46,797 nucleotides of DNA from Cytophagales bacterium (GTDB lineage Bacteria; Bacteroidota; Bacteroidia; Cytophagales; Cyclobacteriaceae): assembly GCA_024232835.1 (NCBI GenBank), contig JAAEPI010000342.1, forward strand, positions 1 to 46,797, given 5' to 3'. Under the pieces are notes generated by a model that saw only the letters and a list, made by a program, of their open reading frames with translations, did no database searches and was not told the DNA's origin. Shown piece after piece: positions 1-46,797 of this stretch (positions within the stretch are counted from its first letter, which is position 1; the number at the start of each line of letters is the position of its first letter). The position numbers were made by a program, and so were the translations under genes.

Positions 1-174
1 GGTAAAGGAAAAGGAGCTCCTGAATATTGGGTAGCACCTGTAAGACCGGGTACGGTGTTGTTCGAATCTGCTGGATCAGATATCGAAACCGCTAAGGAAG
101 CATTGAGACTTGCAGCCCAGAAACTTCCTATCAAAACGAAGTTTGTAATGAGTAGAGATTATACACCTGAATAA
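1..174 (+). CDS. rplP: 50S ribosomal protein L16, C-terminal part (truncated by window start)
   Basis: Frame 1 reads [22 protein letters not shown]...[17 protein letters not shown], typical L16 C-terminus, directly upstream of rpmC. Confidence 0.95.
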
Positions 175-176
175 AG

Positions 177-374
177 ATGAAGAATTCAGAGATAAGAGGA
201 TTGAACTTAGAAGAGCTTAAAAATAAGCTTGTAGTTGAAAAGGAAAGTTATGGCAAATTGAAATTTGCTCATAGCATCACTCCAATAGAGAATCCGATGA
301 AAGTGAAGGAGAGTCGACGATTGATCGCTCGGATTCGGACAGAGATTAGAGCAAAAGAACTTAATAACGCATAA
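177..374 (+). CDS. rpmC: 50S ribosomal protein L29
   Basis: 65 aa, position between rplP and rpsQ. Confidence 0.95.
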   Translation: MKNSEIRGLNLEELKNKLVVEKESYGKLKFAHSITPIENPMKVKESRRLIARIRTEIRAKELNNA

Positions 375-380
375 TTAGAG

Positions 381-635
381 ATGGACAGAAATCTTAGAAA
401 AGAGCGTATAGGTGAAGTGGTCAGCAATAAAATGAAGAAGACCATTACTGTAGCTGTGAAGCGAAAGGAGAAGCACCCGATTTACGGAAAATTTATCTCC
501 AAGACGTCAAAATTCAGTGCTCATGATGAAACAGATGATAGCAATATCGGAGATATCGTCCGCATCATGGAGACTCGCCCATTGAGCAAGAACAAGCGTT
601 GGAGACTAGTTGAAATTGTAGAAAGAGCAAAATAA
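381..635 (+). CDS. rpsQ: 30S ribosomal protein S17
   Basis: 84 aa, [18 protein letters not shown]...; operon order. Confidence 0.97.
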
Positions 636-636
636 A

Positions 637-1005
637 ATGGTACAACAGGAATCAAGACTTACAGTTGCGGATAATAGTGGTGCTAAAGAAGTGCTTTGTA
701 TTCGGGTACTTGGCGGTACTAAGAAGCGATATGCTTCTATCGGAGACACTATCGTAGTAACGGTGAAGTCAGCCCTTTCGTCAAGTAGCCTCAAAAAAGG
801 CACGGTATCAAGAGCCGTGGTAGTGAGAGCTAAAAAAGAAATTAGAAGAAAAGATGGCTCATATATCCGCTTTGAAGACAATGCAGCTGTATTGTTGACA
901 GAAAATGGTGAGCCAAGAGGTACCCGTATCTTCGGACCGGTTGCCCGTGAATTGAGAGAAAAGCAATTCATGAAAATTGTATCATTGGCGCCTGAAGTAC
1001 TTTAA
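637..1005 (+). CDS. rplN: 50S ribosomal protein L14
   Basis: [27 protein letters not shown]... Confidence 0.98.
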
Positions 1006-1343
1006 TGATGAGTAAGAATATTAAATACCATGTCAGAAAAGGCGATACTGTAAAAGTGATCGCTGGTAACGACAAAGGAATAACAGGGAAAGTGCTGGAG
1101 GTGAATACCACTAAGTACCGAGCGATTGTAGAAGGAGCGAACATGGTGACAAAACACCAGAAGCCGTCTGCCACAAACCCAGAAGGAGGAATTAAACAAA
1201 CTGAAGCAGCTATTCATATAAGTAACCTAATGGTGGTTGATCCATCATCTGGAGACGCTACTCGAATTGGCCGTAAGGAGAATTCAGATGGGAAGCTTCA
1301 GCGGTTTTCAAAAAAATCAGGAGAATTTATCACGAATGGCTAG
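1005..1343 (+). CDS. rplX: 50S ribosomal protein L24
   Basis: [27 protein letters not shown] motif; operon order. Confidence 0.97.
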
Positions 1344-1893
1344 TCCAAGACTTAAAGAAAAATACAGCAAAGAGATTGTCCCTGCATTGAAGGATAAATT
1401 CTCTTACACCTCTGTTATGCAGGTGCCTAAATTGACCAAAATTGCGATCAACAAAGGAATTGGTGCAGCGGTTGCTGATAAGAAATTAGTAGATATTGGG
1501 GTGGAAGAGCTTGGCTTGATTACAGGTCAGCAGGCTGTTGCTACCAAATCAAAGAAAGCGATCTCAAACTTCAAATTGAGAGAAGACATGCCAATTGGTG
1601 CGCGAGTGACATTGCGCGGAGATAGGATGTACGAATTTCTTGATCGATTGATGACTGTAGCGCTTCCACGAGTTCGAGATTTCCAAGGAATGAAAGTGAA
1701 GGGATTTGACGGACGCGGAAATTATACGCTGGGTGTTCAGGAGCAAATTATTTTCCCTGAAATCAGCATTGACAAGATTAATAAAATTTCTGGCATGGAC
1801 ATCACGTTTGTGACAACTGCCAATACTGATGAGGAGAGTTTCGAATTGCTGAAAGCATTTGGGATGCCATTCGTAAAACCTTCTCAAAACTAA
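1336..1893 (+). CDS. rplE: 50S ribosomal protein L5 (start reassigned to ATG 1336, overlapping rplX by 8 bp)
   Basis: [43 protein letters not shown]... Confidence 0.95.
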
Positions 1894-1900
1894 ATTTGAT

Positions 1901-2170
1901 ATGGCAAGAGAATCCATAAAAGCAAGAGAAAGAAAAAGAGAAAAGATGGTAGCCAGATATGCTAAAAAGCGCGCTGCGCTCAAAGCTGCTGGTGATTACC
2001 AAGGACTCGACAAACTTCCAAGAAATGCATCTCCAGTGAGACTGCATAATAGATGTAAACTAACAGGGAGACCTAAAGGATACATGAGGAAATTTGGTAT
2101 TTCAAGGGTAACATTCCGAGAGATGGCTTCTGCCGGAAAAATACCAGGAGTGACTAAAGCGAGTTGGTAA
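1901..2170 (+). CDS. rpsN: 30S ribosomal protein S14, zinc-independent form
   Basis: 89 aa, [23 protein letters not shown]; lacks CxxC zinc ribbon. Confidence 0.97.
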
Positions 2171-2199
2171 ATCAGATTTTCGTAAAGAGATATTTTAAT

Positions 2200-2208
2200 T
2201 AACTTTGC
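2200..2208 (+). promoter_or_regulatory. Putative intra-operon promoter upstream of rpsH (TAACTTTGC -7 box)
   Basis: Matches Bacteroidota -7 consensus TAnnTTTG; followed by hairpin AGCCCTT-TTTC-AAGGGCT (2209-2226) near the predicted transcript 5' end. Confidence 0.55.
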
Positions 2209-2241
2209 AGCCCTTTTTCAAGGGCTTAAGTGTAAAAGACA

Positions 2242-2640
2242 ATGGTAACAGACCCGATTGCAGATTTTTTGACCAGGATTAGAAACGCGATAAAAGCGAA
2301 CCATCGCATCGTACAAGTCCCTGCGTCTAATATTAAGAAAGAGATGACCAAAGTCCTAATGGACAAAGGGTACATCCGCAATTATAAGTTTGAGGATGAC
2401 GATAAGCAGGGAATCATCAAGATTGCTCTTAAATACAACCCTCAAAACAAGCAGTCGGCGATTACGCACTTAGAACGCATTAGCAAACCAGGCTTGAGAA
2501 AGTATGCCCATGCCGGAGATTTGCCGAGAGTATTGAACGGACTGGGAGTAGCGATATTATCTACTTCCAAAGGAGTGATAACTGACAAAGAAGCTCGTAC
2601 TGAGCATGTGGGTGGAGAAGTTCTTTGTCATATTTATTAA
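2242..2640 (+). CDS. rpsH: 30S ribosomal protein S8
   Basis: [29 protein letters not shown]... Confidence 0.98.
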
Positions 2641-2651
2641 TTTAAGAAGAA

Positions 2652-3203
2652 ATGTCACGAATAGGAAAAGCACCAATAGAATTACCAGAGGGAGTATCAA
2701 TTGATGTCCAAGGTTCTTTGGTGAAAGTGAAAGGACCGAAAGGAGAGCTTTCTCAGGAAATTGATCCAGACATTACTGCTAAGGTAAATGATGGAACTTT
2801 AACAGTGGAGAGGCCTACGGAGCAGAAACGACACAAAGCAATGCACGGCCTTTATCGTTCGCTCATCAACAACATGGTTGTGGGCGTAATGGAAGGATAT
2901 AAAAAGGAGATGGAGCTTGTTGGAGTTGGATATAAAGCAGATGCAAAGGGGAGTGTTCTTGAATTGAACCTCGGCTATTCTCACAATATATTCATGGCAA
3001 TGCCAGAAGAAATTAAAGTATCTACTCTTACCGAGAAAGGAAAGAACCCGAGAGTAACTGTTGAAGGGATAGATAAGCAATTGGTAGGTGCGGTGGCAGC
3101 CAAGATCAAGTCACTTAGAAAAGTAGAGCCATACAAAGGAAAAGGTATTCGGTTTGTAGGCGAGCAAATAAGAAGAAAAGCTGGTAAAACAGCTGCGAAA
3201 TAA
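2652..3203 (+). CDS. rplF: 50S ribosomal protein L6
   Basis: MSRIGKAPIELPEGVSIDV...VKGPKGEL. Confidence 0.98.
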   Translation: MSRIGKAPIELPEGVSIDVQGSLVKVKGPKGELSQEIDPDITAKVNDGTLTVERPTEQKRHKAMHGLYRSLINNMVVGVMEGYKKEMELVGVGYKADAKGSVLELNLGYSHNIFMAMPEEIKVSTLTEKGKNPRVTVEGIDKQLVGAVAAKIKSLRKVEPYKGKGIRFVGEQIRRKAGKTAAK

Positions 3204-3211
3204 TTACTGAT

Positions 3212-3559
3212 ATGGCTTTTAATAAGACAAATAGAAGAATTAAAATCAAGCAAGGCATCCGAAGGAAGATTAACGGGACAGCTGACATTCCAAGAGTGTC
3301 TGTATTCCGAAGTAATAAAGCTTTCTATGCTCAATTGATTGACGATTTGAAAGGTCACACAATTACTGCCGCGTCTTCTCAAGAAATGGGGAAGAGTGTT
3401 GTGAATATTGAAATATCTAAGGAGGTAGGAAAGAAGTTTGCAGAAAAAGCCAAGGCAGCAGGAGTTGAGAAGGTAGTGTTTGATCGAAACGGATACCCAT
3501 ATCACGGAAAAGTAAAAGCATTTGCAGAGGGCGCACGTGAAGCGGGATTAAAATTTTAA
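3212..3559 (+). CDS. rplR: 50S ribosomal protein L18
   Basis: [18 protein letters not shown]...[26 protein letters not shown]. Confidence 0.97.
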
Positions 3560-3566
3560 GCGAGAC

Positions 3567-4085
3567 ATGTCACAGAGTAATATAAAAGCAGTTAAGGCAA
3601 GCGAAATCGATCTTCAAGAGAACGTAGTGGCCATCAAAAGGGTCGCTAAGGTTGTGAAAGGTGGTCGTAGATTTAGTTTTTCAGCAATCGTGGTTGTGGG
3701 AGACGGAAATGGTGTGGTAGGTTATGGACTTGGGAAAGCCAATGAAGTAACGGACGCAATTACGAAAGGAATTGATGATGCTAAGAAAAATCTTGTACGC
3801 GTACCAGTTTTCAAAGGCACGGTTCCTCACGAATCAATTGGGAAGTTTGGTGGAGGATTGGTGCTGTTAAAACCTGCTTCTCCCGGTACTGGAGTAATTG
3901 CAGGTGGTGCGATGAGAGCAGTGCTCGAGAGTGCTGGTGTTCATGACGTGCTTGCAAAATCAAAAGGGTCCTCTAATCCACACAATGTTGTGAAAGCAAC
4001 TTTTGACGCATTGAGTAAAATGAGAGATCCTTATACAGTGGCAACACAACGAGGCGTGGATTTAAATAAAGTATTTAACGGTTAA
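3567..4085 (+). CDS. rpsE: 30S ribosomal protein S5
   Basis: [37 protein letters not shown]. Confidence 0.98.
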
Positions 4086-4089
4086 TAAG

Positions 4090-4284
4090 ATGGCACAGGC
4101 AAAAGCATCAAAAGTTGAGATAAAACAAGTGCGAAGTACTATCAAGCGTCCTTATAAGCAGAAGCGTACGATTGAAGCTTTGGGTCTTGGAAAAATTAAT
4201 CGAACTGTAGAAAAGGAATTAACACCTCAGATCGCAGGCATGATCAGTGCGGTGCAGCATTTAATAGAAGTTAAAGAGCTCTAA
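4090..4284 (+). CDS. rpmD: 50S ribosomal protein L30
   Basis: VRSTIKRPYKQKRTIEALGLGKINRTVEKELTPQIAGMI. Confidence 0.96.
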   Translation: MAQAKASKVEIKQVRSTIKRPYKQKRTIEALGLGKINRTVEKELTPQIAGMISAVQHLIEVKEL

Positions 4285-4286
4285 AA

Positions 4287-4778
4287 ATGAAGTTAGAATC
4301 ATTAAAGCCGGCTAAAGGCTCGACAAAGAAAGTTAAGCGAGTAGGTAGAGGACAAGGGTCTGGCAGAGGCGGTACATCCACTCGTGGACACAATGGAGCT
4401 CAATCTAGATCCGGTTATTCTAGAAAAATCGGTTTTGAAGGAGGCCAGATGCCACTTCAAAGACGAATTCCTAAGTTTGGATTTAAGAACAGAAATAGGG
4501 TTGAGTTGAAGCCAATTAACTTGGATAGGCTTCAGGAACTAGTTGACAATAAAAAGGTGAAGGAAGTGACACCACAAGTCCTCAATGAAAATGGAATGTG
4601 TGCCAAGGGAGATTTGGTAAAAATATTGGGAAGAGGAGAATTGAAAGCTAAATTGAAAGTGTCAGCACATAGATTTTCAAAAACGGCACAAGAAGCAATT
4701 GAAAAAGCTGGTGGGTCAGTTACACTAATTGAAACCCACAGTAAAAAGGAAGAAAAAACAGAAGGATCAACTGAGTAA
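4287..4778 (+). CDS. rplO: 50S ribosomal protein L15
   Basis: MKLESLKPAKGSTKKVKRVGRGQGSGRGGTSTRGHNGAQSRSG. Confidence 0.97.
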   Translation: MKLESLKPAKGSTKKVKRVGRGQGSGRGGTSTRGHNGAQSRSGYSRKIGFEGGQMPLQRRIPKFGFKNRNRVELKPINLDRLQELVDNKKVKEVTPQVLNENGMCAKGDLVKILGRGELKAKLKVSAHRFSKTAQEAIEKAGGSVTLIETHSKKEEKTEGSTE

Positions 4779-6091
4779 TGAAGAAATTCTTCGAGACCAT
4801 AAAGAACATTTTCACCATTGAGGAACTGAGGGTCAGAATCTTAACGACGTTAGGATTTTTGATAATATTCAGAGTAGGTTCCTTTGTAGTGCTTCCAGGA
4901 GTGAATCCAGATGCTCTAGACTCTCAGTCTGGTGGCGTATTTGGAATGATTGACATGTTCTTAGGTGGTGCTTTTAGCAGGGCTTCAGTTTTTGCTCTTG
5001 GCATCATGCCATATATATCAGCATCTATTGTGTTACAGTTGATGACTGTAGCAGTTCCTTATTTCCAGAAATTGCAGAAAGAAGGTGATAGTGGCAGAAA
5101 AAAAATCAGCCAAATAACTCGTGTTCTAACTATCGGTATTTGTTTGGCACAATCTATCGGTTATTTATCTGCCTATGTACCTGCCGAGGCTATAAATCCA
5201 GCTCTTAGCCCATTTATGTTCAAGATGTCATCAATGATCATCTTAGCCGCTGGAACGATATTTTGCATGTGGCTAGGAGAAAAAATTACAGATAAGGGAA
5301 TTGGAAATGGAATTTCAATGCTTATCATGATCGGTATTATAGCAAGATTTCCAGGTGCTATTCTAGGTGAAATTGTCGCCAAGGGAGCCCCTCAGATGCT
5401 TTTAGTCATTTTGGAATTTGTTGCATTGTTCTTTATTGTACTTGTGACGGTAGCCTTGGTTCAAGCTGTTCGAAGAGTCCCGGTTTCGTATGCCAAGCAA
5501 GTTGTAGGTAACAAAGTGTACGGTGGTCAGCGACAGTACATTCCTTTGAAAGTGAACGCCTCAGGAGTGATGCCAATCATATTTGCACAGTCGCTTATGT
5601 TCTTGCCAGCTATGCTTGGGGGCATTTGGGCAAATGACAGTGACACGGCTCAATATGTGGTTACGACATTTTCAAATATTCAGTCTTGGCAATACAACTT
5701 CACATTTGCCACATTGATCATTGTGTTCACATTTTTCTATACTGCCATCACGATTAATCCAAATCAGATGGCGGATGACATGAAACGAAATGGAGGTTTT
5801 GTGCCTGGGATTAAGCCCGGTAAACAAACATCCGAATTTTTAGATACGATATTGTCTCGAATCACCCTTCCAGGGTCGATCTTCTTGGCAATAATTGCAA
5901 TACTTCCTGCCTTCGCGATGATCGCTGGAGTAGAACAAAATTTCGCACAATTTTATGGTGGCACCTCTCTCCTTATTATGGTTGGGGTGATACTTGATAC
6001 CCTTCAGCAAATTGAGAGTTATTTACTCATGAGACACTATGAAGGAATGATGAGTTCAGGTCGAATCAAAGGAAGAACTGCAGCAGCATAA
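4778..6091 (+). CDS. secY: Preprotein translocase subunit SecY
   Basis: 437 aa polytopic protein, [12 protein letters not shown], operon position after rplO. Confidence 0.98.
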
Positions 6092-6309
6092 TGGCAAAGC
6101 AAGAATCCATAGAGCAAGACGGAACAATACTCGAAGCATTGTCAAATGCAATGTTTAGAGTAGAGTTAGAGAATAGTCACGTGGTAGTGGCGCATATCTC
6201 AGGTAAGATGAGAATGCACTACATCAAAATTTTGCCTGGCGATAAGGTGAAGTTAGAAATGTCACCTTATGACTTGACTAAAGGAAGAATAGTTTACAGA
6301 TATAAATAA
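6091..6309 (+). CDS. infA: Translation initiation factor IF-1
   Basis: [45 protein letters not shown]. Confidence 0.97.
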
Positions 6310-6318
6310 TCGGAACAG

Positions 6319-6435
6319 ATGAAGGTAAAAGCATCCGTAAAGAAGCGTAGCACAGACTGCAAGATTGTTCGCAGGAAAGGCAAGCTCTATGTGATTAATA
6401 AGAAGAACCCGAAGTTTAAACAAAGACAAGGATAA
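6319..6435 (+). CDS. rpmJ: 50S ribosomal protein L36 (38 aa, absent from the ORF track; zinc-independent form)
   Basis: Direct translation [38 protein letters not shown]; between infA and rpsM. Confidence 0.96.
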
Positions 6436-6437
6436 TT

Positions 6438-6815
6438 ATGGCTCGAATAGCAGGAGTTGATATTCCAGAAAACAAGCGAGGAGCGATTTCTCTAACTTAT
6501 ATTTTTGGCGTTGGCAGAAGCTTGGCTCTATCGATTTTAGATGAAGCAGGAGTTGATTCTAACAAGAAAGTTAGCGAATGGACAGAAGATGAGGCTGGAA
6601 AAATCCGAACAATAATTAGTGAAAATCATCGAGTTGAAGGTGTCTTGAAATCTGAAGTTCAATTGAGCATAAAGCGACTTTTGGATATCGGATGTTACAG
6701 AGGTTTGAGACATAGAAAAGGACTTCCGGTAAGAGGTCAGAGAACTAAGAATAACTCTAGAACTCGAAAGGGAAAGAGAAAAACAATTGCGAACAAGAAG
6801 AAGGCTGTTAAGTAA
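6438..6815 (+). CDS. rpsM: 30S ribosomal protein S13
   Basis: [28 protein letters not shown]...[18 protein letters not shown]. Confidence 0.98.
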
Positions 6816-6823
6816 TAACTGAC

Positions 6824-7216
6824 ATGGCAGAAAAGAGAAAAGATAAATCAAAGAAGAGAGTAGTGAATGTGGAGTCCACAGGACAAGTGCACATCAAAGC
6901 CTCTTTTAACAACATCATCATTTCAATGACGAATAACCAAGGACAAGTTATTTCTTGGGCGTCAGCTGGGAAAATGGGATTTCGTGGGTCTAAGAAAAAC
7001 ACACCTTATGCTGGACAGGTTGCAGCTCAAGACTGTGGTCAGAAGGCATACGATCTTGGTTTGAGAAAAGTGGATGTGTTCGTGAAGGGACCAGGAGCAG
7101 GACGCGAGTCAGCTATTCGTGCCATTCAGAATATTGGCATTGAAGTATCGGCGATCAGAGATGTGACACCTTTACCTCACAATGGATGCCGACCACCGAA
7201 AAGAAGAAGAGTTTAA
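6824..7216 (+). CDS. rpsK: 30S ribosomal protein S11
   Basis: [21 protein letters not shown]...[15 protein letters not shown]. Confidence 0.98.
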
Positions 7217-7236
7217 CAAATTAATAGAAAGGATAG

Positions 7237-7839
7237 ATGGCGAGATATATCGGCCCTAAGTCGAAAATTTCACGAAAGTTTGGTGAGTCAATATTTGGCG
7301 ATACCAAGGCTTTGCTGAAGAAAGCATACCCTCCCGGACAACACGGACGTGGAAGAAGGAAGAAGCTTTCGGAATATGCAATCCAGCTTGCGGAGAAGCA
7401 AAAGGCAAAATACCTTTATGGTATTTTAGAACGTCAGTTTGCTAATGTTTTTCATCGAGCTTCTCGAAAGAGTGGAATTACAGGTGAGATTCTACTTCAA
7501 ATGCTTGAAGCGAGATTGGACAATACGGTTTACCGTTTGGGAATTTCTCCTACAAGAAGAGGAGCAAGACAATTGGTTTCTCACAAGCACATTACGGTCA
7601 ATGGAGAAGTGGTGAATATTCCATCTTATACGTTGAAGGCTAATGATATAGTGGGCGTACGAGAGAAATCTAAATCGCTTCATGCCATCACTGAGAGCTT
7701 GATGGTAAACAAAAAGAATTTCCCATGGTTGGAATGGGATGACTCTGATATGGCGGGCAAATATATGAGCGCACCAATTAGAGATGATATTCCTGAAAAT
7801 ATTAAGGAGCAACTAATAGTTGAATTGTACTCGAAATAA
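7237..7839 (+). CDS. rpsD: 30S ribosomal protein S4
   Basis: [21 protein letters not shown]...[13 protein letters not shown]. Confidence 0.98.
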
Positions 7840-7862
7840 TCACATAAAATAAAGAATAAGAT

Positions 7863-8852
7863 ATGTCAATTCTTGCATTTCAAATGCCAGACAGAGTGGT
7901 GATGGAAAAGGCCGATGATTTTCACGGTCTATTCACATTCAAACCATTAGAAAAAGGTTACGGAGTAACAGTAGGTAATGCGCTAAGAAGAATTCTTCTC
8001 TCCTCTTTGGAAGGGTATGCTATTACTGGAATTAAAATCCCTGGAGTCCTTCATGAATTCTCAACAATTAAAGGAGTTGTAGAGGACGTGACTGAAATCA
8101 TATTGAACCTAAAAATGGTTAGGTTTAAGAAACTTGAGGATACTGTCGATAGTAAAATTACGGTCGCCGTAAGTAACAAAACTGAGTTGACTGCTGGTGA
8201 TTTAGCAAAGGCCACTAACTCGTTCGAAATACTGAATCCTGATTTAGTAATCTGTAATTTGGACAAGAGTGCCAAATTTGAAATTGAGATGAGTGTTGAA
8301 AAGGGACGAGGATACGTATCTGCTGATGATAATAAATCCGAAAATGAAAATGTTGGATATATCTCAATAGATTCAATTTTCACCCCAATCAAGAATGTGA
8401 AATACAGTATCGAAAACACTCGTATTGAGCAGAAGACGGATTTTGAGAAGTTGGTAATGGATATTGAAACTGATGGATCGATACATCCAGAAGATGCGCT
8501 TAAAAGTGCAGCATATATATTGATTCAGCACTTCATGCTGTTCTCAGATCAGAACATGATCATGGATACGCAAGATGCAAGTGAGCCTGAGCAAGTGGAT
8601 GAGGAATTGCTACACATGAGAAAATTATTAAAGACTCAATTGAACGATTTGGATCTTTCTGTTCGAGCCTACAACTGTTTGAAAGCAGCTGAAGTCAGAA
8701 CTCTTGGTGACCTTGTTCGACTGGAAATTAGTGATATGATGAAATTCCGAAACTTCGGAAAGAAGTCATTGGCAGAGCTAGAGCAGTTGGTTTCTGATAA
8801 GAGCCTAACCTTCGGTATGGAGCTTGCCAAATACAAATTGGAAGAAGAATAA
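7863..8852 (+). CDS. rpoA: DNA-directed RNA polymerase subunit alpha
   Basis: [34 protein letters not shown]; alpha-[14 protein letters not shown]. Confidence 0.98.
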
Positions 8853-8853
8853 A

Positions 8854-9504
8854 ATGAGACACGGTAAGAAATTTAATCACCTAAGTCGTACGACCTCTCA
8901 TAGAGGAGCCATGCTATCTAATATGGCCTCTTCGCTTATCAAACATAAGCGAATCAACACGACTGTGGCTAAGGCTAAAGCGCTTAGGAAGTACATTGAG
9001 CCTCTAATTACTAAGGCGAAATCAGACACTACGCATTCTCGAAGAGTAGCTTTTTCTTACCTACAGGATAAGGAAACTATTCAAGAGTTATTCAGTACAG
9101 TAGCTGAGAAAGTAGCTAACAGACCAGGAGGCTATACTCGCATCATCAAAACAGTAAATCGTTTGGGTGATAATGCCGATATGTGCATGATGGAGTTGGT
9201 TGACTTCAATGAGCTTATGTTGCAAGACAAACCAGCGAAGGCCAAATCAAGAAGATCAAGAAGAGGTGGGAAAAAATCGGGAGACACGACATCTGCAGCT
9301 GAGGTTAAGACTGAAGAAGCCGTAGTGGAGGAAGTGACCGAGGAAGTAATAGAAGACGCTGTTGTTGTTGATGAAGTGGGAGAAGCCGAGGTTGTTGAAG
9401 AAACGGCTGAAGCTGCAAGTACAGAAACCGAATCTGCGGAAGAAGCATCTAGCGAGGAACCTCAAATAGAAGAATCGTCTGACGAAGAGGAGAAAAAAGA
9501 CTAA
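8854..9504 (+). CDS. rplQ: 50S ribosomal protein L17 with long acidic C-terminal extension (start ATG 8854)
   Basis: [29 protein letters not shown]; Glu/Asp/Ala/Val tail of about 65 residues. Confidence 0.96.
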
Positions 9505-9522
9505 TTTTTTAAAGGGATTTGT

Positions 9523-9559
9523 AAAAAAGGGATTGAGCAAAGCTCAATCCCTTTTTTTT
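9523..9559. terminator. Bidirectional intrinsic terminator at the end of the ribosomal operon and the convergent metalloprotease gene
   Basis: AAAAAAGGGATTGAGC-AAA-GCTCAATCCCTTTTTTT. Confidence 0.9.
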
Positions 9560-9582
9560 ATTCATTGACTAGTGCCAGGAAC

Positions 9583-12500
9583 TTATCTCGACAAAATCAG
9601 CTTCCTAACCGCAGTTGGTGCTGAATCGATCTTAATAGAAACAAAATAGATACCATTACTCAGTTCAGACACGTCATAACTTTTGTTGAAATTTGTTGAG
9701 GATTTGACCTCACTGATCGCTTTGACAACCTGTCCTGATAGGTTAAGGAAGATAATTTCAACCTGACCATTTTGATTATCAGATATCGTGAAGTTGACGA
9801 TATTCCTAGTCACTGGATTAGGGTATATAGCGAGATCTATTACCTCATCAGTGATGGCCGTAATAATATCAATCGAGTTTTGTTCGCTCGTTGCAACCGT
9901 ACACCCATCGATGGTCACTTCAACTGAATATAAACCAGTCTCATCAACAAGCAGGGTCTGAGAAGTGGCTCCATCGATAATGACGTTATCAACATACCAC
10001 TGATAGGCGTCTCCGGCTGACGCGGTGAGTAAATAGACATCAAAAGACTGTAGCTCTGAGGTAATCATAGGTACGTGAATAGCGGCCACAGAGATTAGAT
10101 CTACCTTTTCTTCAATTTGTTCTCCATTTTCTATTCCTTGAACTGTTAAAGTTACCGTATATGTCCCTGCGCTAGCATACGTCACCGCATGTGGACCGAC
10201 TCCTGTAGCTGTTTCTGGAAAAGCGCCTGGGCCACCAAAATTCCACTCAATACTCGAATACGCTCCTTCAGACTCATTTGTAAATTCCACCTCAGTATGC
10301 TGGCAAAAAGTTGTGTTAGATACACTAAATTCTGCAACGGCAGGGCCTGATACTTCTGGTCCAGTGAGGGTAAAATCATCTATAGCTATCCCAACAACTG
10401 TTTCCGCCGCATCAGATAGCCAATGAAATCTAAAGCCTATTTCTGGATTTCCAGCCAGGCTAGAGATATCCCTACTTTTCGAAACATAACCGCCAGAATT
10501 ACCCGAGAATAAAGGAATAGCAGGCCAGCCTTGAGCCTCATTGTCCTCACCTATTCCGTCATACCATCCTTCAGCAACTACGGGATCAAGTTGTTGCCAA
10601 GTCAGTCCATTGTCTGTTGTATACTCGACTATAAAACCATCCCAAGCCTCTTCAGTATTATAATTCGCTCTAAATGAAAAGGTATAGGCGCCAACAGCAT
10701 TAAAGTCAAACATAGGCGTGTACAAGAATGCTTTGGAATTATCTACATATTCTGCATTTGAAATCCCGGTAACCCAGGCAAACGAACCTGAAGAAGTACC
10801 GTCTTTTCCTGCAATACTTGAGTTCCCTCTTTCAAATCCTGTTCCTGAGATATTTTCCGGGATAAAGTCTCCATTATCGGTTTCAAAATTCCCGCCATCA
10901 GCCAAAGTATAGCTTGATCCATCATATAGGCCAATTATTGTAACAGCGCCATCCTTCGTTACTGTATTGGGGCCAAGAGGTGACTGAATTGTCAATGAAA
11001 CATCAAACACTCCTCCAGAAGTGTATGTATGAGAAGGATTTTCATCTACAGAAGTAGTACCATCTCCAAAGTCCCAAAGATATGAGGTGGCACCACTTGA
11101 GATGTATTCAAATTCAATTTGACCTCCAGGGAACAAAACACCAGTGGCGTCTACCAACTTGAAATCTGCTGTTGGGGTTCCTTTTGAAATTTCAAAATTG
11201 TCCATCAAAAGACCGTCAGTGATATATCCGTCCTCTATATAATCCGCAAGCATATATGCAACTAGTCGAAAGCGGACGTCTGCGTTTCCTGCGTAGGATG
11301 AAATATTATAGTTAACAGTTCGCCCAGTCAAATCTTCAAATACCCAAGATGGTACTCCGGTTGCGCCGGTTACATCGACTGTAACACTGAAGTCATCTTC
11401 AAAATTGTACCAATTCTCACCACCTTCATCATTTAAATTACCCAGCACATTCCAAGTTGTACCCATATCTGTGGACACTTCCAGATTTGTTCTGAGTGGT
11501 CCTGTTTCAAATAAATTGCCATCGGTATCACCTAAGTCCATCGCCAATTCAAAGCTGATCTCGTAGTTAGCTACTTCATCAGAAAGGTCAAAACCGGGAC
11601 TTATAAGTGCGCTGCTGTATCGCTTTTCGTCCTCAAACAAATTCGCATCCAGATCCGTTTTCCAAACATTTGTTGCAGAACTGCTCGTTACCAAAACATT
11701 GGTTGGAGTACCCAACTCCCATAAATTTAAATCACCAACCAACGGAACTGAAACAAAGCCTACAGCACCTGATTCAAAATCGCCACCTTCAGCGCTACCG
11801 AATGGTACCGAAACAATTGAATGGTCATGAACTGTCAGTGTATAAAAATTATCAGGAGCATTGCCTGGAGAAGTAATCGTTCTGCCTAGATCATCTGTCA
11901 GCCCTTCGAAGTAGTATTTGATCGTTGAATTCATACCCGGATTTGAAATGCTGGCTGAAAACAAATTTCCTCCCATATTGGCAAGACTCACCATGGTTTC
12001 AGTTTGGAAATCATCGTTAGAATAAACGACCTGCAACGAATTACTCGCAATTGTTGTGTCTGTTCGGATTGTTGTTTCGAACACAATATCATCAACAAAA
12101 TTGTCCACAAAAGTTATTGGTTCATGATCCAATACCGTAATAAACCATCCCATGTCCGCGAAAATGTCCAGTGAGACGCCTGGGTCATGAATGGACTCGC
12201 CACTTCCAACCTGAGGAGACATAAGTGAATGTGGGTTTCCTGCAGAATAGGTAGATTCATCTAGGTGAGAAAAAGATGAACCTCCATTATATGTTGCTGG
12301 TGCATAAAGCTCAGGCCTTTCTCCTAATGAAGTCACAGCTAGTGGTCCATTAAAAAAAAGATCACCTCCGACTATCGCATTGCCCACCTCGATAGATTCA
12401 TTGGGCAAGTCAATAAGTCTTGTACCATCACCCAATTCAGCAAATAGATTGTATACCCAAACTTTGGAGTCAAACCAATCCCAAGTACCCTCGTTTGTGG

Positions 12501-13110
12501 TATCATCATATCCTTCAACGCCTGAAAACCCAAGGCCATGACCAAGCTCGTGTAGTACAACAGTAACGAAATCATGTACATCAGGGGGTGTTTTGCCATC
12601 AGTGCCATAATACCATGGGAAAGTGCTACTAAAACTAGCTCCTATATCTGGGTCACCAGGACTGTTCAAGTCCTTGCCTGCGATTTTTTCTGCTAAGGCA
12701 ATATGGTAGAAAGTCGTGTCATTAGGAGCATTTGGAAAATCGCGAACTAGATTCCCTGGTCCAGCTGAGCCCAAAACCCTTTGTCCCAACTCAGCGAACT
12801 GTGCATCAACATTAATTGTAACAGGGGAATTTAGCAAAGCAGCCCAAATATCCACAGCATGTTGAAAAGCCGCTTGTGCTTCAGCTGTAAACCCTGTGTA
12901 AGTCACATTAATAGTGGCTCCACTTGAGGCATTTAATCGGCCGCTCTTTTTTTGTTCAATTAGTACTTTAATATGATCAGGTAGTCTAACCCGGGTATCG
13001 TATGAATTAGGGTCAGCAGGGCAAACAACTGGAGGAATCTTTTTAAAAGTTTGAGCTTCCAAATTCAAACTAAAAAGCAGAAGAAGTGTGAAAAGTGTTA
13101 TAAATTTCAT
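9583..13110 (-). CDS. Secreted zinc metalloprotease-like protein with PKD domains and T9SS type A C-terminal sorting domain
   Basis: Signal peptide MKFITLFTLLLLFSLNLEAQ (start at 13110), HELGHGLGFSG motif, PKD motifs YLWDFGDGTTSVDENPSHTYTSGG, C-terminal IYPNPVTRN...NGIYFVSIKIDS...RKLILSR. Confidence 0.88.
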   Translation of the reverse strand: MKFITLFTLLLLFSLNLEAQTFKKIPPVVCPADPNSYDTRVRLPDHIKVLIEQKKSGRLNASSGATINVTYTGFTAEAQAAFQHAVDIWAALLNSPVTINVDAQFAELGQRVLGSAGPGNLVRDFPNAPNDTTFYHIALAEKIAGKDLNSPGDPDIGASFSSTFPWYYGTDGKTPPDVHDFVTVVLHELGHGLGFSGVEGYDDTTNEGTWDWFDSKVWVYNLFAELGDGTRLIDLPNESIEVGNAIVGGDLFFNGPLAVTSLGERPELYAPATYNGGSSFSHLDESTYSAGNPHSLMSPQVGSGESIHDPGVSLDIFADMGWFITVLDHEPITFVDNFVDDIVFETTIRTDTTIASNSLQVVYSNDDFQTETMVSLANMGGNLFSASISNPGMNSTIKYYFEGLTDDLGRTITSPGNAPDNFYTLTVHDHSIVSVPFGSAEGGDFESGAVGFVSVPLVGDLNLWELGTPTNVLVTSSSATNVWKTDLDANLFEDEKRYSSALISPGFDLSDEVANYEISFELAMDLGDTDGNLFETGPLRTNLEVSTDMGTTWNVLGNLNDEGGENWYNFEDDFSVTVDVTGATGVPSWVFEDLTGRTVNYNISSYAGNADVRFRLVAYMLADYIEDGYITDGLLMDNFEISKGTPTADFKLVDATGVLFPGGQIEFEYISSGATSYLWDFGDGTTSVDENPSHTYTSGGVFDVSLTIQSPLGPNTVTKDGAVTIIGLYDGSSYTLADGGNFETDNGDFIPENISGTGFERGNSSIAGKDGTSSGSFAWVTGISNAEYVDNSKAFLYTPMFDFNAVGAYTFSFRANYNTEEAWDGFIVEYTTDNGLTWQQLDPVVAEGWYDGIGEDNEAQGWPAIPLFSGNSGGYVSKSRDISSLAGNPEIGFRFHWLSDAAETVVGIAIDDFTLTGPEVSGPAVAEFSVSNTTFCQHTEVEFTNESEGAYSSIEWNFGGPGAFPETATGVGPHAVTYASAGTYTVTLTVQGIENGEQIEEKVDLISVAAIHVPMITSELQSFDVYLLTASAGDAYQWYVDNVIIDGATSQTLLVDETGLYSVEVTIDGCTVATSEQNSIDIITAITDEVIDLAIYPNPVTRNIVNFTISDNQNGQVEIIFLNLSGQVVKAISEVKSSTNFNKSYDVSELSNGIYFVSIKIDSAPTAVRKLILSR

Positions 13111-13133
13111 GTCAATTAGTAAAAAATTATAAA

Positions 13134-13634
13134 ATGAAAAAACTAGCATCACTGACCTTTATCGTTTTGGCGGTAACCATTGGATGTAAAAGCACCAAAA
13201 AACAATCGTCAGATAATACCAAAGAGTCCGATAAAAGTACAGATATTATTGCAAAAAAGACGAATGAAATTCTATTCTCTATTACATCAACCTCGTGTAT
13301 GGGGGAATGTCCAGTATTCGATTTCAGTTTTGATTCTGATTCAAATGCATATTTGAATGCGAAAAAGCATCTTTTGATTAGTGGTGTGTATAAATATAAG
13401 TTGTCCGCTGAACAATATTTCCAGTTATCAGATCTTGTCAATTCTGTAAAGTGGAATGCTTTCGAAAATAATTATCCTACATTGGCCATGGATTTACCGA
13501 CCAACAAGTTTGAGGTTATGCTTGAGGATGGCTATAAAGTCATTAAACAAGACGGGCTGGAACCAAGAAGCCTCATAACTTTGAAGGATGATCTTGTGAA
13601 GATGATTGAAAGCTATGATTGGCAGTCAAAATAG
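13134..13634 (+). CDS. Lipoprotein, DUF6438-like
   Basis: Lipobox IGCKS; SITSTSCMGECPVFDFSFDSDSNAYLN motif. Confidence 0.7.
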   Translation: MKKLASLTFIVLAVTIGCKSTKKQSSDNTKESDKSTDIIAKKTNEILFSITSTSCMGECPVFDFSFDSDSNAYLNAKKHLLISGVYKYKLSAEQYFQLSDLVNSVKWNAFENNYPTLAMDLPTNKFEVMLEDGYKVIKQDGLEPRSLITLKDDLVKMIESYDWQSK

Positions 13635-13691
13635 CCTTTGATGAAAACGCGGTTCATTTCTTTAAATTCGAATAACACCAACTTTCACAAC

Positions 13692-14010
13692 ATGAAAATA
13701 CTCCCACTGCTATTCGTTTGTTTTGCACTAGGATGTAAGCCGCAGCAAAAATATTATCAAGGCGTACCTTCTATCAATGAGTATTAGCCAAATCCGGATG
13801 GGGTAATTCTAAATTTGAAGTTTGTTGATAAGAAGAAGTCCGAATTTGGTTGGAAAAATAAAGAAGAAGTGATTCGGCAGCTAAAAGCTGGTTCCAGTCA
13901 CAAAACCAGACATAGAAAGGGGGAAATAACATCTCTGAATCAAATGATGAAACAACACTGAGGAGGAAGAAAAGCCATCTGCCGAAGAAGAAGGAAAAGA
14001 AGAAAAGTAA
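13692..14010 (+). pseudogene. Degraded small lipoprotein gene (early stop plus frameshift)
   Basis: MKILPLLFVCFALGCKPQQKYYQGVPSINEY*PNPDGVILNLKFVDKKKSEFGWKNKEEVIRQLKAG... then an acidic tail NTEEEEKPSAEEEGKEEK* in another frame. Confidence 0.6.
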
Positions 14011-14082
14011 TTAATCAAACTTAGAATACTAGAGACAGCCACTTTTTTATCCACATATATTTAGTGATATAAGTCGATGAAT

Positions 14083-14091
14083 TACTTTTGC
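14083..14091 (+). promoter_or_regulatory. Putative -7 box of a (near-)leaderless carA promoter, TACTTTTGC
   Basis: TAnnTTTG match; its G is 6 nt before the carA ATG (14097). Confidence 0.6.
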
Positions 14092-14096
14092 GGCCA

Positions 14097-16474
<2,378 letters not shown>

Positions 16475-16516
16475 TTGAAAGAGACAGTTTCGGCACTTTT
16501 TTTATAATTTTAATCC

Positions 16517-16819
16517 ATGCAATGGCCTAAAAAGCTCCCGAAAATTTTCAAGAACTTCTACTTCATTGTTGGAATCCTCTTCTTTCTTTGGCTACTCATT
16601 TTTGATTCCAATGACTTATTTACTCAGAAAAAATTGAGTGATAAGAAGGAAGAACTGGAAAAGTCCAAGGAATTTTATGAAGATGAAATACTGGAAGTGA
16701 AGAATGAAAGAGAGGCTCTGCTGACCGATGATGAGCAATTGGAGAAGCTGGCAAGGGAAAAATATCTTATGCAGAAGGATAGTGAAGATGTCTATGTGAT
16801 TGTTCCTGAGAAAGAATAA
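16517..16819 (+). CDS. Septum formation initiator family protein (DivIC/FtsB-like)
   Basis: 100 aa, one TM segment followed by coiled coil; position after eno. Confidence 0.8.
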   Translation: MQWPKKLPKIFKNFYFIVGILFFLWLLIFDSNDLFTQKKLSDKKEELEKSKEFYEDEILEVKNEREALLTDDEQLEKLAREKYLMQKDSEDVYVIVPEKE

Positions 16820-16830
16820 ATATCGTAAGT

Positions 16831-17373
16831 ATGAAAAAATTATCTCTCGCAGTTTTAGCATTTTGTGTTGTGTCGATGGCTTCAGCGCAATACAAAAGTG
16901 GTGGAGGTGGTGGAGACAAAATATATTTTGGAGGAGGGTTTGGACTTTCCTTTGGCACGGGCTCAACGTCTATAAGTGCTTCACCAATAGTGGGGTATAA
17001 GATCACAGACGAATTTTCTGCAGGTGTTGGCATTACCTATCAGTATCTCAAATACAAGGTACCTGATGCCCAGTTTAATAATTTTGGAGGAAGCTTATTT
17101 TCAAGATATCAGTTTACTAACAAATACTTTGCCCATATCGAATATGAGCGCTTGAGTTTTGAGTATCCAACTGGATACCTAACCCCGGATGGGGATGTAG
17201 AATCAGCCAGAGGAACTAATGATGCCTTTTTTGTAGGTGGAGGTTATCGGGAGAGCCTATCCAGAAATTCGTCTTTTAGCCTTACCATACTGTATGACTT
17301 GCTCTACGATGAAGAGTTGTCTCCTTATGCAAGCCCGCTTAACGTGAGGGCTGGGGTCGCCGTTGGATTCTAG
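16831..17373 (+). CDS. Secreted/outer-membrane beta-barrel-like protein
   Basis: Signal peptide MKKLSLAVLAFCVVSMASAQ; alternating Gly/aromatic strands. Confidence 0.65.
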   Translation: MKKLSLAVLAFCVVSMASAQYKSGGGGGDKIYFGGGFGLSFGTGSTSISASPIVGYKITDEFSAGVGITYQYLKYKVPDAQFNNFGGSLFSRYQFTNKYFAHIEYERLSFEYPTGYLTPDGDVESARGTNDAFFVGGGYRESLSRNSSFSLTILYDLLYDEELSPYASPLNVRAGVAVGF

Positions 17374-17398
17374 GAAATCTGTTAGAGTAAAAGTTAGA

Positions 17399-18754
17399 TC
17401 AATTCAAAGGGACAAAAACTGTAATTGTTCCTCCACTTTCTTCCTCAATTACGAGATCTCCATTAGAATTTATTATTGCATTTACCTCTGTAATATCGCT
17501 ATATCTTAAACCTTGAAACCTTATTTCGTCATTTGTAGTTACGAACCATCTGTAAATGTCGTAATCTGAATAAGGCAACAAAATTTCTGTAACCGATAAA
17601 TCAACTAAGTCCAAACGCGAAATTGTATTGTTTCCATTGCTTTCATCATAGAAATAAGCAAAACTTTTAGTCTTCTGGATTAGGATACCAGTAATGCTTA
17701 AGTCTAGTACTTCGATTTGGTTGTTAAGATATGAATATGAGTAACTATTTTCCCCAATGAATAATGAGTTATTTTCTCCATTGACTACTAGGGGGGAATC
17801 ATTATAATAACCTTCATTATTTAGTAAAACTGATATCTCATCAGAATCTTCAGAATACCATATCTCATCTAATACAATTTCACCATTCATTATACTCAAT
17901 TTATTGATGGATACATTTAATAAAGGGTCATGGTTTTGAATACGCATATACACATTCAAATCTCCATCTGTCCACATTTGTCCAATAACATTTGAGGTTG
18001 CAATACCCCCTGACTCCTTTCTAGCTTTTAGTTGATAAGATTGAAGGTTATCAGAGTAAGATAAATAATATAGATTACCATCTGCATCTACTTCTACAGT
18101 ACGATAATCTTGGATTTGGTAATCTGGGAGGTACGATTCTTCTACTATGGCATCTGGATCGCTTACATCCATACGCCAGTAGCCATGGGAGGAATGTGTT
18201 CCATAATAGACTCGGCTTTGCTGGTCTCGTTTTATGAAATCGTATGGATTGTCGTTATCACCACTATGAAAATAAGGAAAGGAAGACGCACTAAGGTCAT
18301 AGAGCTTACCACTAGTCTTGTTCAAAAGTAATTTATGAGCGCTCTCAACTTCTAATTCTCCGTCATTATGATAAACCCAACTGATTGGAATAAAATCTCC
18401 TAGCAGTAATAAATAATCAGGATGGATATCAATAATTTGCTCAAGGTGAATTCCATCATGCTCAGACTCTCTAAATAGTTCACTTATAAATTCCTCATCA
18501 TCAATAATATTCCCATCTTCATCCAATAATTGAAGCTCCACGTATTCACCATCTACAGTAACCTTAAACAAGTTGCCCCCTTTACCACCATCTAATCTGG
18601 CATTGTCTGGTTGGTCAACAATTGCTAGTGCTACGGCATCACTAATATCAAATGAATTTGATAACTTAATTTTATTTAGTGAATCATCGTCTTTGCAATT
18701 TGTTAGACTTACTAAAAGACATAGAAGTGAAACTAGAGTTAAGGATTTATTCAT
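17399..18754 (-). CDS. Hypothetical lipoprotein
   Basis: LLCLLVSLTNCKDDD lipobox; no motif recognised. Confidence 0.6.
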   Translation of the reverse strand: MNKSLTLVSLLCLLVSLTNCKDDDSLNKIKLSNSFDISDAVALAIVDQPDNARLDGGKGGNLFKVTVDGEYVELQLLDEDGNIIDDEEFISELFRESEHDGIHLEQIIDIHPDYLLLLGDFIPISWVYHNDGELEVESAHKLLLNKTSGKLYDLSASSFPYFHSGDNDNPYDFIKRDQQSRVYYGTHSSHGYWRMDVSDPDAIVEESYLPDYQIQDYRTVEVDADGNLYYLSYSDNLQSYQLKARKESGGIATSNVIGQMWTDGDLNVYMRIQNHDPLLNVSINKLSIMNGEIVLDEIWYSEDSDEISVLLNNEGYYNDSPLVVNGENNSLFIGENSYSYSYLNNQIEVLDLSITGILIQKTKSFAYFYDESNGNNTISRLDLVDLSVTEILLPYSDYDIYRWFVTTNDEIRFQGLRYSDITEVNAIINSNGDLVIEEESGGTITVFVPLN

Positions 18755-18841
18755 TACTTGTTATTTTCTACGCAATTTACAAATTATTATTCTAATTATC
18801 ATATTCTTAAAGACGGATGAAGCTGTCGCGAACGGTTGTTT

Positions 18842-19912
18842 CTAAAGCTCTACCCCAAACTTATCCCCAAGAGTTTTAAGGTCTTCAACTACTGTCGGCA
18901 GTAACTGAAGACCTTCTTTTTTGCGCTTCTCTGTGAACTCTCGCTCCGGATCACCAGGAATCAAAACGCGCTCGTGTCCTTCGGTCGTTTTGGCAGATCG
19001 AAATCGACTGATCCAATTGTCCATATGTGATTTGAATTCGTCTGCTGGACGGAAGGCATCAATTCGCATGGCGCCAAAGAAATGACCTAGACCTTCGCCA
19101 ACTTTTTCATCAATTGGATCAATGAACGACACAAACGGAGGAACCCATGGTCCGTAATTGGCTCCTGGCAATACGGCAGAGAGTATATCCACCAAAGCAC
19201 CCAGTCCATAGCCTTTATGTGAACCATGAATTCGATCGCCCCCAAGAGGTAACATCGAGCCGCCTTTTTTCAAACCGTGTGCATCAGTAATCACCTTTCC
19301 GTCCGAATCGGCAAGCCAACCAAAAGGTGCATCTTCATTTTTTCTTTGCAATACTTCTAATTTCCCATTAGCGGCAGTTGTAGTAGCCATGTCTAGCACG
19401 AATGGTGGTTGATCTTTGGCAGGAATCGCAACAGCAATGGGATTGGTTCCAAGCAGGCGCTCTTTCGAAAAAGTCGGTGAAACAAGAGGACTGGCATTCG
19501 TCAGTGAAATCCCGATACAATCTCTTTCGAGAGCCATCATGGCGTGATAACCGGCGATTCCGTAATGATTAGAATTTTTGACCGCCACCCATCCTGTACC
19601 TACCTTATCCGCTTTATCAAGAGCAATTTTCATGGCGTGAGGTCCTACTACTAACCCAAGACCGGCATCTCCATCCACAACCGCCGTACTCGGCGTTTCA
19701 TGGGTTATTTGAATGTTTGGCGTTGGATTGAGCCGTCCTTTTTCATACAATCTTAAATACCCTGACAAACGAGCAACTCCATGAGAATCTACTCCTCGCA
19801 GGTCGGCACTTACTAGAATTTCTGCTCCTTGACTAGCATCTGTGTCGCTGCATCCGATGGATTTAAGAATAGCTTTAGTAAATTCGAGAAGTCGGTCGGC
19901 GGTTACGGTCAT
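18842..19912 (-). CDS. Ldh family (malate/L-lactate dehydrogenase type 2) oxidoreductase
   Basis: ADLRGVDSHGVARLSGYLRLYEKGRLNP; GTNPIAVAIPAKDQPPFVLDMATTTAANGKLE. Confidence 0.9.
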   Translation of the reverse strand: MTVTADRLLEFTKAILKSIGCSDTDASQGAEILVSADLRGVDSHGVARLSGYLRLYEKGRLNPTPNIQITHETPSTAVVDGDAGLGLVVGPHAMKIALDKADKVGTGWVAVKNSNHYGIAGYHAMMALERDCIGISLTNASPLVSPTFSKERLLGTNPIAVAIPAKDQPPFVLDMATTTAANGKLEVLQRKNEDAPFGWLADSDGKVITDAHGLKKGGSMLPLGGDRIHGSHKGYGLGALVDILSAVLPGANYGPWVPPFVSFIDPIDEKVGEGLGHFFGAMRIDAFRPADEFKSHMDNWISRFRSAKTTEGHERVLIPGDPEREFTEKRKKEGLQLLPTVVEDLKTLGDKFGVEL

Positions 19913-19960
19913 CTGGCTTGCAAAATTGAAATCGCAAAGTAAATCTAATTACACTTTACT

Positions 19961-21556
19961 ATGAAAAATCTATCCACACTTACGATGCTATTTGTTGTTC
20001 TTGCTAGTTCAGCTCAAGTATCATCCCAAATTGAAACAGTCACTGTATATCAAACAAGAGCCGAAATCAACAGGTCAGCCAGCACCCAATTGGCTGTAGG
20101 TGAGCATGAGTTGGTATTTAATGGTGTGTCCACTAATGTCGATCAAAATAATATCCAGGTGAAGGGAACAGGAGACCTTACTATTTTGGGAATTAGTTTC
20201 CGAAAGAACTATCTCAATGAGAAAGAACTGCCTGCAGATTTACAAAAGGTGAAGGATGAGATAAAAGATACGGAAAAGCAATTGAAGAAGGCTCAGAATG
20301 TAATTTCATCGCTTCAAATTCAGCGGAAATTACTAGACGCCAACATGAGTATCGGTGGCACTCAGTCTAATTTGAGTATGCAAGAATTGAAGGATATGGC
20401 CGAATACTACCAATCAAAGACGCTTGACATTGCAAACAGCCAAATGGATTTGCAAGAAGAGATAAACACGCTGAATGAATCGCTGAGAAAACTACGAGCC
20501 CATTACAATGATCGTACGTCCCAATTCAGAAAAAACTCAGGAGAGATTGTGGTCAATGTGGATGCGAAGAGTGCGACCAAAGCCAACCTGACTTTGACCT
20601 ACATGGTTTCGGGTGCAGGTTGGACTGCCGAATATGACCTCAGAGCCGAGGATATTGGAGCTCCACTTCAACTAACATATAAGGCCATTGTCACACAGAA
20701 TACAGGTGAGAATTGGGAAAATGTTAATATGACCTTGTCCACTGGGAATCCCGCAATTAGCACAACAAAACCTACGATGAACCCTCAATATTTGGATTAT
20801 TATTATCCATCTAATAATAAATTAAGAGAGGTTTCATCTATGAATCGTATGGAAGCAACAGGAGCAGTTTCCAGAGCGGCAGCTCCCATGGAAGAGGCGG
20901 TTGTAGAAATGGAATTCGATGACCTGGAAGTCGGGACCGAAACGAAAACCCTCTATACCAATTATGAAATTGAGCGACCATATTCTCTGAGCTCAGGAGG
21001 AAAGCCACTCACAGTGACTGTCCGAGACCAAGAAGTGGATGCGGATTATGAATATCAAACGATTCCGAAATTGCGCAATCGTGTATTTCTCATTGCAAAA
21101 GCTAAAAACTGGGGTTCCCTGGTATTGCTCAGGGGGCCAATGAATATTTTCTTTGAGGGAGGTTATGTTGGCAAGTCATATATGAATCCTCAGACTACCG
21201 CCGATGAACTACCAATATCTCTAGGCTATGATCCTGGTATTACGATTAATAGAAAGCTCTTGACAGATGTATCTTCTAAAAAAACAATTGGAACCAACCG
21301 TAAGGAAACGTACTCATATGAGATTTCGATTCGAAACAATAAGCGTCAGAATATCAAAGTGAAAATTCAGGACCAGATTCCGGTATCCAAGAATACAGGC
21401 ATCAAAGTAGAGGTTTTGGATCTCGGGGGTGCAATATTGAAAGCCACTACAGGAGAAATCACATGGGAGATAGAGTTGAATTCTGCTCAAGAGAAGAAGA
21501 AGAAATTCGGATATGAAGTTAAGTATCCAAAAGGTGAGACGATTAGCGGAACATGA
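19961..21556 (+). CDS. DUF4139 domain (mucoidy inhibitor A-like) secreted protein
   Basis: VTVYQTRAEINRSASTQLAVGEHELVFNGVS; AGWTAEYDLRAED; WENVNMTLSTGNP. Confidence 0.85.
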   Translation: MKNLSTLTMLFVVLASSAQVSSQIETVTVYQTRAEINRSASTQLAVGEHELVFNGVSTNVDQNNIQVKGTGDLTILGISFRKNYLNEKELPADLQKVKDEIKDTEKQLKKAQNVISSLQIQRKLLDANMSIGGTQSNLSMQELKDMAEYYQSKTLDIANSQMDLQEEINTLNESLRKLRAHYNDRTSQFRKNSGEIVVNVDAKSATKANLTLTYMVSGAGWTAEYDLRAEDIGAPLQLTYKAIVTQNTGENWENVNMTLSTGNPAISTTKPTMNPQYLDYYYPSNNKLREVSSMNRMEATGAVSRAAAPMEEAVVEMEFDDLEVGTETKTLYTNYEIERPYSLSSGGKPLTVTVRDQEVDADYEYQTIPKLRNRVFLIAKAKNWGSLVLLRGPMNIFFEGGYVGKSYMNPQTTADELPISLGYDPGITINRKLLTDVSSKKTIGTNRKETYSYEISIRNNKRQNIKVKIQDQIPVSKNTGIKVEVLDLGGAILKATTGEITWEIELNSAQEKKKKFGYEVKYPKGETISGT

Positions 21557-21611
21557 AAGTCAAATTTATAGATATACCCGCTTGATAACGCTTCGTCCTT
21601 CGATCTTTCAA

Positions 21612-21619
21612 TACCTTTG
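21612..21619 (+). promoter_or_regulatory. Putative -7 box (TACCTTTG) for the carboxyltransferase gene
   Basis: TAnnTTTG match 22 nt upstream of ATG 21642. Confidence 0.45.
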
Positions 21620-21641
21620 ACGGGTATTAGTAAATCATATA

Positions 21642-23225
21642 ATGAGTAAGGAAAAACCAAAATCTACCAGCATAATAACCACAGCTAAAGAGAAGGAAGA
21701 ACGTCTGGCTTTGATGAATGCACAGGCACTTGAAGGAGGCGGAGCTGATCGAATAGAAAAGCAGCATGCCAAAGGAAAGCTAACTGCCAGAGAGAGAATA
21801 GACTTGCTGTTGGATAGAGACTCTTTCGAAGAAATTGGAAGGTTGGTTGTTCATAGATCCACAGATTTCGGGATGGAGAAGCAGCAATTTCTTGGTGATG
21901 GAGTAGTTACCGGTTATGGTACTATTGATGGCCGACCCGTGTATGTGTTTAGTCAGGATTTTACCGTTTTTGGGGGTTCCCTTTCCGAGACTTTTGCCGA
22001 GAAAATTGTCAAAATCATGGATATGGCCATGAAGAATGGAGCGCCTGTGATCGGACTGAATGACTCGGGAGGTGCCAGAATTCAGGAAGGTGTCATGTCA
22101 CTTGGTGGGTATGCCGACATTTTTTATAAAAACACGCTGGCCTCAGGTGTCGTACCTCAGATTTCGGCTATTCTTGGTCCATGTGCCGGTGGTGCCGTTT
22201 ATTCTCCAGCTATTACTGATTTCATTTTCATGGTGGAGAAGTCTAGTTACATGTTCGTGACGGGTCCTAACGTGGTAAAGACTGTAACTAATGAGGAGGT
22301 AACTAGCGAGGAATTGGGAGGGGCACAGGCACATGCATGCAAAAGTGGCGTAACACATTTTGCCAGTAAGAATGAAGCTGTGTGTATTCTCGAAATCAAA
22401 AAATTGTTAAGCTACATTCCTTCAAATTGTGAAGATGAGCCTCCAAGAGTGGAATATGAGATAGGAGATGAGGTTCGGACAGATTTGGATAGTCTAATGC
22501 CGAATAATCCGAATCATCCATACGACATGCATGAGGTGATTGATGGAATTATTGATTCAGCATCTTTTATGGAAGTGCATAAAGATTTTGCTGAAAATAT
22601 CATTTGTGGATTTGCTCGATTAGCAGGGCGGAGTATAGGAATTGTCGCTAACCAACCAATGAGCATGGCCGGAGTTCTGGACATTGATTCGAGCACCAAA
22701 GCTGGTCGATTCGTTCGCTTTTGTGACAGCTTCAATGTGCCACTTTTGGTTCTTGTGGACGTACCCGGATTCTTACCTGGTACGGATCAGGAGTGGAATG
22801 GAATCATTACCAATGGAGCCAAACTACTGTATGCATTTAGCGAAGCAACCGTTCCGAGGATTTCTGTAATTACCAGAAAGGCTTACGGAGGGGCGTACGA
22901 TGTGATGAACTCCAAACACATCGGTGCAGATATGAACTATGCTTGGCCCACAGCCGAAATTGCTGTGATGGGAGCCCAGGGAGCATCAGAAATTATTTTC
23001 AAAAAAGAGATTCAAGCGGCCAAGGATCTCAATGAAAAGCTTCAAGAGAAGATCGATGAGTATACAGAAAAATTCGCCAACCCCTATATAGCCGCCGGAC
23101 GAGGATTTATTGATGAGGTCATCATGCCACGAAATACTCGAAAAAAACTCATTCACGCTTTCGAAATGCTTGAGAATAAAGTGGATAAACTGCCAAGGAA
23201 AAAACACGGGAATATTCCGCTATAG
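21642..23225 (+). CDS. Acyl-CoA carboxylase (propionyl/methylmalonyl type) beta (carboxyltransferase) subunit
   Basis: KQHAKGKLTARERIDLLLDRDSFEE; NDSGGARIQEGVMSLGGYADIF; RKAYGGAYDVMNSKHIGAD. Confidence 0.95.
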   Translation: MSKEKPKSTSIITTAKEKEERLALMNAQALEGGGADRIEKQHAKGKLTARERIDLLLDRDSFEEIGRLVVHRSTDFGMEKQQFLGDGVVTGYGTIDGRPVYVFSQDFTVFGGSLSETFAEKIVKIMDMAMKNGAPVIGLNDSGGARIQEGVMSLGGYADIFYKNTLASGVVPQISAILGPCAGGAVYSPAITDFIFMVEKSSYMFVTGPNVVKTVTNEEVTSEELGGAQAHACKSGVTHFASKNEAVCILEIKKLLSYIPSNCEDEPPRVEYEIGDEVRTDLDSLMPNNPNHPYDMHEVIDGIIDSASFMEVHKDFAENIICGFARLAGRSIGIVANQPMSMAGVLDIDSSTKAGRFVRFCDSFNVPLLVLVDVPGFLPGTDQEWNGIITNGAKLLYAFSEATVPRISVITRKAYGGAYDVMNSKHIGADMNYAWPTAEIAVMGAQGASEIIFKKEIQAAKDLNEKLQEKIDEYTEKFANPYIAAGRGFIDEVIMPRNTRKKLIHAFEMLENKVDKLPRKKHGNIPL

Positions 23226-23327
23226 GAGTGCTTCGAATTTTTCGATTGATGATTAATTCGATTGGGGAATTAGTTAGAATTCGTTTTTAAATTGAAAAAT
23301 AGTAAATCCAGCACATCTAAAATCAAA

Positions 23328-23690
23328 ATGACTACTCAGGATTTAAAGGATAGAACTAAGAAATTTTCGATTTCGATAGCGAGGCTATGTGCGGAGATTT
23401 ACCCACGACCAATATTCAAGGCTTATGCAAGTCAATTAATTAGAGCATCAAGCTCTGTCGGAGCAAATTATAGAGCGGCATGTCGAGCGAAATCAGGAGC
23501 GGATTTTATAAATAAATTGAAAATTGTAGAGGAGGAATGTGATGAGTGCATGTTTTTTCTAGAAATTATTATGGAGTTAGATGCTGATAAGTTAGAAAGA
23601 ATCAAGCCCTTGCTGGATGAAGCAAATGAAATACTTTCTATTATTGTAGCTTCAATCGGAACGGCAAGACGAAATCGGAAATCCAACTAG
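23328..23690 (+). CDS. Four helix bundle protein (23S rRNA intervening-sequence-associated family); start could be 23292
   Basis: DLKDRTKKFSISIARLCAEIYPRPIFKAYASQLIRASSSVGANYRAACRAKS. Confidence 0.88.
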   Translation: MTTQDLKDRTKKFSISIARLCAEIYPRPIFKAYASQLIRASSSVGANYRAACRAKSGADFINKLKIVEEECDECMFFLEIIMELDADKLERIKPLLDEANEILSIIVASIGTARRNRKSN

Positions 23691-23747
23691 AGTAGAAGAC
23701 GAAAATCGAATCAATCTGCAATCGTATTAATCGAAAAAATCAAAATC

Positions 23748-24815
23748 GTGGATAAAAAAAGCAAAAACTTTCTTTACAAATATCTCAATAATGCGGCTCC
23801 AACCGGCTTTGAGGTGGAGGGGCAAAAAATTTGGTTAGACTACATAAAACCTTACGTCGATGGTTACGAAGTTGACACATATGGTAGTGTCTATGGAGTG
23901 ATAAATCCAAAAGCAAAGTACAAAGTAGTAATTGAGGCGCATGCCGATGAGATCAGCTGGTTCGTGAACTACATCACCGACAAGGGATACATCTATGTGG
24001 TAAGAAATGGTGGATCAGATCATCAGATAGCGCCATCTATGCGGGTGAACTTACATACTAAAAAAGGACCTGTAAAGGGAATTTTTGGCTGGCCAGCTAT
24101 TCACGTAAGAAAGGAAAAAGAGGATACCCCGAAGATGAAAAATATCTGCATAGACGTAGGAGCTGAAACCAAGGAAGAGGTGGAGAAAATGGGCATCCAT
24201 GTGGGCACAGTTGCTACGTTTGAAGATGAGCTGATCGAATTAAACAAAAAATACGTAGTGGGGCGAGCACTGGATAATCGTGCCGGTGGCTTTATGATCG
24301 CTGAGGTGGTTAGGAGACTTTCAGAGAAGAAGGTCAAGCTACCATTTGGGCTTTATGTGGTGAATTCGGTACAGGAAGAGATCGGGCTGAGAGGAGCAGA
24401 AATGATGGCGAATAGAATTAAGCCAGATTTGGCAATTGTGACAGACGTGACACACGACACACAGTCTCCGATGTATGATAAGATAGCTAGCGGTGACATG
24501 ACAGCTGGAAAAGGACCAGCAGTAACCTATGGGCCTGCCGTACAGAATAATGTCAGGGATATGATTCTCGACGTAGCGAAGAATCATAAAATCCCCGTGC
24601 AGAAGATGGCTGTCTCGCGAACGACTGGGACAGACACAGATGCTTTTGCCTATTCGAATGCCGGTGTAGCCTCTGCCCTCATTTCTTTGCCTCTCAAGTA
24701 CATGCACACCACTGTGGAGATGGTGCACCATGACGACATAGAGAATGTGATCAAGCTAATCTACGAAACGGTGAAGCAGGTAAAAAACGGACAGGATTTT
24801 AGGTATTTGAAATAG
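23748..24815 (+). CDS. M42 family metallopeptidase (GTG start)
   Basis: VVIEAHADEISWFV; ALDNRAGGFMIAEV; VNSVQEEIGLRGAEMMANRIKPDLAIVTDVTHDT. Confidence 0.92.
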   Translation: MDKKSKNFLYKYLNNAAPTGFEVEGQKIWLDYIKPYVDGYEVDTYGSVYGVINPKAKYKVVIEAHADEISWFVNYITDKGYIYVVRNGGSDHQIAPSMRVNLHTKKGPVKGIFGWPAIHVRKEKEDTPKMKNICIDVGAETKEEVEKMGIHVGTVATFEDELIELNKKYVVGRALDNRAGGFMIAEVVRRLSEKKVKLPFGLYVVNSVQEEIGLRGAEMMANRIKPDLAIVTDVTHDTQSPMYDKIASGDMTAGKGPAVTYGPAVQNNVRDMILDVAKNHKIPVQKMAVSRTTGTDTDAFAYSNAGVASALISLPLKYMHTTVEMVHHDDIENVIKLIYETVKQVKNGQDFRYLK

Positions 24816-25264
24816 GGAGCAGATACTTGTATTTCTCCTGGCTTACTCATGGAAGGGAGGGCATTCAATTACTTGGTTTGTCGATTGATATTATATCAAC
24901 ATGGCTAGCATTCAAAGTTCAATTTTTCATAACACTCAATAGTTTGTGCAGTCGGCCAGAGGAAACACTTAGCAAAAGAAAACGTGATAAAAGGTTTTTC
25001 AACTTCATTGCTACTTTCTTAATGCGAATCGTAACAAATGTTAAAAATAATGTTCGAAATTAGGCATTAAAAGTACGTTTACTTCAATTCTGAATTTCGC
25101 TAAGTCTCCCACTCAAACGCTAGCTTAGAGTAATTATTTTTTCGCCGAAAAAGAGGAAATTGAGGATAACGTTTAGTACATGAAAAGTAAACGATTTCGA
25201 AGTGCAAATCTTTCAACCTACAAGGAAACTTAATCGTGCCACAAACCTTGTTATTCCTACTACT

Positions 25265-26992
25265 TCACTTTTTTTTATATACATTATTGGTGGTAGTTTT
25301 TGTTTTCACTAAATACACACCTGAAATGAGGTTGGATAAATCAATGGCTACTTTTGATTCCATATTCTCGATGGTTACTGTTTGTTTAGTAACATCTTGC
25401 CCAAGAAGATTAAATATCTTGATTTGTTGTAATTCAAACCTATCCCCTTCAATGGTTATTTGATGATTTGTTGGATTAGGGTATATCTCAATAGCAGTTA
25501 TTGTTTGATTGAGGTTTACATCTACAACATCAGAATAACTGTACATACCGTCATAATCTGTTTGTTTTAATCGGTAATAGGATACTCCTAAGGATGGCTT
25601 ATCATCGACTGCTGAGTAACTCAGCAATGCCGTAGAATTTCCTGCTCCGTCAGTTCTAAGAATCTCATCCCAATCCACACCATCTATGGATCGCTCAATA
25701 GTGAAGTAATCATTATTCACCTCTGAAGCTGTTTGCCAATTTAATCGGACAAAATTTGCGTGGATGACCTCAGCATCAAAGGAGACAAGTTCAATGGGAA
25801 GAGGGTTTGAGCCTCCAACATCAGCAAGAATGAATTCGGCCCCTTGTAGTAGGAATGTTAGTTCTAGCGTATTTTCTGTTATGTCTAAAATGGCCGTCTC
25901 TTGACTCCATGTGACATCTGAATTGTCATTCCTTGTTGCCAACTCCAGGTCATCTTCATCTAAAATACCTGGATGTCCTTCATATTTATAAATAGCGGAA
26001 TAGATCAAGGCATCAAAACCACCGGATGAACCAAAGACCTTTGCTCCATAATAAGTAGTTGATGATAATTTAACCTGAGTGCCAGGAGGTGCTGTAATAT
26101 TGGGTTGTCCATCTACCCTATACAAATGTATGGATGTGGCCGTCTTTGCGGTAATGTCAATCGTCATGTGATCCCCATTCTCGTGCACAATATTTAAAAT
26201 GGGAGTGGCCGTGGAGACGGTATAGGCATGAACACTTGCATCCCCAATGGGAGCACCTGAGAGCACCCAGTCTGAGTCATCCATATTTGTTAGCGTACCA
26301 TCCGTAGATCCAGTTTCATCAATTAAGGTTGTTCCCGTAACTTCGTCCATCCTGTAATAATGAATTAAATTGGTTTCATTGCCTACCAATTTTTGACACA
26401 TGTAATCCCGAATCTCAGTTTGTGTCCTGGCTGTATTCCAAATTCTGAATTCATCCATTTTACCATTAAAACGACCCGAAGGAGGAAACTGTCCAATGAA
26501 GAATTCTGCGCTATTAGAGGGGGTTGTTGCCGGTATTGTCCCATAATAGGTTAATGGTTCTTGAACACCATTAACGTAAAGTTTTAAACGATTGCTATTT
26601 CCTGTTTGGGTTCCATCAAATACCATGCTTATAAACATCCATTCATCTAGAACTATTAGATCGGATGTCGAATAGCCGCCACTATGCACACCATTGCTCA
26701 TTACCAAAAGCAAATCATCATTATCTCCATCTCCTGATCCCCCAGTTGTAATGTTAATCCTATCAGATTGGACATTTTCCTTAGTTAGAATTCCTTTCCA
26801 ATCGCCGTAAGCACCTACACTTACCCATGTGGATATGGTAAGTTGAGAAATACCATCAATTCCATCAATACTCGAAGTGCTAATGTAATCATCCACCCCA
26901 TCAAATTCAATAGCATAACCAGAGCCAGGCTGGGCCTGGGATTTGATGTATAAGCTTAAAAGTAAACTCGCTATCAGGAATAGTTGTTTCAT
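25265..26992 (-). CDS. LamG/concanavalin-like domain protein with T9SS sorting domain
   Basis: AIEFDGVDDYISTSSI...MDEFRIWNTARTQTEI; AIEIYPNPTNHQITIEG...LISGVYLVKTKT. Confidence 0.85.
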   Translation of the reverse strand: MKQLFLIASLLLSLYIKSQAQPGSGYAIEFDGVDDYISTSSIDGIDGISQLTISTWVSVGAYGDWKGILTKENVQSDRINITTGGSGDGDNDDLLLVMSNGVHSGGYSTSDLIVLDEWMFISMVFDGTQTGNSNRLKLYVNGVQEPLTYYGTIPATTPSNSAEFFIGQFPPSGRFNGKMDEFRIWNTARTQTEIRDYMCQKLVGNETNLIHYYRMDEVTGTTLIDETGSTDGTLTNMDDSDWVLSGAPIGDASVHAYTVSTATPILNIVHENGDHMTIDITAKTATSIHLYRVDGQPNITAPPGTQVKLSSTTYYGAKVFGSSGGFDALIYSAIYKYEGHPGILDEDDLELATRNDNSDVTWSQETAILDITENTLELTFLLQGAEFILADVGGSNPLPIELVSFDAEVIHANFVRLNWQTASEVNNDYFTIERSIDGVDWDEILRTDGAGNSTALLSYSAVDDKPSLGVSYYRLKQTDYDGMYSYSDVVDVNLNQTITAIEIYPNPTNHQITIEGDRFELQQIKIFNLLGQDVTKQTVTIENMESKVAIDLSNLISGVYLVKTKTTTNNVYKKK

Positions 26993-27194
26993 AAATTCAC
27001 GCGGTATGTGTATACAAAAATAAATAAAAGTTTTATCAAATGATAATGTTGGTACTACTTAATTTTGTGTAAGTAAGTTGTCTATAGTTTCAAAAAGAAT
27101 GAACAATGAAGATCACTATAAAATCCTATTGGAGTTTCATTCTAACTGGGGGATGACGCTATTGATTTAGAGCATTAATATTATTGATTCAGCC

Positions 27195-27293
27195 TTATAC
27201 ATTACTTGGCTTTTGCCTATACATGACTTGTCTGTGATAATACCGCCAAGAGCGGAAGAAGTAATCCAATAAGCAAAGTATTGCAAAACCCAT
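27195..27293 (-). CDS. Possible 32-aa peptide immediately downstream of element E; weak
   Basis: ATG about 17 bp after the predicted crossover point, reads MGFAILCLLDYFFRSWRYYHRQVMYRQKPSNV*; no homology recognised. Confidence 0.15.
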   Translation of the reverse strand: MGFAILCLLDYFFRSWRYYHRQVMYRQKPSNV

Positions 27294-27309
27294 GGAGCAT
27301 CCTCAGTTC

Positions 27310-27370
27310 GTTCAACAGTGTATTCATGTTTTGGCCTATCGGCCACACGAATGCTTAGTTATTAGAGAGC
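27310..27370 (-). repeat. attC-like element E (61 bp)
   Basis: On minus strand GCTCTCTAATAAC-TAA-GCATTCGTGTGGCC-GATA-GGCCAAAACATGAATAC-ACT-GTTGAAC; folds as imperfect hairpin; terminal GTTGAAC fits the integron core site GTTRRRY; contains the stop codon of the 27362-27982 gene. Confidence 0.65.
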
Positions 27371-27982
27371 TTTATTCTCCAGTTTTTCCGATAGCAATAA
27401 GTTAAGTGTTATCGAGTGGTTCAGGTGAACTAGAAGTTTATATGTTTCTATAATTTCAAGACTTTGTTCAAGAGTTACTTCATCAAAATGATAATGTTCG
27501 AATGGCACGTCCACAAGTCTCGGATCTTGTGCCAGAAAGGAATTGTAAGGTATTATTAAAGGTATTCCGCTGTAGTTATTACCTAGCTCTCTTAATAGTT
27601 CAGAGTAATTAGTCAACCTTTCTTTTATGGTAGTCCCTCTGCCTTGGTTGAAAATTACATTTTTAACCGCATTAACTTCCGTCGGGTTAATAAAGTGATA
27701 ATAGTCATTTCGACCACCGGAGGCATCAACAAGCTGTTCAGTTACACCGTCTAAAAATTTGATAAGAGATTTGCTCTCAGAATTGAGGAAAGTGATTCTG
27801 TTGTCGATTGAATCGAGTTCGACTTTAGTTTTGATTTTTTCAAAAAGTTCCTCACTAAATTCCCAAGCTGAATAGGCCATTAAGCCATTCCTAATGTTTA
27901 ACGGTGTTTCAGGTTCGTTGGGATTCTTTTCAGAACATGAAATGGCGAGGATCAGGATGAAAATATAGTTTATCGTCTTCAT
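27362..27982 (-). CDS. Hypothetical lipoprotein (cassette-borne gene)
   Basis: Lipobox ILILAISCSEK; start 14 nt from predicted cassette boundary. Confidence 0.6.
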   Translation of the reverse strand: MKTINYIFILILAISCSEKNPNEPETPLNIRNGLMAYSAWEFSEELFEKIKTKVELDSIDNRITFLNSESKSLIKFLDGVTEQLVDASGGRNDYYHFINPTEVNAVKNVIFNQGRGTTIKERLTNYSELLRELGNNYSGIPLIIPYNSFLAQDPRLVDVPFEHYHFDEVTLEQSLEIIETYKLLVHLNHSITLNLLLSEKLENKAL

Positions 27983-27986
27983 GTAT

Positions 27987-28108
27987 GCTCTCTAACGTCC
28001 AAATATGGCATGTGCCTCTGGACTTAATTAATTCTACTAAGGTATCGTTGGTGAATAGTAGTTTCAAATTTAATTATAGAGGCATTTGCTATATTGTTTG
28101 TTGTGGGG
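27987..28108 (-). repeat. attC-like element D (about 120 bp)
   Basis: Minus strand CCCCACAAC...CAAATGCCTCT ... AGAGGCACATGCCATATTTG GAC GTTAGAGAGC; inner arms complementary. Confidence 0.5.
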
Positions 28109-28247
28109 AGTTTCTTTCCCTCATCTTACGCAAATACGCTTTCATTTCTTCAAAAGTCATATCTTGCATTTCTTCATTCATTCGATCTCGAATTGCTCTT
28201 AATTTTTTTACCAAACCTTTTTCGGTCTTTACTTTTAAGTTATTCAT
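28089..28247 (-). CDS. Small antitoxin-like protein (52 aa) paired with the PIN toxin; overlaps its stop (ATGAATAA)
   Basis: MNNLKVKTEKGLVKKLRAIRDRMNEEMQDMTFEEMKAYLRKMRERNSPQQTI*; not in the ORF track (below length cutoff). Confidence 0.65.
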   Translation of the reverse strand: MNNLKVKTEKGLVKKLRAIRDRMNEEMQDMTFEEMKAYLRKMRERNSPQQTI

Positions 28248-28698
28248 AAGTTCCAAGTTCTAAGGGTGAATAAATTTCTATCATTTTGTATCCCTGCTTC
28301 AAGTTCACAGAATTGTAGCCCCTAATTCTATCAATGTTAACAATATGTTTAAAGTTCCAACTTACCAAAATGTCAGCGTGACACAAGGTTGCCAGAGCAA
28401 TGTGCAAGCAGTCTGCGTAGCTCGTTTTCCCAACTACTTTTTCAGTGATATAAGTTTTAGCAAGTTGTTCAGCTTCTTGACTTACGTCAAATGATTTAAT
28501 CTGGTAGTTGGGGATTGAATTCAGCAAATTCCTCACACGTTCAGGAGCATTTTCGAGTTCAGCAGTTAGAACCTCTGATATTATCAACTCGATGTTCTCC
28601 CTAATAATTCGATCAAAAAAGTGTACAGTTGGTTCAGAAAATTCCTCGTCAAAGTATCCTCCAAAAACGGAGGTGTCCAAGTATGCGGATTTGATCAT
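28240..28698 (-). CDS. PIN domain toxin-like protein (start reassigned to ATG at 28698)
   Basis: MIKSAYLDTSVFGGYFDEE...TSYADCLHIALATLCHADILVSWNFKHIVN. Confidence 0.85.
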   Translation of the reverse strand: MIKSAYLDTSVFGGYFDEEFSEPTVHFFDRIIRENIELIISEVLTAELENAPERVRNLLNSIPNYQIKSFDVSQEAEQLAKTYITEKVVGKTSYADCLHIALATLCHADILVSWNFKHIVNIDRIRGYNSVNLKQGYKMIEIYSPLELGTYE

Positions 28699-28701
28699 AT
28701 T

Positions 28702-28709
28702 CAAAGTTA
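28702..28709 (-). promoter_or_regulatory. -7 box TAACTTTG of a leaderless promoter for the PIN toxin gene
   Basis: Minus strand cgtgTAACTTTGaatATGatc: box ends 3 nt before ATG. Confidence 0.6.
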
Positions 28710-28747
28710 CACGAAATCCACGTCAGATGCCAGTGGCTCCAATTCCC

Positions 28748-29048
28748 CACAACGTCAAGCTCGCAGGTGTGCGCCCACCAGCCTGTAAAAAACACTAAAC
28801 TAGCGAAATCTTTAGATTCACGAGGGGTAGAGCGCATGGTTCTTCGCATGAGTAAACTGCCCAACCACCACAACTGTACCTACGAAGCACTGCATTCCAA
28901 AAGTCTAAGTCCAGAAAGAAAAAGCTGATCAACGAGCTGAACTTACAGAACCTGCCTGCCGGCATAGGCAGGTGGGTAGTGAAGCGGTTTGTTTCCTCAG
29001 GAGCTTGCAGAAACCACCATGGCACATGCCTGATCAGCGTCTGTTGTG
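28748..29048 (-). repeat. Long attC-like element A (301 bp; family of A/B/C)
   Basis: Ends CACAACG...CTGTTGTG; shares blocks with B and C (GTGTGCGCCCACCAGC, CTGCCCAACCACCACAAC, GGGTAGTGAAGCGGTTTGTTT, CATGGCACAT); carries two extra insertions. Confidence 0.8.
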
Positions 29049-29049
29049 C

Positions 29050-30285
29050 CTAGTGCGTCTCAAAGTCTGCGATCATATTCGATAGATATAATAGGGCGAG
29101 TGAATAATGATTGTGTCCTTCATATTTTTTTAGATAAACCTTGCCGCCATTGCTATTCAGATTATTCACCATCACTTCAGTATTTTTTTTATAGTAGACA
29201 ATGTTATCATCAGTGCCATGGTGGACATAAATGGGAGCGATAGGTTTCCAATTGTCTACCAGACTATTTTGATCAAATTTTTCAACCAGCTTTTTTCTAG
29301 TTTCCCCAGCTGTAAATTTTAGAATTTTAGAAGGCCTACTACTTGGCCTATCGATTAAAACATCCATTTGGTCATTCACTTCATATTTGAAGAATTTTTC
29401 CTTAGGAACAGGTGGGCCATCAGCGTATTCATTTATCGCATATAGGGTCCAAATCAGCACATCCAGATCCTCTTCGAAATCCAGCCATATAAAAGGCAGA
29501 AGAGTAAGAAATTTCTTTGCATAGTGTGATACATTGTAGAATCCCGCCAAAGGAGCATTCGCAGTAACTGTTATTGACTGAGCATATTCGCTTTCTATCA
29601 GTTTTTGGGTCGCAACACTTGCAGCCCCACCTTCTGACCATCCAGATAGAAATAACTTCTCATTGAGCCTTATTTTTTTTTCATTACAGAATTCGCGCGT
29701 AGCTAAAATGAGATCAACGGATTGCTCAGCTAACCTGTTATTAACAGAATAGCAGTGTTCATAATCACTCGTGTTCCCATACCCAACATAATCTGGAAGA
29801 CTAACAAGGTATCCATAGCTCGCTAAATAATTCCCGAATAGTCTTGTTTCATATTGTGAATCTTTCTCTTTTACTTTTTCTCCATTATACAGAGAGGGCG
29901 CGTCTAAACTCCCTTCACCTTTCGGGTACGGATAGGGGAGCATAGTTCCATGATGATATTGGATGTGGCTCATCGGCTCATCTGATTTGGGCACTACTAT
30001 AAGACCGGATAACTCAATCAATTCGTTTTGAAAAATGGAAGTATAAATGACACGGTACAAGTCAATGTCATGATTAGGGAGGTTTGATAAATCACCCTCC
30101 AATTCCTCGGCTTCAGGGAAGAATGAAATTATATCTGTTGCCTTAATTGTATTAATAAAATCAGCAGAAATTAGTTTTCCTCTTTTATTAATGAGGTTGG
30201 TATTTGTTGCACGTTCTTGAGCATAACTTTCACTGGAGTGGAGAAGGAAAGACAGAATTACTAATGAGAGAGAACATAGTTTCAT
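29050..30285 (-). CDS. Secreted alpha/beta hydrolase (secretory-lipase-like)
   Basis: Signal peptide MKLCSLSLVILSFLLHSSESYAQ; nucleophile elbow SGWSEGG; PDYVGYGNTSDYEHCY. Confidence 0.82.
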   Translation of the reverse strand: MKLCSLSLVILSFLLHSSESYAQERATNTNLINKRGKLISADFINTIKATDIISFFPEAEELEGDLSNLPNHDIDLYRVIYTSIFQNELIELSGLIVVPKSDEPMSHIQYHHGTMLPYPYPKGEGSLDAPSLYNGEKVKEKDSQYETRLFGNYLASYGYLVSLPDYVGYGNTSDYEHCYSVNNRLAEQSVDLILATREFCNEKKIRLNEKLFLSGWSEGGAASVATQKLIESEYAQSITVTANAPLAGFYNVSHYAKKFLTLLPFIWLDFEEDLDVLIWTLYAINEYADGPPVPKEKFFKYEVNDQMDVLIDRPSSRPSKILKFTAGETRKKLVEKFDQNSLVDNWKPIAPIYVHHGTDDNIVYYKKNTEVMVNNLNSNGGKVYLKKYEGHNHYSLALLYLSNMIADFETH

Positions 30286-30304
30286 TTGCTTTATTAGCAT
30301 TAGG

Positions 30305-30537
30305 CACAACGCACAGCTAGCAGGTGTGTGCCCACCAGCTTATAAAAAGCACTAAACTAGCGAAACTGCCCAACCACCACAACAGTATCCACGAAGAACT
30401 GAGTTCCACAAGATAAAACCCAGAAAGGAAAATGCGGCTGGAAGCAATGAAGTTTCAGAATGGGTAGTGTAGCGGACAAGTTCCCGATGAAGCTGGCAGA
30501 ATACTCATTTGGCACATAACTGCTAGCACCTGTTGTG
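30305..30537 (-). repeat. Long attC-like element B (233 bp)
   Basis: Terminal inverted repeat CACAACGCACAGCTAGCAGGTGTGTGCC / CACAACAGGTGCTAGCAGTTATGTGCC; conserved blocks with A and C. Confidence 0.8.
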
Positions 30538-30545
30538 GCTCGTTT

Positions 30546-30839
30546 TTATCCGATTGTCAAGTTCACCCGTTTGCCGAGTCCTATCTCCAGAAGTTTGTAA
30601 AGTGTTGAAAGTTGGATGTCGCTGTGTCCGTTCTCAATTCTTGAAATAAAGCTCTTTTTTGTTCCAGTTCTTTCAGCAAGTTGTTCCTGAGTTAAATCAG
30701 CTTCCTTACGAGCATCACGAATGATTTCACCAATTGCGAATGCCTTTGCTTTAATTTCAAAGTTTGCTCGTTCGGCAGTGCCAATCTTTCCGTACCTCTG
30801 GTCAAGGTGTTCGTCGAGTGTTGTTAAATGCTCTTTCAT
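30546..30839 (-). CDS. higA: HigA-type XRE family antitoxin
   Basis: IIRDARKEADLTQEQLAERTGTKKSFISRIENGHSDIQLSTLYKLLEIGLGKRV; 4-bp overlap with upstream higB. Confidence 0.85.
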   Translation of the reverse strand: MKEHLTTLDEHLDQRYGKIGTAERANFEIKAKAFAIGEIIRDARKEADLTQEQLAERTGTKKSFISRIENGHSDIQLSTLYKLLEIGLGKRVNLTIG

Positions 30840-31186
30840 TTTGATCGCTTTTTAAGTTCAAAATATTCGTTCTTAATCTTCAATGCTTTGTCAATTTCTT
30901 TGTTCGGTGTTTTCTGAGATTTCTTTTGAAATCCGTTGAAAAGTATAACCAAGTTCCCTTCATCGAAACAACAAAACACTCGGTAGATGTTGCTCCTATA
31001 TTCAATACGGATTTCAAAAAGTCCATCAGTTCCAGTCATATGTTTGAAGAACTTCTTAGGAATCCGTTCGGCTATTCGAACTAGGAACAGGACATGATCA
31101 ATCTTGTCTTTTAGTTTATCGTTCAGGGGATCGTAAAAGTCCTTGAAGTAATGTTTAAAAAAGACAAGTTGCCTTTGTTGGTCCAT
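30836..31186 (-). CDS. higB: HigB/RelE-type toxin
   Basis: MTGTDGLFEIRIEYRSNIYRVFCCFDEGNLVILFNGFQKKSQKTPNKEIDKA. Confidence 0.85.
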   Translation of the reverse strand: MDQQRQLVFFKHYFKDFYDPLNDKLKDKIDHVLFLVRIAERIPKKFFKHMTGTDGLFEIRIEYRSNIYRVFCCFDEGNLVILFNGFQKKSQKTPNKEIDKALKIKNEYFELKKRSK

Positions 31187-31190
31187 ACCA

Positions 31191-31212
31191 CAAAGTTAAC
31201 TAATAAGTTAAC
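31191..31212 (-). promoter_or_regulatory. higBA promoter (-7 box TAACTTTG, 31191-31198) overlapped by perfect palindromic operator GTTAACT-TATT-AGTTAAC (31195-31212)
   Basis: Box ends 4 nt before higB ATG (31186); palindrome overlaps the box. Confidence 0.65.
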
Positions 31213-31261
31213 ACGAAAAAAGTCTTAAAAGGTTCGAGAATCTGCGATCAGAAGTATGAGC

Positions 31262-31493
31262 CACAACGCTAAGCTAGCAAGTGTGTGCCCACCAGCTATT
31301 AAACTACGATAAAGGTAGCGCAACTGCCCAACCCCCACAAAAGCTTCTCTGATTCAATGCGCAAAGAAGATGTCCGTCCAGAAGAAAGGAAGGTGGGAGG
31401 AGAGAAGTAGAAACAGAAAGGGTAGTGGAGCGGTTTGTTTACTCAGAGGCCTACAGAAAGCATCATGGCGCATAACTGCTAGCGATTGTTGTG
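31262..31493 (-). repeat. Long attC-like element C (232 bp)
   Basis: Terminal inverted repeat CACAACGCTAAGCTAGCAAGTGTGTGCCC / CACAACAATCGCTAGCAGTTATGCGCC; conserved blocks with A and B. Confidence 0.8.
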
Positions 31494-31494
31494 C

Positions 31495-32553
31495 TTAGTG
31501 TTTTTTATTTTTTTTGTAGTTCTTAATCATTTTTCCAAAATCTTTATCCTTTTTATGTCTTTCTGCAACTGTCGATTCAAAATGCTCTTTTTCACGTTCC
31601 ATTTTTAGAAAGTTAGCATAAAAACTTTCTTCAATTTCTCCTCTGTCAACTGCAGCTAAAACAGCACAGTCAATTTCTGAAGTATGTGTACAATCCTTGA
31701 ATTTACAGTCTTTAGATAGTTTAATTATTTCTTCAAATGTCATCCCCAACCCTTCTGTTGAATCCGTAATTCCAACTTCTCTCATTCCTGGATTGTCAAT
31801 TATAATTCCGCCATTCTCAAGAACTAACAATTCCCTATGGCTTGTAATATGTCTACCTTTGTTTGTACTTATGCTAATTGTATTAGTTTTCATTAATTGT
31901 TTACCTGAAAGATTGTTCAAAAGAGTTGATTTCCCTACTCCCGATGAGCCTAACAAGCAGTAGGTTTTTTCTTTTTTGATATTCTCTTTGAGTTTTTCAA
32001 GACCATTTAAGGTTTCATTACTTATTTTAATTACAGGTACTTGTTTTATTCGTTCTTGAACTTTAGAAACCAACTCAGTTAATTCAGTATTATCTATTAA
32101 ATCTATTTTGTTGAGAATGATAATCGGTACTACATTTGATGTATAGCAAATGGTCAGGTATCTTTCTATTCGATTAATATTAAAATCCCTGTCAACTGCT
32201 TGTACAATAAAAGCATAATCAATATTTGTTGCTATAATTTGTTTCTCGCCTTGTTTTCCAACTGCTTGTCTTTCAATAATAGTTTCTCTTGGAAAGACAG
32301 AATGAATAAGTACTTTATTGTCATCATATTCAGAAATCGCAACCCAATCACCAACGGCAGGAAAATCCGACCTATTATGAGCCGAAAATCTTAAATTTCC
32401 GATTATCTCTGCCTCATATTCTTTTTCGGTAGTTTTTACAAAGTATCTTTCTTTGTGTTCTGATATAACTCGTCCAACTTCTAATGAATCAAGCTTTTGC
32501 TCTTTTCGGTAGTTTTCAAAATCTATGTTATATCCTAAATCTTCAAGTGTCAT
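31495..32553 (-). CDS. RsgA-like ribosome small-subunit-dependent circularly permuted GTPase (cassette-borne, possibly a paralog)
   Basis: ILNKIDLID (G4) before GSSGVGKSTLLNNLSG (G1), IIDNPGMREVG (G3), C-terminal CKFKDCTHTSEIDCAV zinc motif. Confidence 0.9.
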   Translation of the reverse strand: MTLEDLGYNIDFENYRKEQKLDSLEVGRVISEHKERYFVKTTEKEYEAEIIGNLRFSAHNRSDFPAVGDWVAISEYDDNKVLIHSVFPRETIIERQAVGKQGEKQIIATNIDYAFIVQAVDRDFNINRIERYLTICYTSNVVPIIILNKIDLIDNTELTELVSKVQERIKQVPVIKISNETLNGLEKLKENIKKEKTYCLLGSSGVGKSTLLNNLSGKQLMKTNTISISTNKGRHITSHRELLVLENGGIIIDNPGMREVGITDSTEGLGMTFEEIIKLSKDCKFKDCTHTSEIDCAVLAAVDRGEIEESFYANFLKMEREKEHFESTVAERHKKDKDFGKMIKNYKKNKKH

Positions 32554-32579
32554 TTCTTTTGTCTTGTATTAAGCACAAC

Positions 32580-32640
32580 ACCTTAGATAAACGCACTATT
32601 GCGTTTATCCACCACTCAAATATAAACGAATGCACCGTTT
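32580..32640. repeat. Hairpin-rich boundary of the accessory array, two ATAAACG/CGTTTAT stem-loops
   Basis: GATAAACGCA-CTAT-TGCGTTTATC and ATAAACGaatgcacCGTTTAT next to CACAAC at 32574. Confidence 0.5.
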
Positions 32641-32805
32641 ATTGCGGCTGTATTCTTTATTCGCCAGATCCATACTATTGAAAGAACTCTCGTTATTCGT
32701 ATAAATAAGCCTTTAAAAACGTTCATATACGTTTAGTAATACGATTTACCTGGGAAACTTATTTAGCATCCTGTAGGCTCGGGTGCTTACCTAAAAACTC
32801 CATTG

Positions 32806-32814
32806 TACCTTTGC
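32806..32814 (+). promoter_or_regulatory. -7 box TACCTTTGC of leaderless promoter for the DUF2480 gene
   Basis: TAnnTTTG ends 4 nt before ATG 32818. Confidence 0.55.
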
Positions 32815-32817
32815 CTT

Positions 32818-33333
32818 ATGTCCGCCTCAGAACCCATCGTGAACCAAGTTGCAAAGAGCCCACTTATGTCTATTGATTTGGATGAGTACTTGCACAAAGG
32901 AGATTTGGTCGATTTTGATTTGAAGGATCGTCTTTTTCAAGGATTGATTCTGCGTGAGAAAGATTTTAGAGAGTTTATCAAATTCCATGATTGGGGTCAG
33001 TATGAAGGCAAGAATGTTCGACTATTTTGTTCAGCGGATGCGGTAATTCCTATTTGGGCTTATATGCTACTTATGACCAAGCTCACTGATGCCAATCTGG
33101 TCATAGAGGGGTCGGAGGACGATATGGAAAAGGGCTTGATTCTTCAGGCCATTAGTAAAATGATGGAGGAGGATTTTACTGAAGCCAAGGTGGTGATCAA
33201 AGGATGCGGACATTTCCGAAACAATGAGTTTGCCTACACCGAACTCACCAAAGCACTAATACCGCATGTGGCTAGTCTAATGTATGGGGAGCCATGTAGT
33301 ACCGTGCCGGTATACAAAAAACCTAAGGGGTGA
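32818..33333 (+). CDS. DUF2480-like family protein
   Basis: IDLDEYLHKGDLVDFDLKDRLFQGLILREKDFREFIKFHDWGQYEGKNVRLFCSADAVIPIWAYMLL. Confidence 0.8.
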   Translation: MSASEPIVNQVAKSPLMSIDLDEYLHKGDLVDFDLKDRLFQGLILREKDFREFIKFHDWGQYEGKNVRLFCSADAVIPIWAYMLLMTKLTDANLVIEGSEDDMEKGLILQAISKMMEEDFTEAKVVIKGCGHFRNNEFAYTELTKALIPHVASLMYGEPCSTVPVYKKPKG

Positions 33334-33540
33334 CTTCCTAACCTCACCTCATCCGAAAAAAATCACTCAAAGGTTCTTTTAAATCTAAAAGGTGCATTTA
33401 CTTATTGAATTTAATTGCTGTTTATTTTCCGATCATGTAAACTTTGTTGCCTTTCTTTAAGCATCGAAATAGTTTTGTGTTTCATTCAACAACCAACCTT
33501 CTTATGACTGTCACTTCAAAATCATCCTCCGATGGCCAGA

Positions 33541-33750
33541 TGTCCCTTGCTAGGGATTGAAGAAGAGATTGTTTTCTTCTTTGACTATAAAAATCAAGTA
33601 CTAAAGGACTGTTCTTTGCCATCCTTCATGAGAAGCAACCTCCAGCACATCATGCCCTTCTCATAGTCCTCCTGCATCGCGAAATGTCTGGATTCTACTT
33701 TCGGCACTGATACCTGCTCCCGTTAAAACTACTATTTTACCCATTTTCAT
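33541..33750 (-). pseudogene. Relic of SIR2-family NAD-dependent protein deacylase (CobB-like)
   Basis: Minus strand [46 protein letters not shown]... frameshift ...VLDFYSQRRKQSLLQS. Confidence 0.85.
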
Positions 33751-33808
33751 GACATATTCTCTCTCAAAACATTCTTTACAAGAATCCTATTTTTGTCATT
33801 CGCGACAC

Positions 33809-33817
33809 TAGTTTTGC
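33809..33817 (+). promoter_or_regulatory. -7 box TAGTTTTGC for the beta-barrel gene
   Basis: TAnnTTTG match 22 nt upstream of ATG 33839. Confidence 0.5.
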
Positions 33818-33838
33818 GGTAAACAAACAAATTACAAT

Positions 33839-34363
33839 ATGAAAAAATTATTATCAATGTCAATTTTGGGAGCTGCAATGATTTTTAGCTTCGATTCAAA
33901 TGCTCAAACAGAACAAGGTGGGTGGCTTGTTAGCGGTTCATCTAATCTTGGGTTTTCTTCGACAAAACATAAAGATGATGATGATGCATTGACCAGTTTT
34001 AACGTTAATGCAAAAGTTGGTAATTTCATTATGGAGAATCTTGCGCTCGGTCTTGATCTTGGCTATGTAAGTTTAAAACAGGGCGATGCTGAATTGAGTA
34101 CAACTGAGATTGGAGGTTTCGCTCGATACTACGTTGGTGGAACTTTTTTCTTGGGGGCAGGATACATTGCCACAAGTACTGGCGATGGTAGCGATAACGA
34201 TAATGTCACTGGAAGTTGGATTAATATTGAGGGAGGTTATCCTATATTTTTAGGCGATAATATTGCTATAGAACCAGCTCTTGAATACAATATTGGCGGA
34301 GGAGATGAAAATGAAGATGTATCAGGTTTTGGTCTTAACGTTGGATTCACGCTCTATTTTTAA
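33839..34363 (+). CDS. Outer membrane beta-barrel protein
   Basis: Signal peptide ending SNAQ; ENLALGLDLGYVSLK...YYVGGTFFLGAGY...FGLNVGFTLYF. Confidence 0.8.
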   Translation: MKKLLSMSILGAAMIFSFDSNAQTEQGGWLVSGSSNLGFSSTKHKDDDDALTSFNVNAKVGNFIMENLALGLDLGYVSLKQGDAELSTTEIGGFARYYVGGTFFLGAGYIATSTGDGSDNDNVTGSWINIEGGYPIFLGDNIAIEPALEYNIGGGDENEDVSGFGLNVGFTLYF

Positions 34364-34377
34364 GTATAGACTAAGTC

Positions 34378-34406
34378 AAAAAAACCTCCTTCGGGAGGTT
34401 TTTTTT
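34378..34406 (+). terminator. Intrinsic terminator
   Basis: AAAAAAACCTCC-TTCG-GGAGGTTTTTTTT. Confidence 0.9.
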
Positions 34407-34451
34407 TGAGCAAATTCTCAAGCCAATTTTATTTCTGCCATCTTTGAGCCT

Positions 34452-35747
34452 ATGAAAAATCTAATCAAATATCTACTTCTGCTTGCCATCATTCCTTCAT
34501 GCTCCACAAATGAAGGAGGAGTGAAATCACTCAATGATATAGCCATTGATTACGTAAGGCTTGGTCTCGAAATTGGCGAGTATGATCCTGCCTTTGTAGA
34601 TGCGTATTACGGACCAGATTCCTTGAAATTCTCAGGGACAAAATTAGATAGCCTTCCGAAGGAAGATTTCTTAAAGAGAGTGGCCGATCTCAAATCAGAA
34701 TTGACAAAAGTTTCTAGTAACTCCAATTCTACGGATGACGAAAAATTGAGATCCAATTGGATGTTTTCGCAGCTCACTGCATTTGATCGACGAATCAGAA
34801 TTGCAAGTGGAGACTTAGGCACCTTCGATGAGGAAGCGGAGGATTTGTTTGGTGTCAAAATCCCAAGCTATGATTCTACTCACTTCATTCGTTTGATTGC
34901 AGAATTGGATACCGTTCTGCCAGGAGAAGGGACTCTCGACGAACGGAAGGCTGCTCTTACTTCTAAGTTCACCATTCCAGAAGACCGAATCGATACGGTT
35001 TTCATGGTGGCGATAGAAGCAGCCAGGAAAATCACCCAAGAGAGATTTGATCTACCAGAAGGTGAGACCTTCACACTTGAGTATGTGCGAGATAAAACAT
35101 GGAGTGGCTACAACTGGTATCAAGGGAATTATAAGAGCTTAATTCAAATCAATCTTGATAGACCCATCCTTGTGGATCGTGTCATTGACCTAGCATGTCA
35201 TGAGGGTTACCCAGGTCATCATGTGTATAATATGATGCTGGAAAAAAATCTATATGCTGACAAAGGGTGGGTCGAAATTTCACTTTATCCATTATTCAGT
35301 CCTATGTCATTAATTGCTGAGGGGAGTGCGAACTATGGAATAGAGATGGCCTTCCCTGGGGAGTCCTACAACAAATTTGCTAAAGAGGTGCTGTTGCCAA
35401 TCGCGGGATTGGATACCACAGGAGCTGATGCATACTTTAAGTATATCAGTATCAAATCAAAGCTGAACTATGCCAGAAATGAAGCTGCTCGAGGTATAAT
35501 AAATGGCACAATGACAGAAGCAGAATACACACATTGGCTGGAGGACTTTGCGATGATCAACTCCTCTGTCCCGTTTATCAAGGCCTATCGTAGCTACATG
35601 GTAAACTACAATTATGGTAAGGATTTGGTTAAGAATTATGTTGAGAATCAAGTGGAATCACAATCTTCCTCAGATGATGATCGTTGGGAGGCATTTGATA
35701 AATTATTAAGTAATCCTGTGATGCCGAAGGAGTTGTTGGAGGAGTAG
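34452..35747 (+). CDS. DUF885 family lipoprotein (putative metallohydrolase)
   Basis: Lipobox IPSCST; HEGYPGHHVYNMM; SLIAEGSANYGIEMAFPG. Confidence 0.8.
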   Translation: MKNLIKYLLLLAIIPSCSTNEGGVKSLNDIAIDYVRLGLEIGEYDPAFVDAYYGPDSLKFSGTKLDSLPKEDFLKRVADLKSELTKVSSNSNSTDDEKLRSNWMFSQLTAFDRRIRIASGDLGTFDEEAEDLFGVKIPSYDSTHFIRLIAELDTVLPGEGTLDERKAALTSKFTIPEDRIDTVFMVAIEAARKITQERFDLPEGETFTLEYVRDKTWSGYNWYQGNYKSLIQINLDRPILVDRVIDLACHEGYPGHHVYNMMLEKNLYADKGWVEISLYPLFSPMSLIAEGSANYGIEMAFPGESYNKFAKEVLLPIAGLDTTGADAYFKYISIKSKLNYARNEAARGIINGTMTEAEYTHWLEDFAMINSSVPFIKAYRSYMVNYNYGKDLVKNYVENQVESQSSSDDDRWEAFDKLLSNPVMPKELLEE

Positions 35748-35834
35748 ATAACAATTTTGCACTGACTCTTTTCGAAAATTTTGTCTCAAAGGATGTACTA
35801 GTTCGTTCTGAATTTACTGGGCGCGAACTGGTTA

Positions 35835-37571
35835 TCACCCAATCGTATGCCGTTTCAGTGCCCTACTCAGGAATTTTACTTTTTCGTTAAAAGGAAAGCG
35901 TTTTAAATTTACTTTTACAACACCCTTTGTTAGCATGGTTTTCTTGGAATAATCAATAACCACGTTGACAATCACAGGTCCACCTTTTTTAGAGAGGTCA
36001 ATAGCGTCATCCAATTTCTGAGCTATGTCATTATCATTTTCTATGGTTACGTACCCCGCACCTGTGGCAATGGCTATCCCCTCAAAATCGATACTTCCAA
36101 GGACTGAGCAAGTCTTTTTGTTCAATGGGATTTTTTGAAATTGAGATATCTGTCCCAGCTCGCCATCATTGAAAACAAAATAGAGAATGGGTAACTGGTG
36201 ATCCACAGCCGTGGAGATTTCCATGCATGTCATTAAAAAGGCACCATCTCCTACGATAGCCGCAACCTGCTGATTTGGGTTTGCCAATTGGGTAGCTATT
36301 GCTGCTGGAGTGCAATATCCCATGCAGTTAAAATCGGTTGGTGAGATGAAATGGCGGGGTATATCAACAGGAAACAGCTCGGAAGCTAAGAATGTATGTT
36401 TTCCGTCATCAATAACTAATCGGGCATCTTCATCCAGTTTTTCTTTTAAAGCAGTGAAGAAATGACCAGGAGAAACAATATCATCCTTCTTTTCCTTCAT
36501 CCATTTTGCAAAGTACTTGGTGTTTTCCTTTTGCAATTTTCCCCCTATGTTTTCGATGGAACGATCTGTCGAAAATCCAATTTTCTCTAGCTCATCAATC
36601 AGAGCTGAAAGCACCGAAGTTGAATCTCCTTCAAGCGCAATGGTCGTCTTGAAGTTCTTGTCAAAAACGGCATGATTGATGTCGATGTGAACCAGATTTT
36701 TAGGTGGTTCCAGACCATACGAACCTGTAGCGATTTCTCCAAATCGAGTACCAACGGCAATCATCATATCGTGCTGTTTCAATGCCCATTGTCCGGAAGG
36801 TTTGGAAGACGCTCCAACACCCACACTCGTATAGAGTGGATGGCTATTTGGGAATGCACTTTTGCCTTGCAAGGTAGTAGCCACAGGTGCGACAATCATC
36901 TCTGCAAGTTTCACAGTTGATTCGGAAGCATCAACGGCACCCCAGCCAACGAATAGCATGGGTGCTTTTGATTTGCAAATAAGCTCTGCAATTTTTTTAA
37001 TTTTTTCAGAATCAACGCTTCTCTCTTTTTGAGGTGTCGAATAATCCTGAAGTGAGCTGATATTTCCTGAAAAGAGCTGAAGGTTGATAGGCAGTTCAAT
37101 AAAAACTGGCCCTGGCTCTCCTGATGTAGCAATATCGAAGGCCTTATAAATAGTCGGAATTATATCTATTCGTTTTTCGATGTGGAATTGTGCCTTTGTG
37201 ATTGGTTTGGCCAATGCCATCTGGTCAAACTGGTGCAATTGATAACTCTTGCCTGATTCGGTATGTGTTCCCCCAGCGATTATAAGCATTGGAATACCGT
37301 CAAGGAAAGCCTCACCAATTCCACTCATGGCATGTGTCAATCCTGCTGCTGGTACGATTACCACTGTTCCAATCGAATCAGAAGTTCGTGATGTTGCATC
37401 TGCCATAAATGACGCGCCTGCTTCATGTGTAACTAGCACAGGAGTGATTTTTTTGGAAATGTCTAACGCATCGTACAACTCAGTCGTGTGCGTTCCGGGT
37501 ATACCAAATGTGCGTTTAACACCAATCTGCTCCAAAGCATGTACTGCGAGCTCAGCACCATTCATTTTCAT
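35835..37571 (-). CDS. Thiamine pyrophosphate-dependent enzyme (acetolactate synthase-like large subunit)
   Basis: GAELAVHALEQIGVKRTFGIPGTHTTELYDAL; THEAGASFMADATSR; AIVGDGAFLMTCMEISTAVDHQLPILYFVFND. Confidence 0.9.
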   Translation of the reverse strand: MKMNGAELAVHALEQIGVKRTFGIPGTHTTELYDALDISKKITPVLVTHEAGASFMADATSRTSDSIGTVVIVPAAGLTHAMSGIGEAFLDGIPMLIIAGGTHTESGKSYQLHQFDQMALAKPITKAQFHIEKRIDIIPTIYKAFDIATSGEPGPVFIELPINLQLFSGNISSLQDYSTPQKERSVDSEKIKKIAELICKSKAPMLFVGWGAVDASESTVKLAEMIVAPVATTLQGKSAFPNSHPLYTSVGVGASSKPSGQWALKQHDMMIAVGTRFGEIATGSYGLEPPKNLVHIDINHAVFDKNFKTTIALEGDSTSVLSALIDELEKIGFSTDRSIENIGGKLQKENTKYFAKWMKEKKDDIVSPGHFFTALKEKLDEDARLVIDDGKHTFLASELFPVDIPRHFISPTDFNCMGYCTPAAIATQLANPNQQVAAIVGDGAFLMTCMEISTAVDHQLPILYFVFNDGELGQISQFQKIPLNKKTCSVLGSIDFEGIAIATGAGYVTIENDNDIAQKLDDAIDLSKKGGPVIVNVVIDYSKKTMLTKGVVKVNLKRFPFNEKVKFLSRALKRHTIG

Positions 37572-37581
37572 AATTCTACAA

Positions 37582-39207
37582 TTAGTTGACCAATTTTTTA
37601 TTAGCTATAGCATAGGCAGCAATCCGGCCAGTGAGTATGCATCCCCCAAGAAAAGTACCTTCAAGGGTTCCCTTGCCATGCATACCCCCACCTCCAAATC
37701 CTGCAACTTCACCAACAGCATAAAGGCCATCGATAGGTTTACCTTGATTGGAAAGCACCTTGCAATCAAGGTCAGTCTGAATCCCACCGAGTGTTTTTCT
37801 TGCAATAATGCTTTCTCTAATGGCAATCAAAGGCATGGCCTTTTTGCCGAAAATTTTTTGGAAGTTACATGTTCTGACTTTATCACCTTTATATGTTCGT
37901 GCATGAGTGATTTTCTTTAGCTGTTCATCATCAGTACCATCAGGACCTTTGTCCACTTCATTATCATAGTTGGTAATTGCTTCTTTCAATTTAGCAACAT
38001 CTACATCATCACTTTCTGTCAGTTCGTTCATCTTCCCTGCTAGCTCTTCAATGGAATTTGCAACCACGAAATCCTCACAATTATTTAGCATGTCTTTGAC
38101 TAACTTTTTGTTTCCAAATAGAATGGATGCAATAAATCGGATGTAACTTTTATCTTTAATAGCTGTGTTAAATTCACATCCAGATATGGCGAATTCCTTA
38201 TTTGCAATTTTCAAATTCAGTACCTGCCAACTGTATTTTTTCTTTTGTTTACAGATTTGCTCAACCAAAAATCGCGTATCGTATCCCGTGATTAGCGGCC
38301 TAGGACCTATCCGCTCACCTACATAATTCAACCATAAGGCCGACTTGGGTGGAACGAGGCTTAGACCATGATTTGGTCGTTGAGGGCGGGGATGACGAAC
38401 ACCTGCCGCATACGGCCACATCCAATCAAGATGTGTGACTTTTCCATTTCTTTTCTCTACTTCATCATGCAGTATACCATCGCCAAATTGATGCGCCCCA
38501 TTGAGAATTTCCTTGGGTGGTTCACCCCAGGGTTTGTACCAATTATCTTTTACTTTTTTAATGCTCCCGCCTATTCCTCCGGTGGCAACCACTGTTGTTT
38601 CAGCATGTATTTCGAATGCCTCGCCACTACTTTCTATGATTCCTTTGGCTCCTGAAATACGATTTTTATCAGTGAGCAATTCTTCCACCTTGTAGCCAAA
38701 ATTTAACTTTAGATTTTCGTTGGATTTTGGATGATCAATTAAATGCTTGATTAGTACTTTCATTAGTTCGTATCCCGTACCCCAGACCATGTGAAAACGT
38801 GGATAAGTGTTGCCTCGTTTTTCCATGCCACGCTCAACCCAATGTACCACAGGAAAAAATTTTATACCCAGAGGCTCAAGCCAATCATGCACTTGTGAAG
38901 TGCAGTTGTAAACATAGTGTTTTGCCCAAGCTTTAGGCCACTCATCCTCTTCACCAAACTCTGCGACAGACATCCAATCTTTCAGTGCGAGTTCAGGGCT
39001 GTCTTCAAAACCGCCTTTTCGTTGCGTTGGGGTATCCACAAAAAACATCCCACCGAAAGACTCTTTTGCAAGTCCTCCGAAATTCTCTTCAATATCTCTA
39101 TCAACAATCCAGACTTTCGTATTGTGATTCAGCAATTCAATGGCCGTTGTAATGCCTGCGATCCCTCCGCCAATAATAAGCACATCAGTTATTTCGGATG
39201 AAGTCAT
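37582..39207 (-). CDS. FAD-binding dehydrogenase (fumarate reductase/3-ketosteroid dehydrogenase-like flavoprotein)
   Basis: DVLIIGGGIAGITTAIELLNHNTKVWIVDRD; FGGGGMHGKGTLEGTFLGGCILTGRIAA. Confidence 0.9.
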   Translation of the reverse strand: MTSSEITDVLIIGGGIAGITTAIELLNHNTKVWIVDRDIEENFGGLAKESFGGMFFVDTPTQRKGGFEDSPELALKDWMSVAEFGEEDEWPKAWAKHYVYNCTSQVHDWLEPLGIKFFPVVHWVERGMEKRGNTYPRFHMVWGTGYELMKVLIKHLIDHPKSNENLKLNFGYKVEELLTDKNRISGAKGIIESSGEAFEIHAETTVVATGGIGGSIKKVKDNWYKPWGEPPKEILNGAHQFGDGILHDEVEKRNGKVTHLDWMWPYAAGVRHPRPQRPNHGLSLVPPKSALWLNYVGERIGPRPLITGYDTRFLVEQICKQKKKYSWQVLNLKIANKEFAISGCEFNTAIKDKSYIRFIASILFGNKKLVKDMLNNCEDFVVANSIEELAGKMNELTESDDVDVAKLKEAITNYDNEVDKGPDGTDDEQLKKITHARTYKGDKVRTCNFQKIFGKKAMPLIAIRESIIARKTLGGIQTDLDCKVLSNQGKPIDGLYAVGEVAGFGGGGMHGKGTLEGTFLGGCILTGRIAAYAIANKKLVN

Positions 39208-39282
39208 ATTGATTGAATAATCGAATTTACCTTATAGATTTAAGTTGGAATCAACAAACGGTACGAACCAATAAAAATAAGC

Positions 39283-40434
39283 ATGTCGAAGGTATCAAAT
39301 TGTATCTCCATTGAAGAATTGCGAAAACTAGCCATAAAAAAAGTGCCTTCGGTCATATTTGACTATATCGATGGCGGATCGGAGGATGAATTAACATTGG
39401 GATGGAATGAGGATTCTTTTAGCAAGTATGAGTTCGTGCCGAATACCTTAGTGGACGTTAGTGAGATTGATCTTTCAACTAGTTTTCAAGGAGTGGGGAT
39501 TGATATTCCGATTATTAGCGCACCCACTGGTATGTCACGAATGTTTCACCACGAAGGAGAAAGAGCAGTGGTTCGAGCGACCCATAGTATGGGGACGGCC
39601 TATTGTCTTTCAACTGTTTCAACCTGTTCAATAGAGGAGGTAGCTGAGGAGTCTAACGGCTCGAAGTTTTTTCAAATTTATGCGTGGCAAGATCAGCGCA
39701 TGGTAGGCGATTTTATTGAAAGGTGTAAGGAGTCAGGATTTGATGGATTAATGTTGGCCGTAGATATGCCCGAACTAGGAAAGCGAGAAAAAGACTTGAG
39801 GAACGGGCATGGGAGGCCAAAGGAATTGAAGAAAAATATGGCTTTAGCTGCCTTGAGAAGGCCGGGTTGGTTGTATCATTTCGTAACTAAACCCACATGG
39901 GTGATGGCCAACATGGTGGAACATTTGCCACATGGTGCCCAGACGGCAAAAGTCATTTCGGAAGTAAATGGGCAATTTTCAGCATCTGTAACATGGGAGG
40001 ATGCCGCTGCAATGATGAAATCATGGGGCGGAAAGTTCATGTTGAAAGGAATACAAGGTGTCGAGGATGCAATGAAAGCAGCTGAAATGGGAGCATCAGG
40101 AATTGTATTGTCAAATCACGGAGGAAGGCAACTGGATGGAGCACCTGCGGCAATGGATATTCTACCAGATGTTGTAGCTGCCGTTGGGGGCAGATTAGAA
40201 ATTATAATTGATGGAGGAATTAGACGCGGATCTGATGTGATAAAGGCATTGGCATTAGGAGCCAAGGGTTGTCTTATAGGTCGACCGTATTTGTATGGAC
40301 TGGCTGCTGGTGGAGAACTCGGAGTATTGAAAGCATATGAAATACTCAAAGATGAAATGATTCGAGTGATGAAGCTTATTGGATGTACGTCAATAAAGGA
40401 TTTGGATGAGAGTTTTGTGAGAAGGAGAGGTTAG
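39283..40434 (+). CDS. FMN-dependent alpha-hydroxy-acid oxidase/dehydrogenase (lactate oxidase/LldD family)
   Basis: VIFDYIDGGSEDELTLGWNEDSF; ISAPTGMSRMFHHEGE; IVLSNHGGRQLDGAPA; DGGIRRGSDVIKALALGAKGCLIGRPYLYGL. Confidence 0.93.
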   Translation: MSKVSNCISIEELRKLAIKKVPSVIFDYIDGGSEDELTLGWNEDSFSKYEFVPNTLVDVSEIDLSTSFQGVGIDIPIISAPTGMSRMFHHEGERAVVRATHSMGTAYCLSTVSTCSIEEVAEESNGSKFFQIYAWQDQRMVGDFIERCKESGFDGLMLAVDMPELGKREKDLRNGHGRPKELKKNMALAALRRPGWLYHFVTKPTWVMANMVEHLPHGAQTAKVISEVNGQFSASVTWEDAAAMMKSWGGKFMLKGIQGVEDAMKAAEMGASGIVLSNHGGRQLDGAPAAMDILPDVVAAVGGRLEIIIDGGIRRGSDVIKALALGAKGCLIGRPYLYGLAAGGELGVLKAYEILKDEMIRVMKLIGCTSIKDLDESFVRRRG

Positions 40435-40441
40435 TGATTGG

Positions 40442-41341
40442 TTACAATTTCTCACAATAATTAACCCTCACACTTTCAAAAATCCCCGTGAGTTGTTTTC
40501 TAACGGATGAATCAGATTTGTTCTCGATCTGTCGCCCGTCAATCTCCACCAGTGGCGTGAGTTCGCCCATAGTGCCAGTGGCAAATACTTCATCGGCATT
40601 GTAGAATTCAGTGAGGCTCATATCTTTTTCTTGAATAGGAATATCGTTTTTTTCAGCCATCTCCATGACAAACCCTCTTGTGATTCCATGCAAGCAAGCA
40701 TCTGCAAATGGAGTGAACAATTTTCCGTCTTTGACCAAGAATAAATTGGTGTCGTTCAGCTCAGAAACAAAGCCTCGATCATCCAGCATGATGGCGGCAT
40801 CTACTCCTGCCACGTTCGCTTGAATTTTGGCAAGGATATTATTCAATAAATTGGAATGATGAATCTTAGAATCCAGGTATTGCGGACCGTTTCGTCGCTG
40901 CGAGGATGTAATCACTTTAATGCCTATATCATTATCATAAACCAGCGGCTTCCATTCGGCTAGCACGATCAGGCAACATCCTTGTTGGTTTAGACGAGGA
41001 TCCATGCCAGATGTTACTTTCTCTCCCCGGCTCAGTGTAAGTCGGATATGCGCATTCTCATCCATGCCATTCGCTTCTATTGTCGCTTTGATCGCAGATC
41101 TGATAAATTCTTTTGTTGGAATGTTTTCAAATGCAAGTGCTTGAGCAGATTCATACATCCGGGTCAGGTGCCGCTCAAGATGAATGATTCCCTCATTATA
41201 AAGCCTAAGGCCTTCCCATACCGTGTCGCCACCCTGAACTGAGCTATCAAAAACGGAAACCTTTGCCTCATTTCTCGGATAGAGCTTATCACCCACCCAA
41301 ATCTGAATATTGTCATTTTTTGGATTGTAAGGTTGGAGCAT
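40442..41341 (-). CDS. Class IV (branched-chain/D-amino-acid) aminotransferase-like protein
   Basis: SVFDSSVQGGDTVWEGLRLYN; YLDSKIHHSNLLNNILAKIQANVAGVDAAIMLDDRGFVSE. Confidence 0.9.
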   Translation of the reverse strand: MLQPYNPKNDNIQIWVGDKLYPRNEAKVSVFDSSVQGGDTVWEGLRLYNEGIIHLERHLTRMYESAQALAFENIPTKEFIRSAIKATIEANGMDENAHIRLTLSRGEKVTSGMDPRLNQQGCCLIVLAEWKPLVYDNDIGIKVITSSQRRNGPQYLDSKIHHSNLLNNILAKIQANVAGVDAAIMLDDRGFVSELNDTNLFLVKDGKLFTPFADACLHGITRGFVMEMAEKNDIPIQEKDMSLTEFYNADEVFATGTMGELTPLVEIDGRQIENKSDSSVRKQLTGIFESVRVNYCEKL

Positions 41342-42057
41342 TAGACTTTGATTGAGAATTTTGCAAGTTCGTAATAATAGGGGAGTGCGTCATTGTAAAG
41401 AGCTTCGCAATGGGCAGGTAGATTTGTTTTGGCGCCAGAGGCTGGCTTGAAACCCGTACTGTTGTGCACATTGGCATACCAGTGCTTGGCCCATACTCCA
41501 TCCTCGACAATTCCACCTTCTTCCCAAGACAACATTTTCGGTGTGAAATCAAGCCCGAGTGTATTGCAGAGTTTGGTTAATAGCGCTTTAGGATTTTTGA
41601 TTAATTGAGCTGAATCAACAACCAACGGCAAATGTTTACCGGATTGTTTTAGCTGTTTAAATAATATTGTCTGTTGCTTCACGCCAATATCTCTCATGGT
41701 TGGTTGCTCGATCACTTTGGCAAAGGATGTAATCAACTCCTTGGGATGGCGAATGAAGAAAACGTTGGTAAAATCCTCCATGAATGCGATGGGCGAATTG
41801 TATAAATGATGAGCCATATTTTTCAGGAAAATGTGCGCATGATACTGCTGCAGATCATGGATATCCAAAATGATGGATTGAAAGTCCCCTTCCATACTGG
41901 CAATCACGTCTTCCTTATCAGGATGATCCGCTCCAACTGTTTCCAGATAATAACCGTAAAAAGGTTCATCAACCACTTTGGTGTCAGATCGCTGAGCAAA
42001 TGAATACATCAGAGCGGTGGAAACATTTCTTGGGCCTGATATGAGATTGACTACCAT
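41341..42057 (-). CDS. Sulfotransferase-like family protein
   Basis: MVVNLISGPRNVSTALMYSFAQRSDTKVVDEPFYGYYL; stop overlaps the aminotransferase start. Confidence 0.75.
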   Translation of the reverse strand: MVVNLISGPRNVSTALMYSFAQRSDTKVVDEPFYGYYLETVGADHPDKEDVIASMEGDFQSIILDIHDLQQYHAHIFLKNMAHHLYNSPIAFMEDFTNVFFIRHPKELITSFAKVIEQPTMRDIGVKQQTILFKQLKQSGKHLPLVVDSAQLIKNPKALLTKLCNTLGLDFTPKMLSWEEGGIVEDGVWAKHWYANVHNSTGFKPASGAKTNLPAHCEALYNDALPYYYELAKFSIKV

Positions 42058-42258
42058 AGAGGAAAAGGTAAGAAAAAAATGTTAGTTGAAGAGCTTACAT
42101 GAGAAAGAGGTGGTATTTGCCACCTTGAGGCACTGGATGTGAAGACAATATTTTACTCTTCTAAGGTCCTGAAATGTCAACAGTTTTCTACCTATATGTT
42201 CGGGCAGCCTCCATATGACACTATGTTAGTAGTTAGTTAAATTTGAATTTTGAGTAAC

Positions 42259-43065
42259 ATGAAATACCTGTATCTCTTGGCTTTGCTTTCATCTTGCATT
42301 GAATTCAGAATTTCTGAAAAGGATGCACTGGTAGAATTGGGTGGGCTGCCCATTATACCATTTTTTCATTCCATTGAGGTTGGAGATCGCACCATTAGTT
42401 ATGTAACTACTGATCAAAAAAAGGACACGCTTGTTGCATTCATGCATGGCTCGCCAGGTTCGTGGAATGCATTTATAGATTTCTTTAAAAATGATTCGCT
42501 TCTTCGAGTTGCTGATATCATCTCTATTGATCGTCCAGGTTTTGGTGATTCGGATCATGGGATACCAGAACCATCACTAGAAAAACAGGCAATGCAAATG
42601 CATGCTGTCCTCAATCAATTTGAGCATACAACGAAGATTTTGGTCGGGCATTCATTGGGTGGGTCCGTGATTGCTCGAATGGGCATGGATTATCCTACAG
42701 CATATGACCGTTTGGTAATGGTTGCACCATCTGTTGATCCCGATCTTGAAGAATACGTCTGGTACATGGGCATGGAAAAAAACGTGCTCGGAAAGGCACT
42801 CACACCTACAGATATGTGGGTTAGTAATGAAGAAATCTTTCTGCTTAAAGGGGAACTCAGGAAAATGTTAGAGTTGTGGAAAAATATTGAAGCCAAAGTA
42901 GTGGTCATTCAAGGGTCATCTGATTCATTGGTACCGAAAGAGAATGCTGATTTAATAGAAAAGATGGTAGCAGATTCACTTCTGGATATTCGTCTACTTA
43001 TAGACGTAGACCATTTTATCCCATGGTCTCATCCGCATGAGATAGTACGAGGAATTTTAGAATAG
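42259..43065 (+). CDS. Alpha/beta hydrolase lipoprotein
   Basis: LLALLSSC lipobox; MHGSPGSWNAF; VGHSLGGSV; DRPGFGDSDHG. Confidence 0.85.
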   Translation: MKYLYLLALLSSCIEFRISEKDALVELGGLPIIPFFHSIEVGDRTISYVTTDQKKDTLVAFMHGSPGSWNAFIDFFKNDSLLRVADIISIDRPGFGDSDHGIPEPSLEKQAMQMHAVLNQFEHTTKILVGHSLGGSVIARMGMDYPTAYDRLVMVAPSVDPDLEEYVWYMGMEKNVLGKALTPTDMWVSNEEIFLLKGELRKMLELWKNIEAKVVVIQGSSDSLVPKENADLIEKMVADSLLDIRLLIDVDHFIPWSHPHEIVRGILE

Positions 43066-43074
43066 AGAAGTTCC

Positions 43075-43572
43075 CTAATATGGCTTTTCTCCAACCCAAT
43101 TTCCGGTTGGGTCATAGTTACAAACCCAAATAACGTTTCCATTGCAAATGGATTTAGCACAACCAACCTTGGTAGTAGTTTCCCAAACCATTTGAGTGTA
43201 ATGTCCGCACATCGCATCAGGCTTACAAGTATTAGTTTGGTAATTATAGTCAGCCTTTTCTTTCCCCCAGGCATCCACAGCGTCACCTGCAGTGTAGTAA
43301 CCTACGGTTCCAAAAAACAGGTTTTCACCAAAATCGTTGTTTAGTCGATGCTTAAAAGCACAATTCTGATCTTTCAGTTGCCTTGCCCAATCATCAGCCA
43401 AGAGAGCCATTTCATTGGACCATTCCAAAGGGCCAAGACCCACATCGGCTCGCCAGAAGGTGTGACGATCAATCAACATTTGTTTTTCGTCATCCGTCAC
43501 ATTCGGGTTCTGTGCAGTTTCTAAGGGTAATTCGGGAATGAGCAAGAGCAGGACAAAAATTGAATAATTCAT
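43075..43572 (-). CDS. CAP (SCP/PR-1-like) domain secreted protein
   Basis: LEWSNEMALLADDWARQL; FGENLFFG; CGHYTQMVWETTTKVGCAKSIC; VWVCNYDPTGNWVGEKPY-like C-terminus. Confidence 0.92.
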   Translation of the reverse strand: MNYSIFVLLLLIPELPLETAQNPNVTDDEKQMLIDRHTFWRADVGLGPLEWSNEMALLADDWARQLKDQNCAFKHRLNNDFGENLFFGTVGYYTAGDAVDAWGKEKADYNYQTNTCKPDAMCGHYTQMVWETTTKVGCAKSICNGNVIWVCNYDPTGNWVGEKPY

Positions 43573-43745
43573 AGCATCTCGAAATGTGTATGTTAGTTCT
43601 TGGCCAAGATATATAAATGCCATTAAGAAGTCATCGACTTCCAAAATTGAATTAAATAAGGAATGATTTGAATCTTGGCACGATATATGGATAATTGTTT
43701 TTTGTAGTGATTAAGGTTAGGTTGATTGAGTTTTTGGTTAATGAT

Positions 43746-43772
43746 TAAACCCCGGCAGTCGTCGGGGTTTTT
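43746..43772. terminator. Intrinsic terminator
   Basis: AAACCCCGGCAGTCGTCGGGGTTTTTC. Confidence 0.75.
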
Positions 43773-43878
43773 CTTTGCCCAGACTTTTGATTGCCCACTG
43801 ATGTATATATCTTTTCATTTTAATTAACCAGTGAACCTTTTGTGACAATTTTTTGGTTTAACCTCCTTCGCGCTTGCC

Positions 43879-43983
43879 ATGATTACTACACAAGATAGTA
43901 CTTCCCAACGATACCTTTCCGTTCGCAGGCATTCTGAAGTTCTGTTAGCTGCGCTTGAAACAGAAGACTATGACTCAATTTAA
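43879..43983 (+). pseudogene. egtB N-terminal relic: 34-codon ORF overlapping the egtD start
   Basis: MITTQDSTSQRYLSVRRHSEVLLAALETEDYDSI* resembles the N-terminal (DinB_2-like) start of EgtB; TAT GAC contains the egtD ATG. Confidence 0.7.
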
Positions 43984-44905
43984 GATTGACATTCTGGAAG
44001 GGCTCAAGGCTAACCAAAAGCGACTTTCGTCGAAGTATTTTTATGATGCGCATGGCGATGAGCTTTTTCAGCAGATCATGCACATGGATGAGTACTACCT
44101 CACCCAAAAGGAACACGAGATATTTGAAAACCATAAGGATAAAATATTGAAGACCATATCTGACGGAGAGCCTTTTAGAATTATTGAATTAGGAGCCGGA
44201 GATGGACTTAAAACTAAGGTGTTACTGAAGCACTTTCTGGAGAGTGGAGCAGATTTCACTTATACACCCGTAGATATTTCCGGAAACGTTCTGGCCATAT
44301 TAGAAAAGAGTCTTAAGGAAGAACTTCCTAATCTGAATATTGAAGCGTACGAAGGGGATTATTTTGATGCACTAGCCGAAATATCTGAAAGCCCCGAAAA
44401 GGATGTTGTTTTTTTTCTAGGTTCTAATGTTGGTAATTTTTCTCATGAAGGAGCCGTGAGCTTTCTGACCAATTTGAGAAACGCTCTGAAGCCATCTGAT
44501 CTTTTGTTTATGGGGGTTGATTTGAAAAAGGATCCATCCTTGATTCTGTCTGCCTACAATGATGCACAAGGTATTACACGCGAATTCAATTTGAATCTAC
44601 TGGATAGAATCAATCGAGAACTGAATGGAAATTTTGACCGAAATCAATTCTTACATTACCCTTATTATAATCCCCACACAGGAGAATGTCGGAGCTACCT
44701 GATTAGCAGAGTCAGACAGGAGGTGACTATGGCGGGTGAGGCGATCAGCTTTCGACCATGGGAAGCGATCTTTATGGAAATATCAAAAAAGTACGATGAT
44801 ATGCAGCTTGATCTGCTGGCTAGAGAATCAGGCTTTGAACTGGTGAAATCTTTCTACGATCAGGAAAGTTGGTTCGTAGATGTTGTGTGGGGGAGTTTGG
44901 GGTAG
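43970..44905 (+). CDS. egtD: L-histidine N(alpha)-methyltransferase
   Basis: LSSKYFYDAHGDELFQQIMHMDEYYLTQKEHEIF; IIELGAGDGLKTKVLL; YTPVDISGNVL; FFLGSNVGNF. Confidence 0.93.
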   Translation: MTQFKIDILEGLKANQKRLSSKYFYDAHGDELFQQIMHMDEYYLTQKEHEIFENHKDKILKTISDGEPFRIIELGAGDGLKTKVLLKHFLESGADFTYTPVDISGNVLAILEKSLKEELPNLNIEAYEGDYFDALAEISESPEKDVVFFLGSNVGNFSHEGAVSFLTNLRNALKPSDLLFMGVDLKKDPSLILSAYNDAQGITREFNLNLLDRINRELNGNFDRNQFLHYPYYNPHTGECRSYLISRVRQEVTMAGEAISFRPWEAIFMEISKKYDDMQLDLLARESGFELVKSFYDQESWFVDVVWGSLG

Positions 44906-44909
44906 AAAG

Positions 44910-44993
44910 TGCGCACGAGAAGATTCGAACTTCCACGGGATTGCTCCCACCAGCCCCTCAAGCTGGCGTGTCTACCAATTTCACCACGTGCGC
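44910..44993 (-). tRNA. tRNA-Leu (anticodon GAG)
   Basis: GCGCACGTGGTGAAATTGGTAGACACGCCAGCTTGAGGGGCTGGTGGGAGCAATCCCGTGGAAGTTCGAATCTTCTCGTGCGCA folds as cloverleaf with class II variable arm. Confidence 0.95.
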
Positions 44994-45089
44994 ATTTAAG
45001 GATTGCAAAAGTATATTTTCAAAAAAGAATAATTGGATTTAGAGAAAAAAAGGCCCCATATTGGAGCCTTGTATTTTTTAGTACTAAAT

Positions 45090-45671
45090 CTATACCGATT
45101 TCTCGCCTCCATCACCCTCCGACTCATCTTCATGATCTTCTTCGCCTCCATGATAACTGTGAGTAATTTTCTCAGTTTGAGAAAGTAGCAGCGCTGAAAT
45201 AATGAAGACCATGTGAATGACAATCTCCATGACGATCGCTTCAGTATCGTTTTTCTCCTGAGCTTCTCTATAATCAATGAAGGTCTTCAATAACTGAACT
45301 CCAGAGATAGAAGCAAGAGAAGTCGCTAATTTAATTTTCAACTGACCCGCATCAAGACCTTCAAGCCAGAGTGGCTTATCTTCATGCATGTCCACATCTA
45401 TTTTACTTACAAATATTGAGTAACCTCCGATGGTTACCATTACTAGTAAGTTCATTACCATGGAAATATCAATCAAACTCAAAATCTTGAGCATCATCTC
45501 TATTTCATGCAATTCCAGGGTCTTTTCGAACACATGAAAAAGCTCTTGAAAGAATTTTGTGAGGTATAGTGCAGAACCTACGACGAGACCTCCGTATAAA
45601 GGAGCTTGAACCCATCTGCTCCAAAACATAATGCCTTCAAAGAAGTTCTCAAAATTTTTAACTGCGTTCAT
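45090..45671 (-). CDS. UPF0114/YqhA-like membrane protein with acidic/His-rich tail
   Basis: MFWSRWVQAPLYGGLVVGSALYL...IDISMVMNLLVMVTIGGYSIFVSKID; tail HSYHGGEEDHEDESEGDGGEKSV. Confidence 0.85.
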   Translation of the reverse strand: MNAVKNFENFFEGIMFWSRWVQAPLYGGLVVGSALYLTKFFQELFHVFEKTLELHEIEMMLKILSLIDISMVMNLLVMVTIGGYSIFVSKIDVDMHEDKPLWLEGLDAGQLKIKLATSLASISGVQLLKTFIDYREAQEKNDTEAIVMEIVIHMVFIISALLLSQTEKITHSYHGGEEDHEDESEGDGGEKSV

Positions 45672-45727
45672 AGTGCTCTATTTTCTTGAATTCGCTGACA
45701 AGATAAAATGTTTTACTTATTCAGAAG

Positions 45728-46165
45728 TTATTTCAGTGATTTTTCCGCAAAAGTGATTACTGTTTTGGCCATTCGATCATGCAGTCCTCTTTTTTTTTGG
45801 TCAAACACGACTATCACAAATCCATAGAAAAAGGGAAGAGCACTGAGTGTTTTTGCTGCATTCCTTATCAACGCATGTTTGAAGGTTACTTCATTTTCTA
45901 TTGAATCCGCTTGTACCTTGATTTTTTGAAGCCGCTTGCCTGGTGTTCCTCTCCATGAACTCATTTCGAAAATGGTATTGTAAATTATATAGAGAAGGAT
46001 ACAAAGGATGAAAAGAAGGAAATTGTGCTCCACAAAATACCCTATCAAATAGAAGACGGGTAACAATACTAGCAGGTCAATATTGTGCGCCAACATGCGA
46101 GGATGGAAGCCGGCATAGCCGGTGTTGGTTCGAGAGACCATTTCTTTACCTATATCATTGGACAT
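45728..46165 (-). CDS. RDD family membrane protein
   Basis: GFHPRMLAHNIDLLVLLPVFYLIGYFV; SSWRGTPGKRLQKIKV; LHDRMAKTVI. Confidence 0.88.
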   Translation of the reverse strand: MSNDIGKEMVSRTNTGYAGFHPRMLAHNIDLLVLLPVFYLIGYFVEHNFLLFILCILLYIIYNTIFEMSSWRGTPGKRLQKIKVQADSIENEVTFKHALIRNAAKTLSALPFFYGFVIVVFDQKKRGLHDRMAKTVITFAEKSLK

Positions 46166-46312
46166 CTGTTTTGCAATCTATGTCCAAATGGATACTTTTG
46201 CCAACCATTTGCCAAGACTAGTTATTTGGTAGATGTGTCACTTGCCAATGTGGTCCCGAGTACTCGGGAGTAGATAAGTGCACTTGTGTGCTAGGTGGGT
46301 GATTAACCATTT

Positions 46313-46394
46313 GCCAAAGTGGCGGAACTGGTAGACGCGCACGACTCAAACTCGTGTTCCTTCGGGAGTGAGGGTTCGATTCCCTCCTTTGGTA
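46313..46394 (+). tRNA. tRNA-Leu (anticodon CAA)
   Basis: GCCAAAGTGGCGGAACTGGTAGACGCGCACGACTCAAACTCGTGTTCCTTCGGGAGTGAGGGTTCGATTCCCTCCTTTGGTA; cloverleaf with class II variable arm. Confidence 0.95.
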
Positions 46395-46395
46395 C

Positions 46396-46427
46396 AAAGT
46401 CCTTCGATAATTCGAAGGACTTTTTTG
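46396..46427 (+). terminator. Intrinsic terminator after tRNA-Leu
   Basis: AAAGTCCTTCG-ATAATT-CGAAGGACTTTTTT. Confidence 0.88.
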
Positions 46428-46649
46428 GCATTATTTTCTTGCAGAGAGGGGCACATACTGCATTTTATTTACTAGGTAGTCAAAGGCCTATTGGTTTGAT
46501 TTTCGGCATCTTAATATATTTTGATGCGCCGATCTGCTTAGTGTTGGTTAGGAACTTGAAATTATATTTTACAGTAAGATTCAAAATTAGACAAATTCAT
46601 TATCTTGCAGGACTATTTCATTGTTTCAAAGTAATTTTGAATATTTCGT

Positions 46650-46797
46650 ATGAAGACAAATCACCACTACTCCAGTTTAGTTTACAAATACAGAAAATTC
46701 AAACTTCGTTTAGATCGTGTCATGAAGAATGGCAGTTTTGCTCGATACACCTATCGAAAGCGATGCATGCTGCTCAAGCGACTCGATAGATTAAGAA
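46650..46797 (+). CDS. Small basic protein, truncated by window end
   Basis: MKTNHHYSSLVYKYRKFKLRLDRVMKNGSFARYTYRKRCMLLKRLDRLR... open to the window end; TAATTTTG box (46632-46639) 10 nt upstream of ATG. Confidence 0.45.
   Translation, partial: MKTNHHYSSLVYKYRKFKLRLDRVMKNGSFARYTYRKRCMLLKRLDRLR

Follow-up and report, generated by a model that had tools for sequence, protein, structure and literature searches.

Elements A to D of a Cytophagales contig as probable attC-equivalents of an integron-like system with a non-IntI integrase

Introduction

Four intergenic elements, A to D, were analysed in a 46.8-kb stretch of DNA from a Cytophagales bacterium of the family Cyclobacteriaceae (the whole stretch is called the window below). 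The elements are most probably (probability about 0.87) the attC-equivalents of an integron-like gene-capture system, in which a XerA-like integrase other than IntI would act on folded sites. Integrons are the textbook gene-capture platform, and the extra domain of IntI is held to permit the use of folded sites. Typical integron cargo consists of toxin-antitoxin pairs and unknown ORFs, and integron cassettes have a start complementary to their own R''. In this study, sequence comparison gave the repeats, their cassette-specific ends, the position of the junctions, the covarying helices and the linkage of recombinases to arrays.

Results

Position, edges and spread of the sites

All four elements are read on the (-) strand. 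Element A spans 28748-29048 (301 bp; 28744..29052 with its R boxes, R' 28744-28753 and R'' 29043-29052), element B spans 30305-30538 (234 bp; 30301..30541, R' 30301-30310 and R'' 30532-30541), and element C spans 31262-31493 (232 bp; 31258..31497, R' 31258-31267 and R'' 31488-31497). The R boxes of A to C are 10 bp each. Element D (27987..28109; R' 27987-27996, R'' 28100-28109) is a short attC-like site with about 105 bp from AAC to GTT, and its R'' is the exact inverse of the PIN-cassette start (28744-28753). This array therefore combines long and short sites.

The first-pass annotation had described A, B and C as a family of very long attC-like sites with outer inverted repeats and shared internal blocks. 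They are true repeats that share every conserved block named, and they recur far above chance in the genome that carries the window. A BLAST search with A retrieved 29 matching pieces from this genome (a 5.04-Mb MAG in 1521 contigs), of which 15 near-complete copies were aligned; in this alignment, A is a site of the 232-bp type enlarged by two inserts, one of about 48 nt and one of about 22 nt. The right-hand ends of A, B and C lie 1, 8 and 1 bp from the stops of the ORFs at 29050, 30546 and 31495, in agreement with the 1-8 bp noted earlier. The outer inverted repeats noted earlier needed correction: on the coding (-) strand, the repeat is bounded by an invariant AAC on the 5' side and an invariant (C)GTT on the 3' side; the bases just outside are cassette-specific and form no part of the repeat. 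Extreme length did not hold up as a hallmark of the family. A to C, at 232-301 bp, do fall outside the attC range of about 55-150 bp, but shorter sites that fit this range are present in their own array (D) and in arrays of other genera.

Further copies in related genomes, which the first reading had called for, were found. A site sequence model matched 44 of 199 genomes and 26 of 87 genera of the Cyclobacteriaceae at E<=1e-8, among them Ekhidna lutea DSM 19307 (G207), and about 140 copies were collected; the inspected arrays have the element on the 3' side of an ORF. Self-comparison of sequence downstream of recombinases in other families also gave repeats, their cores measuring roughly 50-235 bp; the families were Flavobacteriaceae, Spirosomataceae, Hymenobacteraceae, Paludibacteraceae and others. 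In Flavobacteriaceae and Spirosomataceae the architecture is the same but the sites are shorter, and the system reaches across Bacteroidota.

Cassettes of the window

The array in the window is made up of genes on the (-) strand. Cassette 1 carries a gene for an RsgA-type GTPase (31495..32553; PF03193, E=7e-50), a usually housekeeping protein that is here cassette-borne. Cassette 2 carries a HigB/Gp49-type toxin-like protein (30836..31186; PF05973) and an HTH antitoxin-like protein of the HigA type (30546..30839; PF01381), cassette 3 an alpha/beta hydrolase (29050..30285; LIP/S9-like), and cassette 4 a PIN-domain protein (28240..28704; PF01850). A possible cassette 5 contains a gene with a weak GldM_1st match (27362..27982), and no exact inverted copy was found at its downstream end. 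The cassettes of Ekhidna carry ParE, a HigB/antidote pair, an M54 peptidase, YARHG and unknowns.

The first cassette starts at 32570..32579 with the gene-sense sequence GTTGTGCTTA, the exact inverse of the R'' of C (31488-31497). An attI-like dyad, GATAAACGCACTATTGCGTTTATC (32586..32609, without strand), is located 6 nt ahead of it. This dyad resembles those 3' of integrase genes, yet no integrase adjoins it, and no tyrosine recombinase was found on the contig of the window (C342). The array is an orphan array, with the dyad present and the integrase absent; a cluster of attC-like sites with no integrase nearby, as in a CALIN, describes the window's array only. The dyad may be an orphan attachment site or may mark a lost integrase.

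Cassette ends pair across the gene

On the coding strand, a unit begins with GTT, seven cassette-specific bases and A, followed by the gene. Its 3' part consists of seven cassette-specific bases and AAC (R''), then the long site, which ends in (C)GTT (R'). In any one cassette, the two 10-bp ends are complementary to each other. The bases outside AAC and GTT differ from copy to copy and pair across the gene unit, not across the element. In the 46.8 kb, GTTGTGCTTA, GTTGTGGCTC, GTTGTGCCTA and GTTGTGGGGA each occur once per strand, at both ends of one cassette, and these exact 10-bp inverted pairs bound the cassettes of RsgA, HigBA, the hydrolase and the PIN protein. For GTTAGAGAGC, the remaining motif of the five tested in the window, there was no exact partner.

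The rule was measured in 58 cassettes, with the AAC and GTT positions anchored by the site model. The ends of the same cassette matched at 6.10 of 7 variable bases, against 2.64 (sd 0.17) for shuffled ends (0/10,000), where kinship among copies stays in the statistics; the terminal variable bases matched within the element at 2.68/7. Base 8 on the start side was A in 58/58 cassettes, and the opposite base was a non-partner in 57. The attC arrangement, namely inverted R'' and R' with AAC and GTT and a start complementary to its own R'', was found. Four of the six arrays tested from other families obeyed the same rule (L249 5.9/6, L282 5.9/6, L273 6/6, L214 5.75/6). L227 and L237 gave no end signal with automatic offsets, and both show an exact first-cassette pair in the integrase-locus scan. 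A de novo search for cassette ends with loose windows was too noisy in the short-site arrays.

Junctions at GTT

Two near-identical cassettes of Ekhidna lutea are identical from (G)CGTT to just after the next (G)CGTTA. A Flaviramulus-type genome also has a duplicated cassette pair; its identity likewise starts at (G)CGTT, and its far end runs off the contig. The duplicated unit is the gene plus the site, not the element alone. In the genome of the window, one cassette start (120/120 nt) is found 3' of an attI-like dyad on contig C1077, after the integrase of that contig, and 3' of an attC-like site on contig C58; no base matches before GTT, where the partner changes, and these junctions, being taken from a MAG, may reflect a strain mixture. 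The identity boundaries at (G)CGTT agree with exchange at G^TT, the exact phosphodiester being beyond their resolution. In dif modules, 28-bp sites (two 11-bp arms and a 6-bp spacer) flank the module in inverse orientation. Judged from the cassette junctions alone, the present units have only 10-bp inverted ends and a long site, with dyads only before first cassettes.

Recombinases linked to the arrays

The genome encodes two XerA-like enzymes, on contigs C1077 (305 aa) and C115, either of which may act on A to C. Close relatives of the C1077 enzyme (about 56-69% identity) were found in G035, G100, G110, G142, G145, G175, G207 and G223, with a partial one in G203; all of these genomes except G142 had element matches, and nearly all genomes with a relative at about 59% or more have elements. 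Where the assemblies allow, the arrays lie downstream of the recombinase and are co-directional with it (G145, G203 and G035), and the same holds for a second sub-clade (G101, G108, G113, G196 and G223-C56). In G145, the first cassette is located 32 nt after the integrase stop and a site follows 0.9 kb on. Downstream of the C115 integrase (L038, G000 C115, 13023-15012) come a dyad, GTTACCTTCC, a PIN-type cassette, GGAAGGTAAC and then a hairpin site of about 110 bp. For several other integrase copies the contig ends just after the gene, as is expected if the array broke the assembly. A contig scan gave 80 related loci.

Three further observations were made at these loci. The G035 integrase (L087:9623-10557) is split into two ORFs by a frameshift or an assembly error, and other genes lie between it and the array. 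In the near clade, a small zinc-finger-like protein of about 135 aa (CxxCGkPLxGRxDKrFCD...) is encoded divergently next to the integrase, at L030, L135, L136, L138, L141, L142, L143 and the G145 locus (L139). The recombinase of L291 (G066), which is near elements, was rejected as a clade member, its place in the tree being outside the clade.

Some recombinase homolog is present in about 73% of the family genomes, and about 14 of the 44 element-positive genomes gave no recombinase match at E<=1e-40 (orphan arrays). At the genome level, elements and the broad recombinase family were not associated; this co-occurrence is uninformative because most genomes have a homolog, and physical linkage is better evidence.

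The stop codon of the integrase is often followed by a dyad, a few bases and then GTT. In 20 of 66 testable loci, a GTT 10-mer within 75 nt of the stop had its exact inverse 250-3500 nt on, compared with 1.8% of control windows (P=3e-19) and 0/13 true IntI loci; by sequence, these 20 loci appear to have an attI-like site beside the integrase that takes the first cassette. GTT was 39-47 nt after the stop in 14 of the 20. The other 46 loci had no exact first-cassette pair, so some such recombinases may do other things.

No protein of the genome exceeded the IntI cut-off of TIGR02249 (best 205 bits vs 265), and the best matches were split around profile positions 179-239. GLR and HxLRH were 90-98 residues apart (median 91) in the 119 enzymes that were linked to arrays or related to linked ones; in nearly all true IntI measured, the distance was 133. 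Sequence alignment settles that the linked recombinases are without the IntI insertion of about 42 residues. True IntI formed one fully supported group in the tree, apart from the array enzymes; in the class Bacteroidia it was seen only in G025 and G275, and among 100 relatives only in G025, where no element was found. The array enzymes scored below the IntI, XerC and XerD cut-offs, and two of four tested passed NF040815. Their best PDB matches were XerC-like 4a8e, XerA 5hxy and then IntI4 2a3v.

Site structure

The structure was analysed in 140 distinct copies with a core of 219-250 bp (quartiles 225-227), a set limited to copies of 215-262 bp and hence without A. Two covarying helices are common to these copies. 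The basal L arms paired with their own partner at -15.1 kcal/mol and with swapped partners at -9.0 kcal/mol (0/20,000 permutations), and the internal arms at -11.5 and -8.2 kcal/mol, respectively (0/20,000); here too, kinship among copies stays in the statistics. In the internal stem, CTGCCCA/TGGGCAG with its compensated variants, five of six pairs showed changes on both sides. The strongest covarying pairs include both helices, in a list that also has pairs fitting no helix. The basal stem was tested via duplex energies and covariation; RNAalifold on the whole alignment missed it owing to indels. A bottom-strand folding bias, which had been expected for attC, was not borne out, the top and bottom strands folding with about equal energies. 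Rfam covariance models gave no match to the element up to E=1, which told against the earlier suggestion of an encoded small RNA. The most plausible reading of the element from its sequence is an extended hairpin that contains two conserved stems.

Proposed mechanism

One strand of the site, possibly the bottom strand, would most likely fold into a long hairpin and serve as a single-stranded substrate. The hairpin would begin with the R box, followed by a short unpaired spacer, then an L-box stem (about 15-17 bp) and, deeper in the hairpin, the second conserved stem. A tyrosine recombinase would then cut at or beside G^TT and join the cassette to another site or to attI. This recombinase would belong to the XerA-like integrases that lack the IntI insertion; downstream of their genes come an attI-like site in the form of a dyad and an array in the same orientation. 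Because its two 10-bp ends can pair, an excised circular cassette would carry a well-paired R box; the inserted cassette would usually be without one.

Discussion

The reading of A to C as attC-like recombination sites is supported by the cassette-specific inverted ends, by cassettes that behave as units with GTT junctions, and by an extended covarying hairpin. The same repeats, intergenic, with inverted termini and at gene 3' ends, could also suggest spread by transposition, either of a MITE- or IS-like element or of a conserved sequence of the 3'-UTR or terminator type. This is barely credible, given that the termini vary by cassette, that they pair across the gene (6.10/7) and not across the element (2.68/7), and that the duplicated unit is the gene plus the site; neither the fixed inverted ends of a transposon nor duplication of a target would produce ends that pair across the gene unit. 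A structured RNA with a regulatory or guide-like role would account for the two covarying helices and the long conserved interior. The covarying basal arms, however, reach the recombination boxes, the sites lie at cassette junctions and Rfam gave nothing to E=1, which leaves this explanation highly improbable.

The remaining alternatives accept the cassettes and concern the enzyme. A to C might be merely long attC sites of an ordinary integron, served in trans by a classical IntI in the manner of a CALIN. The logic of sites and cassettes is integron-like, the window's array has no integrase on its contig, and the relative G025 carries a true IntI; on the other hand, the genome has no IntI above the cut-off, no element was found in the one relative in 100 with IntI, the recombinases that adjoin the arrays are not IntI and have attI-like sites at an almost constant distance, and the tree places IntI in a group of its own with full support. 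We regard this as very unlikely. It is also possible, if on the whole unlikely, that the XerA-like enzyme or the host Xer pair recombines the same cassettes in double-stranded form, much as with dif modules, the hairpin having another purpose. The recombinase is without the insertion associated with the use of folded attC, and the attI-like dyads resemble the paired half-sites of Xer enzymes, but complementary cassette ends and covarying L arms fit the folding of one strand and would be needless for double-strand exchange. These last features favour an integron-like system that uses folded sites.

The likeness to integrons (IntI, attI, attC and CALINs) extends to co-directional single-gene or toxin-antitoxin cassettes with the site 3' of the gene, R''..AAC and GTT..R' boxes with a start complementary to its own R'', GTT junctions, an attI-like site beside the integrase, and hairpin sites with L boxes. 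The Bacteroidota arrays differ in their recombinase, which is without the insertion of about 42 residues and outside the IntI group, in cassette-end pairing that spans 10 bp before a fixed mismatch, in sites of 225-300 bp with a second conserved helix, and in an integrase that is co-directional with the array, with the attI-like dyad about 40 nt after its stop. The fold family and core sequence are shared with the simple recombinases XerA, XerC and XerD (NF040815), whereas the array enzymes fall below the XerC and XerD equivalog cut-offs and are linked to cassette arrays. For Bacteroidetes, IntegronFinder 2.0 reported nothing beyond In0 elements and a single complete integron, that of Salinibacter, and the same paper names the extra domain as the feature that sets IntI apart (PMC9024848). 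In a recombinase classification, this insertion is not fully conserved in an 'integron-like subgroup', yet is essential for function (PMC8138268); some array enzymes may have been filed there. No published description of a Bacteroidota non-IntI cassette system was found in open-access papers. The system works like an integron and fails the integron-integrase test, and against the open-access literature this variant is new.

The arrays also bear on resistance genes. In a plasmid collection, the 'xerD' beside tet(X3) or tet(X5) in Acinetobacter and on pHH1107 (L314, L315, L316 and L318) encodes 221 aa that are 76% identical to residues 338-558, the C-terminal part, of an Arundinibacter array integrase. 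It is followed 3' by the dyad GTGGATATATACGCC-ATTT-GGCGTATAGCCAC, TT, GTTATGTGCCAT and then tet(X), and the position of GTTATGTGCCAT fits the first-cassette rule. By these sequence matches, the 'xerD' is an N-terminally truncated array integrase of the Bacteroidota type with a putative attI-like junction. The start of the tet(X3) unit had no exact inverted partner; its end pairs with the start at 7/10 positions and its site is incomplete. The unit is consistent in sequence with a cassette of the Bacteroidota system, from which the xerD-tet(X)-res module differs in its truncated recombinase and incomplete site. The spread of xerD-tet(X)-res has been credited to ISCR2 (PMC7530245), and whether XerD mobilises tet(X) has been asked (PMC7473080). 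In Riemerella anatipestifer, resistance genes are taken up as a unit independently of homology by an unexplained mechanism, the unit being a gene with a 27-bp 5' region and a 140-bp 3' region that folds like attC (PMC13148043). By its published description, this integration resembles the present system in that a gene and an attC-like tail are taken in together.

We consider it moderately probable that these cases belong to an overlooked, Bacteroidota-wide class of integrons, with a non-IntI integrase that uses folded sites without the IntI insertion and that mobilises tet(X) and the Riemerella cassettes, a class missed because detection tools depend on IntI and on attC sites being short. If so, the role of the 'xerD' adjacent to tet(X) (PMC7473080) and the homology-free uptake of resistance genes in R. 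anatipestifer (PMC13148043) would become testable questions. A second lineage that did this work without the extra domain would reveal a different route to the recombination of folded DNA, and a large uncatalogued pool of cassettes would be added in Bacteroidota.
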